DNA from: Bifidobacterium sp. ESL0790 | GTDB taxonomy: Bacteria > Actinomycetota > Actinomycetes > Actinomycetales > Bifidobacteriaceae | Length of the DNA: 64,000 nt | Assembly: GCF_029395435.1 (NCBI RefSeq) | Contig: NZ_CP113915.1 | Location: forward strand, 310,001 to 374,000 | Reading direction: 5' to 3' | Shown here: positions 1-64,000 of the stretch, piece after piece | Layout of the letters: every line of letters begins with the position of its first letter | How positions within the stretch are numbered: position 1 is the first letter of the stretch | Made by a program: the position numbers and the translations under genes | The notes under the pieces: model-generated | The model's database searches: none | Seen by the model: only the letters and a program-made list of their open reading frames with translations | Told to the model about the DNA's origin: nothing

Positions 1-498
1 GCCAAATCCGGCGCCTCCAATCTTGGTAACGGTGAAGGTTCGGCCAACAGCAGCGACGCGCAGAGTGTGGCGCGGCGTCTGGCCGTGGTCATCGCGGCGG
101 TCGACGGGCTTTTTGGCATCATCGCGGGTGATGGTTCAGCTGACGTGGACCAGCGCGCCGCCGCCAGCCGTGTCACGCCGGTGATGCTCTATCTCAACGA
201 GCTGTGCGAGCGGATGTCGATTCCGCGCATGTTCTTTGACCGCGAGCAGTTCGAGTCCTTGTTGGGCACGTATGCCGACGCGGCGAAATCTGGAAGTTCC
301 AGCGCGGAATCGCTGGCCCGGGCCATCGCCCCGTTGGCCCAGCAGGAGTGGCGGAAGCACCACGATGACGTCGTCTTCGACCCGGTCGCCGCCAAGAAGG
401 CCGCCAAGGATGCGGACGAGAAGCAGAATCGCGCCAAGCTGGCCGAGAAGTTCAAGGACATCCCCGAGGATCCGAACAAACCCCACATCGATCTGTAG
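1..498 (+). CDS. C-terminal part of an unrecognised protein
   Basis: The reading frame is open from the first base, so this is the 3' end of a gene that starts outside the window; a GTG at 67 is an internal candidate start but the frame runs on upstream of it. About 165 residues are visible. The first 20 or so are Gly/Ser/Asn-rich like a flexible linker. The middle looks helical, and the last 60 residues are highly charged (Lys, Asp, Glu) and end in NKPHIDL. I see no catalytic motif, signal peptide or membrane segment and do not recognise the family. No neighbouring operon partner is visible; a long hairpin begins about 160 bp after the stop. Confidence 0.6.
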   Translation, partial: AKSGASNLGNGEGSANSSDAQSVARRLAVVIAAVDGLFGIIAGDGSADVDQRAAASRVTPVMLYLNELCERMSIPRMFFDREQFESLLGTYADAAKSGSSSAESLARAIAPLAQQEWRKHHDDVVFDPVAAKKAAKDADEKQNRAKLAEKFKDIPEDPNKPHIDL

Positions 499-658
499 GC
501 CACAAGGCGTCACCGTCGGGTTTTGTCGGAGGCGCGTCAGCTTGCGTGTGGGTGCGTCCTTGCTCAACTCATTTGCGCGTGAATGAGAAGTGTTGAGCCA
601 ATCTTGGCTAGCTGGCCGTAAGACCACGAAGGCAACGATTCGCGCGCTTTCCTCGGCG

Positions 659-710
659 ATATCAAAAGGGTTCCACCTCAATAATCCATGAGGTGGAACC
701 CTTTTGATAT
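659..710. terminator. Long perfect inverted repeat, likely bidirectional terminator
   Basis: The arms 659-679 and 690-710 are perfectly complementary over 21 bp, with a 10-nt loop. The A-rich left end and T-rich right end (AAAAGG/CCTTTT) lie inside the stem. It sits between a plus-strand gene ending at 498 and a minus-strand gene ending at 739, which suits termination from both sides. Confidence 0.65.
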
Positions 711-738
711 TACGAACGGCGATTATCGCCGGTGCCGT

Positions 739-2028
739 TTATTGACGCGGCTGGCCGTAGCCATTGTTGCCGGTGCCAGGCTGGCCGCCGTTTTGGGTCG
801 GCGTGCCAGGCTGGGTGTAAGGCTGATAGCTCTGCGGGGCTGCGCCGGTTTGAGGAGTGGCGCTCGGCTGAGGAGCCGCCGAAGCGGGCTTCTGGGCCGG
901 CGGGACCTGCGGGCTCTTATAGGGCTGCTGGGCCTGCGTCGCGCTGGGATTCGTGTACTGCGGCTGCGCGGCCGGCTTGGGCTGGTTGTAGCCGGTAGTG
1001 GTCTGCGCAGGAGCTGCGCCGTTCTGCCCGTAAGGATGGCTGTTGGCGGCGGCAGCGTTGGGCACGTTCCTGTTTTGCGGTTGCGCCGCGCCCGTGGGCA
1101 TTGGAATCGAGGAGGAGGGCGAAGCGACATTGGCGGGAACCACCACGCGGTTGCTGTCGAAGCGCGCGCCGGCCGGGTTCGGTCCGGAGATCATCAGGAC
1201 AAGCCAGGCGATGAAGTAGCCCAGGGCGCACAGGCCGTAGATGATGAGGCCAATGGCGGCGCCGCCGGCCATGGTGTCGACGTCACCACCGCCTGCCACC
1301 GCGCCTATACCCATGGAGGCGACCATGACGATCAGGCCGACGACAACCAGGCCGTAGGGGAGCAGTGCCCACCAGCCGGACTTATTGGAGTCGTGCAGCC
1401 TGCGGATCATGACGGCGAGCGAGGGGATCAGCACCGCGAGATTCCACAGTCCGAGGAGATAGTTGCCCTTGCCGAAGATGATCGCGTCAAGGATGATGAA
1501 GACGATTGCGGCGAGGAAGAGGAAGAGCTGCGCCCACCAATACTCGCTGCGGGAGGCGCGGCCCGAGAAGACGACGTACTTGGTGAAGAAGCGCTTGATG
1601 GCCTCGATGAACGAGCAGCCATAATAAGGAAGGTCGCGAGACGGCGCCGCAGCTCCCATGGTCGGGTTCGCGTTCGGGGCCTGATAGGGGCGCTGGCCAC
1701 CCATCGGCTGCGTGGGCGCCGAGGCCGGAGCGGGGGTGTAGCCTTGCGGCCGCTGCTGCTGGCCCTGGCTTTGCGGGGCCTGCTGATAGGCGGGAGTCGC
1801 CGGGCGCTGCCAATTGTTGTTGGCGTTGCCGGGGGTGCCGTTCTGCGCGGGTTGCGCCGGCTGTGTGGGCTGCTTTGCCTGTCCGTTGTATGCGGGATAT
1901 GCGTTGGCGCCATTCGGCCGCGCGTTGCCGTACCCGCCTGTGGGGTTGGTGCTCGGGGTGTTGTTCTGGCCACCTTGCGATGCCGGCGCGTTGTTGTATG
2001 GGCCGAAGCTCGGATTGGTGTCGCTCAT
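739..2028 (-). CDS. DUF805 membrane protein with Gln/Asn/Pro-rich tails
   Basis: This 429-residue protein has a DUF805 membrane core between two disordered tails. Residues 1-130 are rich in Asn, Gln, Pro, Gly and Ala. The core starts at about 140 and contains the family hallmark FSGRASRSEYWW (154-165), several hydrophobic helices (about 166-285) and the second hallmark MIRRLHDSNKSGWW (207-220). From about 300 to the end the chain is again Gln/Pro/Asn/Thr-rich. DUF805 proteins are inner-membrane proteins of unknown function, usually only 120-150 residues long, so two thirds of this protein lies outside the domain. It appears to be a single-gene unit ending in the hairpin at 659-710. Function is unknown. 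Confidence 0.85.
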   Translation of the reverse strand: MSDTNPSFGPYNNAPASQGGQNNTPSTNPTGGYGNARPNGANAYPAYNGQAKQPTQPAQPAQNGTPGNANNNWQRPATPAYQQAPQSQGQQQRPQGYTPAPASAPTQPMGGQRPYQAPNANPTMGAAAPSRDLPYYGCSFIEAIKRFFTKYVVFSGRASRSEYWWAQLFLFLAAIVFIILDAIIFGKGNYLLGLWNLAVLIPSLAVMIRRLHDSNKSGWWALLPYGLVVVGLIVMVASMGIGAVAGGGDVDTMAGGAAIGLIIYGLCALGYFIAWLVLMISGPNPAGARFDSNRVVVPANVASPSSSIPMPTGAAQPQNRNVPNAAAANSHPYGQNGAAPAQTTTGYNQPKPAAQPQYTNPSATQAQQPYKSPQVPPAQKPASAAPQPSATPQTGAAPQSYQPYTQPGTPTQNGGQPGTGNNGYGQPRQ

Positions 2029-2492
2029 CGGCTTCCTTTCGTCGAGGGTATTGCCTTCGGAATGTTTCCTGGGTCTCCGCTATCGCATCGTTTGACGACG
2101 GCGGAATGGCTTAACCGTAGTCCCATCATAGTCCGATGTGCTGAAAGATGACGCGCGAGGTGCCATATTATGTGTTTTATAATGTGATAATTCAAATAAC
2201 CATCACATTCGTTGGGGTGATTTGAGTGGGCTTCGGTTCTATCAAGAATGATTATTTTTGCTCGGATTGATGTTATGGCAAGCTCGCGTAAAATGGCGTC
2301 GAATGATGAATCAACGATATGTTGCAGTCTTCCAGCCTTGGAAAATCGCCAATCACTATTACTTAAAACGATTTTATCTATCGTGACGTTTGAAGTATGA
2401 TCGGGGGCTATGGCATCAGCGGCGTTGTTGTCGTTGACTTCGGATAATCGGGATGGGTGCCAGCCTTGTGACTTCAGGCGTGGCGCCGTGTT
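2029..2492. other. AT-rich intergenic region without a supported gene
   Basis: These 464 bp separate the DUF805 gene start from the 3' end of the permease gene. The middle (about 2160-2400) is clearly AT-rich compared with the flanks and carries several TATAAT-like stretches, for example around 2175-2195. It probably holds the promoter of the minus-strand DUF805 gene. I see no convincing ORF, RNA gene or repeat. Confidence 0.4.
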
Positions 2493-3314
2493 TTACAGCT
2501 CGCTCTCGTCCAAAAAAGTGGCGTCGTCCTCCTGCGCTGGCCCGAGCAAAAGCCGCTCGACCAGCGATACCACCGCGAGCAGGATTCCGGTCTCCGCCAC
2601 TACCACGATGGCCGCGGAGAAGATCATCGGCGTCTGGAAGGAGTTGAACGCCCCCTGCAGCCACACGCCGATGCCGTTGGTGGCGCCGAGGTATTCCGCC
2701 GTGACGGCCGTGCCGAAGACGTAGGCCGCGCTGATGTGGATGCCCGAGAAGACCTGCCGGGCCGCCACGCGAAGTTTCACGTGAAACAGTGTCCACATCC
2801 TGGTCGCCCCGCAGGTCAACGCCACATCCTCATAGAAACGCGGCACCGCGGCCAGCCCGCGCGAGGTCTCCACGGCGATGGAGAAGACGCTGAAGACGGC
2901 CACCAGGATGATCTTGCCGATGGCGTTGAAGCCGAACCAGATCATGAACAGCGGCGCGATGGTGATGATCGGGATGGTCTGCGCGGCCACCAGCAGCGGG
3001 TAAAGCGCCCGGTTGACGGTTTTCGACAAGTAGAGGCCCATGCCGATCGCCACGCCCACCACAATGGAGATCGCGAAGCCCGAAAGCGCCTCGCCGGTGG
3101 TCACCGACGCCTCGGCCATGAGGTCGGGCCAGGTGGCGGCCATCGACGAGACGATTTCGGCGGGGGAGGCCAGCGTGGTCGCCGAGACGAGGTGGGCGTT
3201 CGCCGCGAGCTGCCAGACGAGCAGCACCAACCCGATGGTGATGGCCGGCGGCAGCGCCTTGCCCCACCAGCGTCGGGCCGACTGCCCCGGCTTTCGCTTG
3301 TTTTCGGATGTCAT
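2493..3314 (-). CDS. ABC transporter permease, SsuC/ThiX-type
   Basis: The 273-residue membrane subunit is of the binding-protein-dependent family that includes nitrate, taurine and HMP/thiamine-precursor importers. After a basic cytoplasmic start it shows about six hydrophobic helices. The inner-membrane component loop near PRFYEDVALTCGATRMWTLF is the EAA-like coupling segment that meets the ATPase. It follows the binding-protein gene ending at 3464 on the same strand, so the two form an operon. No ATPase gene is adjacent; one encoded elsewhere must be used. The start at 3314 (MTSENKRK) is preceded by GGTGGGGAAACA; an in-frame ATG at 3359 (MSQQQG) is the alternative. The product ends in an acidic tail. 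Confidence 0.85.
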   Translation of the reverse strand: MTSENKRKPGQSARRWWGKALPPAITIGLVLLVWQLAANAHLVSATTLASPAEIVSSMAATWPDLMAEASVTTGEALSGFAISIVVGVAIGMGLYLSKTVNRALYPLLVAAQTIPIITIAPLFMIWFGFNAIGKIILVAVFSVFSIAVETSRGLAAVPRFYEDVALTCGATRMWTLFHVKLRVAARQVFSGIHISAAYVFGTAVTAEYLGATNGIGVWLQGAFNSFQTPMIFSAAIVVVAETGILLAVVSLVERLLLGPAQEDDATFLDESEL

Positions 3315-3463
3315 TGTTTCCCCACCGCCTTTTCTGGCCGTGCCTTGCTGTTGACTCATGTCTCGCCTGGTTTGCTTTGCCGCTACGCGCGTCGCGCTGA
3401 AGAATTGCCGACGAACGCGATATTCCCGCGTCGCGCGCGTCGGCCATCGTCCCTCAGCCGCGT

Positions 3464-4570
3464 TTACTCCACATACTTGTTGGTCGACAGCTCGCTGGCC
3501 TGTGGTGCCTTGGCGAGCTTCTTGTTGTGCGAATCCTTGTAGGTGCCTGCGTCGTACTGGAAGTCCAGGTATTTCTGGCCCTCGGCGACGTTGACGGTGC
3601 CGGGCAGCGACTTCGGGTCGCCGTCGGTCCAATAGTTCTCCTTGACGATTTTCTCCATCGAGGCCCGCGCGAGCTTGGGGTCGAGATGTGAGGATTTGGT
3701 TTGGTCGACCAGGATGTCGGCGGCTTTGTCGGGGTTGGTCAGGGCGTAGTCGTATCCACGCTTGGCGGCCTTGATGAACTTCTTGAGATTGGCGGCGTTT
3801 TGCGGTTTTGCCACCCACGAGTCCTTCACCGCGAAGCCGAGTTGGTCGGGGTTGCCGGGCACGCCCCACTGGTCGGCGGCAAAGCAGTTGAGCGCCGGAC
3901 CGTTGAGCTGCGACTCCACTTCCTCCCAGTTGGCGTAGAAACCGGCGAAATCACCCTTGCCACTGGTCAGCGTGCGGAAGGTGTTGGTGCCGGCGGTCGC
4001 GGTTTTGAAACCACCCGAGCCACCCGCGTCGCGGATCATCTGGCGCACCGAGGCGCTCTGCTCGGCCGAGCCGAAGGTGACGAAGGTCTTGCCCGCCAGA
4101 TCCTTGGGGGTCTGGATGTCGGTGCGGCTTTTCAGGGCGCACCAGCGGGCGATGGGCTTCTGCGTCAGGTCGAAGACGAGCTTGAGGTGCGCGCCGCGCG
4201 CGTCGGCGTTGGCCAGGTCGGTGAGCTTCGAGAAGCCGATATTGGCCACGCCGTTCTCCACGCTGGTCTCCGCCCCGGCCTGGGCGGTCGGCAGGATCTT
4301 CACATTGACGCCGGCGTCCTTGAAATAGCCGAGTTTCTGCGCCACATAGAGACCCACGTGGTTGGTGTTGGGTGTCCAGTCGAGCATGAAGGTCAGCGTC
4401 GGGTCGCCGTTCGCCTCATTGCTGGCGGTGGTATCGCCCGTGGCGCCGCAACCGCCCATGGTCAGCCCCAGGGCGAGGGCCACGAACGTGCCGGCGACTT
4501 TGCGCCGTGTGCCGTCGTGATGCTTGGCACGTTGGAACAGTTTGGTCGTATCGGATTTTCCCGATGCCAT
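3464..4570 (-). CDS. NMT1/THI5-like ABC substrate-binding lipoprotein
   Basis: This extracellular binding protein belongs to the NMT1/THI5 family, which binds HMP-type pyrimidines or related small molecules. The mature start LTFMLDWTPNTNHVGLYVAQ is the family signature, followed by the GYFKDAGVNV segment typical of ThiY-like proteins. With the ATG at 4570 it has 368 residues: a basic region, a hydrophobic stretch (FVALALGLTMGG) and a lipobox cysteine at 41. An in-frame ATG at 4708 has a better ribosome site (AAGGTG) but would put about 46 residues ahead of the signal peptide, so I prefer 4570. The permease gene follows after about 150 bp. The true ligand is unknown; pyrimidine precursor uptake is inferred from the family only. 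Confidence 0.8.
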   Translation of the reverse strand: MASGKSDTTKLFQRAKHHDGTRRKVAGTFVALALGLTMGGCGATGDTTASNEANGDPTLTFMLDWTPNTNHVGLYVAQKLGYFKDAGVNVKILPTAQAGAETSVENGVANIGFSKLTDLANADARGAHLKLVFDLTQKPIARWCALKSRTDIQTPKDLAGKTFVTFGSAEQSASVRQMIRDAGGSGGFKTATAGTNTFRTLTSGKGDFAGFYANWEEVESQLNGPALNCFAADQWGVPGNPDQLGFAVKDSWVAKPQNAANLKKFIKAAKRGYDYALTNPDKAADILVDQTKSSHLDPKLARASMEKIVKENYWTDGDPKSLPGTVNVAEGQKYLDFQYDAGTYKDSHNKKLAKAPQASELSTNKYVE

Positions 4571-5011
4571 TTGCGTGTGCTGATTGTCGCTTGCGAAGTC
4601 CTGAGCGATGTGGCGGCCGCGGATCCGAAGGCGCGTGCCATGCATATCGTTCTTGTATATACGGCCGCGCACGAAGCCCGAAAGCCGTTCGCCGATGTTG
4701 CCCACCATGAATCACCTTGCCTGTCGATAAGGCCCGAAACGGCGCATGCGGAAAGGTGAGGAGTCCGCGCGACGAATCGAACCGATGTGTTTGCCCGGCT
4801 TTTGTGCCACGGGTCGCGGTCTTCGATTCCCGCCGTCTGGTCGGTCAAAACCATCGGTGAATCCGCCGTCGCCCAAGCAAACTATGGATATCGTCTCTGG
4901 CGCAGCTGCTGCCACCAACCGCGCGAACAATAGACATTGTAAAAGATGGTGTCCACAATCATATGAGCTGTGCTCCCGGCGAATATGTTTCGGCCTCGGC
5001 GCTTGTTCTCC
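4571..5011. other. Intergenic region upstream of the NMT1-type operon
   Basis: This region lies between the start of the binding-protein gene and the end of the DUF2264 gene. I looked for a TPP riboswitch on the minus strand because of the THI5-like family, and did not find the CTGAGA and ACCTGA blocks. An in-frame upstream ATG at 4708 with AAGGTG before it suggests translation may begin, or once began, further upstream. No other gene is supported. Confidence 0.35.
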
Positions 5012-7159
5012 CTAGTGTTGTTGCGTCGGACGCGGCTTGAGTTCTCCAAGGTGCACGGTCTGGGTGGTGCCGCGATATTCGAGGTGGAGCTCGTCGCCTT
5101 CCAATTGCGCTTCAGGCACGGCGATGGTGCCGTCGGGTTCGAGGCTTTCGAGCTCGCGGTCGCCGAGGTAGGCGGAGACGAACACGTGGCTGCCGGGCTC
5201 GATGGTCCTTGTCTGCATCGGGAAGCGCGTTTTGGGGTAGAGCAGGTTGGTGTTGGGCTCCGGCGCGGCGAGCTCCACCTGGAATCCCTGGGCGCCGACG
5301 AGACCGGTCAGGCCGCGGTCCGTGCGGTAGAACACGGAGGTGAATGGCTCGCCGAAAGTATATGAGTCCGGCGTCGTGTGGCCGGAATCCTTGCCGTCTG
5401 CCGAAGCCGACGAACCAGCGACAGCCCCAACAGCGTCATCGTTCCATCCATCGGAGAACGACCCATCCGCCGCATGCCTGTCGCCATGCACACCATTGCG
5501 TGCGACACCAGTATCGGGCCCATCAAACTCATCGCCGCCGTCGGGCATCGAGAACCCGCCCTCGGCCAGATGTAGCGCCCGCCCAGTGCCGATGGCGTGG
5601 ACGCGGATATGCCAGGGCATCAGCGGCACGATGAAGTTGCGAATCTCGACATCGTTCCATGGCTGCCAGAGTGAATACACGTAGTCGTCGTGGATCGCAT
5701 AGTCCTCGTAGCCAAACGCCGTGCGCCAGTGGTATTGCGATTCTGAGACGGCCAGTGTGCTGTCGCAGGCCATCTGCTTGAGCACCGTGGCGGCTTTGGG
5801 CGTGGAGAAGCCGAAGGTCGTGGAATAGACGTATTTCTCGTATTTCGCGTCGGTGTGGTTGTGCTCGGGCGCGTGCTGGCCGGCGGTGAACGCCTGCACC
5901 TCGCGGCCCGTGGCGCTGTGGGCCACCAGCATGCGCGGTTCAGGCTGAAGTTTCAGCGGTTCGAACTTGAGTGCCTCGCTTTCGTGGCAGGTCCAGAACT
6001 CGTCGGTTTCCGGGATGCACAAAAAGATGAAGCCTTTGAGCGCCCAGTAGGCGGAGGCCGGACCGTTGTAGCCCTCGGCCATGTTCATGTTGGGGTAGGC
6101 GTAGCCGATGGGGATGAGGCCGTCTGATTGGAAGATGTTCTGGCTGAACCACCAGCGCAGGTTGCCCAGCAGCAGGTGCTTCACGTCACTGAGGTTCCAG
6201 CCTTCCGGCATTGGGATGCCGGCGTAGGCGGCAGCGGCCCAGAACGCGGCTTGGGCGAAGCGGTAGTCGAGGCTGCGGCCGAACGGCAGGCAGGCCCCGT
6301 CGCTGGCGAACCAGTTCGCATAGCTCGGCACGAAGGCGCTCGCCCGTTGACGTAACAGCTCATAGCGCTTGGCCTCGGCGTTCGCGGTGCCGTTGGCGTT
6401 GGTGGTTTCGCTGCCTTTGTCGCCTTTATTATTGGCGTCTTTCGCAGCCCGTTCGTCGTCGTGCTCCGCCAGTCCGATGGTCAGCAGCGTGAAGAACTGG
6501 TAGGCGAAGGGGATGTAGTTGTCGATCTGGTCCTTATAGCCGTCGTACGACCATCCGTGCCCGAGATAATGCGACGAGGTAACGTCGAAATCAGCCTGCA
6601 CGAGCGCCTCGTGGTCGGTGTGGCCGGTGTGCGCAAACCAGGTGTTGACCATCTGCCGGAACCACAGCCAGTTGGTCTGAGGTATCTCGTGATGGTTGAT
6701 CTGGTCGAGCCAGTCGAGCATGTTCCGCTGTTGCGTGGCGCTCAGGTGGTTCCAGAAATCCCTGCGCGTCTCGAAGAGGAACGCGGTCACCGCGCCCATC
6801 TCCACGAACAGCTGGTCGTAGTCGTCGAGTTCGCTGCCCCAATAATCCGGGTCGCCGGGCGTGGTGCCGTGCACGAGCCCCGCGCAGGTCGCCTGCCACC
6901 AATCCGGGAAGCGGCGGATGTTGTCGCGGTTGTAGAAGAGCGGTCCGAGGCCCCATAGCAGCCGGCAGAACCCCTCGATGGAGGTGCGGTCCTGGCTGTA
7001 GACCGCGCCGCTGTCGGACATACGGAACCTGCCGTACCGCCCGCCTTCCATCACCAGCCGCATGGCCGGGCGCAGGATGTCGACCAGCGCGCGCTCGCAA
7101 TCCGCCTTGGTGCGCAGCGGGTTTCGCGCCACGGATTCGTTGAAAGGCTGTGTCTGCAT
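5012..7159 (-). CDS. DUF2264 protein, possible intracellular beta-glucuronidase
   Basis: The 715-residue protein matches the DUF2264 family: an N-terminal (alpha/alpha)-barrel-like part rich in aromatic residues (GFCRLLWGLGPLFY; FPDWWQ; QTNWLWFRQMVN; LGHGWSYDGYKDQIDNY; FGRSLDYRFAQAAFWAA), then a beta-rich C-terminal half. From memory, this family overlaps CAZy GH154, which contains beta-glucuronidases active on arabinogalactan-type glycans. The adjacent glucuronate pathway fits that role. No signal peptide is present, so it acts in the cytoplasm. The start at 7159 has AAGGAGCACCC directly before it; an upstream in-frame ATG at 7225 lacks such a site. Residues about 245-275 form an Asn/Lys/Gly-rich insertion, and about 560-610 an Asp/Gly-rich one. 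Exact substrate is inferred. Confidence 0.8.
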   Translation of the reverse strand: MQTQPFNESVARNPLRTKADCERALVDILRPAMRLVMEGGRYGRFRMSDSGAVYSQDRTSIEGFCRLLWGLGPLFYNRDNIRRFPDWWQATCAGLVHGTTPGDPDYWGSELDDYDQLFVEMGAVTAFLFETRRDFWNHLSATQQRNMLDWLDQINHHEIPQTNWLWFRQMVNTWFAHTGHTDHEALVQADFDVTSSHYLGHGWSYDGYKDQIDNYIPFAYQFFTLLTIGLAEHDDERAAKDANNKGDKGSETTNANGTANAEAKRYELLRQRASAFVPSYANWFASDGACLPFGRSLDYRFAQAAFWAAAAYAGIPMPEGWNLSDVKHLLLGNLRWWFSQNIFQSDGLIPIGYAYPNMNMAEGYNGPASAYWALKGFIFLCIPETDEFWTCHESEALKFEPLKLQPEPRMLVAHSATGREVQAFTAGQHAPEHNHTDAKYEKYVYSTTFGFSTPKAATVLKQMACDSTLAVSESQYHWRTAFGYEDYAIHDDYVYSLWQPWNDVEIRNFIVPLMPWHIRVHAIGTGRALHLAEGGFSMPDGGDEFDGPDTGVARNGVHGDRHAADGSFSDGWNDDAVGAVAGSSASADGKDSGHTTPDSYTFGEPFTSVFYRTDRGLTGLVGAQGFQVELAAPEPNTNLLYPKTRFPMQTRTIEPGSHVFVSAYLGDRELESLEPDGTIAVPEAQLEGDELHLEYRGTTQTVHLGELKPRPTQQH

Positions 7160-7333
7160 GGGTGCTCCTTCGCGGTCGGCATGGCCACATCCGGCGTTCG
7201 TCCGCCATCCGTTGGTTGTCGACATTCGCCTCCACTATATCCAGTGCATACGTCCGCGGGAGTGGTGCCGGCATCGTCTTCCCGGCGCTTTCCATGTCGA
7301 TTATGGGCACGCTAACGAGATTTCAGGTTTCAA

Positions 7334-7348
7334 GGCAAGTTATGGCAA
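7334..7348 (+). promoter_or_regulatory. Candidate operator GGCAA-N5-GGCAA, site 1
   Basis: GGCAAGTTATGGCAA lies about 175 bp upstream of the DUF2264 start. It differs by one base from the site at 8645 and by two from the site at 17162. The two GGCAA halves are direct repeats spaced one helical turn apart. Role as an operator is inferred from its recurrence upstream of functionally related genes. Confidence 0.55.
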
Positions 7349-7537
7349 CAAAACGTATCGTAAAAACATATATAATGATAAATATTCTATTTCGATGAGA
7401 AATTAACATTTTTTATGAAAGGTTTACCGGCTTTTCCGCAATCCAAAAAATTAGTGTGAAGGCATTTCGGAACATGATAATTTGGCAAGGCATGGAGCTT
7501 CCTTAGATCGGCTTTGCCAGACCCTTCCCGAGGTCGT

Positions 7538-8575
7538 TCAGCCCCGGATTCTGGCCATGGCGGCGGGGTTGGCTCGCCCGGTGCTCGCGCGCACGATATA
7601 CGAGGACTTGAGCACGATCGGAGCCTTGGTATTGGTGGGCTTGGTGTGACGGATCTGCTCCACGAGCTCGTCGACGCAGGTGGAGCCCAGCTCCTTGCGC
7701 GGCAGGCGGATCGTGGAAAGCGCGGGGGAGACCAGCGAGCTGAACTGCACATCGTCGATGCCCACCACCGAGACCTGCTCGGGCACCGCCACTCCACGGG
7801 CGTGCATGGCCGCGATGAAGCCGATTGCCATGATGTCGTTGTAGGCGATCACGGCCTCGCTCGGGTTGGCCAAAAACGGGTCTCCGGCGCAGAATCCGCC
7901 GCTGAAGGTAGGGGCGTTGGAAGGCACGCGGCGCAGTTTGAGATGCTGGCGCGAGCAGATGGACGAGAGGGTGCGCCAGCGTACGCCGTCCTGCCACGAT
8001 GACTCGGGCCCGCTCAGGTAGGTGAAGCTGTGGTGTCCCAGGGAGACCAGGTGTTGCACCGCCTGCGACAGGCCGGTTTTCACCTCGGCGATCACCGATT
8101 GTATGCCTCGGATGGAGCGGTTGAGCGTGACCAGCGGCTTGGTCTGCGCGAGCTTGCGTATACCCGTGTCCGAAAGCCTGGAGGAGGCGAGCACGATGCC
8201 GTCGATGTTGGGCATGGCCATGTTGATCGAGGTGCGCTCGATGACCATGTTCTCCTCGGAATCGAGCACGAGCAGGCCGAAGCCGTTCGAGAGGCATTCG
8301 TGCTGGGCGCTGCGTGTGTATTCGGAGAAGACGGGGTTGCTCAGGTCGGCCACCACGATGCCGAGCATGCCGTGCAGGTGGTCGGAGTCGGGCCGCGAGG
8401 AGATTGAGGTGGTGCGGTAGCCGATGCTGTCGGCGATCTCGTAGATGCGCTGCGCGGTCTCGGCGCTCACCCGCCCGGGGCGCGCGAAGGCGCGGGAGAC
8501 GGTGGAGGTCGCCACGCCCGCCGCCTTGGCCACGTCTCTGATGGTGACGCTTTTCCGGCGATTGTTCTGTGCCAT
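7538..8575 (-). CDS. LacI-family transcriptional regulator
   Basis: This 345-residue protein has a classic LacI helix-turn-helix at residues 10-30 (TIRDVAKAAGVATSTVSRAF), the hinge region, and a periplasmic-binding-protein-like effector domain (GMLGIVVADLSNPVFSEY; DGIVLASSRL; VSVVGIDDVQFSSLVSPAL). It is transcribed divergently from glucuronate isomerase, with about 195 bp between the starts, and is followed by the DUF2264 gene on the same strand. That position makes it the likely local repressor of the uronate/glycan genes, with a sugar or sugar acid as inducer. Candidate sites occur in the divergent region (8645-8659 and the palindrome AACAATTGTT at 8697-8706). Effector identity is inferred. 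Confidence 0.92.
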   Translation of the reverse strand: MAQNNRRKSVTIRDVAKAAGVATSTVSRAFARPGRVSAETAQRIYEIADSIGYRTTSISSRPDSDHLHGMLGIVVADLSNPVFSEYTRSAQHECLSNGFGLLVLDSEENMVIERTSINMAMPNIDGIVLASSRLSDTGIRKLAQTKPLVTLNRSIRGIQSVIAEVKTGLSQAVQHLVSLGHHSFTYLSGPESSWQDGVRWRTLSSICSRQHLKLRRVPSNAPTFSGGFCAGDPFLANPSEAVIAYNDIMAIGFIAAMHARGVAVPEQVSVVGIDDVQFSSLVSPALSTIRLPRKELGSTCVDELVEQIRHTKPTNTKAPIVLKSSYIVRASTGRANPAAMARIRG

Positions 8576-8644
8576 TCGTCACGCTCCTTCGCTTTCACAC
8601 CAGTGTATGCAGAACTTCAGTATAAGTGCGCTCTTGGGCTTCTT

Positions 8645-8659
8645 GGCAAATTATGGCAA
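8645..8659 (+). promoter_or_regulatory. Candidate operator GGCAA-N5-GGCAA, site 2
   Basis: GGCAAATTATGGCAA lies in the divergent region between the LacI gene and the glucuronate isomerase gene, 70 bp upstream of the LacI start. It is the closest match to the common form of the repeated site. A second candidate, the perfect palindrome AACAATTGTT, is at 8697-8706. Confidence 0.6.
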
Positions 8660-8769
8660 CTATAAACCAGCTTATGGTGGTACGCATAGAGTGGGAAACA
8701 ATTGTTCAGGACCAGGGCAAGGGCACGACGCTGTGTCGGCCTATTGTATACATGAGGATGGTGCTTAAT

Positions 8770-10203
8770 ATGAGTGGACAGTCGAAACCCGGATTGGACG
8801 AGGATCGACTCCTGCCGGTCGAGGGCAAACCCCTGAACGTGGCACGGGAGCTGTATGCCTCGATTGCCGACGCCCCCATCATTTCCCCCCACGGCCACAT
8901 CCCTGTGGAATGGTTCGCCTCCGACAAGCATTTCGCCAATCCGACCGAGCTGTTCATCACCCCGGACCACTACGTCACCCGCATCCTGCACGCCCAGGGC
9001 GTCAGCCTCGACGATCTGGGCGTCAACCAGGCGCACTTCACACAAACCCAGGCGCGCGAGGCGTTCCTGACGCTCGGCCGCCATTGGTTCGCCTTCACGG
9101 GCACCCCGATGCGTTATTGGTTCGAGGATTCGCTGGTGCGCGTCTTCGGCATCAACAAGCCGTTCGGGCCCGACACCGCCGGCGAGATCTACGACGAGCT
9201 CGATGAGATGCTCAAGGCCCCGGAATTCAGCACGCGCTCGTTGGCCAACCGGTTCAACATGGATTTCGTCTCCACCACTGATGACCCGATCAGCGACCTT
9301 CGCCTGCACGATGAGGTCAACGCCGATTCGGCTTTCCATCCTCGCGTGGCCCCCGCGTTCCGCCCCGACAAATACCTTGAGCCCGGCCGCGCCGACTGGC
9401 CGCAACTGGTGGAGAGCCTTGGGCGCAGCGCCGGTGTGGACGCCTCCACCTACGACGGCTTCACCGAGGCCATGCGGCGGCGTCGACGCTATTTCAAGGC
9501 CCACGGCGCGGTGCTGAGCGACCACTCCCACGCCGACGTGCAGTCCGCCAGGCTCTCCGACGACGAGGTCCAGAGGCTCTTCGCCGAGGCGTTCGCCGGG
9601 CGAATCGACCAGGCCGACGCCGCGCGCCTGCGCCGCCACCTGCTCAACGACCAGGCCCGGCTCGCCCAGGAGGACGGCTTGGTGATGACCCTGCATCCGG
9701 CGGTCGCCCGCAACTACGACGCCATGACCTACGCCCGCTACGGTGCCGACGCCGGTGCCGACATTCCCGAGCCCGCCGAGTTCGTCGACGCGCTGCGGCC
9801 CATCCTCAACGAATACGGCAACAACCCCGACTTCCACCTGGTCGCCTTCACGATGGACGAGACAGTCTACTCCCGTGAGCTCGCGCCCCTGGCCGGCTTC
9901 TATCCCTCGTTCTACATCGGCGCCCCATGGTGGTTCATCGACGCGCCCGACTCGATCCTGCGCTATTTCCACGACAGCGTCTCCTACGCCGGGTTCACCA
10001 AGCTTTCGGGCTTCATCGACGACACCCGCGCGATCTGTTCCATCCCCTCGCGCCACGACATGAACCGCAGGATCACCGCGAACTACGTTTCGGGATTGGT
10101 GTGCAACCACACGATCTCGATGGACGAGGGCCTGGAGATCATGCGTTTCGAGGTCACCGACCAGCCCAAGCGGGTCTTCAAACTCGATGGCGTCGCCGAG
10201 TAG
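8770..10203 (+). CDS. uxaC: Glucuronate (uronate) isomerase
   Basis: The enzyme converts D-glucuronate to D-fructuronate (and galacturonate to tagaturonate), the entry step of hexuronate catabolism, in the cytoplasm. The 477-residue product has the metal-binding HxH of the amidohydrolase-like uronate isomerases in ISPHGHIPVEWF (H41, H43). The later family segments FHLVAFTMDETVYSRELAPL, YIGAPWWFIDAPDSILRY and the end ANYVSGLVCNHTISMDEG are also present. The start at 8770 (MSGQSKP) is chosen by homology-like length; in-frame ATGs at 8752 and 8758 are alternatives. The reductase gene follows 18 bp after the stop, so the two are co-transcribed. Expression is probably controlled by the divergent LacI protein. 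Confidence 0.93.
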   Translation: MSGQSKPGLDEDRLLPVEGKPLNVARELYASIADAPIISPHGHIPVEWFASDKHFANPTELFITPDHYVTRILHAQGVSLDDLGVNQAHFTQTQAREAFLTLGRHWFAFTGTPMRYWFEDSLVRVFGINKPFGPDTAGEIYDELDEMLKAPEFSTRSLANRFNMDFVSTTDDPISDLRLHDEVNADSAFHPRVAPAFRPDKYLEPGRADWPQLVESLGRSAGVDASTYDGFTEAMRRRRRYFKAHGAVLSDHSHADVQSARLSDDEVQRLFAEAFAGRIDQADAARLRRHLLNDQARLAQEDGLVMTLHPAVARNYDAMTYARYGADAGADIPEPAEFVDALRPILNEYGNNPDFHLVAFTMDETVYSRELAPLAGFYPSFYIGAPWWFIDAPDSILRYFHDSVSYAGFTKLSGFIDDTRAICSIPSRHDMNRRITANYVSGLVCNHTISMDEGLEIMRFEVTDQPKRVFKLDGVAE

Positions 10204-10221
10204 CGAAGCGGTAAGGAGAGC

Positions 10222-11652
10222 ATGATGTCATCAGAAGGCAACGAAACCGTACCGATGCTGAGCCGTGGGGCGCAAGGTCGCCCGAAGGCGCCCGAGAGGA
10301 TCATCCACCTCGGGCTGGGCAATTTCACCCGTGCCCACCAGGCGTGGTACACCCAGCATGCTCCCGACGGCGATTCGTGGGGAATCGCGGGCTTCAGCGG
10401 CCACGGTCCCCGCATGAAGCGCGCTCTCGACCCGCAAGACGACGTCTATACGCTGATCACCTCCGGGGCCCAAGGCGACGAGTTCGAGGTCATCTCCTCG
10501 GTCTCATCCGTGCACCCCGGCGTCGATATGGACGCGCTGCGCTCGCTGTTCGCCAATCCCGCCGTCTCCATCGTCACCTCCACCGTCACCGAGGCGGGCT
10601 ATGTGCGCGACCACAACGGCGATCTGGACGTGGCCAATCCCGCGGTCGTCGCCGATCTGGGCAAGCTCAAGGACGATCCGAAGACCCCCGAGCTCGACAC
10701 GACGCCGGTGCGCGTGGTGGCCGGACTGCTGGCCCGCCGCGGCGCCCAGGCCGGGCCGATTACGATTCTGCCGTGCGACAACCTCGCGGGCAATGGCAGG
10801 GCCTTCCGCAAGGTCGTCGAGCAGGCGATCGCGGAGGTCGATCCCTCGCTTCTGGCCTGGACGCGCGACAACGTGGCTTGGGCCACCTCCATGGTCGACC
10901 GCATCACGCCGGCCACCACCCAGGACGATATCGACATCGTCGAGCAGGCCAAGGGCTGGCACGACAACGCCCCGGTGCGCACCGAGCCCTTCCACGAGTG
11001 GGTCGTCGCCGGCGAATTCCCCTCCGGACGCCCGGCATGGGACGCCGCGGGTGCGGTGATAACCGATGACGTCACCCCGTATGAACAGCGCAAGCTGTGG
11101 ATGCTCAACGGCTCGCACTCCACCCTGGCCTATTGCGGTTCGCTGTTCGGCTATGAATCCGTGGCCGAGGCCGTCGGCGACCCCACGCTGCGTGCGTGGA
11201 TCAACGAGTGGTGGGACTTGGCCGGCCGCTACGTGAGCGTTCCGACCGACGAATACCGCGCCCAGCTGCTCGAGCGCTTCGCCAACCCCAACATCCACCA
11301 TCTGCTCCTGCAGATCGCCTCCGACGGATCGCAGAAGCTGCCGGTGCGTATCGTCCCGGCGGCGCTTCGGGCCTTGAAGGACGGGGTCGTGGCCGTGCCG
11401 GCCGCGCGCGCCATCGCCGCCTGGATTCTCTTTCTGCAGCGTTTCGAGGGCAAGCTCGCCGACGTCAACAAGGATGAGGTCGTGCCGTTGGCCAAGGCCT
11501 GCGCGGTGGGTGGCGCGGGTGCCGATCGTGACGCGGTCAAACGCGTGGTCGCTTATGTCGATCAAGGTCTGGCCGATTCGTCGGCGTTCGTCGACGAGGT
11601 GATTCGCCAGATCGGCGAGGTCGGTGACATGGCCGCGCGCCATGCGTCGTGA
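10222..11652 (+). CDS. uxuB: Fructuronate reductase, mannitol dehydrogenase family
   Basis: This NAD(P)-dependent polyol dehydrogenase should reduce D-fructuronate to D-mannonate. The 476-residue chain starts with the nucleotide-binding segment IIHLGLGNFTRAHQ (27-40). It also has ITILPCDNLAGNGRAF and the long-chain mannitol dehydrogenase active-site signature K-x4-N-x2-H (K291, N296, H299 in KLWMLNGSHS). AAGGAGAGC stands immediately before the ATG. The position between uronate isomerase and mannonate dehydratase supports fructuronate reductase over mannitol dehydrogenase, although the fold alone does not separate the two. Confidence 0.88.
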   Translation: MMSSEGNETVPMLSRGAQGRPKAPERIIHLGLGNFTRAHQAWYTQHAPDGDSWGIAGFSGHGPRMKRALDPQDDVYTLITSGAQGDEFEVISSVSSVHPGVDMDALRSLFANPAVSIVTSTVTEAGYVRDHNGDLDVANPAVVADLGKLKDDPKTPELDTTPVRVVAGLLARRGAQAGPITILPCDNLAGNGRAFRKVVEQAIAEVDPSLLAWTRDNVAWATSMVDRITPATTQDDIDIVEQAKGWHDNAPVRTEPFHEWVVAGEFPSGRPAWDAAGAVITDDVTPYEQRKLWMLNGSHSTLAYCGSLFGYESVAEAVGDPTLRAWINEWWDLAGRYVSVPTDEYRAQLLERFANPNIHHLLLQIASDGSQKLPVRIVPAALRALKDGVVAVPAARAIAAWILFLQRFEGKLADVNKDEVVPLAKACAVGGAGADRDAVKRVVAYVDQGLADSSAFVDEVIRQIGEVGDMAARHAS

Positions 11653-11798
11653 ACAATTGAACATGTGAATGTCGGGTGGGTCGCGCGCCTGGTTGTCGGG
11701 TTCGTGGCGCACCACCACAGGGCCAAGCGCCGACGCTGGTTGTTGGCACAGGTGTGAAGGCTTGCGGAATATAGGTTTTGCAATAGAAAGGAATCGAT

Positions 11799-13046
11799 AT
11801 GGCTATCGAAAAGGCCGAGGTTTTCGTCACGAGCCCGGGGCGCAATTTCGTCGTCCTCAAGCTCACGACTACGGACGGCATCGTCGGTCTGGGCGATGCG
11901 ACACTCAACGGACGTGAGCTGGTCGCCGCCGAATACCTGAAGACCATCGCCCCTGCCCTCATCGGCAAGAACGAGGACAACATCGAAGATATGTGGCAGT
12001 ACCTCTACAAGGGTGCCTATTGGAAGCGCGGACCGGTGACGATGGCCGCCATCTCCGCCGTCGATGTGGCACTGTGGGACATCAAGGGCAAGAAGCTCGG
12101 CGTCCCGGTCTACGACCTGCTTGGCGGTGCCTCCCGCAAGGGCATCCTGACCTACGCGCACGCCTCCGGCACCGACCTGCCGAGCCTGTTCGACTCGATT
12201 GACATGTACCGTGACATGGGCTTCAAGGCCACGCGTATCCAGTACGCGCTGCCCGGCATCCCCTCGACCTACGGCGTTGCGGCTTCGGCCAACGCCCAGG
12301 CTGGCAAGGGCGAGAAGGGCATGCGTTACGATTACGAGCCCGCTCGCCGCACCAGCGTTCCGGTCGAGGAGGTCTGGGATGCCCGCACCTATCTCAACAC
12401 CATCCCCGGTGTGTTCGAGGAAGTGCGCAACAAGTATGGCAAGGACCTGATTCTGTTGCACGACTCCCACCATCGTCTGCGCCCGATCGAGGCCGCCCGC
12501 TTCGGCAAGGCGCTCGAGCCTTACGACCTCTTCTGGATGGAAGACACCACGCCTGCTGAGGACAACCAGCAGTTCCTGCGCTTGGTGCGCGAACACACCA
12601 CCACCCCGATCGCCATCGGTGAGATCATCAACTCCTGGACCGACTACATCACCCTGATCGAGGAGCAGCTCATCGACTACGTGCGTTCGGCCGTCACCCA
12701 CACCGGTGGACTGACCCACATGAAGAAGCTCATGGCCTTCGCCGAGCTCTTCGGCGTCAAGTCCGGATTCCATGGCCCCACCGACGTCTCACCGGTCGGC
12801 ATGGCCGCGAACCTGCACCTTGACCTCGCGATTCCGAACTTCGGCATTCAGGAGTACATGAAGCACAGCGACGAGACCCTCGAGGTGTTCCATACCTCCT
12901 ACACGTTCAAGGACGGCTACCTGCACCCGGGCAACAAGCCGGGCCTCGGCGTCGACTTCGACGAGAAGCTCGCCGCGAAGTACCCGTACCAGCCCGCCCC
13001 GCTGCCCGTCGACCGTCTCCTCGACGGCACCATGCACGAGTGGTGA
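11799..13046 (+). CDS. manD: D-mannonate dehydratase, enolase superfamily (ManD)
   Basis: The enzyme dehydrates D-mannonate to 2-keto-3-deoxy-D-gluconate. The 415-residue protein is of the ManD/RspA subgroup of the enolase superfamily, not the UxuA fold. Metal ligands are visible as D222, E248 and E274 ([23 protein letters not shown]). H224, R146 and Y158 sit where the characterised enzymes have their catalytic His, Arg and Tyr. The gene lies about 145 bp after uxuB, and AAAGGAATCGAT precedes the start. Together the three genes cover glucuronate to KDG. No KDG kinase or aldolase is in the window, so the last steps are encoded elsewhere. Confidence 0.92.
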
Positions 13047-13068
13047 GTGATTTTTCTTAGTTACTGCC

Positions 13069-13155
13069 GCGATGGAGCGGGATATGTGTTGTTCTGGACA
13101 CTCAAGGCCGTTCGGCCAAGCCTACGCCAGAACAACACATATCCCGCTCCATCGC
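13069..13155. terminator. 29-bp perfect inverted repeat after manD
   Basis: The arms 13069-13097 and 13127-13155 are perfectly complementary over 29 bp. The 29-nt loop itself contains a small GGCCG/CGGCC hairpin. It starts 22 bp after the manD stop. There is no T-tract directly after the stem, so it may act as a bidirectional terminator or mRNA-stabilising end rather than a simple intrinsic terminator. Confidence 0.6.
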
Positions 13156-13190
13156 TCTGACTAAGCGAGCTTTTTTAGAGCGAATATGAC

Positions 13191-13228
13191 GAAGTGCCGC
13201 CTTCCCCTGGATAGGAAGGTGGCACTTC
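13191..13228. terminator. Hairpin at the 3' end of the AbiE toxin gene
   Basis: The arms 13191-13205 and 13214-13228 pair over 15 bp with one G-T pair and an 8-nt loop. It lies 18 bp beyond the stop of the minus-strand toxin gene. It resembles the hairpin at 15271-15308 in stem length, loop length and outer sequence (GAAGYGCCG). Confidence 0.6.
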
Positions 13229-13245
13229 GCTTTAACTAGTAGTGG

Positions 13246-14109
13246 CTAAATTACTCCCAATATCGCATTGAGCGCATCCATAACACTATCTTTTGCATCT
13301 GCAAAGTCGATGCGCTCGTCAAGCGGGACCTGGTCTCTGCTCATATTGTCGTATTCTTCGATGTATCGGTCGCTGTAATCATCGAGATCTTGCCTTAACG
13401 TTAGAAAATCATCCTTAGTCACATCAATATCTTGCATCATTGTTTTCAAGAAGATGATTTGATTGGCTTGGATTATTTCGGTTCCTGTTTCTGGCCTTGA
13501 ACGAAGAATCGAAGACATGTCGAACAGGTCCTTGGCCCTTAGCCCTTTTCCGGTGTCGGATTCGCGAGAATTCGTTTTCAGATAACTTGGCGCGTTCTGG
13601 CACAATGACAGCATTTTTTCGTAAATGATTCTGACCAGAGACGAGACCGCTATTTCAACGCCGTCGGAGTTGATTTTGTCTAAGCAAAACATTCTATTGT
13701 TGAGGGAAATTTCTATCTTGAGACTTCTTGTGTCTCCGAAATGACGGACGGGTGCTCGCCGGTTCTTGTTGGTTGAGTTGGTCTTATCGGCGACTCTGAC
13801 GACGATTCTTGCGAGTCGTTTCGGTTCCGTTTTACTGGGTAGATGGTCCAGTTTGGTGTTTCTGACCTCCATACTGGAATCATTGAATTGTTCCTTCAGC
13901 GCCTCTTCTATGAGTGCTCTTTCCTGTTCAGTAATCGAATTTTCTTCAACGTAAAGATCGATGTCCTGAGACGCACGATGGCTGATATTGTGCGCAATCA
14001 GCGCCTGCCCGCCGTGCAAGGCGATTCTGCCGGCAAACTCGTCTATCGAGAACAAGGCGGACAAGGCCTTCGCGATGATTTCCTGATTGGTCAATTCCTC
14101 AGTCGTCAT
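13246..14109 (-). CDS. AbiEii-type nucleotidyltransferase toxin
   Basis: This 287-residue protein belongs to the AbiEii/AbiGii nucleotidyltransferase family, toxins of type IV toxin-antitoxin and phage abortive-infection systems. The NTase core is visible as IALHGGQALIAHNISHR followed by SQDIDLYV, where G33-G34 and the metal-binding D49-x-D51 pair form the active site; a helical C-terminal part follows. Its start codon overlaps the end of the upstream antitoxin gene by 4 bp (14106-14109), so the two are translationally coupled. Codon use is much more AT-rich than in the flanking sugar genes, which suggests acquisition by transfer. The nucleotide donor and target are unknown. Confidence 0.85.
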   Translation of the reverse strand: MTTEELTNQEIIAKALSALFSIDEFAGRIALHGGQALIAHNISHRASQDIDLYVEENSITEQERALIEEALKEQFNDSSMEVRNTKLDHLPSKTEPKRLARIVVRVADKTNSTNKNRRAPVRHFGDTRSLKIEISLNNRMFCLDKINSDGVEIAVSSLVRIIYEKMLSLCQNAPSYLKTNSRESDTGKGLRAKDLFDMSSILRSRPETGTEIIQANQIIFLKTMMQDIDVTKDDFLTLRQDLDDYSDRYIEEYDNMSRDQVPLDERIDFADAKDSVMDALNAILGVI

Positions 14110-15056
14110 ATGGCACCTAGTCCTTTCGGATAATAGACCCCAATGTCGGAGTCGAACAGCTTGTCGCGCATATTTTTTTGCAGATACATGTTGAATTTTT
14201 GTTTGTCTGGGTCGAGTCTTTCAGCAACAAGATTTTTCTGCTGTTCCGAATAGCCTGCTCTATCCATGTAAAAAAGTATGTTCTTTCCATACGGGAACAG
14301 GTATTGGCCGTTGTCGAGCAATTGCATCATCCTGAGTACTTTTAGCTCGCCCTTGGCTCTTGCAAAAGCTTCCAGTACCTCTTGCGCGCCGCCTGAATAG
14401 TCCGGTTTCACGGTGCATTCGATAAGTGTCTTTTCCACGCCGCTTACGGAAATTCCTGAAGGGGCGTTCGGCACTTGCATTTCGGTAATACCTCTATCTA
14501 CGGTTGCGGATTGATCCAGCAAGTAGACTTCATATGGTCTGCCATCATATTCGAATGTGTATATGTTGTTGGTCATTCTTGCCGGTGTTGAAAAGGCCTT
14601 ATCTATTTGATCCTGTGATAATTCCGTGTTCCGCTCTAACGTTTTGGCTTTCGTTCTCTTCTTTTTGACATAGATAGGTTTAGGGACATTCAAAGTCAGA
14701 TCATTGAGATACAGAGCCGAATAGTGGGAGATATACGTGCGTCCGGAAAGCGAGAGTGCTATGGCGTACGGAGAAACCGGTTCGTTTTTAGGAATCAATC
14801 TGATGATATTTGTTTCTTTGTCTTTCTTGGATATTCGTAATTCCTTGAACCGATTTGCTTCAGGGGAGACCAGATAATCCCTAAAGTTCGCAAAAGATAC
14901 CTTTTGCAGAAGAAATCCCCGCTTTTGAAGGTTATTGTAGATTGTTCTGATTGCGGATACGCTTAAGACATTATTGAAAACGGCGCTTTCTTCCCTCACC
15001 GCATCGGATATTTCCTTACGGCTTTTCTTTTTATAGAAAATGTATTGCGCAACCAT
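14106..15056 (-). CDS. AbiEi-type antitoxin / transcriptional repressor
   Basis: The 316-residue protein has the arrangement of AbiEi antitoxins: an N-terminal winged-helix region (about 1-80, with SRKEISDAV and SAIRTIYNNLQKRGFL) followed by an antitoxin domain of roughly 200 residues. The segment GISVSGVEKTLIECTVKPDY (about 200-220) matches the typical AbiEi pattern where the end of a promoter-binding protein meets the C-terminal domain. It is encoded directly before the toxin and overlaps it by 4 bp. In known systems the antitoxin represses its own promoter through paired inverted repeats. Two palindromes with the same core lie upstream here (15097-15136 and 15200-15227). The gene is AT-rich compared with its surroundings. 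Confidence 0.8.
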   Translation of the reverse strand: MVAQYIFYKKKSRKEISDAVREESAVFNNVLSVSAIRTIYNNLQKRGFLLQKVSFANFRDYLVSPEANRFKELRISKKDKETNIIRLIPKNEPVSPYAIALSLSGRTYISHYSALYLNDLTLNVPKPIYVKKKRTKAKTLERNTELSQDQIDKAFSTPARMTNNIYTFEYDGRPYEVYLLDQSATVDRGITEMQVPNAPSGISVSGVEKTLIECTVKPDYSGGAQEVLEAFARAKGELKVLRMMQLLDNGQYLFPYGKNILFYMDRAGYSEQQKNLVAERLDPDKQKFNMYLQKNMRDKLFDSDIGVYYPKGLGAI

Positions 15057-15096
15057 TCTTTAATACTAGCCCACACGCTGTAATTTGACAAACTAT

Positions 15097-15136
15097 TATT
15101 TGATTGATAAAGTATAAATACTTTATCAATCAAATA
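15097..15136. promoter_or_regulatory. Palindromic operator 1 of the AbiE pair
   Basis: The arms TATTTGATTGATAAAGTAT (15097-15115) and their complement (15118-15136) pair perfectly over 19 bp around a 2-bp AA spacer. The centre lies about 60 bp upstream of the antitoxin start. The core ATAAAGTAT-AA-ATACTTTAT recurs at 15200-15227. Confidence 0.75.
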
Positions 15137-15199
15137 CATAATAAATATTTAACATGATTTCCTTGTAAACACGCCAGTAACTTGACAGATAATGTTTAT

Positions 15200-15227
15200 A
15201 TATATAAAGTATAAATACTTTATATAT
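15200..15227. promoter_or_regulatory. Palindromic operator 2 of the AbiE pair
   Basis: The 13-bp perfect arms 15200-15212 and 15215-15227 flank the same AA spacer and share the core ATAAAGTAT-AA-ATACTTTAT with operator 1. The two centres are 97 bp apart. Two operators with a shared core are what cooperative binding by an AbiEi repressor needs. Confidence 0.7.
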
Positions 15228-15270
15228 TGAGTCAATGACCAAAATATAAATAGCTTAACCAGAATACAAT

Positions 15271-15308
15271 GAAGCGCCGTTTTCCTTGTGATGGGAAAAC
15301 GGCGCTTC
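15271..15308. terminator. Hairpin at the 3' end of the GH30 gene
   Basis: The perfect 15-bp arms 15271-15285 and 15294-15308 have an 8-nt loop. It lies 15 bp beyond the stop of the minus-strand GH30 gene. Its stem and flanks are related to the hairpin at 13191-13228 on the other side of the AbiE pair. Confidence 0.65.
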
Positions 15309-15322
15309 GCGTTAGCTACCAG

Positions 15323-16882
15323 CTAGAAAATGCGCTCGTCGTGGTCATCGGCGGGGTGCGGGGTGTAGGTGATCTTGAAATCGTCGTCTGCGGGCACCGA
15401 GCTGGTGTTGATTGGCGAATCGGACAAATGGAAGGTCACGGTGCCGTAGGCGGGGACGGTGACGTGGCGCCATGCCGCGCCCTCTCCGGCGACGGTCACC
15501 GCGGCGGCGATGTCGGTGTCGGTCGGGTTGTAGAGGAATCCGGCGTAACCGCGTCCGTCCGGCTCGATGAACGCGACGGAGCCGAGCCCGCCGTGCCGCC
15601 CGTCGGGGGTGTGGCTGGTGGAGGCCACGCGGCGCGACCCGGGGCGCACGTCCTGGCCGAAGTTGCGCAGCATGAAGTACTCGAGGTTGCGCTTGACCTT
15701 GCCGGTCTTGGAATCGATGGTGATGACACCGCGGCGGCCGCTCGTCTTGGCGTAGCTCGGGAAGCCCTGTTCGTCCAGCGCGATGTTCCACAGATTGATG
15801 AGGCCGACGTTGTTGCGCACCAGGCCGGTGCCGATCTCGCCGAACATCACGTGGCTGGCCTCGTCCACCGTCTCGTCGAGCATGCAGCGGCGCTCGCTCA
15901 TCGCGGCCTTCCAGCCGGGGAACTGCCGCGTGCCGTTGAACACCGATTTCGGCAGCCCGGAGTAGGTGTGGAACGCCACGCCCGCGAACGCCTGGGCCTG
16001 GGCCAACGTCATGTAGTCGCTCACCGGCCGCTGGAAGAAGCGCAGCCCGTCGTCGCCGAAGTAGATCTCCACGTCCGGGAACGTGGCATCGAGGCAGGGC
16101 CGCAGGTATTCGCTGCCCCATTTCGCCAGCTCCTCGGGCGTCCAGATGGCCATGGGCCACTTCGGCGAGTTGCTGGGTTCGTTCTGCATGGTCACCGAGG
16201 TGATCGGAATGCCATAGCTGGCGTAGGCGGCGATGAACTTCACGATGTATTTGGCGTAGACGAAGTCGATGGTGTCTTGCCGGCGATAGCCGTTGCCGCA
16301 GTATTCGCCGAGGCGCAGCCTGCCGTCGCCCTCGAACTTGCGGTTCGTCTTCATCCAGGCCGGCGGGCTCCATGGCGAGGCCATCACCTTGACCGCCGGG
16401 TTGATCGCCATGATCTCCTGCAGCACGGGAATGACGTTCTTGAGGTCCTTGGTGGCGTCCGCCGCACCGGGCTCGCCCTCGCCGATCGAGAAGTATTGCA
16501 GGCCTCCGTCGGTGTCGACGCCCTCGGGCAGGTCGTCGTAGCTGTAGTATTTCTGGCTCGAGAAATCGCAGGAGCCGATGGAGATGCGCACCGATGAGAA
16601 TCCGCCCTGCTCCGGGCTGAACATCTCCTCGAGGATTGCGTGGCGCTGCCCGGCGTCCATGCTGTGCATGAGCAGCGAGGCGCTGGAATCGGTGATCGCC
16701 GCGCCGGCGCCCTCCCAAAGCTGGTATTGCCTGCTCGGGTCGATGACGACGGGCACCGCCTCGCCCGGGTCGGACTGTGTGGCCGGGGTCTCGAGGTGCG
16801 ACCGGCGGAGCCGCAGGTCGCCGCTGGTCACCGTCCACCATTCGTTGCGGGGTTCGTTCTGGTGCGTTGCCGGTGTTGTCAT
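15323..16882 (-). CDS. GH30-family glycoside hydrolase, intracellular
   Basis: This 519-residue retaining glycosidase belongs to the GH30 family (glucosylceramidase-like TIM barrel with a side beta-domain). Visible signatures are QLWEGAGAAITDSSASLL (54-71), MASPWSPPAWMKTN (167-180), the acid/base E235 in VTMQNEPSN, and a likely nucleophile E337 in CMLDETVDE. The beta-domain forms the last 120 residues. No signal peptide is present, so it should act on imported oligosaccharides. AAGGAG before the ATG at 16882 supports the chosen start over upstream codons. It is divergent from the ABC importer operon. GH30 includes beta-glucosidases, beta-xylosidases, beta-1,6-galactanases and glucuronide-acting enzymes, so the linkage cut is not determined. 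Confidence 0.88.
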   Translation of the reverse strand: MTTPATHQNEPRNEWWTVTSGDLRLRRSHLETPATQSDPGEAVPVVIDPSRQYQLWEGAGAAITDSSASLLMHSMDAGQRHAILEEMFSPEQGGFSSVRISIGSCDFSSQKYYSYDDLPEGVDTDGGLQYFSIGEGEPGAADATKDLKNVIPVLQEIMAINPAVKVMASPWSPPAWMKTNRKFEGDGRLRLGEYCGNGYRRQDTIDFVYAKYIVKFIAAYASYGIPITSVTMQNEPSNSPKWPMAIWTPEELAKWGSEYLRPCLDATFPDVEIYFGDDGLRFFQRPVSDYMTLAQAQAFAGVAFHTYSGLPKSVFNGTRQFPGWKAAMSERRCMLDETVDEASHVMFGEIGTGLVRNNVGLINLWNIALDEQGFPSYAKTSGRRGVITIDSKTGKVKRNLEYFMLRNFGQDVRPGSRRVASTSHTPDGRHGGLGSVAFIEPDGRGYAGFLYNPTDTDIAAAVTVAGEGAAWRHVTVPAYGTVTFHLSDSPINTSSVPADDDFKITYTPHPADDHDERIF

Positions 16883-17161
16883 GGGCGGGTACTCCTTTTT
16901 GTCTGGCCGGCACTGTCGCGTGGTCGCGTGCGTCGGCCGCGAAACGGTCGCGCTCGTGCCGCCATAGCACCAGATCGGCCAGGTGTCACTTCCAGGTGTC
17001 ACATCTTTATTGCTTTATCGACATCCCGTACACGAGCCTAGCAGTCCCGGCGCACGTCCACCCAGCGGTTAAATCAGTACGTCTGGAGGCCGGTTCGGGC
17101 TTGCCGTCCGATAGCGAGGTCATGGCGGGGATTTCGTGTGACAAATAAAACAAATCCGCTA

Positions 17162-17176
17162 GGCAAATAATGGCAA
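17162..17176 (+). promoter_or_regulatory. Candidate operator GGCAA-N5-GGCAA, site 3
   Basis: GGCAAATAATGGCAA lies between the divergent GH30 gene (start 16882) and the sugar-binding protein gene (start 17303). It differs in one base from the site at 8645. Its place between two divergent units suggests it controls both. Confidence 0.6.
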
Positions 17177-17302
17177 CAAACATTTTCTCCATATCTGAAT
17201 GTGTAGGCTCGAAGATAAGGACACCAGATTTGTCGCAAAGTTCGCGGCAGGTCCAATGTCTTTATGGGAAAGGCAAGGAAGCCTTAAGGGAAAGGATTGA
17301 AC

Positions 17303-18649
17303 ATGAAACTCTCTCGTCCAGCAGGCGTCATCGCGGTCGCTTCCGCGCTCGCCATGCTTCTGTCGGGTTGCGGTGGCGGTGGCAATAGCAACGCCGGCAG
17401 CGATCAGTTCGACAAGAACGCGAAAACCGAAATCACCATGGCCGGTTGGTCTCTGAAGATGACCCCGGAATTCCAGAAGCTGGCGGACGCCTTCCACAAG
17501 GCATACCCCAACGTCACGGTGAAGCTCAAGGAGTACAGCGCCGATGACTACGACAAGCAGCTGACCGCCGACATCTCGGCGAACGCGCAGCCCGATGTCT
17601 TCCCGCTCAAGAACATGCAGAAGTACACCACCTACGCCCAGTCGAAGGGCCTGGCCGACCTGAGCGACGTCGCCAAGCAGTACACCAACGACAAGAACAT
17701 CGACGTGTCGATGTACAAGGCCCAGGATGGCAAGTATTATGGCCTGCCCTACCGTGCCGACCACTGGGTCATGTTCTACAACAAGGACATGTTCAAGAAG
17801 ACCGGCGTCAAGGAGCCCGACGGCACCTGGACCTGGAACGACTACACCAAGACCGCCGAGGAGCTGAAGAAGAAGCTCCCGGCCGCCGGCTATGACGCCA
17901 ATTCCGTCTACCCGATGTACCAGCACAACTGGCGCTCCGTGGTCATCTCCTTCGCCCTGGCGCAGAACGGCCAGCCCGCCGAAAAGACCTACCTCAAGGA
18001 CAACTTCAGCTACACGCTTCCTTATTATCAGCGCGCGCTGAAGTGGCAGGACGAGGGCCTGACGATCAACTGGAACACCTCCTTCACCAACAAGGTGCAG
18101 TACCAGGCCCAGTTCGGCACACAGAAGGCCGCCATGATGCCGATGGGCACCTGGTACGCCGCGGCGTTCCTGAGCCAGCAGAAGACCGGTGACGCCCAGA
18201 AGTTCGATTGGGGCATGGCTCCGGTTCCGCAGAACCCGAGCAAGAAGCTGCCGAGCACGCCGATCACCTTCGGCAGCCCGACCGGCCTCGCCGTCTCCTC
18301 CAAGATCAGTGGCCAGAAGGCCGCCGCCGCCAAGAAGTTCGTCGAATGGGCCGTGGGCCAGGGCGGCGCCGATACGCTCGCCAAGCTGACCACCACCCCC
18401 GCCTACATCAACAGCAAGATCACCAACGACTTCTTCTCCGCCGAGGGCATGGCCACCGACCAGATGTCGAAGGACGCCTGGGGCAAGTTCGACATGAAGC
18501 TCGAGCAGCCGGTGAGCTCCGCCACCGACACCATCGAGGACATCCTCGACAAGACCCACTCCTCCATCATGACCGGTTCGCAGAAGCCCGCGGCCGGCAT
18601 TAAGGAGGCCGAGGACAACATCAAGAACCAAGGTGTTCTCGACCAATGA
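17303..18649 (+). CDS. Sugar ABC transporter substrate-binding lipoprotein
   Basis: This extracellular solute-binding protein of the CUT1 oligosaccharide family has 448 residues. A lipoprotein signal peptide ends in the lipobox LLSGC with Cys23, followed by a Gly/Asn/Ser linker. The fold signature runs from EITMAGWSLKMTPEFQKLADAF through YYGLPYRADHWVMFYNKDMF to a C-terminal region rich in charged and Gln residues. It is the first gene of an operon with the two permeases that follow, and divergent from GH30. The substrate is probably an oligosaccharide containing glucuronate and/or rhamnose, inferred from neighbouring enzymes. The hairpin after the gene may raise its expression relative to the permeases. 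Confidence 0.92.
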   Translation: MKLSRPAGVIAVASALAMLLSGCGGGGNSNAGSDQFDKNAKTEITMAGWSLKMTPEFQKLADAFHKAYPNVTVKLKEYSADDYDKQLTADISANAQPDVFPLKNMQKYTTYAQSKGLADLSDVAKQYTNDKNIDVSMYKAQDGKYYGLPYRADHWVMFYNKDMFKKTGVKEPDGTWTWNDYTKTAEELKKKLPAAGYDANSVYPMYQHNWRSVVISFALAQNGQPAEKTYLKDNFSYTLPYYQRALKWQDEGLTINWNTSFTNKVQYQAQFGTQKAAMMPMGTWYAAAFLSQQKTGDAQKFDWGMAPVPQNPSKKLPSTPITFGSPTGLAVSSKISGQKAAAAKKFVEWAVGQGGADTLAKLTTTPAYINSKITNDFFSAEGMATDQMSKDAWGKFDMKLEQPVSSATDTIEDILDKTHSSIMTGSQKPAAGIKEAEDNIKNQGVLDQ

Positions 18650-18713
18650 TTGAGTCATAAGTCACCCTCGGTGTCCGTCAGGCTCTGAAATCTGGCGGAT
18701 GGGTGACTGGATC

Positions 18714-18758
18714 GGCGGCCCAGGCTGGTTCGTTCGCGAACGGTCGGCTTGGGCTGCC
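18714..18758 (+). terminator. Intercistronic hairpin between binding protein and permease genes
   Basis: A GGCGGCCCA/TGGGCTGCC stem (18714-18722 with 18750-18758) encloses a smaller GTTCG/CGAAC hairpin. No T-tract follows. Such stem-loops after binding-protein genes commonly stabilise the upstream message or partly terminate transcription. Confidence 0.5.
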
Positions 18759-18885
18759 GGTTCCATGTACCGACACATACGTATATATGCGGTCTTTTTA
18801 TATGTAGTCTTTTTAGAGAGAAACCCGGGAGCTTGGCAAAGAAGCCATTGAGCGTTGCTCCCGCGAGGAAAAGGAGGAAGCAGCG

Positions 18886-19863
18886 ATGTCAGATGCAAAT
18901 GCTGCGGGCTCTGCCATAGCGAAGAAGCATGCCGTGGTGGCCCCCGCCAAACCACCGAGAGGGGGCGCGAGAGGAAGGATCGATAGCAGGGCGATTTCGC
19001 ACCGCAACCTTCGCAATGGCCTGATCTTCATCGCACCGAACTTCATCGGCTTCATCCTGCTGACGCTGTTCCCGGTGCTTTCGCTGTTCTATATCGCGTT
19101 CACCAAATGGTCGGCGTTCGGCCTGCCGGTGTTCAACGGCCTGAAGAACTGGACACGTCTGTGGGGAGATAAGATCTTCTGGCAGTCCGTGTGGCACACG
19201 TTCTACTATTCGCTCGTCCACATCCCGCTGACCCTGGCGATCGCCTTCGGTCTGGCGGTGCTGCTGAACTCCAAGCTCCGTGGCCGCTCGTTCTTCCGCA
19301 CGGTCGCCTTCCTGCCCTACGTCACCTCCATGGTGGCTGCGGCGCAGGTCTGGGCCATGCTCTTCGACCCTAAGTCCGGCCCGATCAACCAGTTCCTGAA
19401 GCTGTTCGTGGGCGCCGGCAACACCCCCGGGTGGCTCGGCTCCACCTCATGGGCCATGCCTGCCGTCATCATCGTGGGTACCTGGCGCGAGGTCGGCTAC
19501 TACATGATTCTGCTTCTGGCTGGCTTGCAGACCATACCTACGGAACTATACGAGGCCGCCGAACTTGACGGCACGAACGGGTGGCAGCGATTCTGGCACG
19601 TCACCGTGCCGATGATGCGCCCGACGCTCTTCTTCGTGATGGTCACGCTGACCATCGGCTCGTTCAAGATCCTTGACCTCACCTTGATCATGACCAACGG
19701 CGGTCCTGGCACGACCACCATGGTGCTCGCGCAGTACGTCTACAGCGTGGCGTTCGACCGTGGCGATTACGGCTACGCATCGGCGGTCTCGCTGGTGTTG
19801 CTGTTCATCTGCATGGTCGTGACCTTGATCCAGTTCTGGTACAACAACTCGAAGGAGGACTAA
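18886..19863 (+). CDS. Sugar ABC transporter permease, MalF/UgpA type
   Basis: This 325-residue CUT1 permease has a basic, Ala/Arg-rich cytoplasmic start (about 45 residues), six predicted membrane helices and the EAA coupling loop EAAELDGTNGWQRFWHVTVP near residue 222, which docks on the ATPase. The start is set by AAGGAGGAAGCAGCG just before the ATG. The second permease starts 4 bp after its stop, so the pair is tightly coupled. No ATPase gene follows; as in many actinobacteria, a shared MsiK-like ATPase encoded elsewhere probably energises the importer. Confidence 0.93.
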   Translation: MSDANAAGSAIAKKHAVVAPAKPPRGGARGRIDSRAISHRNLRNGLIFIAPNFIGFILLTLFPVLSLFYIAFTKWSAFGLPVFNGLKNWTRLWGDKIFWQSVWHTFYYSLVHIPLTLAIAFGLAVLLNSKLRGRSFFRTVAFLPYVTSMVAAAQVWAMLFDPKSGPINQFLKLFVGAGNTPGWLGSTSWAMPAVIIVGTWREVGYYMILLLAGLQTIPTELYEAAELDGTNGWQRFWHVTVPMMRPTLFFVMVTLTIGSFKILDLTLIMTNGGPGTTTMVLAQYVYSVAFDRGDYGYASAVSLVLLFICMVVTLIQFWYNNSKED

Positions 19864-19867
19864 TACG

Positions 19868-20764
19868 ATGTCCGCACAAGCAGTCTCTCCTCAGGTCGCT
19901 GAAGTCACCGACGACATCCCGTTCAACAAGCAGAGGCGTTCCCCGCTGAAGGTCGTGGGTATCGTCATCGGCTATGTCGCGATGCTCGCCGTGGCGGCGT
20001 TCACCCTGCTGCCCTTCGTCTGGATGTTCCTCTCGTCGGTCAAGCCCAACAACGAGGTCTACGCGGTCCCGATCAAGTGGTTCCCGTCCTCCTGGCAATG
20101 GCAGAACTACATCAATATCTGGACCAAGTCCGATATGAAGGTGTGGATCCTGAACACCATCTTCTTCGCGGTCATCGTCACCGCCCTGCAGGTGTTCACC
20201 GGCTCCTTCGCCGCCTACGGCTTCTCGAAGATTCCGTTCCGCGGCCGCAGCACCCTCTTCCTCATCTACATCGCCACCATGGCCGTGCCGTGGCAGGCCT
20301 ACATGATCCCGCAGTTCAAGATGATCTCCGCCGTCGGCCTCTCCGACACCCGTTGGTCGATCATCCTCTTGCAGGCGTTCGGCGCGTTCGGCGTGTTCAT
20401 GATGAAACAGTTCTACGACACGATACCCGAGGACTTGTCGGAAGCGGCGAGAATCGACGGGCTGAGCGAGTTCGGCATCTACTGGAAGATCGTCCTCCCG
20501 CTCTCCGGCCCCTCCATCGCGGCGTTGGCCATCATCACGTTCACCAACACGTGGAACGACTACATGGGTCCGTTGATCTACTTGCGCAGCCAGAACCTCT
20601 ACACCATCCAGCTTGGTCTGAAGCTCTTCATCTCGCAGTACAACGCGGATTACGCGATGATCATGACCGGCTCCGTCATCTCGGTGCTGCCTATCATCAT
20701 CGTCTTCCTCATCGGCCAGAAGCAGTTCATCCAAGGCATCGCGACCTCCGGTATGAAGGGCTGA
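19868..20764 (+). CDS. Sugar ABC transporter permease, MalG/UgpE type
   Basis: This is the 298-residue second CUT1 permease subunit, with six membrane helices and the EAA loop EAARIDGLSEFGIYWKIVLP at about residue 193. The sequences AAYGFSKIPFRGRS and FTNTWNDYMGPLIYL are typical of this subfamily. It pairs with the preceding MalF-type subunit in the membrane and completes the importer with the binding protein at 17303. A strong hairpin follows at 20825-20881. Confidence 0.93.
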   Translation: MSAQAVSPQVAEVTDDIPFNKQRRSPLKVVGIVIGYVAMLAVAAFTLLPFVWMFLSSVKPNNEVYAVPIKWFPSSWQWQNYINIWTKSDMKVWILNTIFFAVIVTALQVFTGSFAAYGFSKIPFRGRSTLFLIYIATMAVPWQAYMIPQFKMISAVGLSDTRWSIILLQAFGAFGVFMMKQFYDTIPEDLSEAARIDGLSEFGIYWKIVLPLSGPSIAALAIITFTNTWNDYMGPLIYLRSQNLYTIQLGLKLFISQYNADYAMIMTGSVISVLPIIIVFLIGQKQFIQGIATSGMKG

Positions 20765-20824
20765 TGAAGGTGAGGATGGCTTTTCTCCCAGCGGGGGATG
20801 GCCTGGCAATATAACTGGAAAGCG

Positions 20825-20881
20825 AGAATCCGATGCGCGCCCGGCGCGGCGAGGTGTTGCCGCCGGTGCGCATCGGATTCT
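20825..20881 (+). terminator. Hairpin terminating the sugar importer operon
   Basis: The perfect 14-bp arms 20825-20838 and 20868-20881 enclose a GC-rich loop with further pairing (GCCCGGCG/CGCCGG). It lies about 60 bp after the second permease gene. Only a weak T-run follows. Confidence 0.55.
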
Positions 20882-20987
20882 TGCGTGTTCGACATGTTTT
20901 CGCCACCACGACGATAGACTTGGTGGAGTCTTGGGATTTTGGCGTGTTCGTGGCATCGTGGTGACGAGCGGACGGGAAGGTATGCTC

Positions 20988-21884
20988 ATGGCGGCATCCG
21001 GGGATGGAAAGCGGCACAGCATCGGCCAGGCGTTTGGCGTGGTCGGCAACAATGTCTACGTCCTGCTCATGGCGGGATGGTGCATTTTCATCGGCATCAG
21101 CCCGCTGATCGTCATGTGGCTTGTGGTGCACGACATCAGCTATTACCCGTCGCTCACCCTGGCTCTGGCGCTGAGCTCGCCGGGCATCGCCGCCGCCTTC
21201 GCTCTCTTCCGCGACCAGCCGACCTTGTTCGGCCGCGCCGGCAAGCGCAAGGTGCAGATGGTCGACCACGGCTACAAGCTCCCCGACTGGATCGCCGGGC
21301 CCTACGTCGGCAGCGACCAGACCGCCGCCTGCATACGCCCCTATTTCAGGGCCTACGTGCGCCTGTTCCCGCGAGCCATCCTGCAGGGCGCGATTTACGG
21401 ATTCTTCATCTTCTCGTTCTCGTATTCGATGCAGATCATGATGCAGATCAACCTCGGGGCGATGATGGTGCCGATTCTCTCGGTGTGCATCCTCTTCCTC
21501 ATCCAGGCGCTGCTGGTCTCGCTGATTCTCATCGTGGAATATCCGTACGCGAAATGGTATGCGGTCGTCAAGAACGGCGTGCTGCTTTCGGTGCGCAGGC
21601 TCTACATGATCGTGGTGGACGCCGTGGCCGTCATCGGCTATTTCTGGGGGATGGCGAGCTATCCGATCCTCACCGGGCTGATGTTCACCGGCATCATCTG
21701 GTACATCATCTGGGCCTCGGCGCGTTGGCAGGCCGACGTGTTGTTCGAGGCGCTGGCCAGGCAGAGCGGCGACGAGAAATTGGTCGAGCTTTATACCGGC
21801 GACAGCGAGAAGCACCGGGGCGGCCGGGGCGGTGGCAGCGGCATGTCCGGGCTGTTCTCGGCCATGAGCGACTACCAGCAGTGA
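20988..21884 (+). CDS. YesL-like DUF624 membrane protein
   Basis: This 298-residue integral membrane protein of the DUF624/YesL family has at least five hydrophobic helices (for example VYVLLMAGWCIFIGISPLIV and GAMMVPILSVCILFLIQALL). YesL homologues recur beside CUT1 importers and rhamnogalacturonan or plant-glycan genes in Firmicutes and actinobacteria, but their role is not established. The start at 20988 (MAASGD) has GGGAAGG at good spacing; ATG 20982 is an in-frame alternative. It lies between the importer operon and the rhamnosidase gene, which supports a link with glycan uptake. The C-terminus is Gly/Arg-rich and hydrophilic. Confidence 0.75.
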   Translation: MAASGDGKRHSIGQAFGVVGNNVYVLLMAGWCIFIGISPLIVMWLVVHDISYYPSLTLALALSSPGIAAAFALFRDQPTLFGRAGKRKVQMVDHGYKLPDWIAGPYVGSDQTAACIRPYFRAYVRLFPRAILQGAIYGFFIFSFSYSMQIMMQINLGAMMVPILSVCILFLIQALLVSLILIVEYPYAKWYAVVKNGVLLSVRRLYMIVVDAVAVIGYFWGMASYPILTGLMFTGIIWYIIWASARWQADVLFEALARQSGDEKLVELYTGDSEKHRGGRGGGSGMSGLFSAMSDYQQ

Positions 21885-22002
21885 GCGGTTGGCCTTGGGC
21901 GGTGGGCCTTGGCCTTTGGCGTGGCTGGGATTCCGTCGGTTTATGGTTTTGTGATTTTGGATTTGATGATTGACGGATTGGACGCGAGGTGGCGTTGGCG
22001 CA

Positions 22003-25000
22003 ATGATTGAGCTGCTGATCAATGACAGGGTGAACCCGGTGGATTTGCGGGCCGACGAGCCGCCGGTGCTGCGCTGGCGCGATGATGGCGTGGAATCGGG
22101 CGGAGACGTGGTGGCCTACCGGGTCGTCGTGGCCAGCAGCCGCGAGAAGGCGGCCGCAGGGCTTGGTGACGTGTGGGACAGCGGCGAGATCCGAGGCGAT
22201 GGATTCGAAGGCGTGGTGTTGAGCGGCGTGCCCGCCGAGCCGTCGAGACGGTACTGGGTCGCCGTGCGTTTGTGGAGGCGCGATATTGAGACCACCGATG
22301 ACCGGGGAGCCGCGTCAGACGTTCGGGTATCGGACCATCGGGACGCTGGTTCGTGCGACGAGAATGAAAAGATTGTGGATGAGGGCTGGAACGCCCCCGC
22401 GACCTTCGGCACCTGGCCCTCCGAGCAGTGGCGCGCGACGCCGATTTGGGCCGATGCCGCTTCCGTTCCTCAAGACGCTGGAAACTCGCGTGGCTGGGCC
22501 TTTATGCGCTCCGAGTTTGTGTTGCCCTCGAAGCCCGTGGCGTGGGCCACGCTCTATGCCACCGGCGACTCCACGCGTCCGGCCCGGCAGTTCGTCTATC
22601 GCCTGTGGGTCAATGGCTCGTTTGTGGGCTGTGGCCCGGTGTTCCCGATTGGTGACGAGGCGCGTGTGGATGGCTACGATGTCACCGCGCTACTTCATCC
22701 GGGCGCCAATGCCTTGGGCGCGTTGGCCTATGCGCTTGATGCCCAGCGTTTCGCGGCCCAGCTCGATGTCGCCTTCGTGGACGGCGAGGTCCGCCATTAC
22801 GCCACGTCACGCGATTGGAAGGCGATGCCGGGCAATCTCGTGTATCCCGATAGCGCGTCGATTGGGACTCAATATTTTGAGGCCCCGGCTGAGAATATAG
22901 AATCCGCCTATTATCCCTTTGGATTCACGCAACCCGGATTTGACGATTCCGCATGGCCGTCGGCCGTTGAACGACCAGCGTTCACGCGCCTTGAGCCAAC
23001 TCCCACTGACAAGATGCTGTTGCGACACAATCCTGCCCGATTGGTTTCAAAACTGCCGGACGGCGGTGTGATGCTCGACTTCGGCGGCACCCAGATCGGA
23101 GGGTTGCGTGTGCGGCCCTGCCTCGCCAATCCAACGAGGCTGACGATACGGTACGGCGAGGTGAAGAACGACGACGGGACGGTGAGGTTCCATCTCAACA
23201 CTGGCAACGTCTATGAGGATTGCTGGCATCTTGGTGGCGCGATGGCGGGTGGTCAGCGCCATGGTGATGGTGAAGATGGCGAAGCTCGTGACGACAATGG
23301 TTCCGATGGTGCGCAGGCCTTGGAAACATGGGGCATGAGGGTGTTCCGTTATGTGGAGATTCACGCCGTGCCTGAAACCTCGGCGATGGATGCGTCGACA
23401 ACATCCGTCGATGATCTGAACGTTGCGGAATTGCTCGCTTCCGGCCAACTCGACGTCACGTCCTCCGCGCTCGTCTACCCGAAAACGACCGATGCCGCCA
23501 TGTTCTCGTCCTCGGATCCGACGCTCAACGAGGTCTGGTCGCTGTGCGCGCGGACGATTGAGGCGTGCAACGGCAATATCTACGCCGATTCTTGGACCCG
23601 CGAGCGCGCTCCCTACGAGGCCGACGCATGGATTCAACAGCAATGCCACCTCGCGCTCGACGACGCCCCATCGCTGGGTCGCTACACGATCGACTACCTG
23701 ATCGCCAACCGCACCTGGCCCACCGAATGGCCGATGTACCTCATCCTCGCGGTGCACGATTGGTGGATGCATACCGGCGATGATTCGCAGGTCGCCAACC
23801 AATACGAACGCCTCAAAACCTTGCTGCCCGAACGGTTCTGGAACGAGGAATACGGGCTTATCGTCAAGGATCCGGGCGAATCCAGCCACACCGACGGCGA
23901 CCTGGTCGATTGGCCGCAGAGCGAGCGCGACGGTTTTGTCTTCGGCCGCGTGAACACGGTCATCAACGCCTTGGCGGCTCAAACATACAGCGATATGGCC
24001 GATTTGGCGCGGATTCTGGAACAGAACGAGGACGCCGACCTGTTCTCGCAACATGCTCAACGCATCCGTGACGGCATCAACACGTGGCTCTATGACGAGG
24101 AATGTGCCGTGTACTGCGATGGCTTGGTGGATGTGCCAGGGCGCCGGGACACCGAGCGAAATGATTCGTTTGCGGTCGCTCGCGACGATGATGATATGAC
24201 CGGCGAAGGGGAGCCGGGTGACGATGATGCAAGCCTGATGGACACCGTGCGCATCACGCACCACTCGCTGCACGCCTCCGCCTTCGCCTTGGCGTTCGCG
24301 GACGTCCCCGACGACCGGATCTCGAGCGTGGCCGACTACCTGCGCTCCCGTGGCATGGCGTGCAGCGTCTACGTGGCGGCCGTCTATCTCGAAGGCCTCT
24401 ACCGCAACGGTTTCGGGGCGGACGCCGACGCGCTCATCGCCGCTCCGGCGGGCTTGCGGACCTGGGGCAACATGGTGCGCTGGCAGGGCGGTGGCACCAT
24501 GGAGGCTTGGGATCCGAGCCTCAAACCCAACCTCACCTATTCGCATCCGTGGGCCGCGTCGCCGGCGTATCTACTGCCGGAAGGGATGCTGGGCATCCGT
24601 CCGCTGGAGCCGGGCTACAGCCAGTTCATGGTCATGCCCCAGCTCGGCGATGTGCGGGAGGCTGAGGTAAAAGTCCCAGTCCGTACGGGCGTCATCGGCG
24701 TGCGTTGCGAGCGTGTGGGCAGTGGTGCGGTCTCGTTGGCCGATGGCCACACCGATTCTCCTGAATTAACTTCGAGCGGGTGTATGCAGATCACTATTGA
24801 TGTGCCCGCGAATTGCATCGCCGAGGTCGTGCTTGCACCGCAGGCCCAAGGCGCAGTGGATATGGTGCTGGTCGACGGCCATCCCAGCTCGACTGTGCCG
24901 GTCACGCAGCCTATGAATATCGCGGGCGTGCGTTGCCCGATGGGCTCTCTGGCCGTGGGTGGACTCGAGGCGGGGCGTCATGTGGTGCGTAGCGTCGCGC

Positions 25001-25008
25001 TGCCGTAA
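22003..25008 (+). CDS. GH78-family alpha-L-rhamnosidase, intracellular
   Basis: This 1001-residue inverting glycosidase is predicted to release terminal L-rhamnose. It has an N-terminal Fn3-like beta-domain (about 1-110), a second beta-sandwich with a carbohydrate-binding-like part (about 160-480) and an (alpha/alpha)6 catalytic domain. The catalytic domain shows the GH78 block YADSWTRERAPYEADAW near residue 527, and GGGTMEAWDP near 828 with the second acidic residue. No signal peptide is present. Two Asp/Gly/Glu-rich insertions (about 415-445 and 715-745) are unusual. It stands about 120 bp after the YesL-like gene on the same strand. Rhamnosidase activity is a family inference. Rhamnose catabolic genes are not in the window. 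Confidence 0.85.
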   Translation: MIELLINDRVNPVDLRADEPPVLRWRDDGVESGGDVVAYRVVVASSREKAAAGLGDVWDSGEIRGDGFEGVVLSGVPAEPSRRYWVAVRLWRRDIETTDDRGAASDVRVSDHRDAGSCDENEKIVDEGWNAPATFGTWPSEQWRATPIWADAASVPQDAGNSRGWAFMRSEFVLPSKPVAWATLYATGDSTRPARQFVYRLWVNGSFVGCGPVFPIGDEARVDGYDVTALLHPGANALGALAYALDAQRFAAQLDVAFVDGEVRHYATSRDWKAMPGNLVYPDSASIGTQYFEAPAENIESAYYPFGFTQPGFDDSAWPSAVERPAFTRLEPTPTDKMLLRHNPARLVSKLPDGGVMLDFGGTQIGGLRVRPCLANPTRLTIRYGEVKNDDGTVRFHLNTGNVYEDCWHLGGAMAGGQRHGDGEDGEARDDNGSDGAQALETWGMRVFRYVEIHAVPETSAMDASTTSVDDLNVAELLASGQLDVTSSALVYPKTTDAAMFSSSDPTLNEVWSLCARTIEACNGNIYADSWTRERAPYEADAWIQQQCHLALDDAPSLGRYTIDYLIANRTWPTEWPMYLILAVHDWWMHTGDDSQVANQYERLKTLLPERFWNEEYGLIVKDPGESSHTDGDLVDWPQSERDGFVFGRVNTVINALAAQTYSDMADLARILEQNEDADLFSQHAQRIRDGINTWLYDEECAVYCDGLVDVPGRRDTERNDSFAVARDDDDMTGEGEPGDDDASLMDTVRITHHSLHASAFALAFADVPDDRISSVADYLRSRGMACSVYVAAVYLEGLYRNGFGADADALIAAPAGLRTWGNMVRWQGGGTMEAWDPSLKPNLTYSHPWAASPAYLLPEGMLGIRPLEPGYSQFMVMPQLGDVREAEVKVPVRTGVIGVRCERVGSGAVSLADGHTDSPELTSSGCMQITIDVPANCIAEVVLAPQAQGAVDMVLVDGHPSSTVPVTQPMNIAGVRCPMGSLAVGGLEAGRHVVRSVALP

Positions 25009-25072
25009 GGATCTCCAAGAGTTCTGGAACCATGTTTGAGCTTCTATATCCCCTATTTTCCTCAGAGAAGCC

Positions 25073-25196
25073 GTTAAGTAGGTGTTTTAGGGATTAAGTG
25101 GGTGCCTACCGGGAGCGGAAACAGCAAAAATAAGACATTTCAACCGATGTTTCCGCAAAACAGACACCCACTTAACCTCCGAGGCACCCACTTAAC
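25073..25196. repeat. Dispersed 124-bp inverted-repeat element, copy A
   Basis: Copy A of the four-copy intergenic family has two GTTAAGTGGGTGC-like motifs 20 bp apart at the left end and two reverse-complement motifs (cores ending at 25176 and 25196) 20 bp apart at the right end. The core has its own inner pairing (GGAAACA at about 25116-25122 with TGTTTCC at 25148-25154). It lies between convergent genes (GH78 and an MFS transporter). Confidence 0.85.
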
Positions 25197-25282
25197 GCCC
25201 AATCCGTCCCAGACAACCATTTTGGTTGGCAGCTGTGGCGAGGCTAAGCTCCGATACTCGTCTTTGCTCCAGTTCGACTCAA

Positions 25283-26533
25283 TTAAATGAGATCTCGCGT
25301 CGTCTTCTTTGCCTTCTCCCGCTTCACCACCATGACGCAGACCAGCAGGATGATGGCGAACACGGTGCCGAGCAGCAGTCCGGCCTTCAAGTTGTCGCCG
25401 TTGGCCGCCGACACCATACCGACCAACGTCGGCCCGCCGGCGCAGCCGAGATCGCCCGCCACCGCGAAAATGGCGAACATGAGCGTGCCGCCTCCCGGCA
25501 TCTCGGAGGCCGCCAAGGAGAACGTGCCGGGCCACATGATGCCCACCGAGAACCCGGTGAGTCCGCAGCCGATGAGCGCGAGCACCGGCGAGGGGGAGAG
25601 CGCGGCGAGCAGGTAGGCCGCGATGCACAGTATGGAGCTGGAGATGATGAAGACGATTAAATTGATGCGGTCGCCGAAAAGACCGTAGATCGTGCGGCTC
25701 AGCGCCATCATCAGCGCGAAAGCGGCGGGCCCGGCCAGGTCGCCGATGATCTTCTTGACGCCCAGCCCCGATTCGGCGAAGGCGCTCGCCCACTGGCTCA
25801 TGCCCTGCTCGGAGGCCCCGGCGCAGAGCATCATCATGAAGAAGATGTAGAACATCGGTTTGGCCAAGAGGTCCTTGAGCTTCATCGTCGCCACGCCTTC
25901 GGGCACGATGGAGGGCATGGGCGCGGTGGCGAACAGGACGATGCCGATGATCGGCACGATGGACCACAGGCAGGCCAGGATCGGCCAGGAATGCATGCCG
26001 AAGACCCAGAGGAAAAGCGTGGAGATGATGACCGTGCCCAGCTGCCCCCAGCAATAGAAGGAGTGCAGCAGACTCATAGCCTTGGCCTTGTGCTTGGTGG
26101 GGCAGGCCTCCACGATCGGCGAGACCATCACCTCGATGAGCCCGCCGCCCAGCGCGTAGAAGACGAGCGCCAACAGGATGGCGGGGTAGGGGTCGGCCAC
26201 GTGCGTGGGCACCAGGCCGAGGACGAGCAGGCCGATGGCGGCGAAGACGTGCGCGGCGATGATGCAGCGCTTGTAGCCGATGCGGTCCACGTATTTGCCG
26301 GCCAGGATGTCGACGACGAGCTGCGTGGCGAAGTTGATGGTGATGAGGTTGGAGATGCGCAGCATGTCGATGCCGAGCGTCGAGGCGAAGGTGACGAAGA
26401 GCAGCGGCATGAAGTTGTTGACGACGGCTTGCGCGATGTAGCCGTTGAAGCAGGCCACAAGCGTGCGGTCGTAGCCGTTTTTGAGCGTTTTGCCTGAGGC
26501 GGTGGCGGTGGCGTCCGTGCCGGTCTGTTCCAT
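25283..26533 (-). CDS. MFS transporter, FucP/sugar-porter-like
   Basis: This 416-residue major facilitator protein has 12 predicted helices. The N-terminal half includes NGYIAQAVVNNFMPLLFVTF, the loop-2 motif KYVDRIGYKRCIIAAH (motif A-like) and LHSFYCWGQLGTVIIS, which resembles transporters of the fucose/glucose permease type. ATG 26533 (MEQTGTD) is chosen because the frame upstream has no membrane-protein character. It ends convergently with the rhamnosidase gene. In this locus it could take up rhamnose or another monosaccharide; substrate cannot be read from the sequence. Confidence 0.82.
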   Translation of the reverse strand: MEQTGTDATATASGKTLKNGYDRTLVACFNGYIAQAVVNNFMPLLFVTFASTLGIDMLRISNLITINFATQLVVDILAGKYVDRIGYKRCIIAAHVFAAIGLLVLGLVPTHVADPYPAILLALVFYALGGGLIEVMVSPIVEACPTKHKAKAMSLLHSFYCWGQLGTVIISTLFLWVFGMHSWPILACLWSIVPIIGIVLFATAPMPSIVPEGVATMKLKDLLAKPMFYIFFMMMLCAGASEQGMSQWASAFAESGLGVKKIIGDLAGPAAFALMMALSRTIYGLFGDRINLIVFIISSSILCIAAYLLAALSPSPVLALIGCGLTGFSVGIMWPGTFSLAASEMPGGGTLMFAIFAVAGDLGCAGGPTLVGMVSAANGDNLKAGLLLGTVFAIILLVCVMVVKREKAKKTTRDLI

Positions 26534-26856
26534 TGCTATATCAACCTGCTGTTCTCGTCTTGTCTCTCGTGCCGCCGGATCATCGTGCCGGCCGCGTGCG
26601 TGGTCTTCGATGGCCTGCGCCGCATATTCAGTATGGCATAGTCCGTTTTTGGATTCAAACATGGCAACCGTGGCTTGCCGGCTCAGGTGAGTGCCAATGG
26701 TTCCTCTCTATCTGTTTTCGTTATCCTTAAGAATTTGCGTCGAGGCTCGGCAGGCGTTGTGTGGCTTGGTAAATGGCGATTGAAAAGTACAGCCAAGGCA
26801 AGAATCCCATTTTGTTGTACACAAGGAATTTGCTTGTCGAAGCGATAGAAAGTCAT

Positions 26857-26871
26857 GGCAAACGATGGAAA
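26857..26871 (+). promoter_or_regulatory. Candidate operator GGCAA-N5-GGAAA, site 4
   Basis: GGCAAACGATGGAAA matches the site at 8645 in 12 of 15 bases and keeps the 10-bp period. It is 60 bp upstream of the GH31 start, the usual distance for an operator over a promoter. It is the weakest of the four sites. Confidence 0.45.
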
Positions 26872-26931
26872 AATACAACGCGACGTATACAAGAGGTGCA
26901 CAATAGGCTTATCTCAAACAAAGGAGTTGAC

Positions 26932-29433
26932 TTGACGAAGACAAGCACAAAGCTGTCCGGACTCACCAATTGCGGTGACTATCTGGATGTCGACACCAAT
27001 GGCGCGAAATTCCGCGTCTATCTCATCGATGAGAACATCATCCGCATCCGTTCCACCTTCGACGAGGATTTCGCCCCCGAACTCAATTACGCGCTGGTCA
27101 AGACCGCGTGGAGCGACGCCACCGACGAGCTGATGGCCGACGAACGTCAGCGCGTCACCCCCATCGCCATCGACGTGAAGGACGAGGACGATGGCGCCAA
27201 ATCGGTGAGCACCGGCAAATACAAGCTCATCATCGAGCCCGACCCGTTCGCCTTCCGCGTCGTCGACGAGGACGGCAACGAGGTGCACGCCGACCTGCCC
27301 GGCCGCTCCTTCGTGCGCGACAAGTTCGGCCACACCTACCACTATTCGAAGATGGGCGACAACGACCACTTCTACGGCTTTGGCGAGAAATCCGGCGAGC
27401 TCAACAAGATCCGCCGCCGCATGCGCATGCACAACACGGATTCCCTGGGCTGGGACGCCTCCAAGTCCGATCCGCTCTACAAGATGATCCCCTTCTACAT
27501 CGATTTCGATTCGAAGCGCAACCTGGCCAGCGGCCTCTTCTACAACTGCTCGGCCGACTCCACCTTCGACATGGACTCCGAGCACTCCAACTACTGGCTG
27601 CGCTACAGCTACTTCAAGGCCGAGGAGGGCGACGTCGACGTCTTCTTCATCGGCGGCCCCACCGTCAAGGACGTCATCGAGCACTACACCGACCTGACCG
27701 GCAAGACCGCGATGATGCCGCTGGCCTCCCTGGGCTACATGGGTTCGACCATGTTCTACTCCGAGCTTGACGAGGATTGCGACAAGGCCATCGAGGACTT
27801 CGTCGACACCTGCAAGCGCGAGGGCGTGCCCTGCGACGGCTTCTTCCTCTCCTCGGGCTACACCTCCAAGCCCGACGGCAAGCGCTGCGTCTTCAACTGG
27901 AACCACAAGCGCTTCCCCGACCCGCAGGCCTTCGTCACGGACCTCAAGGGCAAGGGCGCGCTGCTGGCCCCCAACGTCAAGCCCGGCATGCTCTTCGAGA
28001 ACGACTGCACCGAGGAGTTCGACGACGCCAACGCCTTCGTGCGCACCTCCGACGATTCGGCCTCCCAGGTCGACCGCTACTGGGGCGGCCCGGCGCATTT
28101 CCCCGACTTCACCAACCCCAAGGGCCGTGAGCTGTGGGCCAAGAACATGACCCGCGCGCTGCTCGACCTCGGCATCGATTCCATCTGGAACGACAACAAC
28201 GAGTACGAGATTAACGACAACGACGCGATCGTCGACGCCGAGGGTCAGAAGCGGACCATCGGCGAGATGAAGCCCTTGATGAGCACGCTGATGGCCAAGA
28301 CCGCCCACATGGCCTTCGCCAAGAAGGACCCGAAGGTGCGCCCCTACGTCATCAACCGCGCCGGTTTCGCGGGCATCCAGCGTTATGCCCAGACGTGGGC
28401 CGGCGACAACGGCACCAACTGGACCAACCTCAAATACAACGTGCCCACCATCCTCGGCATGGGCCTTTCGGGCGTGGCCAACCAGGGCTGCGACATCGGC
28501 GGGTTCGACGGCCCGGCCCCCGAGCCGGAACTGCTGGTGCGCTGGGTGCAGAACGGCATCTTCCAGCCGCGTTTCTCGATCCACTCGTGCAACACCGACA
28601 ACACGGTGACCGAGCCCTGGAGCTACCCGGCCTACACCAAGTACATCGCCGCCGCCATCCAGCTGCGCTACAGCCTGGTGCCCTACTTCTACTCGCTGCT
28701 GCACGAGGCCGCCACCACCGGCGCCCCAATCATGCGCGCGTTGGTCTACGAGTTCCAAGACGACCCGAAGGCCTGGGACGAGAGCTTCGAATTCATGCTC
28801 GGCCCCTCGCTTCTGGTCGCCAACGTGCTCGACAAGGGCGCGACCAGCCTCGACGTCTATCTGCCGGCGGGCACCCGCTGGTATGACCTCAAGCGCAACG
28901 TGTGGATCGACGGCGGCACCACCATCACCATTCCGGTGGACATGGGCTCGATCCCGATGTTCCTGCGTGACGGCTCCGTGATTCCGCGCTGCCCGGGCCT
29001 GATGAACCTGCACAACGACGTCATCGACCACCTCGACCTGCTGATCGAGCCCGACGCCGACGCCACCTTCACCCTCTACGAGGACGACGGCGTCTCCCGC
29101 GACTACGAGTCCGGCAAGTATCTGGAGACCAAGATCTCGATTGCCAAGACCCGCAAGGGCGTCACCGTCGATTTCAAGCGCTCCGGCGATTACGAGACGC
29201 AGGTGAAGAACATGAAGCTCTCGGTGCTGTGCAGCACCGTCGCCCCGCTCGACGTCACCATCGACGGCGAGACGCTGCCCCGCTTCCTCGATTCCGAGAA
29301 GTTCAAGCAGGCGGGCGCGGGCTGGTTCTACAACGGCCAGGATCACCAGGCCATCGTCAAGTACCGCAACCCCTCGCAGAAGGATTACCGCGTGGAGCTC
29401 GGCTTCGGCGTCAAGGACCTGATCTCGATCTGA
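26932..29433 (+). CDS. GH31-family alpha-glycosidase
   Basis: This 833-residue retaining alpha-glycosidase (alpha-glucosidase/alpha-xylosidase family) acts in the cytoplasm. The catalytic nucleophile D421 lies in SIWNDNNEYE, and the acid/base D492 in TWAGDNGTNW. HFYGFGEKSGELNK, ASLGYMGSTMFY and FQPRFSIHS are further family blocks. A C-terminal beta-domain begins at about residue 640. Translation most likely begins at the TTG at 26932, because AAGGAG ends 5 bp before it; an ATG at 26773 would add 53 residues unlike the family. The MFS gene follows 51 bp downstream and is probably co-transcribed. GH31 covers several specificities, so glucose, xylose or galactose release are all possible. Confidence 0.88.
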   Translation: MTKTSTKLSGLTNCGDYLDVDTNGAKFRVYLIDENIIRIRSTFDEDFAPELNYALVKTAWSDATDELMADERQRVTPIAIDVKDEDDGAKSVSTGKYKLIIEPDPFAFRVVDEDGNEVHADLPGRSFVRDKFGHTYHYSKMGDNDHFYGFGEKSGELNKIRRRMRMHNTDSLGWDASKSDPLYKMIPFYIDFDSKRNLASGLFYNCSADSTFDMDSEHSNYWLRYSYFKAEEGDVDVFFIGGPTVKDVIEHYTDLTGKTAMMPLASLGYMGSTMFYSELDEDCDKAIEDFVDTCKREGVPCDGFFLSSGYTSKPDGKRCVFNWNHKRFPDPQAFVTDLKGKGALLAPNVKPGMLFENDCTEEFDDANAFVRTSDDSASQVDRYWGGPAHFPDFTNPKGRELWAKNMTRALLDLGIDSIWNDNNEYEINDNDAIVDAEGQKRTIGEMKPLMSTLMAKTAHMAFAKKDPKVRPYVINRAGFAGIQRYAQTWAGDNGTNWTNLKYNVPTILGMGLSGVANQGCDIGGFDGPAPEPELLVRWVQNGIFQPRFSIHSCNTDNTVTEPWSYPAYTKYIAAAIQLRYSLVPYFYSLLHEAATTGAPIMRALVYEFQDDPKAWDESFEFMLGPSLLVANVLDKGATSLDVYLPAGTRWYDLKRNVWIDGGTTITIPVDMGSIPMFLRDGSVIPRCPGLMNLHNDVIDHLDLLIEPDADATFTLYEDDGVSRDYESGKYLETKISIAKTRKGVTVDFKRSGDYETQVKNMKLSVLCSTVAPLDVTIDGETLPRFLDSEKFKQAGAGWFYNGQDHQAIVKYRNPSQKDYRVELGFGVKDLISI

Positions 29434-29484
29434 GCCCCGTGCGAACCGCAAACTGTTCCCTATAAGAGAAAGAAGAAAAAAGAA

Positions 29485-30777
29485 ATGAGCAACAACGAGG
29501 CGCCCGCAACCGGCGCGACCTCCGAGGACCTCCAGAAGGAGGAATCCGAGGAAGTCAAGAACTTCAACCTGCCACGGTGGCTTGCGGGCTATCTGGCCTT
29601 CTGGATCATCATGTCGATCGGTTTCGCCATGGTCAGCCAGATCCTCCTCCCGCAGAAGATCAAGGACCTCGGCACCGCCAATCCGACGGCGGCCCTGGGC
29701 ACCATGACGGCCGTCGGCTCGATTATCGCCCTGGTGGCCAACATCATCGTCGGTGCCCTCTCCGACTTGACCAAGTCGAAGTTCGGCAAGCGCGCTCCCT
29801 GGCTCTTCTGGGGCGCCTGGTTCACCCTGGCCTTCTACCTGCTGATGGGCTATATCGGCGTGCTGGTGGGCCTGACCATCACCTTGTGGCTCTCGAAACT
29901 GAGCTTCAACATGATGAACTCGCCAATCTACTCGACGGTCTCTGATCGAGTGCCCGAGAAATACCGTGGCACCATATCCTCGGCCATCGGCTTCGGCAAC
30001 ACCTTCGGCCTGGCCATCGGCGCCTGGGTCGGCGCGAAGTTCGTCACTAGCGTCAAGCTTGGCTTCACCATCTCGGCCATCCTGATGTTCGTCTCCGCCA
30101 TGCTCTTCCTCGTCATCATCCCGCGCGACAAGAGCAACAAGGACGAGCCCATCGCCGACAAGGGCGAGAGCGTCTGGCACCACCTCGTCTACTCCTTCAC
30201 GCCTCCGCTGCACGCCCCTGATTTCTGGAAGGCGTTCTGCTGCAGGACCCTGCTGCTCCTCGCCATCCAGATGCTCGCCGGCTACTGGCTCTACATCTGC
30301 CAGGATTACATCGGCCTGCCCAAGGTCACCGCGGCCAAGGTGGTCTCCACCCTCGCCATCCTGCAGATGATCGCCTCGATCGTCGCCATGTTCGTCGGCC
30401 CGATCTCCGACAAGATCCACCGCCGCAAGCCCATGGTCGTGCTCTCCGCCGGCCTGGCCATCATCGGTTTCATCGCCCCGATGGTCATGCGCAGCGTGCA
30501 GGGCATGTATGTCGCGGCGCTCTTCGTCTCGCTCGGCCAAGGCATCTTCATGGCCATCGACCAAGCGCTCAACGTCGACGTGCTGCCCAGCAAGGAGAAC
30601 GCGGGCAAGGACCTCGGCTTCATCAACGCGGCGACCACCGCCGGCCAGTCCGCCGGCATGGCCCTCACCTCGGCCATCGTCAGCGCCACTGGAACCTACA
30701 CCTACATCTTCCCGATCGCCATCGTGATGGCGGCCCTCTCGGTCGTCTTTGTGCTCTCGATCAAGTCGGTGAAGTAA
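29485..30777 (+). CDS. MFS transporter, SLC45/GPH-like sugar transporter
   Basis: This 430-residue 12-helix transporter has a charged N-terminal tail of about 28 residues followed by NLPRWLAGYLAFWIIMSIGF. The loop GALSDLTKSKFGKRAPWLFW is the conserved motif of sucrose/glycoside-type carriers. An acidic-basic central loop separates the halves. AAGAAAGAAG-type purine-rich sequence precedes the ATG. The gene follows the GH31 gene by 51 bp, so a disaccharide or oligosaccharide substrate for that enzyme is likely. A hairpin ends the unit at 30892-30929. Confidence 0.85.
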   Translation: MSNNEAPATGATSEDLQKEESEEVKNFNLPRWLAGYLAFWIIMSIGFAMVSQILLPQKIKDLGTANPTAALGTMTAVGSIIALVANIIVGALSDLTKSKFGKRAPWLFWGAWFTLAFYLLMGYIGVLVGLTITLWLSKLSFNMMNSPIYSTVSDRVPEKYRGTISSAIGFGNTFGLAIGAWVGAKFVTSVKLGFTISAILMFVSAMLFLVIIPRDKSNKDEPIADKGESVWHHLVYSFTPPLHAPDFWKAFCCRTLLLLAIQMLAGYWLYICQDYIGLPKVTAAKVVSTLAILQMIASIVAMFVGPISDKIHRRKPMVVLSAGLAIIGFIAPMVMRSVQGMYVAALFVSLGQGIFMAIDQALNVDVLPSKENAGKDLGFINAATTAGQSAGMALTSAIVSATGTYTYIFPIAIVMAALSVVFVLSIKSVK

Positions 30778-30891
30778 GAGACATCGCAGGTCTCGAGGCC
30801 TTCGCGGCTTCGTGATCCGCGATCGATATCAAGACGAAGGAGTGGCGGCCAGGCCCTCGTAGGTTTGGCTTCCATTCCTCCTTTCCCCCCG

Positions 30892-30929
30892 AAGCGGGCC
30901 ATCCATCGGATACGGTGGGTGGCCCGCTT
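30892..30929 (+). terminator. Intrinsic terminator after the GH31-MFS unit
   Basis: The stem AAGCGGGCCA/TGGCCCGCTT (30892-30901 with 30920-30929) is followed by a short T-run. It lies 115 bp after the MFS stop and before the gltX promoter region. Confidence 0.75.
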
Positions 30930-31121
30930 TGTCGTCGTTCATCCTCGTGGTCCATGTCACCTTGGCTGGAAGTCGCGCTGAGTGGCAATCATGTGGGACG
31001 ATGTGTCCTCTGTTGATATGTTGTCTTGGGCAATGCCGGAACGGGAGGGGTATTGTCTCGTCGCCCTGCAACGTTGCCATTTGGCCGACCCCACGTCGGG
31101 TTCGCGCGGCACAATAGTCTT

Positions 31122-32645
31122 ATGACTGAAAACGCAACTGATTCAAGATCTGAACTGCCCAAAGACGTCCGTGTTCGCTTCTGCCCGTCGCCCACCGGAA
31201 CCCCGCACGTCGGCATGGTGCGCACCGCCCTGTTCAACTGGGCCGAGGCGCGGCACACGCACGGCACCTTCGTCTTCCGTATCGAAGACACCGACAACGT
31301 GCGAGACACCGAGGAGAGCTACAACCAGATTCTCGACGCCCTGAACTGGCTTCACCTCGACTGGGACGAGGGCATCAACGTCGGCGGCCCCGACGGCCCG
31401 TACCGTCAGTCCGAGCGCGGCGATATTTATCGCGACGTCGCGGCGAAATTACTTGAGGCCGGCTATGCCTATGAGTCCTACTCCACCTCCGAGGAGATCG
31501 AGGCGCGTAACGTCGCCGCAGGCCGCCCGAAGGCGTTCGGTTACGACGGCTACGACCGCAACCTGACCGACGAACAGAAGGCCGCGTTCAAGGCCGAGGG
31601 CCGCAAGCCCGCGCTGCGCATCAAGATGCCCGACGAGGATATCGCCTTCGACGACCTTATTCGCGGCCACATCGAGTTCAAAGCTGGTTCGGTTCCTGAT
31701 TACGTCATCGTGCGACCGAACGGCGACCCGCTTTACACGCTCACCAACCCGGTCGACGACGCGCTCATGCGCATCAACGTCGTGCTGCGCGGCGAGGATC
31801 TGCTGAGTTCCACGCCCCGCCAGGTCGTGCTCTACCGTTACCTGATGAAGCTCGGCATTGCCAAGGAAATGCCGCTCTTCGGCCACATGCCCTACGTCAT
31901 GGGCAAGGGCAAGAAGAAGCTCTCCAAGCGTGATCCGGAGTCCAACCTCTTCCTGCACCGCGAGAACGGCTTCATTCCCGAAGGTCTTTTGAACTATCTG
32001 GCGCTGCTCGGCTGGTCGATTGCACCCGACCGCGACGTGTTCAGCATGGACGAGATGGTCGAGAAATTCGACATTCGCGACGTGAAGGCCAACCCGGCCC
32101 ACTTCGACATCGACAAGGCCATCTCCATCAACGCCGAGCACATCCGCATGCTCGAGCCGCAGGACTTCCTCAACCGCTCCGTGCCGTATCTGCACCACGA
32201 CGGCGTCGTTTCCGCCGATTCGTGGGACGAGCTCACCGACCGCGAACGCACGATTCTCACCGCCGCCGCACCGCTGGTCCAGCCGCGTGTACGCCTGCTT
32301 GGCGAGGTCGCTGGCATGGCCGGAAGCCTGCTGAGCGAGGACGAGTACATCGAGCCCGCCGACGACGCCCGCAAGACGCTCAAGGACTCCGCGCCCGAGG
32401 TGCTCGACAAGGCCATCACCGCGCTCAGCGACGTCGCCGAGGCCGATTGGAAGACCGACAACCTCCACGAGACGCTCAACAAGGCGTTGGTCGAGGACGG
32501 CGGTTTCAAGCCGCGTCTGGCGTTCGGCCCGGTGCGCGTGGCCATGTCCGGCCGCCGCGTCTCTCCGCCGCTCTTCGAGTCCATGGAGATCGTCGGCAAG
32601 CCGCTGACCCTCGCCCGTCTCAAGGGTCTGCGCGAGCACCTGTGA
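31122..32645 (+). CDS. gltX: Glutamyl-tRNA synthetase
   Basis: This class I aminoacyl-tRNA synthetase charges tRNA-Glu with glutamate in the cytoplasm. In bacteria that lack a glutaminyl-tRNA synthetase it also charges tRNA-Gln before amidation. The 507-residue chain has the HIGH-type signature [13 protein letters not shown] (19-31), VFRIEDTD, the discriminator region [20 protein letters not shown], and the KMSKS-type KKLSKRD at about 266-272. A C-terminal anticodon-binding domain completes it. The ATG at 31122 starts MTENATD. The gene is followed by a repeat array and then by tRNA-Glu and tRNA-Gln. Confidence 0.95.
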
Positions 32646-32690
32646 CGTGCTTACGATGACACCGAGAATAGGCCATTGACATTTTGTGTG

Positions 32691-32954
32691 TGGCTTATTC
32701 CTAGCGAAACCTATAATTTGCGCCATAATTGGGCTGCTTGGCTGGTGTCAGTGGCTTGTTTATGGCGCAAACTTGTGATTCCGCCATATTTGGGCCACTG
32801 AGGAGTCGTGGGTGGCTTATTTATGTCGCAAATTGTTAGTGTCGCCATATTTGGGCTGCTTGGCTGGTGTCAGTGGCTTGTTTATGGCGCAAACTTGTGA
32901 TTCCACCATATTTGGGCCGCTGTGAGTCTGCGGATGGCTTGTTTGTGGCGCAAT
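32691..32954. repeat. 61-bp tandem repeat array, 4.3 copies
   Basis: Four consecutive units of exactly 61 bp begin at 32691, 32752, 32813 and 32874, and a partial fifth at 32935. Each starts TGGCTT. Units 1 and 3 share one version of the second half (GCTGCTTGGCTGGTGTCAG), while 2 and 4 share one version of the first half, giving a 122-bp higher-order period. Most units contain TATGGCG...CGCCATA pairing. The array fills the space between gltX and the tRNA genes. Confidence 0.85.
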
Positions 32955-33023
32955 TGATATCAAGGTGGCCGGCAGCAGGCTGACATGGCTGTCGCCGGAT
33001 TTCGCGGAGGGCAACACGCCGAG

Positions 33024-33050
33024 TTGCGTTTGGCCCCTCGCTCCTATAGA
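33024..33050 (+). promoter_or_regulatory. Candidate promoter of the tRNA genes
   Basis: TTGCGT at 33024-33029 and TATAGA at 33045-33050 are separated by 15 bp, and tRNA-Glu begins 38 bp further on. The spacing is short for a sigma-70-type promoter, so this is tentative. Confidence 0.35.
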
Positions 33051-33088
33051 CTACTACCTTGTTGCCCTCGCGGGCAGCAAGTGAGTAA

Positions 33089-33161
33089 GCCTCCATCGTC
33101 TAGCGGTCTAGGACTACGCCCTCTCACGGCGCCAACACCGGTTCAAATCCGGTTGGAGGTA
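33089..33161 (+). tRNA. tRNA-Glu (CTC anticodon)
   Basis: A 73-nt cloverleaf can be drawn. The acceptor arm GCCTCCA pairs with TGGAGGT (with a terminal G-T pair) and A is the discriminator base. The anticodon loop CTCTCAC carries CTC, and the T-arm contains GGTTCAAATCC. CCA is not encoded. It follows gltX, whose product charges it. Confidence 0.93.
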
Positions 33162-33203
33162 CGAAGTGCTATAGTGGTTTACCGGCTACGGCACCAAGCC
33201 AAT

Positions 33204-33275
33204 TGGGGTATGGTGTAATTGGCAACACGGCTGATTCTGGTTCAGTTGTTCTTGGTTCGAGTCCAGGTACCCCAG
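33204..33275 (+). tRNA. tRNA-Gln (CTG anticodon)
   Basis: A 72-nt cloverleaf can be drawn. The acceptor TGGGGTA pairs with TACCCCA and G is the discriminator. The D-arm is GGTGTAATTGGCAACAC, the anticodon loop TTCTGGT carries CTG, and the T-arm contains GGTTCGAGTCC. CCA is not encoded. It lies 42 bp after tRNA-Glu and probably shares its transcript. Confidence 0.93.
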
Positions 33276-33288
33276 CAAAGATGCAGAG

Positions 33289-33316
33289 CCTCGCAGCCTT
33301 CGGGTTGCGGGGTTTT
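33289..33316 (+). terminator. Terminator of the tRNA transcript
   Basis: The stem CCTCGCAGCC/GGTTGCGGGG (33289-33298 with 33303-33312, three G-T pairs) has a TTCG loop and is followed by TTTTCTTG. It starts 14 bp after tRNA-Gln. Confidence 0.8.
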
Positions 33317-33363
33317 CTTGTTTCAGAGTGGAACAACGCAAGCTATTGGCGAGAGGCTAGGCA

Positions 33364-34692
33364 ATGACTGATCATTCACGCGTAAGCAAGAACTCCTCGC
33401 GTCCACGCATCCAGCCGGCGCAATCCTGGGACACGCGCCCGGTCTCCGTCTCCGCGCGTCTGGGCCGTCTGCAATTCCATGATTCCGGCAAGTTCCGTGT
33501 GCTCGTCGCCGCCGACATCCAGGACGGCCCGAAGATCAACGGCGACACCATCAAGCTCCTCGCCGCCTCGCTCGACGCCGTGCGCCCCGACCTCGTCATC
33601 TTCACCGGCAACCAGATCGCCGGCTATGACAAGGCCTACGACCAGACCTTCCGCAAGCGCACCTGGACCCCGCAGAAGTGGTCCATTGGCTCGCAGGCCA
33701 CCAGCCGCCGCGACGAGCGTCTGGAGCACACCCGTGATCTGGTGCGCCAGTCCATCGGCCAGTTCGTCGCCCCGCTCAACGAGCGCAACATCCCGTGGGC
33801 AGTGACCTACGGCAACCACGACTTCCAGTGCGGCCTGAGCAACGCTGAGCTCGACGCGATCTACCGCGAGTTCCCCGGCTGCCTCAACCCCGAACCCGCC
33901 GTCGCCCACTCCAACGCCCCGCGCAAGCAGCCCGGCAGCGGCCTGCCCGACCAGCCCATCTACGATTGCGAGCCTGGCACCTTCGCGCTGACGGTCTGCG
34001 ACGTGGAGCGCAGCCACACGGTGCTCGGCCTGGTCATCTGCAATTCCGGCGATTACGGCAAGCTCGGCGGCTACGGCGCCCCCACGCCCGCCGCGCTCGA
34101 GTTCCTCAAGACGATGCCGAAGACCATCGGCGCGAAATCCATGGTCTTCCAGCACATCCCGGTGCCGCAATACTATGATCTGCTCAAGGAGGTGCCGGCC
34201 ACCGCGGCCCACGCCGTCGAGGGCTATCGCACGTTCGCCGGCCACAATTACGTGATCGACGAATCCAAGACCCTGCCCGGCAGCTTCCTGGGGGAGGGCG
34301 TGAGCTGCCCCGACACCGACACCGGCGAATTCGGCATCCTCAAGGCCTCTGACGGCTATTTCGCGCTGCTCGCCGCCCATGACCACCGCAACCGCTTCGT
34401 CGGCACGCACGACGGCCTGACGCTCCTCGCCACGCCCACCTGCGGTTTCGGCTCCTACGGTCCGGCCCCGGCCCAGCGCGCCACCAGGCTCGTGGAGTTC
34501 GACATCAGGCACCCCTACAACCCCCGCACCCAGCTTCTGGAATACGGCGAGCTGGTGGGCAAGCCCGGCTCCCACAAGGCCTACACCTACGCGCTCAACG
34601 GCGCCCCCGACGCCGCCGAGGAGGGCACGAACCTGCTGCGCCGCCCCAAGCTCATCGCCCAGCTGCTGCGCAAGATGCACCTTAAGAAATAG
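33364..34692 (+). CDS. Calcineurin-like metallophosphoesterase
   Basis: This 442-residue protein of the calcineurin-like phosphoesterase superfamily is close in layout to Dcr2-type proteins. Visible metal-site blocks are AADIQDG (D51), FTGNQIAG (N83), YGNHD (about 149-153) and AHDHRN (about 339-344). Two positions differ from the usual pattern: DxH is D51-I-Q53, and the bridging Asp of GDxx is replaced by N83. No signal peptide or membrane helix is seen. Substrate is unknown. It stands alone between the tRNA terminator and a repeat-rich intergenic region. Confidence 0.82.
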   Translation: MTDHSRVSKNSSRPRIQPAQSWDTRPVSVSARLGRLQFHDSGKFRVLVAADIQDGPKINGDTIKLLAASLDAVRPDLVIFTGNQIAGYDKAYDQTFRKRTWTPQKWSIGSQATSRRDERLEHTRDLVRQSIGQFVAPLNERNIPWAVTYGNHDFQCGLSNAELDAIYREFPGCLNPEPAVAHSNAPRKQPGSGLPDQPIYDCEPGTFALTVCDVERSHTVLGLVICNSGDYGKLGGYGAPTPAALEFLKTMPKTIGAKSMVFQHIPVPQYYDLLKEVPATAAHAVEGYRTFAGHNYVIDESKTLPGSFLGEGVSCPDTDTGEFGILKASDGYFALLAAHDHRNRFVGTHDGLTLLATPTCGFGSYGPAPAQRATRLVEFDIRHPYNPRTQLLEYGELVGKPGSHKAYTYALNGAPDAAEEGTNLLRRPKLIAQLLRKMHLKK

Positions 34693-34799
34693 TGGCCATG
34701 GCCATAGCGGCTATAAAGGCCTGGCTTCGTTGACATTCCGCGCTTTCCGGGCGTGGTGCCTTTACATGCCTGAATGGTGTTGACCCAATCCCATTTCAT

Positions 34800-34878
34800 G
34801 ATTATGGCAACGCCTACTTAGTGATTATGGTATTCGCTACTTTAGGATTATGGTATTTTCTACTTAGTGATTATGGTA
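34800..34878. repeat. 23-bp tandem repeat, about 3.4 copies
   Basis: Units starting GATTATGG begin at 34800, 34823, 34846 and 34869 (the last partial). The period is exactly 23 bp. Units 2 and 3 are most alike. The array is AT-rich and lies between the phosphoesterase gene and dispersed element copy B. Confidence 0.85.
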
Positions 34879-35014
34879 AAAATTAAAGCCGGTCAGGATT
34901 CCGAAAATATATTTCCATGACACGGGGCATTGTGCCATTTGCTTCATCTTCGTTCCGCGCGAGAATCAATAGGTTATTTCGCAGCCCAATCTTTTCGTGG
35001 GACACTTCCGACCG

Positions 35015-35136
35015 ATAAGTGGGTACTTTGGCGGTTAAGTGGGTGCCGGTTTCGCTGAAATGCCTATAAAAATGGGCTATTTTTGAATGTTTTCTGATGA
35101 GAGGCACCCACTTAACCGTGCAGGCACCCACTTAAC
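35015..35136. repeat. Dispersed 122-bp inverted-repeat element, copy B
   Basis: It has the same architecture as copy A: two TAAGTGGGT motifs 20 bp apart on the left (the TAAG cores at 35016 and 35036), and two CACCCACTTAAC motifs ending at 35116 and 35136 on the right. The core resembles copy C (CGCTGAAAT near 35053). It lies between convergent genes. Confidence 0.85.
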
Positions 35137-35164
35137 CTGAAACTGCGGGGATTCAGTTACAGTT

Positions 35165-35200
35165 GGAGCCCAAGGCGACGACAGCCGAACCTTGGGCTCC
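35165..35200. terminator. Hairpin after the IclR regulator gene
   Basis: The perfect 11-bp arms 35165-35175 and 35190-35200 (GGAGCCCAAGG/CCTTGGGCTCC) lie 8 bp beyond the minus-strand stop. It is probably the terminator of the regulator gene. Confidence 0.65.
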
Positions 35201-35207
35201 GTGACAT

Positions 35208-36029
35208 CTACCGTCCGGCGCTGGCCTTGAGCAGCGCGTTGGTGAGGTATTTGCCGCCGGCCATCACGAACGGCGCGTAACGACGGCCCGGGGTGGGGCC
35301 CATGCGCCCGGAGGGGCCGGAGATGGAGATGGCCGCGATGACTTGGCCGGAGGCGTTGCGAATCGGTGCGGAGACCGAGCAGACGCCCTCCTCGCGCTCG
35401 TTGACCGAATCGGCCCAGCCGCGACGGCGCACGGAGGCCAATGTCGAAGTCGTGAATTTCGAGTGGCGCAGGCCTTGGTGCAGGCGTTCCGGGTCTTCCC
35501 AGGCCACGAGGATCTGCGCGGCGCTGCCCGCGTGCATGGAGAGCATGGCGCCCACGGGGATGGAGTCGTGCAGCCCGCTGGCCCGCTCCACGGCGGCGAT
35601 GCAGACGCGCTGCTCGCCCTGCCTGCGATAGATCTGGGCGGATTCGCCGGTGCGGTCGAGCAAGGTCTGCAGGATTGGGCCGGCGGCGGTCAACAAGCGG
35701 TCTTCTCCAGCCGCAGCCGCGAGTTCGGCGAATCTGGAGCCAAGCACGAAGCGGCCATGCTGGTCGCGCAAGACGAAACGATGACGCTCCAAGGCGATGG
35801 CCAGGCGGTGCGCGGTCGGACGCGCGAGCCCCGTGGCGGCCACGAGCTGGCCGAGCGTGGAAGGCCCGCTTTCCAGGGCCTCGAGAATCTTGACGGTCTT
35901 ATCGAGGACGCCGACGCCGGAATGAATCTCCTCATCAGGCGCGATGTCGCCGGTGATGGGGGTGCTGCGTTGCTTTTGCGCGGCATGGGGTTGCCGTGCC
36001 GGCCTGGAATCCTTCGATGCTGAGTTCAT
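35208..36029 (-). CDS. IclR-family regulator, LtbR/NdgR-like
   Basis: This 273-residue protein has an N-terminal winged helix (about 40-100: VLDKTVKILEALESGPSTLG, LARPTAHRLAIALERHRF) and the IclR effector domain (GESAQIYRRQGEQRVCIAAV; DSIPVGAMLSMHAGSAAQIL; ISISGPSGRMGP). In actinobacteria an IclR protein divergent from leuCD (LtbR in Corynebacterium, NdgR in Streptomyces) controls leucine and tryptophan biosynthesis genes; the same gene order here points to that role. TATAAT on the minus strand at 36043-36038 ends only 8 nt before the ATG at 36029, so the transcript may be leaderless or nearly so. The N-terminal 35 residues are a variable tail. Confidence 0.88.
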   Translation of the reverse strand: MNSASKDSRPARQPHAAQKQRSTPITGDIAPDEEIHSGVGVLDKTVKILEALESGPSTLGQLVAATGLARPTAHRLAIALERHRFVLRDQHGRFVLGSRFAELAAAAGEDRLLTAAGPILQTLLDRTGESAQIYRRQGEQRVCIAAVERASGLHDSIPVGAMLSMHAGSAAQILVAWEDPERLHQGLRHSKFTTSTLASVRRRGWADSVNEREEGVCSVSAPIRNASGQVIAAISISGPSGRMGPTPGRRYAPFVMAGGKYLTNALLKASAGR

Positions 36030-36037
36030 ACGCAATT

Positions 36038-36043
36038 ATTATA
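36038..36043 (-). promoter_or_regulatory. -10 element of the IclR regulator gene
   Basis: TATAAT on the minus strand ends 8 nt before the start codon of the regulator, so transcription would begin at or within a few bases of the ATG. The rest of the divergent region to the leuC start (36255) should hold the leuC promoter and the regulator site, which I could not define. Confidence 0.5.
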
Positions 36044-36254
36044 CAGATGCTTGGTTCGTCTCACATAGCGAAACGCCGATAAAACCCAGTTCCTAAGCCG
36101 TTTTGATGGACGTAAATGCCGCATCGTCTCATATTTCGAACCATTTGTGTCCACATTGTTGAACAACACCGATACTCGGAATTATGTAAGGCCACGAAAT
36201 CCGCGTGGCGTCATCTCCCGGGAGACGGCCCGGGGTTCTTTCGTAGGAGAGTGT

Positions 36255-37658
36255 ATGGCAAGCACATTGGCCGAAAAAGTATGGGCCGATCACCTCGTAC
36301 GGCAGGGGGAGAACGGCGCCCCCGACCTCATCTACATCGATCTCATGCTCATGCACGAGGTCACCAGCCCGCAGGCGTTCGAGGGCCTGCGACTGGCCGG
36401 GCGCAAACCGCGCCACACCGACCTGCTGATCGCCACCGAGGACCACAACACCCCGACCTTCAACATCGACCAGCCCAACCCCGACAAGGTCTCCGCCATC
36501 CAGCTCAACACCTTGGAGAAGAACTGCAAGGAGTTCGGCGTGCGGTTGCATCCGCTGGGCGACGCCGACCAGGGCATCGTCCACGCCTTCGCGCCCAACC
36601 TGGGGCTCACCCAGCCGGGCATGACCATCGTCTGCGGCGATTCCCACACCTCCACGCACGGCGCGTTCGGGGCGCTGGCCTTCGGCATCGGCACGAGCGA
36701 GGTCGAGCACGTGATGGCCACGCAGACCCTCTCGCTCAAGCCGTTCAAGACCATGGCGGTCAACGTCGAGGGCAAACTGCCCAAGGGCGTCACGGCCAAG
36801 GACATCATTCTCGCGATCATCGCCAAGATCGGCATCGGCGGCGGGCAGGGCCACGTCATCGAATACCGTGGCGAGGCCATCCGCTCGCTTTCGATGGACG
36901 CGCGCATGACCATCTGCAACATGTCGATCGAGGCCGGTGCCCGTGCGGGCATGATCGCGCCCGACGAGACCACCTTCGAGTACTTGAAGGGCCGCCCTCA
37001 CGCGCCGACCGGCGAGATGTGGGACCAGGCCGTGGCCTATTGGAAGACGCTTAAGACCGACGACGACGCGACCTTCGACAAGGAGGTCACCATCAACGCG
37101 GCCGACCTCGCGCCCTACGTCACCTGGGGCACCAACCCCGGGCAGGGCTCGCCGATCACCGCCGACGTGCCCGACCCGGCCGCCATCGCCGACGCCGAGG
37201 ACCGCCAGTCGGTCGAATCCGCGCTCGATTACATGGGCTTGAAGCCCGGCACGCCGATCAAATCGATTCCGGTGGACACCGTGTTCATCGGCTCCTGCAC
37301 CAACGGCCGCATCGAGGACCTGCGCGCCGCAGCGTCGGTGATGAAGGGCCATCACAAGGCCAAGTCCATCCACCGCGTGCTGGTGGTGCCCGCGTCGTCG
37401 CGCGCCCGCCTGCAGGCCGAAAAAGAGGGGCTCGACAAGGTCTTCGCGGACTTCGGGGCGGAATGGCGCAACGCCGGCTGCTCGATGTGCCTGGGGATGA
37501 ACCCGGACAAGCTGGTGCCGGGCGAGCGCTCGATCTCGACCTCGAACCGCAACTTCGAAGGCCGCCAGGGCAAAGGAGGCCGCACCCATCTGGCCTCGCC
37601 GCTGGTCGCCGCCGCTACAGCCATCCGCGGCACGATCTCGAGTCCCGCCGATCTGTGA
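36255..37658 (+). CDS. leuC: 3-Isopropylmalate dehydratase large subunit
   Basis: This is the [4Fe-4S] subunit of isopropylmalate isomerase, which interconverts 2- and 3-isopropylmalate in leucine biosynthesis. The 467-residue protein has the aconitase-family blocks [29 protein letters not shown] and FIGSCTNGR (Cys near 346), and the paired cluster cysteines in [10 protein letters not shown] (near 409 and 412). AGGAGAGTGT precedes the ATG at 36255. leuD follows about 100 bp later, with a hairpin between. It is divergent from an LtbR-like regulator that probably represses it. Confidence 0.95.
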
Positions 37659-37666
37659 TGCATCTC

Positions 37667-37713
37667 TGCACGTTTTCCATTGCCGAAAGCGATTCGGTGA
37701 TGGAAAATGTGCA
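37667..37713 (+). terminator. Hairpin between leuC and leuD
   Basis: The 14-bp arms TGCACGTTTTCCAT (37667-37680) and ATGGAAAATGTGCA (37700-37713) pair with one G-T, and an inner CCGAA/TTCGG hairpin continues the stem. There is no T-tract, so it may modulate the leuC/leuD ratio rather than stop transcription. Confidence 0.55.
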
Positions 37714-37762
37714 GGGACTCCAGTGAAGCCAGTGAATGTACGTGTTTAAGAAGGAAATTGTT

Positions 37763-38440
37763 ATGGAGAAACTTACTGTGGTGACCGGCGTGGGCGTGCC
37801 GCTTCGCCGATCGAACGTCGATACCGACCAGATCATCCCGGCCGTCTTTTTGAAGCGCGTGACCAAGACCGGTTTCGAGGACGCGCTGTTCTACGCGTGG
37901 CGCCGCGACCCTGATTTCGTGCTCAACAAGCCCGAGTATGCCAAGGGGCAGATTCTCGTGGCCGGGCCCGATTTCGGCATCGGCTCCTCGCGTGAGCACG
38001 CCGTGTGGGCGCTCAAGGATTATGGTTTCAAAGTGGTCATCAGCCCGCGCTTCGCCGACATCTTCTATGGCAACACCGCCAAGAACGGCGTGCTGGCCGC
38101 GATCATGCCGCAGGAGAGCGTCGAGCTGCTCTGGAAGCTGCTTGAGGAGGAGCCCGGCCGTTCGATGACCGTCGACTTGAAGGAGCGCACGGTGACCTGC
38201 GGCGACGTGACGCTGCCTTTCGAGGTCAACGATTACACGCGTTGGCGCCTGATGAACGGCTACGACGACATCGACCTGACGCTGCAGCACGAGGACGACA
38301 TCGCCGCCTACGAGAAGATGCGCGCCCAGCGCTTCCCGTTCAAGCCCAAGACGCTGCCGGCCAAGCACGCCCCCGAGGAGCCGGTCAGCTCCGCGCCTGA
38401 AGTGGACGATTCGAGCTGGGCAGGACCGATAAAGGCATAG
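37763..38440 (+). CDS. leuD: 3-Isopropylmalate dehydratase small subunit
   Basis: This swivel-domain subunit partners LeuC. The 225-residue protein has [16 protein letters not shown] near the start, [20 protein letters not shown] (the substrate-binding GSSREHA block) and [30 protein letters not shown] precedes the ATG. A C-terminal extension of about 25 residues after FPFKPKT is variable in the family. The stop codon lies inside the terminator hairpin at 38434-38456. The last seven codons including the stop are duplicated about 110 bp downstream. Confidence 0.94.
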
Positions 38441-38456
38441 CCCAGTGGGCTATGCC
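38434..38456 (+). terminator. Terminator overlapping the leuD stop codon
   Basis: GGCATAGCCC (38434-38443) and GGGCTATGCC (38447-38456) pair perfectly over 10 bp with a 3-nt loop. The leuD stop TAG at 38438-38440 is in the left arm. Confidence 0.6.
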
Positions 38457-38529
38457 TCGGCCCTGCGTGAGCGGAATCGCGAACTAGGAATTGAGTCCGT
38501 CCCGAATGGGGCGGTCTCTAATTGCAGGA

Positions 38530-38550
38530 CAGGACCGATAAAGGCATAGC
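38530..38550 (+). repeat. Duplicated 21-bp copy of the leuD 3' end
   Basis: The 21 bp at 38530-38550 are identical to 38421-38441, which encode the last residues and stop of leuD. The right arm of the terminator hairpin was not copied. Confidence 0.8.
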
Positions 38551-38575
38551 TGATTTTTGAGTTCGGACAATATGT

Positions 38576-38614
38576 CGGGCCTCCTTCCTGTTGAATCGAC
38601 AGGATGGAGGCCCG
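38576..38614. terminator. Hairpin after the oxidoreductase gene
   Basis: The arms 38576-38591 and 38599-38614 pair over 16 positions with one T-T mismatch around a 7-nt loop. It lies about 30 bp beyond the stop of the minus-strand oxidoreductase gene. Confidence 0.65.
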
Positions 38615-38642
38615 AATGTTTCTCAGTGCAGCTGAATCGTAC

Positions 38643-39632
38643 TCAGAAGTTCATGCTGAGCGCGATCTTGCCCTGCGGGTGGTTGCGCACGGCGAATTCG
38701 ATGGCCTCGGCGATATCGGTGATGGCGAAGGTCTTGTCGATCACCGGCGTGATGGCCTTGCTTTCGGCGAGTTCCTTGATATAGGGATATTCCTTCTTCA
38801 TCTGCGCGAACCCAATGCTGCGCAGCGATTTGCCGGTGCCTTCGAAACACTCCTTGCCGCGCTGCCTGGCCTCGCCCGACTGCTGCATGCCGCCGACCGG
38901 AATGTAGACGCCACCGTCGGCGAGCAGGTCGCGGTACTGCTCGAGCGTCGCGTAACCATTCACGGCGAGGATGCAATCGTAGCGGTCGCTTGACTTGGTG
39001 AAGTCTTCCTTGGTGTAATCGATGACCTTGTCCGCGCCGAACTTCTTCACCAGTTCGATGTTGTGGGTGCTGCACACCGCGGTCACCTTGGCGCCGAACG
39101 CCTTCGCGACCTGCAAAGTGAAAAGGCCTACACCACCGGTGGCGCCGTTGATGAGCACGCTTTGCCCCGGCTTCACGTCCCCAAGACGCACTTCGCTCAG
39201 CGCGACCTGCGCCGCGGCGGGCAACGTGGCCGCCTCCTCGAAGGTCAGGTTTTCCGGCTTCAGGTAGAGGTCGCCGTCGTTGATGACCGCGTATTCCGCC
39301 CACGCGCCGATGAGCATCGGGGTGGCGCCGAAGACCTCGTCCCCAGGCTTCACATCGGTGACGTCGCTGCCGACCTCTTCGACCACGCCGGCGACATCGA
39401 CGCCCAGCACCTTGCCCAGCGCGTGGATGACGTTCTCGTCCATGTTGCGCATCATCGGGCTCATCTCCTTGCCCATCACCGGCTCGATGAAGCGCATGTA
39501 GTCGGCGAGGTTGAGCGATGAGGCCTTCACCCGCACCAGAATCTGGTTGTCGGCCGGAGTGGGACGTGCGGTCTCCTCAACGGCGAGTGAGTCTTTCGGA
39601 GCGCCGAAATCCTTGTATACGATGCCTTTCAT
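38643..39632 (-). CDS. Zinc-free MDR alcohol dehydrogenase / quinone oxidoreductase
   Basis: This 329-residue NAD(P)H-dependent oxidoreductase of the medium-chain dehydrogenase family is quinone-oxidoreductase-like. It begins MKGIVYKDFGAP, has VKASSLNLADYMRF and VDVAGVVEEVGSDV, and a Rossmann nucleotide site SVLINGATGGVGLFTLQVAK (AxxGxxG form). The catalytic zinc ligands of true alcohol dehydrogenases are absent. AAAGGACATCCC precedes the ATG at 39632. It is a single gene with a terminator at 38576-38614. Substrate is unknown; quinones or enones are typical for the family. Confidence 0.88.
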   Translation of the reverse strand: MKGIVYKDFGAPKDSLAVEETARPTPADNQILVRVKASSLNLADYMRFIEPVMGKEMSPMMRNMDENVIHALGKVLGVDVAGVVEEVGSDVTDVKPGDEVFGATPMLIGAWAEYAVINDGDLYLKPENLTFEEAATLPAAAQVALSEVRLGDVKPGQSVLINGATGGVGLFTLQVAKAFGAKVTAVCSTHNIELVKKFGADKVIDYTKEDFTKSSDRYDCILAVNGYATLEQYRDLLADGGVYIPVGGMQQSGEARQRGKECFEGTGKSLRSIGFAQMKKEYPYIKELAESKAITPVIDKTFAITDIAEAIEFAVRNHPQGKIALSMNF

Positions 39633-39902
39633 GGGATGTCCTTTCGTTGGGGGCTGACAATATTCGAGGATGTTCGCAGGGGTTTGGTCTGTTGTTTCCT
39701 GTCTTATCCGGACTGCGTATTGCGGTCTGAAACCGGGCCAATCACTGATGGATATATTATCCCACCAATCCCACATCTCCCTGGCCGAAACGATTCGTGC
39801 ACAGACCGCGCCGATAGTGGGATGGGGCCGCCGCATCGCGGGCGAATAACCTATAATGGAGCAGAACCGACAATGTGCTTAGAAAATGGTGAAGGAGCTG
39901 TT

Positions 39903-40181
39903 ATGGCTGACGCAGTGGTTTTGATCAATACCGAGTCCGACAAGGTCTCTCAGGTCGCGCAGAAGATCGTCGAGATCAAGGGCGTCACGCGCGTCTACTC
40001 CGTGGCCGGCGACGTCGACCTGGTCGCCCTGGTGCACACCGCCGAGTTCGACCAGCTCGCCGAGGTCATCCCCGGCAAAATCGCCGCCGTCGAGGGCGTG
40101 GCCACCACGCAGACCCTCATGGCCTTCCGCCAGTATTCCGCGCAGGAGGACGCCGCCGCCTTCGACCTTGGCATGGACTGA
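39903..40181 (+). CDS. Stand-alone Lrp/AsnC ligand-binding (RAM) domain protein
   Basis: This 92-residue protein consists only of the Lrp/AsnC effector domain: DAVVLINTESDKVSQVAQKI, GVTRVYSVAGDVDLVALVHT and a C-terminal acidic tail. There is no helix-turn-helix. Such small RAM-domain proteins occur across actinobacteria and are thought to bind amino acids or to assemble with full-length Lrp proteins, but their function is not settled. GAAGGAGCTGTT directly before the ATG supports the start. It is a single gene, followed by about 450 bp without a gene. Confidence 0.88.
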   Translation: MADAVVLINTESDKVSQVAQKIVEIKGVTRVYSVAGDVDLVALVHTAEFDQLAEVIPGKIAAVEGVATTQTLMAFRQYSAQEDAAAFDLGMD

Positions 40182-40628
40182 GGCCGTTGCCGGAGTTTGG
40201 TTGCGCGGAGGTTCGGGTGTCCGAATAGCCGAGGAAATCGAAAGATTGGATATCTAAGGCCTAAGTGGTTCCGGGTCTTACGTTTATCCTACATTCTCGG
40301 CGTTTCCTGATATCACCAACAACAAGGGTGATTGGTGAAAAATCTTCGGACGGATGAATGTCTGGAAAATGGCTTAAACGCAAGGTTTCACGTGGGTCGG
40401 ATATCACTGTATCGCGCCGAATATCAGGCTATTGCGGTATCGCTTTTCGTGATGGGCATTTCGGTGAAAGTGTCGCGTTATTTGCTTGCGGCGCATTTCG
40501 GCGTTGCTTCACCGACCCACCACAACCTCTATGGCACACTGTTTGGTATCGACCCGCCGCCGGCAGCCGGATATGGAATATATTGACGCGCTTGGTAGCA
40601 TGGTGAAGACGATGAAAGAGGAAATCTT
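40182..40628. other. Intergenic region upstream of murA
   Basis: These 447 bp contain no convincing gene. Short ORFs here (for example 40332-40586) lack ribosome sites and recognisable composition. The region probably holds the murA promoter. I see no repeat or riboswitch-like structure. Confidence 0.4.
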
Positions 40629-41954
40629 ATGGCCGAAGGAACGCAAGACGTATTGCATGTCGAGGGTGGCAAGCCCCTGCACGGCACGATCAAGGTGCGT
40701 GGAGCGAAGAATTTCGTAAGCAAGGCGATGGTGGCGGCGCTGCTGGCACCGGGCGTCTCCGTGTTGCGCAACGTGCCGGAGATCCGCGACGTTCACGTGG
40801 TCTCCGACCTGCTGCGGCTGCACGGCGCAAGCGTTGACTTCAATGGCAAGACCGGTGAGCTCAAGATCGACGCCACCAACGTGCGCCTGGCCGACGTGGC
40901 CGATGTCGACACGCTTTCCGGCTCGTCGCGCATCCCGATTCTCTTCTCCGGCCCGCTGCTGCACCGTTTGGGCGAGGCCTTCATTCCCGCGCTCGGCGGC
41001 TGCAACATCGGCGGCCGGCCTATCGACTTCCACCTCGACACGCTGCGCAAGTTGGGCGCCAACGTCGACAAGGAGCACAGCGACGGCATCCACATCACCG
41101 CGCCCGACGGCCTGCATGGCGCGAAGATCCACCTGCCGTATCCGTCCGTCGGCGCCACCGAGCAGACCCTGCTCGCCGCCGTTCAGGCCGAGGGTAAGAC
41201 CGAGCTCTCTGGCGCGGCCACCGAGCCCGAGATCATGGACCTCGTGGCCGTGCTGCAGAAGATGGGCGCGATCATCTCCGTCGACGTCGACCGCACCTTC
41301 CGCATCGAGGGCGTCAAGGAGCTCAAGGGCTTCACCCACACCTCGCTGACCGACCGCATTGAGGCCGCATCATGGGCCTCGGCCGCGCTCGCCACGCATG
41401 GTGACATTTTCGTCAAGGGTGCCACGCAGCCCGAGATGATGACTTTCCTGAACGTCTTCCGCAAGATCGGCGGCGAGTTCGACGTCACGGACGAGGGCAT
41501 CCGTTTCTGGCACCCGGGCGGGGATCTCAAACCCGTCGCCATCGAGACCGACGTGCACCCCGGCTTCATGACCGACTGGCAGCAGCCGCTCGTCGTGGCG
41601 CTCACCCAAGCCAACGGCCTCTCGATCGTGCACGAGACCGTCTACGAGAACCGCTTCGGCTTCACCAAGCCGCTGGTGCAGATGGGCGCGACCATCCAGC
41701 TCTATCGCGAGTGCCTGGGCAGCCTGCCGTGCCGCTTCCAGCAGCGCAACTACAAGCATTCCGCCGTCATCTTCGGGCCCACCCCGCTGACTGGCCAAGA
41801 CATCGACGTGCCGGATCTGCGCGGCGGCTTCAGCCACCTCATCGCGGCGCTCGCGGCCAAGGGCCCGTCGAACGTGCAGGGCATCAGCCTCATCGACCGC
41901 GGCTACGCCGACTTCCGCGGCAAGCTCACCGCCCTCGGCGCCGACATCGACTAA
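40629..41954 (+). CDS. murA: UDP-N-acetylglucosamine 1-carboxyvinyltransferase
   Basis: This enzyme transfers enolpyruvate from PEP to UDP-GlcNAc, the first committed step of peptidoglycan synthesis, in the cytoplasm. The 441-residue protein has the active-site lysine and asparagine in VRGAKNFVSK (K27, N28), and the fosfomycin-target cysteine C125 in ALGGCNIGGRPIDFH. The expected TDWQQPLVVALTQA and DLRGGFSHLIAALAA segments are also present. Presence of Cys125 suggests fosfomycin can react with the enzyme. The ATG at 40629 is preceded by GAGGAAATCTT. It ends convergently with an MFS gene in a shared hairpin. Confidence 0.94.
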   Translation: MAEGTQDVLHVEGGKPLHGTIKVRGAKNFVSKAMVAALLAPGVSVLRNVPEIRDVHVVSDLLRLHGASVDFNGKTGELKIDATNVRLADVADVDTLSGSSRIPILFSGPLLHRLGEAFIPALGGCNIGGRPIDFHLDTLRKLGANVDKEHSDGIHITAPDGLHGAKIHLPYPSVGATEQTLLAAVQAEGKTELSGAATEPEIMDLVAVLQKMGAIISVDVDRTFRIEGVKELKGFTHTSLTDRIEAASWASAALATHGDIFVKGATQPEMMTFLNVFRKIGGEFDVTDEGIRFWHPGGDLKPVAIETDVHPGFMTDWQQPLVVALTQANGLSIVHETVYENRFGFTKPLVQMGATIQLYRECLGSLPCRFQQRNYKHSAVIFGPTPLTGQDIDVPDLRGGFSHLIAALAAKGPSNVQGISLIDRGYADFRGKLTALGADID

Positions 41955-42049
41955 ATTTCTACGCACGCACTAACTCAAGAATCGACAAGCGAACCCTTGC
42001 GATTCATGCGGTTTCTTTTGGGAACCGTGGGTTGGTGCGTGCGTAATTT
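41954..42049. terminator. Shared terminator of murA and the convergent MFS gene
   Basis: ACGCACGCAC (41961-41970) pairs with GTGCGTGCGT (42035-42044), and the flanking AAATT/AATTT extends the stem to the two stop codons. The left A-rich and right T-rich ends suit termination in both directions. Confidence 0.6.
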
Positions 42050-43406
42050 ATTTCTCGACGAAGTGAATGAAGACCCGTGCCGAGAGGACGACCATGATGG
42101 CGATGCCGGCGGCGCTCAGCCGTGCGGGCCATTGGGGCGCCAGGCGGTCGTAGGCGAGTCCATACGCCAGTTGGCCTAGGGGCTGGCCCGCCGTGACGAA
42201 GCTGGAGAGCAGGGCGAGCACCTTCCCGGTCAGTTCCGGCGGTGTGGCCAGCTGGATGGCGGGGATGCTGGTGAGGTTGGTGAAGGCGGCGGCGATGGTG
42301 CTGCAGCACATCGTGCCAACGATGATGGCGAGTCTTGCGCCGTTCGAAATCGGCAATATGAAAGCGATGCCACAGGGGATGATGGTCGCCGCCAAGGCGA
42401 GGCAGGTGACGGGGAACCGCTTGATGGAAAGATGGGCGGCGAACGCTCCCGCGACGATGGCGCCCAACAGTCCGGCCACGCCGACCAGCCCGTCGCAAGT
42501 CCCGTAGACGGCGGCGTTGAACCCGAGGTTGTTGCGCACCATATAGGGGAAGCCGACCCCGGAGTAGCCGATGGTGAAGAAGTTCAGCAGGGTCGCCGTG
42601 GCCATGAGTTTGAGGACGCTGGGGCGATCGTGGGTGAGGAATCGCCAGGCGGCCTTGGCGTCGTCGAGCGGCGTGGGGAGTGGCGGATTCGCTGGAAGTT
42701 CTGGCGTTGATGAATCGAGATGCTCGAGGTTCCGACATTGCTCTTTGTTGGCTTCGAGGGCACTGATTTGCTGGTCTTGTATATTCCTTGGGTTGCTGAG
42801 TTTCAGGAAACATTCGGCGATGGCGGCGGTGGAGAAGCACGCGATGGTGATGACCAGCGTCGGTCGAATGCCAACTGCCGCATAGAGGATGCCGCCAAGG
42901 AACGAGGGCAGCAGCGAGGCCAGTTGCTGCATTTGATTGACCACTGCCATACCGCGGCGCAGCAGGGTTTCGTCGGCCGTCCCCACGATTTGAGGCAGCG
43001 CGGCCTGCACGGTCGGTGTTTCGAATGAGTCGAATACCGCGAGTGTGACCATCAGCGCTCCGACCGCCACGATGTTGAACGCTGATGCGGCCGCGAAATA
43101 GAAGGTCGCCGCCAAAGTTACCAATCCTGAGAGCGTGTCGAGCCCGACCATGACCGTGCGGCGGTTGACGCGGTCGGCCATGATGCCGCCGAACGGTGAG
43201 CAGATGATGGTCGGCACGACGGAGACGGCGAGCAGCGTGGCGAAGATCGTCGCCGAACCGGTCTCGTCAAGCACCCACATCGACATCGCGAAGCGCAACG
43301 TCATATTGCCGAAAAGCGAGAGCCCCTGGCCTGCGACAAGCAGGACGAAGTTCGGTTTCAGCAGAGGGGAACGCTTTGGCGAGGATGCTAAGTGGTGGTT
43401 TCTCAT
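42048..43406 (-). CDS. MFS efflux transporter (DHA/macrolide-efflux-like)
   Basis: This 452-residue 12-helix transporter is of the drug or siderophore exporter type: PNFVLLVAGQGLSLFGNMTL, then the motif GGIMADRVNRRTVMVGLD and FDSFETPTVQAALPQIV, which resemble Mef-type macrolide exporters and EntS. A hydrophilic central loop of about 60 residues is unusual in length. A palindromic site ATACCGACCGGCGGTAT lies 20 bp upstream of the start, and a TetR gene lies upstream on the same strand with the same site at its own promoter. The pump is therefore probably repressed by that regulator. The exported compound is unknown. Confidence 0.85.
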   Translation of the reverse strand: MRNHHLASSPKRSPLLKPNFVLLVAGQGLSLFGNMTLRFAMSMWVLDETGSATIFATLLAVSVVPTIICSPFGGIMADRVNRRTVMVGLDTLSGLVTLAATFYFAAASAFNIVAVGALMVTLAVFDSFETPTVQAALPQIVGTADETLLRRGMAVVNQMQQLASLLPSFLGGILYAAVGIRPTLVITIACFSTAAIAECFLKLSNPRNIQDQQISALEANKEQCRNLEHLDSSTPELPANPPLPTPLDDAKAAWRFLTHDRPSVLKLMATATLLNFFTIGYSGVGFPYMVRNNLGFNAAVYGTCDGLVGVAGLLGAIVAGAFAAHLSIKRFPVTCLALAATIIPCGIAFILPISNGARLAIIVGTMCCSTIAAAFTNLTSIPAIQLATPPELTGKVLALLSSFVTAGQPLGQLAYGLAYDRLAPQWPARLSAAGIAIMVVLSARVFIHFVEK

Positions 43407-43426
43407 GGTGTCACGCTTTCTTTATA

Positions 43427-43443
43427 ATACCGACCGGCGGTAT
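43427..43443. promoter_or_regulatory. TetR operator upstream of the MFS efflux gene
   Basis: ATACCGACCGGCGGTAT is a near-perfect palindrome 20 bp before the MFS start codon, where it would cover the transcription start. It differs in two central bases from the site at 44500-44516. Confidence 0.75.
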
Positions 43444-43705
43444 GTAAATGGATGAACAATGCGGTACTCAATACAGGGGTGAAGCTCTATCGGGTTAGTG
43501 TTACTTGGCGTGTTAGGACAGCCTGTTTAGCTGGGTGTCGCGTGCCGGCTCAAGTGAGACTGGCGAATTACGCAGGGCACCCGTGAGAACAGGCGTGATC
43601 TCGTGCGAGTTCAGGTGGGCCGGCCCTTTCTTGAGGAAGTGCACGACGAGCCGAACGTGCCGCGCCTTGTGCTGTTGGCTTTCTGACGGTGCAAAGAACG
43701 AGTTC

Positions 43706-44446
43706 CTAAGCATCGATTTTTTCGCTGCCACTTGCGCTCGATTCTTTCGGTTTTGCTTTGCCTTTTCTCGGTCCGGTCTTGTCTGCCGTCTCCGTTCCGC
43801 TCGCCGTAATCATAGCGGTGACGGCTTCGGTGACATTGGCGATGAGCGCGGCATCGAAGAGGCGCAGACCGAGGGCGTCGAGCATGATGCCGATGCACTC
43901 GATGCGCTCGCGCAGCTGCGAGGGGGTGGCCGGGTAGATGGATGGGATGAGCCACAGGTTGGTGAGCATCGCCAGCAGTTCGGCGACCTGCTGCGGGTGG
44001 TTGGTGACGATTGAGCCGTCGTCGATGCCCTCGTCGATGAACCGACGCCATTGCGAGGGTAGTTGTCGCGCCCAGAAGAGGATGCTGTCGCGCAAAATCT
44101 GTGGATCGGTGAGGTTGGGGGTGAATAGGCCGGTGATTTTCATATGCCCCATGTCCTCGTCGCTGGTCCACATGTATTCGTAGATCTTTTGCAGGCCGCT
44201 CAGGTCGTCGCGCTTGTCGATTTCGTCGAAGCGCGCCATGGTCTTGGTGTCATCTCGCTTGCCAATGGCGTCCAAGATGGCCTTTTTGGAATCAAAATGG
44301 TGGTAGATGGCGCCTTTCGAGAGGTCGCCGAGCTCGTTCAGGATGTCTTGGATGGAGGTCTTCTCGTAACCTTTCGTGAGGAACAGCTTCTGCGCGGCGT
44401 CGAGGATGCGGCGCTCCGTGATTTCCGGGTGTGCGTTGCGTGCCAT
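43706..44446 (-). CDS. TetR-family repressor of the efflux gene
   Basis: This 246-residue protein has the TetR helix-turn-helix in its first 50 residues (ITERRILDAAQKLFLTKGYE, TSIQDILNELGDLSKGAIYHHF). A helical effector domain and a Lys/Ser/Glu-rich tail of about 25 residues follow. AAAGGAGGCCGCAG precedes the ATG at 44446. The palindrome ATACCGACGGTCGGTAT lies about 55 bp upstream, and the matching site lies in front of the downstream MFS gene, so it should control both itself and the pump. The inducer is unknown. Confidence 0.9.
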   Translation of the reverse strand: MARNAHPEITERRILDAAQKLFLTKGYEKTSIQDILNELGDLSKGAIYHHFDSKKAILDAIGKRDDTKTMARFDEIDKRDDLSGLQKIYEYMWTSDEDMGHMKITGLFTPNLTDPQILRDSILFWARQLPSQWRRFIDEGIDDGSIVTNHPQQVAELLAMLTNLWLIPSIYPATPSQLRERIECIGIMLDALGLRLFDAALIANVTEAVTAMITASGTETADKTGPRKGKAKPKESSASGSEKIDA

Positions 44447-44499
44447 CTGCGGCCTCCTTTGGGGCGAAATCAAATCTCATTTCCTGCTGACAAGTATAC

Positions 44500-44516
44500 A
44501 TACCGACGGTCGGTAT
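44500..44516. promoter_or_regulatory. TetR operator upstream of its own gene
   Basis: ATACCGACGGTCGGTAT is palindromic except at the central base and matches the site at 43427-43443. It lies 54 bp upstream of the TetR start, consistent with autorepression. Confidence 0.75.
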
Positions 44517-44557
44517 AAATAAATGGGTGTGTCGAAGTGGATCGAGTCGTTGGGGTA

Positions 44558-44681
44558 GTTAAGTGGGTGCTTTAGATGTTAAGTGGGTGCCTATTTTGCT
44601 GAAATACCCATGGGAATGGCTGCTTTTTAAGTATTTCCAGACGAGGAGGCACCCACTTAACGCCCAAAGCACCCACTTAAC
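44558..44681. repeat. Dispersed 124-bp inverted-repeat element, copy C
   Basis: This is the best-preserved copy: GTTAAGTGGGTGC at 44558 and again 20 bp later, and GCACCCACTTAAC ending at 44661 and 44681. The core shares TGCTGAAATACCC-type sequence with copy B. Unlike the other three copies it lies between divergent genes (tetR and the acyltransferase). Confidence 0.88.
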
Positions 44682-44778
44682 TCGATTTGATGCTTTTGGG
44701 GTGCCGATTGCTCGGTTTTCGAGTATGCCACGCGGGGCGATAATCCACGACGTTGCGGGCTTGCGGCACAATGGAGGC

Positions 44779-45684
44779 ATGACTTCCAAGGGAAAACCAT
44801 CGCCGCGTTCGGCCGTCAAGCCGCTGAGTGACGAGCAGGTGAGGCTGCTCGGAGAGCGCCACCACCTCGTCGATCCGACGTATTATTACCCGACCGGCCC
44901 GCGCAAGCCCAACACCGCCGAGATCGAGGCCCAGAACCCGAAGGCCACCAAGCGCCTGCTCGACGCCGTCTCCATGGTGCTGCGCCAGCACAGCAAGGTG
45001 CGCGCCTGGGGCTTGGAACGTGTGCCCGAGACCGGGCCGTTCATCACCGCCGCCACGCACGTGACGATGTACGACGTCTTCGTGCCGATGGACGCGCTCT
45101 TCCACATGGGCCGCCGCCCGCGCTATATGGCCAAGGCCGAGATGGCGCACTGGCCGCTGATTGGCAAGTGGTTCCAGCTGGTGGGCATGCAGCCGGTGCC
45201 GCGCCGCAAGGGCAAGGCCGTGGAGATCGAGAAGGAATCCATCGACATCATCACTTCCGGCCGCCCGCTGACTGTCTGGCCGGAGGGGACGCTCTCGCGC
45301 GACCCGCTCAAGTGGCCGATGAGCCTCAAGAACGGCGTGGGCGTCATCGCCCTCGAGTCGTCGCGCCGGCTTGGCTACCAGGTGCCGCTTTATCCTTCGA
45401 TCACGTGGGGCGCGGCGAGCATCAACCACTGGCTGCCGTACCCGCGCAAGAACGTGGTGATGTGCTTCGACGAGCGGCTGGATTACGCCGATCTGCTCGA
45501 GACCCAGGACGAGTGGGGCGTGGAGCCGCCGAAGGCGCTGGCCGACGCGCTGGCCGCGCGCATCCGCGACAGGATGGAGGTCGTGATGGCCGAGATCCGT
45601 GGTGAGGAGCCGCCGGCCGAGGGATATTGGGACTATGCGACGATGAGCCGCAAGCCGCGTAGTCAGGAGATCACGAAAGGCTGA
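44779..45684 (+). CDS. 1-Acylglycerol-3-phosphate acyltransferase (PlsC-like)
   Basis: This lysophosphatidate-type acyltransferase acts in phospholipid synthesis at the membrane. The 301-residue chain has the HX4D catalytic motif in THVTMYD (H94, D99), the substrate-binding WPEGTLSR near residue 169, and a long hydrophilic start. AATGGAGGC lies very close to the ATG at 44779, so an in-frame ATG at 44725 (MPRGAII) remains possible. It precedes gpsA, which makes the glycerol-3-phosphate used in the same pathway. The PlsC role is a family inference; other acyl acceptors are possible. Confidence 0.85.
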   Translation: MTSKGKPSPRSAVKPLSDEQVRLLGERHHLVDPTYYYPTGPRKPNTAEIEAQNPKATKRLLDAVSMVLRQHSKVRAWGLERVPETGPFITAATHVTMYDVFVPMDALFHMGRRPRYMAKAEMAHWPLIGKWFQLVGMQPVPRRKGKAVEIEKESIDIITSGRPLTVWPEGTLSRDPLKWPMSLKNGVGVIALESSRRLGYQVPLYPSITWGAASINHWLPYPRKNVVMCFDERLDYADLLETQDEWGVEPPKALADALAARIRDRMEVVMAEIRGEEPPAEGYWDYATMSRKPRSQEITKG

Positions 45685-46022
45685 TTTCGTTGCCGTGGAA
45701 TCGCTTGTAGGTGACAGGCTGCGAAATTGGGATTGCGATTAGGTCCTAGATGCCAGTGATTTTGGATGATTGTGAGTGATATCGCCATGACGTCTACGAT
45801 TCGGGTTGCGCGGTGATGCAGAGCAGCTAGTGCCAATTCCGTGGTGGGCTATGATGTTCGGATACGATTCGGACGGTCGTGAATGCAACGGATGGTACCA
45901 GGTGGGCGCGGAATGGTAGGTATGCCTAAAAGGTTCTGCCGACTACCTGGAAGGGCCGCGATTTTGGCGTCGGGACCCCAAGCGCTACCGTTAAGGGATA
46001 CGAATGCGAGGGAGCGGAACCA
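45685..46022. other. Intergenic region upstream of gpsA
   Basis: These 338 bp hold no supported gene, repeat or strong hairpin. AGGGAGCGGAACCA just before the gpsA start is the only clear signal. The gpsA promoter is presumably here. Confidence 0.4.
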
Positions 46023-47018
46023 ATGAATATTACAGTGCTTGGAGCAGGAGCGTGGGGCACGGCGTTCGGCCAGGTGCTCGCGGACGCCGGCAACCAGGTG
46101 ACCATGTGGGCGCGCGAGCCCGAGATCGTGGCGGGCATCCGCGACGACCATCGCAACGCGGTCAGGCTGCCCAGCGTCAAGCGTTTGCCTGACGCCATGA
46201 CGGCCAGCGGCGACCGCGCCGAGGCCGTGAAGGACGCGCGGATCGTGGTGGTGGCCATCGCCGCCCAGCACGCCGGCGAGGCGCTGGGGCCCTTCGAGTC
46301 GCTTATTCCCAAGGACGCCGTGGTCGTCTCTCTGATGAAGGGCATCGAACGGTCGACCGGCAGGCGCATGGACGAGGTGGTGCGCGAGGCGCTGGCCCTG
46401 CCACAGGAGCGTTTCGCCGCGATTTCCGGGCCGAACCTGAGCCGCGAAGTGGCCGACCGCCAGCCAAGCGCCACGGTGGTGGCGTGCTCCGACATCGACA
46501 ACGCCCGCCTGGTGGCCAGGGCCTGCACGACCAAGTATTTCAAGGCATTCGTCACCACCGACGTCATCGGCGTGGAGATGTGCGGGTCGCTCAAGAACGT
46601 GGTGGCGCTCGCCGTCGGCATGGCCCGGGGCGCCGGCTACGGCGAGAACACGGCCGCCATGATCGAGACCAGAGGGCTGGTGGAGCTGCAGGCCTTGGGC
46701 GAGGCCGCGGGAGCGAAGGCCAAGACGTTCTCCGGGCTGGCGGGGGTCGGCGACCTGATCGCCACGTGCGGCTCGCCCCTGAGCCGCAACTACACCTTCG
46801 GCGCGAACCTCGGACGCGGCATGAGCGTGGACGAGGCGACGCGCGTGAGCAACGGCGTGGCCGAGGGTGTGTCGACCACCGACGCCGTGGTGCGCATGGG
46901 CCGCCAATACGGTGTGCCCACGCCGCTGGCCGGGGCGATGAACGACGTGCTCAAACACGGCCTGACCTGCGAGCAGATGCTCGCCGAATTCCTCGGCGGA
47001 CAGATTACCGAGGAGTAA
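46023..47018 (+). CDS. gpsA: Glycerol-3-phosphate dehydrogenase [NAD(P)+]
   Basis: This enzyme reduces dihydroxyacetone phosphate to sn-glycerol-3-phosphate for phospholipid synthesis, in the cytoplasm. The 331-residue protein has the Rossmann motif VLGAGAWGTAF (5-15), SLMKGIE, ISGPNLSREVADRQP, the catalytic lysine in CGSLKNVVALAVG (near 192), and FSGLAGVGDLIATC with SRNYTFG. Length and motifs are normal. It follows the acyltransferase gene and precedes ddl on the same strand, with separate promoters likely given the spacing. Confidence 0.95.
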   Translation: MNITVLGAGAWGTAFGQVLADAGNQVTMWAREPEIVAGIRDDHRNAVRLPSVKRLPDAMTASGDRAEAVKDARIVVVAIAAQHAGEALGPFESLIPKDAVVVSLMKGIERSTGRRMDEVVREALALPQERFAAISGPNLSREVADRQPSATVVACSDIDNARLVARACTTKYFKAFVTTDVIGVEMCGSLKNVVALAVGMARGAGYGENTAAMIETRGLVELQALGEAAGAKAKTFSGLAGVGDLIATCGSPLSRNYTFGANLGRGMSVDEATRVSNGVAEGVSTTDAVVRMGRQYGVPTPLAGAMNDVLKHGLTCEQMLAEFLGGQITEE

Positions 47019-47193
47019 GGCTGAGGAGTAGGGAAGACCCGGCTTGGCCCTTGTGCCAGACACACGTCACGCGCCTGTCGGGTTGTGCATTGGCTTTGTG
47101 AATGAGCGGGACAATCGCCGGGCGTGTCCCGATTGCCCGTGTAGGCTTTCTCATTAGGTTCTAAATCGATTTTTATATAGAGCGGAGTGAGGA

Positions 47194-48336
47194 ATGATGC
47201 GCAGAAAACGTGTGGCGGTGTTGTATGGCGGGAAAGCCGATGAGCATTCGATTTCCTGCCTTTCCGCCAACGGTGTGCTTTCCGCGATGGATACGGAGCG
47301 TTTCGAGCCCGTGCCGATTGGCATCACTAAGGCGGGCGAATGGGTGATGGGCGGCACCGATCCGCGTGATTTCAACGTCGCCAATGGTGCTATGCCCACC
47401 GTCGACGCCGGTGAGGACGCGAAGCCGGTCGTGCTCGACATGGCCCGTGGCAACAATGGTTTCTTCGTGCGTGAGGCCGACGGTTCCCTGACCTCGCTCG
47501 GCTTCATCGATGTGGTCTTCCCTGTGCTGCATGGCCCGTTCGGCGAGGACGGCACGGTGCAAGGGCTGCTCGAGATGATGGGCGTGCCCTACGTGGGCTG
47601 CGGCGTCTTCGCCTCGGCCGCCTGCATGGACAAGGTCTTCACCAAGGTGCTACTGCGCGCCGAGGGCATTCCCGTCACCCCCGACGTCACCGTCGACACG
47701 CGTGATTTCAACGAGGTCGACAAGTTCGTCGAGGACGCCAAGGCCGTGATGGACGAGATCAAGCGCAAGAAGCTCACCTATCCGCTCTTCGCCAAGCCGT
47801 CGCGCGCGGGCTCGAGCTTCGGGGTCACCAAGCTGGAGCGCAAGGGCGACGTGGATGAGCTCGCCGCCGCGCTTTACGAGGCGTCGCGCCACGATTGGAA
47901 GGTGCTGGTGGAGCAGGGCGTCGAGGGCCGCGAGATCGAGTGCGCGGTACTTGGTCCGTCCGCCGACGAGGAGCCGCAGTCCGCCCAGCCCGGCGAGATC
48001 GTGCTCGACCACCGCGCCGAGGGCGGCGACCAATTCTATGATTTCGACAGCAAATACACCGACGCCGAGGCCTCGCATGTCGAGGCTCCCGCGCATCTGC
48101 CCCAGGAGACCCTTGAGGCGTTGCGGCGGATCGCGGTGAAGGCGTTCAAGGCCGTCGATGGAACCGGGCTCTCGCGCGTCGACACGTTCGTGACGCCGAA
48201 GGGCGAGATCATGGTCAACGAGATCAACACCATGCCTGGTTTCACGCCGATTTCCATGTATCCCAAGGCTTGGGAGGCCAGCGGAATCGGGTATGCTGAT
48301 CTGATAGGCAAGCTCATCGATGGTGTGGCTCGCTAG
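47194..48336 (+). CDS. ddl: D-alanine--D-alanine ligase
   Basis: This ATP-grasp enzyme joins two D-alanines for the peptidoglycan precursor. The 380-residue protein has VLYGGKADEHSISCLSA (N-terminal, with E18-type substrate residue), FPVLHGPFGEDGTVQGLLEM, the ATP-grasp region FAKPSRAGSSFGVTK, and the metal-binding end MVNEINTMPGFTPISMYPK. Residues about 255-275 form an acidic insertion. AGCGGAGTGAGGA precedes the ATG. The GEDGTVQG loop and the C-terminal motif are those of D-Ala-D-Ala ligases; a change to D-lactate specificity is not indicated. Confidence 0.94.
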   Translation: MMRRKRVAVLYGGKADEHSISCLSANGVLSAMDTERFEPVPIGITKAGEWVMGGTDPRDFNVANGAMPTVDAGEDAKPVVLDMARGNNGFFVREADGSLTSLGFIDVVFPVLHGPFGEDGTVQGLLEMMGVPYVGCGVFASAACMDKVFTKVLLRAEGIPVTPDVTVDTRDFNEVDKFVEDAKAVMDEIKRKKLTYPLFAKPSRAGSSFGVTKLERKGDVDELAAALYEASRHDWKVLVEQGVEGREIECAVLGPSADEEPQSAQPGEIVLDHRAEGGDQFYDFDSKYTDAEASHVEAPAHLPQETLEALRRIAVKAFKAVDGTGLSRVDTFVTPKGEIMVNEINTMPGFTPISMYPKAWEASGIGYADLIGKLIDGVAR

Positions 48337-48428
48337 ATTTGTGTGGTAGTCCCGATGGCGCGGAGACCCCTGAGATGTTGGTGCCGCGATCGTCGGGAAG
48401 TTGTTGGGATTAGCCTGATGCAACCGAC

Positions 48429-51185
48429 ATGAAAGGTCAAGTGCTCAAAATGAACGAGGAGAACCAGGCGGCGAAACGCGACGACGAGGCGCGAGACCTT
48501 TCGGGGCCCGATGGCCAGATGCGCAACGACGGACGTTCGTCGCAGATGGACGCTGGGGACGCGAGGCGGCAGGCCTTGGGTGAGCACGTGGCCAAGCATG
48601 TTGCGCATACGGCTGATGCGGCTGGTGAGGCTGGCGCGTCGGGTTCGGCTGATTCGCTGGCGTCGGCTGATTCGCTGGGGTCGGTTGATTCGCTAGGTTT
48701 GTCGGATTCGTCAGGGTCCACTGATTCATCGGGTTCGGGTGGTTCGTCACTGTCGCATGTCGTTGGGGGAAAAGAGCTCTTCGGACTGCAGATTCCCGAG
48801 ATTCCGGTTCTGCCGAATCGAATGTACGAATCCCGCGAGCCTGTGGTCTCGCCGAAGTCCGTGCAATCCTCGACGTCACCTGCGTCGTCTGTATCACCCG
48901 TATCGTCTGCTTCCCCTGTGTCGTCTGTGTCTTCGACGTCCTCTAGTTCGCCGACGTCCTCTATGACCCAGACGCAAGGCCAGCCGGCTTGGGGTTCCTC
49001 TGATACGCGTTCAAAGGTCGAATCTTCGGCCCAGCATGATATCAAGCATGAGGCTAATCCTGCTGAGGATGGAGCAACCCAGACCCAGGCCGGCATAAAG
49101 CCCGAGACTGGTACTTCAGCGTTTGCCGCTTCGAATCCTGCGGTCGGCTCGACGCAGAGCCCCGCGCAATCGCCATCATCCGCACAGGCCCAGAAGCCTG
49201 CGCAAGAGCATGCGTCCAAGCAGCGCAAGAATACCGGCTCGGCGTTTGGCAAGGAGACGTCGTCGCCTTACGAAACGACTTTGGCAAACGCTCCGATGTC
49301 GTCCATTTCGGGGCAGCTGGGTCAGCAGCAGACCGTCTTCCGGCCGTTCGCGCGGCACGAGCAGGAGGCCCAATATAACCCGAACCAAACCAGCTTCCAG
49401 CAGCCCGCCAACCCTCAAAACGGCTATCAGCAGGGAGCGCAGCAGGGCGCATTCCAGCAGCCTGGCTATCAGACGCCCGCTGCCCCGCAATCCGGTTATC
49501 AGCAGCCGGCGGCGCAGCGGGTGATGGCGCAGCAGCCCGGTCAGCAGCAGACGGTGCCGCAACAGACGGTGCCCCAGCAACAACCCCCGCAGCAGTCTGG
49601 CTCGCAGCAATATAGCCAGCAATCTCCGTACGCTCAGCAGACGGTGTCGCAGCAGCCCGTAGCTCGGCCGCAGACCATGCCGCAGCAACCAGCCTCGCAG
49701 CAGCCTGTCTATCAGCAGCCGGCGGTTCAGCAACCCGTTCAGCAAGCCGCATACATGCAATATGGCTCGCAGCAGTATGCTCCCGTGCAGGCAGCGCCCC
49801 AGCAGCTATCTCCTCAGGCGAATCCTCAGCAGGCTCCGGCCGCGTACCCGCAGTATGGTGCCCAGCAAACTCAACAGGCTCAGCAGTATGCGCCCCAGCA
49901 GCCGGTCGCTCAGCCATATGGATATCAGCAGCCGATGTATCAGCAGCCGGCTCCGCAACAGTACGTCGCGCCGCAGCAGCCGTATACGCCACAATATGGC
50001 CCCCAGCAGCCCGCATACCCCCAATATGGCTACCAACAGCCAGCCCAGCCGCAACAGCCCGTCTACCAGGCATATACGCCACAGCAGCTAGGGGTGACAT
50101 TGGCCACGCCCAGCTACGCTTACGCCCAACCGGTCACTTCCGGTCTCTCTGGCCGCCGGCTGCGCTACATCTACCAGACCCAGCCTTGGTGGCCCCAGCT
50201 CTCGAGCTGGCTCGGCATGGTGCGCAAGCGGTTCTCCACGGTCGGCCTGGCGTTGGCCATGGTGATGGTGGTCTGGAACCTTCTCGCCTTCGGGCTCACC
50301 TTCCTGGTGCGTGTGGTGACCAATGGCGCGAAGCTGCCGATGTGGGCATCGTTCCTCGTCGGTAATGGCCCGCTCTACCTGGTCGCGATACCGTTGTCGC
50401 TGCTCATATTCCGCAGATTGCCGGTGGTCAAGCGCAAGACGAGCAACATGAGCTTTAGCATGTTCCTGACCGTCATGGCCATCACCTTCCCGCTCTCCTA
50501 CCTCGGCAGCCAGATCGGCACCCTCCTCTCCAGCATGCTCTCGCATGGCCAGGCGCGCAGCAGCATCAGCGAGATGATTGGCAGCATGGATCCGCTCACC
50601 ATCCTGCTGACCACCGTCATCATCGGTCCGATCTTCGAGGAGTGGCTCTTCCGCCGGCTCATCATCGACCACATCCAGCAATATGGCGAGGTGACGGCCA
50701 TCGTGGTCTCCGCGGGGGCTTTCGCGCTCTTCCACGGCAACCTCTTCCAGTTCTTCTATGTGTTCTTCTTCGGTCTGCTGGAGGGGTATGTCTACGTGCG
50801 CACGGGCAAGTTGCGCTATACGATCGCGATGCACATGACCTACAACTTCTGTGGCGGTTTCCTGCCGCAGATGGCGCTTATGGCCACCAGTTCGGACGCC
50901 TACAAGGCCATCGCCAGCGGTTCCTCGCAGGCCATCGCGAAGCTGATCACCACGGGCCACTTCGGCGATCTCGCTCCGTTGCTGCTCTATTCGGTCTTCC
51001 AGTGGGTGATGATCATCACCGGTGTGATCGTGGCCATCGTCAACCGCAAGAAACTCGTCTTCTACAAGGCTCCCGAGGAGCTGCCGAAGGGCCTGCGCGC
51101 CAAGACCGCCGTCGGCAACGTCGGCATCTGCATCTTCATCGTGCTGTGCGCCTTGGAGATGATACTGGCGCTATCCGTTCGCTAG
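48429..51185 (+). CDS. CPBP-family membrane protease with very long Gln/Pro-rich N-terminus
   Basis: The 918-residue protein joins a disordered N-terminal region of about 570 residues to a CPBP (Abi/CAAX-type) membrane domain. Residues about 60-100 are Ser/Asp/Gly repeats, about 130-290 are Ser/Thr/Pro-rich, and about 295-560 are dominated by Gln, Pro, Tyr and Ala. The membrane domain has the EExxxR motif in FEEWLFRRLI (near 735) and the later His motifs HGNLFQFF and HMTYNF. CPBP proteins cleave prenylated or other membrane substrates or confer bacteriocin immunity. The start may be 48429 or the ATG at 48450; neither has a strong ribosome site. A terminator follows. Confidence 0.85.
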   Translation: MKGQVLKMNEENQAAKRDDEARDLSGPDGQMRNDGRSSQMDAGDARRQALGEHVAKHVAHTADAAGEAGASGSADSLASADSLGSVDSLGLSDSSGSTDSSGSGGSSLSHVVGGKELFGLQIPEIPVLPNRMYESREPVVSPKSVQSSTSPASSVSPVSSASPVSSVSSTSSSSPTSSMTQTQGQPAWGSSDTRSKVESSAQHDIKHEANPAEDGATQTQAGIKPETGTSAFAASNPAVGSTQSPAQSPSSAQAQKPAQEHASKQRKNTGSAFGKETSSPYETTLANAPMSSISGQLGQQQTVFRPFARHEQEAQYNPNQTSFQQPANPQNGYQQGAQQGAFQQPGYQTPAAPQSGYQQPAAQRVMAQQPGQQQTVPQQTVPQQQPPQQSGSQQYSQQSPYAQQTVSQQPVARPQTMPQQPASQQPVYQQPAVQQPVQQAAYMQYGSQQYAPVQAAPQQLSPQANPQQAPAAYPQYGAQQTQQAQQYAPQQPVAQPYGYQQPMYQQPAPQQYVAPQQPYTPQYGPQQPAYPQYGYQQPAQPQQPVYQAYTPQQLGVTLATPSYAYAQPVTSGLSGRRLRYIYQTQPWWPQLSSWLGMVRKRFSTVGLALAMVMVVWNLLAFGLTFLVRVVTNGAKLPMWASFLVGNGPLYLVAIPLSLLIFRRLPVVKRKTSNMSFSMFLTVMAITFPLSYLGSQIGTLLSSMLSHGQARSSISEMIGSMDPLTILLTTVIIGPIFEEWLFRRLIIDHIQQYGEVTAIVVSAGAFALFHGNLFQFFYVFFFGLLEGYVYVRTGKLRYTIAMHMTYNFCGGFLPQMALMATSSDAYKAIASGSSQAIAKLITTGHFGDLAPLLLYSVFQWVMIITGVIVAIVNRKKLVFYKAPEELPKGLRAKTAVGNVGICIFIVLCALEMILALSVR

Positions 51186-51217
51186 CTGCTCGCCAGCGAA
51201 TCCGAGCGTTGCTGAAA

Positions 51218-51270
51218 GCCGTGGGAAAGCACCAAAATATACCTGCAAAGGTGCTTTTTCCACGGTTTTT
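51218..51270 (+). terminator. Intrinsic terminator after the CPBP gene
   Basis: GCCGTGGGAAAGCACC (51218-51233) pairs with GGTGCTTTTTCCACGGT (51250-51266) with one bulged base, followed by TTTT. It lies 33 bp after the stop. Confidence 0.8.
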
Positions 51271-51305
51271 GCTGTGTCTGGGTGGGCATCGGAAGGCAAT
51301 GGAGC

Positions 51306-51428
51306 GTTAAGTGGGTGGCTTGTGCGTTAACTAGGTGCCAATTCAAGGTAAAAACCTCAATGATTAGCTATTTTCCTGAGGATTCGGCAAAAGCGGCACC
51401 CACTTAACTTCAAAGGCACCCACTCAAC
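51306..51428. repeat. Dispersed 123-bp inverted-repeat element, copy D
   Basis: The TTAA(G/C)T motifs start at 51307 and 51327, and the right-hand CACCCAC(T)TAAC motifs end at 51408 and 51428, giving the same 20-bp spacing at each end. Single changes occur in two of the four motifs. The core is divergent from copies A-C. It lies between convergent genes. Confidence 0.82.
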
Positions 51429-51565
51429 TGATTCGGACAATAGTGAAGAGGTCTGTTTCATCGTTGATGAGGCAAAACTCAACCAGATTGCCAATTCCGT
51501 CTCGCCTGTAGAGGATTCAGAGGTGAGACGGCAATTCCCGCGCCGCCCGCCGCTCGCCGTCATCC

Positions 51566-52318
51566 TCAGGCGATGAAATCCTCCTTGGCCAGCACGCGCA
51601 CGGCCTTGTCGCGGATCTGGTCGGGGTTGATGCCGGGCTTGGCGAAAAGCATCACCTCGCCCTCGATGCCGGTGGCCGAGAAGCCGGTGAAATTGACGTG
51701 CGCCTGGTTCTTGTGCGTCGTCAGCCCCGTGGTGGCGCGCCCTACCTGCTCCAGCACGCGTTTGGTCACCGTGTTGAGGTCGCTGCCGGGCTTGACGGTG
51801 AACGCGACGCTCACGCAGGCCTCGCCGGCCGGGGTGATGCGCTCCAGGGCCGAGGTGTTGAGCACCGAGTTGGGGATGATGAGCTGGTTGCCGTTGCGCT
51901 CGCGCACCATGGTCTGCCGCCAGGTGATGTCCTCCACGGTGCCGGTGACGCCCGAGACGACCACCTGGTCTCCGGGGTGGATGACGTGGCCGAGCATGAG
52001 GCCGAAGCCCGAGACGATGTTGGAGATCGTGTCTTTGAGGCCCAGCGAGATCGCCACGCCGCCGATGCCGAGGGCGGTGACGATGGTGGTGGGGTTGATG
52101 CCGAAGACCGGCTGGAGCACCATGGCCGCGGCGATGGTCCAGATGGCCACGAGCGTGAGGTTGATGAAGATGGAGGCGTTGGGGATGTTCGAATGGTCGA
52201 GCAGACGCCTCAGGCCGCGCGAGACGAGCTTGGCGGCCACGATCGCGCAGACGAGCACGATGACCAGTAGGGCGATGCGCCCCTGGTTGGCCTTGAGCCA
52301 GTTCCAGACGATTTCCAT
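51566..52318 (-). CDS. Small-conductance mechanosensitive channel (MscS family)
   Basis: This 250-residue membrane channel releases solutes under hypo-osmotic stress. It has two N-terminal helices, then the pore-lining segment TIVTALGIGGVAISLGLKDT (TM3-like, Gly/Ala-rich) and the beta-domain start HVIHPGDQVVVSGVTGTVED. A ferredoxin-like C-terminal domain follows. It is the minimal MscS architecture. The ATG at 52318 gives a membrane-like start; an upstream ATG at 52348 is possible. It is probably a single gene. Confidence 0.88.
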   Translation of the reverse strand: MEIVWNWLKANQGRIALLVIVLVCAIVAAKLVSRGLRRLLDHSNIPNASIFINLTLVAIWTIAAAMVLQPVFGINPTTIVTALGIGGVAISLGLKDTISNIVSGFGLMLGHVIHPGDQVVVSGVTGTVEDITWRQTMVRERNGNQLIIPNSVLNTSALERITPAGEACVSVAFTVKPGSDLNTVTKRVLEQVGRATTGLTTHKNQAHVNFTGFSATGIEGEVMLFAKPGINPDQIRDKAVRVLAKEDFIA

Positions 52319-52555
52319 GGTTCCGAGTCTACTTCGTGCACCCAGCATAGGCGTTTGGCGACGTTTTTCATACCGTTCGGGCTTTGGTTTCGCGCCGAGT
52401 TATGGCCTTGCGCCGAATTAAATTATCGAAATGTAAGAATATGGGGCGATTGGCGTCGGATGTTTGGTCCGCGCGTTCCCTGATGCGGCCGTATGACAGT
52501 AAATAGACGGCAAACGGCACCTGTAATGTAAACAGGGCAAACGATGGACGTATGA

Positions 52556-53392
52556 CTATCGCGTGATGTCGCTCGAGCCGATCGGATTGAAGGGCAGCGA
52601 GGACTTCTCCCCGTTGGCTCCATGCTGCTGCGACTGAGCGCCGAAGCCTTCTGGGTGGTCGTGCTGCATGGTCTGCAGTTCGGTGAGCAGCTGGTCGACC
52701 TGTTTCTTGAAATCGAAGTCCTTGGTCTCGGCCGCGGCGATGCCCTTGAGCAGCGAGTTGTCGCCGCGCTCGAGGGTGTTGCGGAACATCTGCACCCAGA
52801 AGCTGGGCATGCTGTCGCTGGAGACGGCGAGGTAAAGCGTGCGCGCCACCACGGCGGCGTCGAGATTGCTCCACTGGTCGAGCGTGGTCTCCTTGGAGAG
52901 GCGTGGCCACATGCCCAGAACCGAGAGCAGGCCGCCAATCGAGAACTCCAGAAGCACGTCCTGGGTGATCGACATGTTGGCGTCCAAATGCTGCCATTGC
53001 ACGAATCCCGCGCGTATGGCGTCATGCGTCGTGTAGATGAGATGGGGGGAGGTGTGCTTGCCCACGGTGAGCGCTAGGCGGTCGATGTGGGCGCGGTTGG
53101 CGGGCACGCCGATGAGCTGCATGACGATGCCGTTCCAGGCCCGCGAGGGGTTGGTGGTGAACTCCGGCAGCGCGTTGTTGATGCTCTCCACGGTGTGCTT
53201 GATGGCCGACTCCGCGAGGTTGTCGAGCTTGCAGTAATGGTAGTAGAAAGAGTTGCGGTTGACACCTGCCAATTCCACGATGTCAGTGACCGTCACCTTC
53301 GCGTAGTCGCGTTCGCCCAACAGCTGCCAGAACGCATTCTCCATGCGTACTGTCGCTGGCAATTGATCCGAATCCTGTCGAGGTCTTGACAT
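52556..53392 (-). CDS. TetR-family transcriptional regulator
   Basis: This 278-residue protein has an N-terminal helix-turn-helix of the TetR type (about 15-65: AFWQLLGERDYAKVTVTDIV, ELAGVNRNSFYYHYCKLDNL). An all-helical effector region and a hydrophilic tail of about 45 residues follow. The target is not evident: upstream is an AT-rich gap of 900 bp, and downstream is the MscS gene on the same strand after about 240 bp. No palindromic site comparable to 43427/44500 was recognised. The AT-rich region upstream could hold its operator, for instance the repeated CTAATTAATTAT. Confidence 0.85.
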   Translation of the reverse strand: MSRPRQDSDQLPATVRMENAFWQLLGERDYAKVTVTDIVELAGVNRNSFYYHYCKLDNLAESAIKHTVESINNALPEFTTNPSRAWNGIVMQLIGVPANRAHIDRLALTVGKHTSPHLIYTTHDAIRAGFVQWQHLDANMSITQDVLLEFSIGGLLSVLGMWPRLSKETTLDQWSNLDAAVVARTLYLAVSSDSMPSFWVQMFRNTLERGDNSLLKGIAAAETKDFDFKKQVDQLLTELQTMQHDHPEGFGAQSQQHGANGEKSSLPFNPIGSSDITR

Positions 53393-54306
53393 TGGATGTT
53401 CTCCCTTAATAAAACGAGTACTTCACGTAGCAAACCTATATTGATTTTAAAGGATAAAGGTTTTATTTATTCTTGTGCGCCAAATATTGCGTAAAGAAAA
53501 CACGGAATCAAAATATAATAGTGGTGTAGCTAATTAATTATTAGATACTCACCTTATAGTATGACTAATTAATTATAAATAGTAGTCGATATGTTTAGTC
53601 GAATCGTGGTCAAAAATTCACGTATTGTATACGTAATTATTATTTTTTGAGGAAAAATGAGAAATGTATGACAGAAACTCGGCAATTTCAGTTGTTAATA
53701 AGCGGTTTTGCGGTTTTGGCCAGAAACTTTGTCAAGGTGTCGAACGATATATACTGCAAATTAATGCTAATAGCGTAATTCATCGGCCTATTTTATGCGT
53801 AACGCTTAACAATACGCTCACTACGCGACGTGTGAAAGCGGATGTGTCGCGACTCGGCGTTGGTGGCGAGGGAGGGGGCGGTGTGAGGCACCTGTGACGG
53901 CTCCTTTTCGCTTTGGCTCCTGGTTGCATGGATTCCTTTGTTGCGCGGAGTCCGGAATTGAGCAAGCGGGTGCTTGGGTAAGGCGATCAGGCATTTGGAT
54001 AAAACGGGCGGGCGTTGGAATCCATGTGGTACGTTTTGCAGGCCTATAGGTAGGTGTGTGCGGTGTGCCTGTGAAAACAGACCTCCATAGATAGTGGGAT
54101 TTGCGTACACGGCGGACTTGGATTTTAGTGGCGTGGGTCTTGCGTAGAAAGTGGCGGAACCGCTGAAATATCAACGATGCAACCAGAAGTTGACGTGGGT
54201 TTTCGGTTGCTTTTCGCCGATGCAACCGCAAGCTGGTAGCGTGAAACCGAGGTTCGGCCGCATACTGGGGGCATCGTTCGAAAGTCGAGACGAGAAAGGA
54301 ATCCTG
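53393..54306. other. AT-rich intergenic region with repeated TAATTAAT blocks
   Basis: About 53400-53800 is strikingly AT-rich for this chromosome. It contains CTAATTAATTAT twice (53530-53541 and 53565-53576) and many TATA-like hexamers. From about 53820 composition returns to normal. A short ORF at 53664-53897 has no ribosome site and I do not support it. The region probably contains the TetR promoter and that of the XRE gene, and may bind a nucleoid protein. Confidence 0.45.
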
Positions 54307-55986
54307 ATGAGTTTTCGGGACAATCTCCAATACCTGCGCTCGCAGCGCAACATGACCCAGGAGCAGCTGGCGATGCTGCTCGGCGTCACGCGCCAGGCAA
54401 TCTCCAAATGGGAGTCGGAGAAGGCCTATCCGGAGATGGACAAGCTGCTGATGGTCTGCGACCTCTTCGGATGCACGCTCGACGATCTCGTGTTGGGCGA
54501 TGTGCGACAGCCCGGCAAGGCGGTGGCCGGGAGCGTGGACGCGAGCGGCGGCACGGGTGCGAGCAACAGTACGAGTGCGGGCAGTGGCACGGGTGTGGGC
54601 AGTGGCGCAGGCACGGGCGTGAAAGGTGCTGTGGCCACTGGAGGTGGCGTCGCGGCCTCAGGAAGCAAGGCCCCGGTCGATGGCACGGCCATGACCTCTT
54701 CCTCTATGACGTCTTTCGGCGAGACTTCTTTCTCGGCTTCTTCTCCTATTCATGGTTCTGTTTCGTCGGTGAACGGCGTCCATGGTGGCCCCGCCGGCTT
54801 CCACGCCAGTGACGTTCGGGATGATGCGCGGGATGGCGCTGGGCGCTCTGGCGGCGACAGGTCGAAGGCGATTTCTGGTGCCACTCCATCTGTCACGGAC
54901 ACGACGAACGCCGGTTCCGCGAACACATATAAAACAAAGGAGTCCCCAGCCGTCATGAACGGGGATACAACCGCTGCCGACTCCGGACGAGCCAGCGCCT
55001 CTGTCGGCCCCACGACGGCTGATTCCGCACCTGCCGGTTCCGCCGGTGCTGCCGCCGGAGCGACCACAAACCCGGTAACCGCAACTAGCGCAACCGCTGC
55101 GCCCCAAGCCACCTCCGCCTCCTCTTCCGCCGCATCTGCCGGCGCGAAGGACGTCACCGGTTACGACGCCCAGGCCCGCGCGTACGCCTGGCGTCTCGCC
55201 CTCGGCGTCTTCTTCATGATTGCCGGCGTCGCGGTCGGCACGCAATTCTCCGCCAAATCCTCCAGCCTCAACGACATGCTCACCCTCATCCCGATCCTCA
55301 TCGGCTTCGTCATCGGTCTGCCTCTGCTCATGTGGGCCCATCAGGGGCGCAAGGAGTTCCGCGGGCTGCACCCATACGTGGAGGATTTCTACACCCTGCA
55401 GCAGCGCCACCACGTCTCGACCGTGTTCACCATTTGCGTCGTCGCCGGTTTCGTGGCCATCGGCGCGGGCCTCTGCCTGAACCTCTTTGGCGAATACGTG
55501 GGCGCGAGCGACGACGGCGGCTGGTCGGTCTCGGGCATGCTGATACTTTTCGCGCTCGGTGTGGCGCTTTTCGTCTATGGAGACATGCGGCGTTCGGCGC
55601 TGAAAATCGACCGATACAACCGCCGCAACGAGGAACGTGAGCGGGTTGGCGGCCTTTATCGCAAGGCTTCCTTCGGCGACGGGACTGATGGCGTCAATGG
55701 GGTCGGCCCCAATGGCTCCAATGGCCCTGGTGGTCCCGACGGGCTGGATCCCAATCGTGGCGAGACCATGTTCTACCGCCGCTTCACCGGGGCCGTCAGC
55801 GGCGTCATCATGATGGTGGCCACCCTGATCGGTTTCCTGATGCTGTTCCTCGGCACGCCCACGAGCATGGGCCCGGGCTTCTTCGGCTTTCCCTTCTGGC
55901 TGGCCTGGCCCGTCGGCGGGATCCTGTGCGCCATCGCCGGCGGTGTGGTGCACATGGTGCAGGTGGCCAACGAGCGTCGCGAATAG
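54307..55986 (+). CDS. Membrane-anchored XRE-family regulator
   Basis: This 559-residue protein has an N-terminal XRE/Cro helix-turn-helix (about 5-60: NLQYLRSQRNMTQEQLAMLL, GVTRQAISKWESEKAYPEMD). A low-complexity linker of about 220 residues rich in Gly, Ser, Ala and Thr follows, and then a membrane part with about five hydrophobic helices (from about 300 on). The helix-turn-helix and membrane domain together resemble membrane-bound XRE regulators with DUF-type sensor regions in Firmicutes and bifidobacteria. AAAGGAATCCTG precedes the ATG. A membrane signal may therefore be passed to DNA. The loop near residue 460 contains a Gly/Asn/Pro-rich insertion. Confidence 0.82.
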   Translation: MSFRDNLQYLRSQRNMTQEQLAMLLGVTRQAISKWESEKAYPEMDKLLMVCDLFGCTLDDLVLGDVRQPGKAVAGSVDASGGTGASNSTSAGSGTGVGSGAGTGVKGAVATGGGVAASGSKAPVDGTAMTSSSMTSFGETSFSASSPIHGSVSSVNGVHGGPAGFHASDVRDDARDGAGRSGGDRSKAISGATPSVTDTTNAGSANTYKTKESPAVMNGDTTAADSGRASASVGPTTADSAPAGSAGAAAGATTNPVTATSATAAPQATSASSSAASAGAKDVTGYDAQARAYAWRLALGVFFMIAGVAVGTQFSAKSSSLNDMLTLIPILIGFVIGLPLLMWAHQGRKEFRGLHPYVEDFYTLQQRHHVSTVFTICVVAGFVAIGAGLCLNLFGEYVGASDDGGWSVSGMLILFALGVALFVYGDMRRSALKIDRYNRRNEERERVGGLYRKASFGDGTDGVNGVGPNGSNGPGGPDGLDPNRGETMFYRRFTGAVSGVIMMVATLIGFLMLFLGTPTSMGPGFFGFPFWLAWPVGGILCAIAGGVVHMVQVANERRE

Positions 55987-55995
55987 CGGGATTCC

Positions 55996-56077
55996 CGCAC
56001 ACCCAAACGGGGGTATTTAAAAACGGAGCCTTGCAATTTCTGGGGTCTCTTTTTAAATGCCCCGGTTTGGGTGTGCG
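55996..56077. terminator. Imperfect 28-bp inverted repeat after the XRE gene
   Basis: The arms 55996-56023 and 56050-56077 (CGCACACCCAAAC.../...GTTTGGGTGTGCG) pair with two or three mismatches. The T-run TTTTT at 56050 and the A-run AAAAA at 56019 lie in the stem nearest the loop. It is located 10 bp after the XRE stop. Confidence 0.55.
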
Positions 56078-56123
56078 TCGAACTCGAAGAGTCCGCGCGT
56101 TTTCATAATGTCGGGCGAAGTTG

Positions 56124-56129
56124 TATAAT
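56124..56129 (+). promoter_or_regulatory. -10 element of rpmB
   Basis: TATAAT stands 85 bp upstream of the rpmB start. TTTCAT at 56101-56106, 17 bp further upstream, could be a weak -35 hexamer. Confidence 0.5.
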
Positions 56130-56213
56130 TGAGAAGTTGTGTGTTCTGGGCGCGCTTCGGCGCAGCTCAAGGGCATCAAGACTTGCAAGTCAAAACAGTA
56201 TAGGGAGTCCATT

Positions 56214-56408
56214 ATGGCAGCTCGTTGCGCAGTGTGCGGCAAGGGACCGCAGACCGGTTACAGCGTTTCGCATTCACATATCCGCAATAAGCGCACCTTC
56301 CGCCCGAACCTCCAGCAGGTTCGCACCACTATCGACGGCCAGAACGTTCGCGTTCGTGTGTGCGCCAAGTGCATCAAGGCTGGCAAGGTTCAGCGCGTGG
56401 TCGCGTGA
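56214..56408 (+). CDS. rpmB: 50S ribosomal protein L28 (zinc-binding form)
   Basis: This 64-residue ribosomal protein has [20 protein letters not shown] at its start and [13 protein letters not shown] near the end. The two CxxC pairs (C5/C8 and C50/C53 region) mark the zinc-binding form of L28. The GGGAGTCCATT before the ATG and the terminator at 56428 frame a single-gene unit with its own promoter. Zinc-binding L28 has Cys-free paralogues under zinc control in some actinobacteria; no second copy is in the window. Confidence 0.95.
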
Positions 56409-56427
56409 ATCGCGAGTAGCAATTTCC

Positions 56428-56463
56428 AAACCTCCGCACGTCGTCAGACGTCGGAGGTTTTTT
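56428..56463 (+). terminator. Intrinsic terminator of rpmB
   Basis: AAACCTCCG (56428-56436) pairs with CGGAGGTTT (56452-56460), with an inner ACGTC/GACGT hairpin, followed by TTT. It is a textbook terminator 20 bp after the stop. Confidence 0.9.
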
Positions 56464-56728
56464 CATGCCTGGACGTCGGCGCGTGGACGAAGATAAAGTG
56501 GTGTCTGAATTCGAACGGTTGCCGTTGTTCGTTTCCACAAGCGGATTTGTCCAGCGAACTGCTAATAATAAGTGTTCGCTTCGGGAAATAAGGGGTTCCC
56601 GCCAATATGAAGTGGGCGCGGCAAGCGCCACCCTTGCAAAAGGAAGCGCGCTCGAAGGCGCGATGCACGAATGTCCCACGCGACCGTGAACGGCGATAAG
56701 ACGTGGGAATGAAATGGAGAGAAACAAC

Positions 56729-58246
56729 ATGGGATCTGCCATGTCACAATCGACTGCGCCCGAAAACGGGAATACGACACCTGATGAGAGCGCGAAAGCC
56801 GAGGAACGCAAGAGCTCGGCCGCGCAGCCCGCGATGAAGGCGCGCGTGGACGTCAAGCATCCGAACCTGACGATGCTGGGGCTTTACCTCGGCGCGTTCC
56901 TGGGCATGCTCAGCGAGACCGCGATGAACATCGCGCTACCCGACCTGATGACGAGCTTCCACATCGGCTCCGGCACCGCGCAGTGGATGGTGGTGGGCTA
57001 CATGCTCGTCATCGGCATCGTGCTGCCGTTCACCAGCCTGCTGCTGAAGTGGATTCCCTCGAAGCCGCTGCTCATCTTCGCGCTGGCGATGTTCTTCGTC
57101 GGCTCGCTGGTCTCCGGCTTCGCGCCGGGCACCTCCTTCGCCGTGCTGCTCGCTGGCCGCATGATTCAGGGCATCTCGACCGGCCTGGTGCTGCCGATGA
57201 TGTTCTCGGTCATTCTCGAGGTCTTCCCACTCAACAAGATTGGCGCGGCCATGGGTACCGCCGGCCTCGTGGTGATGTTCGCCCCGGCCATCGGCCCGAC
57301 CCTCGCCGGCGCGCTCATCGGAGCGTTCTCGTGGCGCGCGATTTTCTTCTTCTTCGCCGTCATCGCGTTGGTCGCTCTTGTGTGCGCCTCGATCTGGATG
57401 GTCAACGCCTATAAGCTCACCAAGCCGCATATCGACGCGCTTTCGTGCATCACCTCCATCCTCGGTTTCGGCGGCTTCGTGCTCGGCGTGAGCCTCATCA
57501 GCGACTTCGGCTTCTCGCTGCCGGTCATCGCGATCCTCGTCGTCGGCGTCCTGGCCATCGCCTGCTACAGCTACCGCCAGCTGCATATGGATAACCCGGT
57601 CATCGACCTGCACGCGCTGGGCATCCAGCAGTTCACCGTCGGCGCCCTGATCGTCATGATGAACTTCGGCATTACGCTGGCCACCATGTACCTCATGCCC
57701 CAGGAGCTGCAGAACGGCCTCGGCGTGAAGGTGGCGCTCACCGGCCTGGTGATGCTGCCCGGCGGCGTGGTCAACGCGGTGGTCTCCATGTTCGCCGGCC
57801 GTCTCTTCGACATCGTCGGACCCAAGTGGCTCGTGCGCGGTGGATTGGTGCTCTCCATGATCGGCGTCGTCCTGCTGATGCTGGCAGGCCCGTCGACTTC
57901 CGTGGCGTTCGTCATCTTCGCGCATGTCATCCTGATGATCGGCATTCCGATGGCCATGAGCCCGGCCCAGTCCTCGGCCCTCGCCTCGCTGCCGCAGCAT
58001 CTTTCGACCGACGGCTCCACCATCCTCAACACCATGCAGCAGGTCGTCGGCGCGGTCATCACCGCCGTCGCCACAATCCTGCTCGGCGCGGGCCAGGCGG
58101 CCTCGCACTCGGGCGGCAAGGCCATGGCCTTCGTCACCGGGTCGCGCTGGGGCTTCACCTTCGCGCTGGCGCTCGCGGTCATCGCGTTCCTCATCTCGTT
58201 CGGCCTGACCAAGCAGACCAAGACGGAGGACGCGTCGAAGCGATGA
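56729..58246 (+). CDS. MFS drug exporter, DHA2 (EmrB/QacA) type
   Basis: This 505-residue transporter has about 14 helices. A hydrophilic start of about 45 residues precedes LTMLGLYLGAFLGMLSETAM NIALPDL (the family opening that contains motif D1). LLAGRMIQGISTGLVLPMMF and GTAGLVVMFAPAIGPTLAGA are the usual motif C antiporter segments. The ATG at 56729 has GGAGAGAAACAAC before it, which favours it over 56714. No regulator is adjacent. Substrate is unknown; multidrug export coupled to proton entry is typical. Confidence 0.9.
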   Translation: MGSAMSQSTAPENGNTTPDESAKAEERKSSAAQPAMKARVDVKHPNLTMLGLYLGAFLGMLSETAMNIALPDLMTSFHIGSGTAQWMVVGYMLVIGIVLPFTSLLLKWIPSKPLLIFALAMFFVGSLVSGFAPGTSFAVLLAGRMIQGISTGLVLPMMFSVILEVFPLNKIGAAMGTAGLVVMFAPAIGPTLAGALIGAFSWRAIFFFFAVIALVALVCASIWMVNAYKLTKPHIDALSCITSILGFGGFVLGVSLISDFGFSLPVIAILVVGVLAIACYSYRQLHMDNPVIDLHALGIQQFTVGALIVMMNFGITLATMYLMPQELQNGLGVKVALTGLVMLPGGVVNAVVSMFAGRLFDIVGPKWLVRGGLVLSMIGVVLLMLAGPSTSVAFVIFAHVILMIGIPMAMSPAQSSALASLPQHLSTDGSTILNTMQQVVGAVITAVATILLGAGQAASHSGGKAMAFVTGSRWGFTFALALAVIAFLISFGLTKQTKTEDASKR

Positions 58247-58266
58247 CGATTTAGGGAGAGTCGCCG

Positions 58267-58338
58267 CACAAGTCGGTAGATAGGTTTTCAGGAATGGCCA
58301 TTTTAAGCCAATCTCAAAAACCTATCTACCGACTTGTG
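58267..58338. terminator. 22-bp perfect inverted repeat between the DHA2 gene and recG
   Basis: CACAAGTCGGTAGATAGG-TTTT (58267-58288) and its complement (58317-58338) are identical over 22 bp, separated by a 28-nt loop. It starts 20 bp after the exporter stop. The inner T/A runs lie next to the loop. Confidence 0.6.
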
Positions 58339-58417
58339 TTTTATCGAGGCCGTCTTGCGGCCCTTTGACCGACCCTTCGCCGACTTTCCCTGCCGTCCCT
58401 CCACTAGAATGAGCCCT

Positions 58418-61045
58418 ATGAGCGCATCCGTTTCCCTGACCACACCCGTCTCCTCGCTGATACCCAATAAGCGGCGGGTGAGCGCGCTCAAATCGCTCGG
58501 CGTGGTGAGCGTGGGCGACGCGTTGACCTATTATCCTTTCCACGTCACCGAACCCGTGCCGTTGCGGGCCATCCGCGAGGCGAGGCCGGGCGTGCCGATG
58601 GCGTTCGCGGCGGTGGTCCGCTACCTGCGGGTGGTGCCGATGGGCGGCCGACGTGGGTACCGCCTGGAGGCCGTCGTCGACGATTCGGCCTTCGCGGCCT
58701 CGCGCCAGGTCGGCGGGTCCACGTGTCGGCTGGTCTTTTTCTCGCACAAGAAGCCGTATATGGACTGGATGAGCGGCAGGCTGCGGCAGGGCGCGGACGT
58801 GGTGCTCGCCGGCGCGCCCAGCGAGTTCAACGGGCAGTTGCAGTTCACCCATCCCGAGGTGCTAACGGTGTTGCCTGAAGGGGCGGGCGTGTTCGGCGAT
58901 CCGGCGGCGGCTTCAGCGCCGGGTTCCGCAAGTGCTGGCGAAGGTTCGTTAGGAGATATTTCCAACCAAACCACCGCGCAACCGTCTTCGTCGGCTAGCG
59001 TGTCAACCACCGTTGGTGCTCCAGCTTCGCATTCCCAGCTGGCCCAACCCGCCGCCAACGCCCTGAGATATGACGCCGACACCGCCTACGAGGCCCTGCA
59101 GCACGTGTGCAGGCCGCGCCCGGTCTACCATGCCAGCTCGCGCATCTCCAGCGAGCACATCCATGAATCCATCGATGCCATGCTCGAGGCCTTGCGCACG
59201 AGCGGTCAGGCCGCCTCCGGCGACACTGATCCCACGCTCGCACTGCGTGCGGTGATTCCCGACATCCTGCCGCAAGACGTCATCGAGGCCAAGGGGCTGC
59301 TGCACCGCGCCGACGCGTTCGCCGCGATCCATGAGCCGCAATCGACCAAGGAGTTCCGCCACGCCATCGAGACGCTGCGCTACGAAGAGGCGTTCGTCTC
59401 GCAGATTTCGGTGCTCCAGGCCCGCGAGACCTCGCGCGAGGCCGACGCCCTGGTGTGCCGCGATTCCCCGCTGCGCGACCGGTTCATCGACTCGCTGTCG
59501 TTTGAGCTGACGGACGGCCAGCGCGACGTCATCGGCGACATCTGCAAGGACATGGGGCGTGCCTACCCCATGCAACGACTGCTGCAGGGCGAGGTGGGCT
59601 CCGGCAAGACCGTGGTGGCGCTCGCGGCCATGCTCCAGGCCGTCGGGGCCGGCTATCAGGCCGTGCTGGTGGCGCCTACGCAGGTGCTTGCCGAGCAGCA
59701 TTACCAGACGATCTCCGGCATGATGGCGAAGCTGGGAGCCGGCTCAGATGACGGCGAGGATAGCAAAGTCGGCAAAGGCGAAGGCGGTAAGGCCGCTAAA
59801 ACCGACGATAATAACGCCGATCCCAAAGATGACGATACGGCGAACAACACCCCTGTACCGGTGACGCTCCTGACCGGAGGCATGAAACTCGCGGCCCGTC
59901 GCCGCGCGCTCGCCCAGGCCGCCAGTGGCACGCCGGGCATCATCATCGCCACCCACGCCGCTTTCTCCAAGACCTTCCAAGCACCAAACCTGGCCCTCGT
60001 GGTCATCGACGAGCAGCACCGCTTCGGCGTCGAGCAACGCGAGATCCTGCGCGAGAAGGGCGAGAAAACGCCGCATCTGCTGGTGATGACGGCCACGCCG
60101 ATTCCGCGCAGCGCCGCGATGACGTGGTTCGGCGACCTCGACATCTCCTGGCTCACCGAGCTGCCCGGCGGGCGCAAGCCGATCCGCACGTTCATCGTGC
60201 CCGAGGCCGACGGCACCATGATGAGCCAGATGTTCGTGCATATCAGGCGGCGCATCGACGCGGGGGAGCGCGCCTACATCGTCTGCCCGCGCATCGACCA
60301 GGACGAGGATGCCGAGGCTGACGGCAAGGCGCAAGCTCGCAAACGCCGTGATGGAGAGACCGAGGATGATTTCGTTGAGGTGACGGGTCTGGCCATGGCG
60401 GACGACGACGGCACGCAAGCCGAACCCAAGCCGCCGCTGCACGCGGTCGACGAGATCGCCCACCGGCTTTCGGCCCTGCCGCAGTTCCAAGGCATTCGAT
60501 TCGCCACGCTGACCGGTCGTGACGACGACGAGACCAAACGCCATGTGATGGCCGATTTCGAATCCGGCAAGACGCCTGTGCTCGCGGCCACCACCGTTAT
60601 CGAGGTTGGTGTTGACGTTCGCCAGGCCAGCTGCATCACGATTTTCGACGCCGACCGATACGGACTCTCGCAGTTGCACCAGCTGCGTGGTCGTGTGGGC
60701 CGTGGCGGCACGGATTCCTGGGCGTTCTTGGTCTCGCGGGCCGAGTCGGGCAGCATCGCCGAACAACGTCTGCAGGTCATCGCGGGCACGCTCGACGGCG
60801 CCGAAATCGCCAAGGCCGACCTCGAGCTGCGTGGCGCGGGCGACGTGCTGGGCGACGCGCAATCCGGCGGCAAGTCGGGGCTCAAGCTGCTTCGTGTGGT
60901 CAAGGACGAGAAGATGATCGCCGATGCCCGCAAGCGCGCCGAGGCGTTGCTCGAGGACGACCCCACGCTCAAGGGGCAGGTGGAGCTCGCCGGGGCCGTC
61001 CTCGATTTCACGCGCGGTGGTGAGTCGCAGATTCTCAGCAACTGA
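58418..61045 (+). CDS. recG: ATP-dependent DNA helicase RecG
   Basis: This branched-DNA translocase remodels stalled replication forks and Holliday junctions. The 875-residue protein starts with the wedge/OB-fold (about 40-150), then helicase motifs: Walker A in GEVGSGKT (391-398), VVIDEQHRFGVEQR (DEQH 531-534), MTATPIPRS, and in the second domain ATTVIEVGVDVRQA and QLRGRVGRGG. Two low-complexity insertions occur, one after the OB-fold (about 160-210) and an acidic one between the first motifs (about 445-480). RecG proteins are usually nearer 690-780 residues. The start is ATG 58418 or 58409; neither has a good ribosome site. rsmD follows. Confidence 0.93.
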   Translation: MSASVSLTTPVSSLIPNKRRVSALKSLGVVSVGDALTYYPFHVTEPVPLRAIREARPGVPMAFAAVVRYLRVVPMGGRRGYRLEAVVDDSAFAASRQVGGSTCRLVFFSHKKPYMDWMSGRLRQGADVVLAGAPSEFNGQLQFTHPEVLTVLPEGAGVFGDPAAASAPGSASAGEGSLGDISNQTTAQPSSSASVSTTVGAPASHSQLAQPAANALRYDADTAYEALQHVCRPRPVYHASSRISSEHIHESIDAMLEALRTSGQAASGDTDPTLALRAVIPDILPQDVIEAKGLLHRADAFAAIHEPQSTKEFRHAIETLRYEEAFVSQISVLQARETSREADALVCRDSPLRDRFIDSLSFELTDGQRDVIGDICKDMGRAYPMQRLLQGEVGSGKTVVALAAMLQAVGAGYQAVLVAPTQVLAEQHYQTISGMMAKLGAGSDDGEDSKVGKGEGGKAAKTDDNNADPKDDDTANNTPVPVTLLTGGMKLAARRRALAQAASGTPGIIIATHAAFSKTFQAPNLALVVIDEQHRFGVEQREILREKGEKTPHLLVMTATPIPRSAAMTWFGDLDISWLTELPGGRKPIRTFIVPEADGTMMSQMFVHIRRRIDAGERAYIVCPRIDQDEDAEADGKAQARKRRDGETEDDFVEVTGLAMADDDGTQAEPKPPLHAVDEIAHRLSALPQFQGIRFATLTGRDDDETKRHVMADFESGKTPVLAATTVIEVGVDVRQASCITIFDADRYGLSQLHQLRGRVGRGGTDSWAFLVSRAESGSIAEQRLQVIAGTLDGAEIAKADLELRGAGDVLGDAQSGGKSGLKLLRVVKDEKMIADARKRAEALLEDDPTLKGQVELAGAVLDFTRGGESQILSN

Positions 61046-61146
61046 GCCGCAATAGCCGCAGTAACCACATGCCAATGTTTGTTGCGGCACTGGATTGATT
61101 TGTGCGTCGACTCCGCCTATCAGCCTCGCGGGCTAAAGTGTCGCGT

Positions 61147-61722
61147 ATGCGTGTGATTTCAGGGCGATTCAAGGGCTTCGAGCTGGCCAAGGCGAAGCCG
61201 GGCACCCGGCCGACCACCGACCGGACCAAAGAGGCCATCTTCTCCAAGCTCGATTCGTGGGGCGTGCTCGATGACACCCGCGTGCTCGACCTGTTCGCGG
61301 GCACCGGAGCCTTGGGCATCGAGGCGCTTTCACGCGGCGCCAACGAGCTGGTGGCCGTGGAGTCGGCCGGCCAGGCTTCCGCGTTGATCGCCAAGGCCTT
61401 GGAATCGTTGAAACGCCAGCGCGGCTGGGATTCGGCGACGATGAGGGCGCGGGTGATGCGCAAGCGCGCCGAGAGAATCGCCCCGGGCTATCAGGGCCCG
61501 GCCTTCGATGTCGTCTTCGCTGATCCTCCTTACGCGCTCTCGACCGAGGAATGCAATGAGCTGATAGCCAGTCTGGCCCAATCGCCGGCGATGGACGAGC
61601 GCACCGTGATGGTCTTCGAGCGCTCCACCCGTTCCGAACCGCTGGCATTGCCCGAGGGCTGGCGCGTGGCCGACCAGCGCGATTATGGCGAGACCGCGGT
61701 CTACTACATCGACCACGAATAA
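61147..61722 (+). CDS. rsmD: 16S rRNA (guanine(966)-N2)-methyltransferase
   Basis: This SAM-dependent methyltransferase modifies G966 of 16S rRNA. The 191-residue protein has MRVISGRFKGFEL at the start, RPTTDRTKEAIFSKL, the SAM-binding VLDLFAGTGALGIEALSRGA (about 46-65) and the catalytic DPPY in FADPPYALS (near 125). It follows recG by about 100 bp, the usual actinobacterial neighbourhood. The start ATG at 61147 is supported by the family-typical N-terminus rather than by a ribosome site, which is weak. Confidence 0.93.
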   Translation: MRVISGRFKGFELAKAKPGTRPTTDRTKEAIFSKLDSWGVLDDTRVLDLFAGTGALGIEALSRGANELVAVESAGQASALIAKALESLKRQRGWDSATMRARVMRKRAERIAPGYQGPAFDVVFADPPYALSTEECNELIASLAQSPAMDERTVMVFERSTRSEPLALPEGWRVADQRDYGETAVYYIDHE

Positions 61723-62061
61723 GTTCGCGGTGGCGTGAGCCTGCCGGGTTAGTGGTCTAAATGTCTGGTTGCGCCGTGTTCGCCGCAAGTGATGCGTCGA
61801 AAACGCTCATATGCCCATATTTCGACGATATGAGTCAATTTGCATAAATAATATGAGGGCCATCACTGTGCGGTATTTCACAGCACCTTTGAGTGAATTC
61901 CGCTGTTCCCTTCAGCTCACGGCAAGTTAGAATCAATAGCCTTGCCTGTGCGCAGGATTTCCGCCGATGCTTTACGCCTCTTCGGACGAGAACGAGGCCG
62001 CGGCCAACCGCGGAATCCGCACAGACGTGACTTTTACTGACAAATCCCATAAGGAGAACAC
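61723..62061. other. Intergenic region between rsmD and the nitroreductase gene
   Basis: These 339 bp include a small hairpin CTCATAT/ATATGAG (61806-61812 with 61828-61834), which might end rsmD transcription, and an AT-rich stretch at 61840-61870. No gene is supported. TAAGGAGAACAC at the end is the ribosome site for the next gene. Confidence 0.4.
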
Positions 62062-62673
62062 ATGACCGACCTGATTACCACGCTGGAAGCGCGCCATTCC
62101 CAATACGTGCTGCAGGGCACCTCCCAGATTTCCGACGACGAGCTCGTCGATCTGATCAACCGCGTCACTGTCGCCGTGCCGAGCGCCTTCAACATCCAGT
62201 CCCAGCGCGTGGCCGTCATCTTCGGCGACGAGCACAAGAAGCTGTGGAACGGCATCGTCAAGGACGCCCTGCACAAGGTGGCCGCCAGCGAGGAGGCGTT
62301 CGCCAAGACCTCCGCCAAGATCGACACCTTCGCCGCCGCGCACGGCACCATCCTCTTCTTCGACGACATGGCCGGCACCCAGCAGCTTTCCCAGCAGTTC
62401 CCGCTTTACGCCGACACCTTCCCGATCTACGCCGAGCAGTCGCTGGGCATGCTGCAGATGGCCATGTGGGCCGCGCTTTCCGAGCGTGGGCTGGGCGCCT
62501 CGCTGCAGCACTACAACCCGCTGATCGACGACGCGGTGCGCAAGGAGTTCAAGCTCTCCCCGAACTGGAGGCTCAGCGCCCAGATGCCCTTCGGCGATTT
62601 CGACATCGAGCACCCCACCGGCACGCTCGAGCGCATGGCCGCCACCGACCGTGTGAAGGTCTTCGGCCGCTGA
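62062..62673 (+). CDS. Nitroreductase-family oxidoreductase (Frm2/HBN1-like)
   Basis: This 203-residue FMN-dependent oxidoreductase is similar to the nitroreductase subfamily that includes yeast Frm2 and bacterial relatives. ARHSQYVLQGTSQISDDELV stands where nitroreductases begin. PSAFNIQSQRVAVIFGDEHK carries the flavin-binding Ser and Asn-like residues, and GLGASLQHYNPLIDDAVRKE and SPNWRLSAQMPFGDF follow. TAAGGAGAACAC precedes the ATG. Natural substrate is unknown; nitroaromatic or quinone reduction is common to the family. A terminator lies at 62766-62810. Confidence 0.88.
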   Translation: MTDLITTLEARHSQYVLQGTSQISDDELVDLINRVTVAVPSAFNIQSQRVAVIFGDEHKKLWNGIVKDALHKVAASEEAFAKTSAKIDTFAAAHGTILFFDDMAGTQQLSQQFPLYADTFPIYAEQSLGMLQMAMWAALSERGLGASLQHYNPLIDDAVRKEFKLSPNWRLSAQMPFGDFDIEHPTGTLERMAATDRVKVFGR

Positions 62674-62765
62674 ACGGCCGCTGAGGGCACGCCCGCTTAG
62701 GCGGAGATACATGCGTGCCCGGGCCGCTTGGACGATACGAAACACGGCCCGAATCTACTGCAAAT

Positions 62766-62810
62766 AAACGAGGCTCCGACAGGTTGATCCAACCGTTCGG
62801 AGCCTCGTTT
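62766..62810. terminator. Terminator between the nitroreductase and DUF4143 ATPase genes
   Basis: AAACGAGGCTCCGA (62766-62779) and TCGGAGCCTCGTTT (62797-62810) pair perfectly over 14 bp. The A-rich and T-rich ends suit termination from both convergent genes. Confidence 0.85.
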
Positions 62811-62866
62811 ATGTTATTTGCGGATTGTTATTCGCCCCTGTTCTTTAGCGCGTTCGTGTCGCGCGC

Positions 62867-64000
62867 CTACCGCAAAAGCCAATCCAGCGCATTCACGATG
62901 GTGATGCCCTCGGGTGTGGTGCCGGCGGAATAGGAATCCAGCGTGATCACGATTCTTGGGAACGCGTCGGTGAGCTTAAGCAGCGGTGCGAGCTCGCGTT
63001 GGCTGGTCGTCTCCTCAAGCATGCTGGCGGTCACCTGGATATACATTTTTTTGGACGCGGCCATATCGTTCTTGGTGGCGATGAAATCGATTTCCGTGTT
63101 GTCGCCAGTGCCTATCGAAACGCTATAGCCCCGCCGCCGCAATTCCATATACACCACGCATTCCAGCCGCGCGCCCAAGTCGCGGCTCGAAAAATCAGCG
63201 GTCAGGTTTCTGAACCCGACATCCACGGGGTAGAACTTGCTCAACGGACGCAGCATGGCCTTGCCCTGGATGTCCGTCTGCTCGGCACGGTAGACGAGAA
63301 AAGCCTTCTCCAGGCCTTCCACGTAGCTGTTAAGTGAGGTGGTGCTGATGCTCTCGCCCGCGCTTTTGAGGGTATTGACAACTTTTCTGGTGGAGAAGAG
63401 TGAACCGGAGGTGGCGAAGAGGAATCGGCTGACCTTCTCGAGCACTCCCAGGTTGCGTATGTTGTTGTGTTGCGCGACGTCCTTGAACACAATTGAGTCG
63501 TAGATGGATTGCAGCTCGGTGCCGACGGTCGTGGTGGTTCTCGTTTTCAGGGCGAAGAGGCCGGGCATGCCGCCGAAGCGCAGGAATTCGTTGAACAGAC
63601 GTTCGGTTGTGGTGCTTCGGGCAACCGAGTCATTGGAGTCTGTGGAATCCATGGAATCCAAGGAGGTCGAAGCCGTTTTCAGGTTTGGTTCGTCGGCTTT
63701 CGAGAACGCGCAATATTCCTTGAAGGAAAGCGGATAAACGGGAATCTCCACATACCTTCCCGTCAGGTAGGTGGCAAGATCGCTGGAGAGCAGGTTGGCG
63801 TTCGAGCCGGTGATATACACGTCGGTGTTGTCGCGCGTGTGCAGTCGACGCACGATTTTCTCCCACCCGTCGATGTCCTGGATCTCATCGAGCATCACCG
63901 TCATCGGGTAGTCGCCGCTCGCATTGTCCATCGCCTTTTTGAGGTCGTCGTAGAGCGCCGCCGCGTCGTAATCAATCGGGGTGTCGAAGCTGTCGAAACG
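62867..64000 (-). CDS. AAA ATPase with DUF4143 domain, N-terminus outside window
   Basis: The frame is open to the last base of the window, so the 5' end (with the Walker A motif) is missing. About 377 residues are visible. They include the Walker B block VMLDEIQDIDGWEKIVRRL, the sensor VYITGSNANLLSSDLATYLT, and the DUF4143 domain (YPVDVGFRNLTADFSSRDLG, GDNTEIDFIATK). Proteins of this family (AAA_14 plus a nuclease-like DUF4143) are common in bacteria and archaea but have no settled role; some are thought to be defence- or toxin-associated. A Ser/Asp-rich insertion lies at about 114-131 of the visible part. It ends in the shared terminator. Confidence 0.85.
   Translation of the reverse strand, partial: RFDSFDTPIDYDAAALYDDLKKAMDNASGDYPMTVMLDEIQDIDGWEKIVRRLHTRDNTDVYITGSNANLLSSDLATYLTGRYVEIPVYPLSFKEYCAFSKADEPNLKTASTSLDSMDSTDSNDSVARSTTTERLFNEFLRFGGMPGLFALKTRTTTTVGTELQSIYDSIVFKDVAQHNNIRNLGVLEKVSRFLFATSGSLFSTRKVVNTLKSAGESISTTSLNSYVEGLEKAFLVYRAEQTDIQGKAMLRPLSKFYPVDVGFRNLTADFSSRDLGARLECVVYMELRRRGYSVSIGTGDNTEIDFIATKNDMAASKKMYIQVTASMLEETTSQRELAPLLKLTDAFPRIVITLDSYSAGTTPEGITIVNALDWLLR

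Follow-up and report, generated by a model that had tools for sequence, protein, structure and literature searches.

The closest described systems are the REP, BIME and REPIN elements (GTAG and CGTC families), clustered intergenic palindromes near gene ends that, in the portions of the two sources used here, often consist of two inverted, non-identical halves (PMC3733652, PMC3116915). REPINs show compensatory changes, as the portion of PMC3116915 used here describes them, and the phyla named with GTAG and CGTC repeats in the corresponding portion of the REP survey (PMC3733652) do not include Actinobacteria. The arrays that we describe from Bifidobacterium sp. ESL0790 are likewise clustered intergenic palindromes near gene ends, but they come without a RAYT/Y1 transposase, tags or covariation, keep constant gaps of 7 and 10 bp, and in many cases occupy orthologous positions.

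The sites of architectural chromosome proteins, such as parS–ParB and matS–MatP, offer a further likeness, being palindromic, dispersed sites of double-stranded DNA (dsDNA) outside genes, and the ESL0790 arrays also lean to the origin half of the chromosome; they differ in their greater length (51 bp), bipartite half-sites, tandem 61-bp pitch and clade-specific outer part. MITEs, which have terminal inverted repeats but no transposase gene, share the inverted repeats and the want of coding capacity, whereas the arrays are tandem at constant pitch with an interior hardly shared between loci. Searching the open-access literature by title and start of abstract, we found no description of such a bifidobacterial family.

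Anatomy of the array beside gltX

The window, the whole stretch of 64,000 nucleotides analysed, spans positions 310001–374000 of a genome of 2,254,804 bp in one contig. It carries gltX (glutamate–tRNA ligase; TIGR00464, above cut-off) at 31119–32645 on the + strand, within an open reading frame of 31026–32645 whose start we set at the MTEN methionine. Downstream on the same strand lie tRNA-Glu (CTC, 33089–33162) and tRNA-Gln (CTG, 33204–33276), both identified by ARAGORN and Rfam. A first-pass annotation had placed a tandem array between gltX and these tRNA genes, correctly, and had described four units of equal length, which we confirm: four 61-bp units occupy 32719–32952, with starts at 32719, 32780, 32841 and 32902, the first lying 73 bp past the gltX stop codon. 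TRF scores of 387 (period 122) and 260 (period 61), and identities of 0.68 at lag 61 and 0.81 at lag 122 against a shuffle maximum of 0.416 (300 shuffles, lags 20–130), put the array far above chance.

Each unit consists of an imperfect palindrome of 51 bp, in which two half-sites of 22 bp (consensus TGCGCCATAAATAAGCCACTGA) stand in inverted orientation 7 bp apart, and a 10-bp spacer; this palindromic structure, and the genome-wide dispersal described below, had been missed at first pass. Unit 1 (32719–32769) pairs a forward half-site at 32719–32740 with a reverse one at 32748–32769 across its 7-bp loop, unit 2 (32780–32830) pairs 32780–32801 with 32809–32830, and unit 3 (32841–32891) pairs 32841–32862 with 32870–32891, each followed by its 10-bp spacer; unit 4 (32902–32952) pairs 32902–32923 with 32931–32952. 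Upstream of unit 1, a degenerate lone half-site on the − strand (32687–32708) scores 7, against 17–34 for the eight others. Of the extent first given, 32691–32954, the opening stretch (32691–32718) has only part of this lone half-site plus spacer. The duplication of a 122-bp pair, read originally from both alternating unit types, is borne out by one of them: unit 3 is a near-copy of unit 1 (58/61 positions), whereas units 2 and 4 match at 41/61, no better than neighbours 1 and 2 (42/61). A recent 122-bp duplication is thus shown by units 1 and 3 only.

Other repeats are present in the window. A second dispersed palindromic family occurs at 25072–25197, 35016–35134 and 44557–44682, where a direct pair of GTTAAGTGGGTGCC copies, spaced by about 21 bp, is followed after some 54 bp by an inverted pair. 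BLAST matches this family 31 times (query counted), at about 17 places in the genome, and we take it to resemble an IS-end MITE with doubled binding sites. A 23-bp tandem repeat at 34799–34878 (3.5 copies of TGATTATGGTATCGCTACTTAG) shares an intergenic region with this second family.

Dispersal, spacing and selection on the arms

BLAST with the gltX array returns 20 matches in its own genome (query counted). A sequence-only model (R1) built from 49 units of this genome gives 130 two-strand matches, which merge to 24 array places and one weak 27-bp place (at 19216, E 0.007; excluded from the origin and orthology counts). The search for the unit elsewhere in the genome, suggested at first pass, thus reveals a dispersed motif with about 24 arrays of 1–4 units each. 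A half-site pattern allowing 3 mismatches matches at 57 forward and 57 reverse places, compared with 2 and 3 for a reversed control. Of these 114 places 100 were listed, and outside arrays we count 8 of the 100, all of them at the limit of 3 mismatches; the control's 5 predict about as many, so lone half-sites are not seen beyond chance among those 100, nor is any autonomous relative of the MITE or IS-end kind. Half-sites in this genome are palindrome-bound.

To describe the geometry we used 86 distinct arrays from nine genomes: 24 from ESL0790 (G000), 19 from G093, 15 from G033, 7 each from G004 and G002, 6 from G054, 4 from G028 and 2 each from G049 and G096, with the arrays of G002, G049, G096 and G033 partly covered. 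Of 157 steps between the two half-sites of a unit, 151 measure 29 bp, and of 95 steps between units, 81 measure 32 bp (5 measure 31 bp and 6 measure 33 bp); 14 further steps link same-direction half-sites 57–62 bp apart, one partner falling below threshold. Arrays mostly open on a forward half-site (77/86) and close on a reverse one (71/86). Half-sites were scored singly, so these steps are not imposed by the scan; the arrays themselves were found with the fixed-length model, and a spacing-free half-site search of the ESL0790 genome leads to the same places. Base frequencies over 302 half-sites reveal two strong blocks, CGCCAT at positions 3–8 and GCC-CT at 15–20, about one helical turn apart. 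The 61-bp pitch makes 5.8 turns if a turn takes 10.5 bp and 6.1 turns if it takes 10.0 bp.

Arms compared between ESL0790 loci have an identity of 0.69, loops one of 0.30 and spacers one of 0.38, adjacent units inside one array being slightly more alike (0.73, 0.46 and 0.44). The combination found, a conserved motif at conserved spacing with diverged fill-in, is that of a protein-binding site array. The first-pass suggestion of a spaced binding array is accordingly well supported, by the rigid half-site spacing, by arms conserved over loops and by the orthologous positions of 15 of the 24 arrays.

A neutral tandem repeat (VNTR) or a degenerate CRISPR-like array seems extremely improbable. The number of units does differ between species (four at gltX here, three units of the motif at gltX in G004), which, together with the one 122-bp duplication, lends limited support to the recombining repeat also proposed at first pass; neutral repeats, however, would not turn up with one motif at two dozen loci, nor keep steps of 29 and 32 bp around loops so little conserved. 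Type I-E CRISPR arrays have the same period of 61 bp, and we count this in favour of a CRISPR-like origin. Yet a CRISPR combines a single invariant repeat with unrelated spacers of about 32 bp, whereas 44 of the 61 positions here are constrained, as two inverted arms, and the less conserved parts measure only 7 and 10 bp. We reject a CRISPR on this geometry and on the variable parts. No cas genes are named around the ESL0790 arrays in the neighbour annotation, which is not cas-specific.

We see no covariation between the halves of a unit. Mirrored-column pairing in 49 units scores 685 against 722.9 (s.d. 9.9) in shuffles (z −3.8), and in an orientation-free test of 151 units the half-sites of one unit match each other less than random pairs do (2204 against 2274.5, s.d. 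21.2, z −3.3; 0 of 1,000 permutations as low). Compensatory covariation between halves is absent from both sets, and either purine is accepted in each half at positions 13, 14 and 18. This lack of covariation argues against an RNA or single-stranded DNA hairpin, which would be expected to show compensatory changes, and selection probably acts on dsDNA. The shortage of perfect palindromy may reflect the instability of perfect palindromes.

These tests also bear on whether the arrays are structured RNAs or tandem intrinsic (bidirectional) transcription terminators, which we regard as very unlikely. The + strand does fold better than its shuffles (z −5.9) and so does the other strand (z −4.9), as expected of any palindrome array; arrays lie behind stop codons, and in G021 and G025 the units look like terminators of the A-tract/stem/T-tract type. 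On the other hand, pairing is avoided rather than preserved, no terminator-like site lies within the window array, and a terminator would not need a 61-bp pitch. A terminator rule is satisfied inside the array at 5 of 81 array-bearing gene ends, and overall at 7 of 81 compared with 16 of 157 ends without arrays (p=0.82). A structured or small RNA is rejected: Rfam matches only the two tRNAs, and there is no covarying helix.

Gene ends, relatives and the gltX interval

Genes were called with an in-house codon-usage method, and the context counts omit the 4 of 86 arrays without a clear interval. Measured to the nearest gene 3′ end, arrays lie at a median distance of 32 bp (n=76). Arrays lie in 23 convergent, 53 tandem and 6 divergent intervals (n=82; background 27, 71 and 22, n=120), the convergent enrichment being not significant (23/82 against 27/120, p=0.41) and divergent regions being depleted (6/82 against 22/120, p=0.037). 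In ESL0790, 19 of 24 arrays fall in the origin half (p=0.0066); the same lean is not significant in G093 (13/19) or G054 (6/7). In G004 and G028, a search of the terminal 3 kb at either end did not locate dnaA.

Most neighbouring genes that match a known family belong to core metabolism; as a plain count, many serve amino-acid metabolism or transport or arabinose use (loci L123, L126, L130, L133, L134, L137, L138, L139, L140, L141 and L142). Those related to amino acids include gltX, glnA, hisH, O-acetylhomoserine sulfhydrylase, aminotransferases, an amino-acid kinase, ilvC, two amino-acid permeases and serS, and arrays stand upstream of araA, araD, pyrE, hisH and a divergent pair of amino-acid permeases. 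The many amino-acid genes and araA/araD speak for operators of a global transcription regulator that would act on promoters on the 5′ side of the arrays. Arrays between same-strand genes, however, are nearer the 3′ end of the upstream gene in 38 of 53 cases, the 23 in convergent intervals have no promoter beside them, and it is the divergent regions that are depleted; we hold this explanation to be doubtful, with a small share of the probability.

A binder encoded beside the arrays was sought among 47 of the 49 listed array-adjacent ORFs, compared with Pfam or NCBIfam (not each with both), gltX being treated separately and the 41-residue ORF of L132 left out; no transposase or known nucleoid protein was found among them. 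A regulator with a sugar-binding domain (L125) and a response regulator (L135, more than 2 kb away) were discarded as candidates, each occurring at one array only, and charge counts of nine flanking ORFs yield nothing convincing as a binder.

With orthology defined by blastn, as a flanking match that covers 150 bp or more and lies no farther than 400 bp from the array on the same side, we find 15 of the 24 ESL0790 arrays beside an orthologous flank that also carries an array in at least one relative (some pairs, such as L121 and L125, depend on more distant flanks); the other 9 have no orthologous partner in the partly covered genomes. Orthologous arrays are 0.70 identical in arms and 0.39 in loops, compared with 0.68 and 0.29 for non-orthologous ones. 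The ddl-gene arrays of G086 and G071 were not counted as orthologues, those genes being only 31% identical to the ESL0790 ddl; nor was a G004 array near a rhomboid gene, which lies on the opposite side of the gene from its ESL0790 counterpart.

The 9 arrays without partners count in favour of a REP/BIME/REPIN-like family of short palindromic miniature elements spread by a transposase since lost or unrecognised and kept as gene-end relics. The outward look also agrees (dispersed, palindromic, intergenic, near gene ends, in clusters of 1–4 copies), as far as the portions of PMC3733652 and PMC3116915 used here go. However, the many orthologous positions, loops only 0.30 identical between ESL0790 loci (no sign of recent copying) and half-sites at chance level outside arrays among the 100 listed places all oppose it. 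A Y1 transposase (Y1_Tnp, PF01797) is absent from ESL0790 and from all 21 array-positive genomes, the 4 of 101 genomes that have one all being array-negative. Within 8 bp of the ends of 151 units, GTAG occurs 3 times, CTAC 3, CGTC 4 and GACG 5, which does not amount to tags. We found no array match in plasmids or phages, and none in viral contigs for one exact half-site pattern. The arrays are thus dispersed extragenic palindromes near gene ends that have neither a RAYT gene nor a hairpin maintained by compensatory changes; in this last respect they are the opposite of REPINs as the portion of PMC3116915 used here presents them. We judge a REP-like origin unlikely, though it keeps a real share of the probability.

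At gltX itself, the intervals up to the tRNA genes in 23 named Bifidobacteriaceae hold no half-site of the ESL0790 motif scoring 12 or more. They include those of B-bin1, ESL0682, ESL0763 and ESL0784, and GltX is 95% identical in B-bin1 and ESL0682. Absence from close relatives, one part of the refuting condition in the first-pass annotation, is therefore seen in these intervals, but G004 has the motif there. The ESL0784 gltX–tRNA-Glu interval (L113, 5547–5700) has a differently worded array of the same 22-7-22-10 geometry, with two units (z 6.6, 0 of 200 shuffles), half-sites like GATGCGCTAAACAGGACACTCA and an outer part GATGCGC; its exact pattern is present only at that locus among 288 loci. 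The geometry scan is a weak detector, since it scores the arm pairing that the family avoids: the G004 array, whose first unit has a 6-bp loop, is equalled by 55 of 200 shuffles. By the same weak detector, four other gltX intervals (L078, L079, L081 and L104) are equalled by 0 or 1 of 200 shuffles; we do not count them as arrays.

Separate from these arrays, the gltX–tRNA-Glu intervals of other species bear unrelated long palindromes (for example CGAGGTGGTTATAACG..CGTTATAACCACCTCG), at 5649–5850 of L085 (B. primatium), 5650–5900 of L079 (B. bohemicum) and 5660–5730 of L078 (ESL0763). This interval may, on their account, be a hot spot for palindromic elements.

Clade variation and a proposed explanation

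In the genus, 21 of 101 genomes have matches at E≤0.01; 9 have a best E of 1.5e-10 or lower, some others show one or two weak matches, and the single match of G013 resembles coding sequence. A family-wide search at E≤0.001 yields 17 of 189 genomes; 16 belong to the genus, and the sole match in another genus (G107) was dropped for its resemblance to coding sequence. Both the R1 model and the PWM were trained on ESL0790 units, so variant clades are under-counted by these numbers, and searches over 40 genomes used stricter filters.

An inner-core pattern (GCCRCTGA-N7-TCAGYGGC, 1 mismatch allowed) gives forward matches well above its reversed control in G000 (16 against 0), G021 (23/1), G025 (12/2), G029 (11/2), G033 (29/0), G037 (7/0), G049 (7/2), G054 (10/0) and G061 (17/0). 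The pattern performs poorly in the array genomes G002 (2/0), G004 (1/1), G028 (1/0), G093 (4/1) and G096 (2/0); the classical-motif model matches G002 at 56 places. At least one inner-core match occurs in 43 of 101 genomes, many at control level. In other clades the inner core and the 61-bp pitch are retained and the outer 7-mer differs, being YTCGTGA in G021, G025 and G071, CTCCGTA in G037 and G029, and TTCCGTA at single loci of G051 and G083. Among the core matches listed for these clades, the 18 neighbour distances below 400 bp are 61 bp (13), 122 bp (4) and 60 bp (1), and 23 further distances exceed 400 bp. ESL0790 and G071, with its other outer motif, both carry an array behind a rhomboid gene (proteins 54% identical); these two arrays are probably orthologous, the far flank being not matched. 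As a separate observation, repeats that face each other (GGCTTATATATGGCA/TGCCATATATAAGCC) at a distance of about 100 bp occur in L064 and L065 (G098 and G055) and may form a further related family.

From the sequence, we consider it fairly probable that the gltX array represents four dsDNA binding sites for a putative DNA-binding protein, itself probably architectural or a roadblock. Such a binder would be an abundant, dimeric (or dimer-of-dimers) Bifidobacterium protein with two DNA contacts per monomer. We infer that such a protein reads each 22-bp half-site from roughly one face of the helix, in two major grooves that follow one another, through an outer contact at CGCCATA, which varies between clades, and an inner contact at GCCRCTGA, which is conserved. 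With 51 bp of palindrome and 10 bp of spacer making a pitch of about six helical turns, neighbouring dimers would sit side by side and could bind cooperatively. Bound protein may act as a block, insulating adjacent transcription units from one another or stopping RNA polymerase, and/or as an anchor that organises the nucleoid.

Within this explanation an architectural role appears likeliest, ahead of classical promoter control, because arrays lie mostly just behind gene ends; some gene regulation may still take part, since several arrays also stand upstream of genes. A pure insulator is weakened by the convergent enrichment being not significant, and the patchy presence in the genus suggests that the function is dispensable. 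Against the binding-site reading stand the classical half-site at gltX in none of the 23 named intervals and the orthologous arms, which are hardly more alike than non-orthologous ones.

A wider proposal, tentative and possible rather than probable, is a Bifidobacterium-specific chromosome-organising system in which one rapidly re-specifying two-domain DNA-binding protein occupies genome-wide arrays at 61-bp pitch. The inner half would be fixed across clades and the outer 7-mer (TGCGCCA, YTCGTGA or YTCCGTA, with GATGCGC at the ESL0784 gltX) rewritten in register across sets of arrays, at least once in the same interval (gltX–tRNA-Glu); this same-interval recoding rests on ESL0784.

If the binding-site reading is right, bifidobacteria have chromosomal protein-binding arrays of a kind not described before, arranged by a geometric code that can be measured, and probably also an undescribed architectural or roadblock protein; the clade-wise outer rewriting at fixed pitch and inner core would offer a natural series on how the specificity of a protein and of dozens of its sites changes jointly. 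Array DNA (51 or 122 bp) could then serve as bait for that protein, and the arrays as species-specific markers. If the wider proposal were true, the arrays would be a natural record of a protein–DNA recognition code switching in a nucleoid system.
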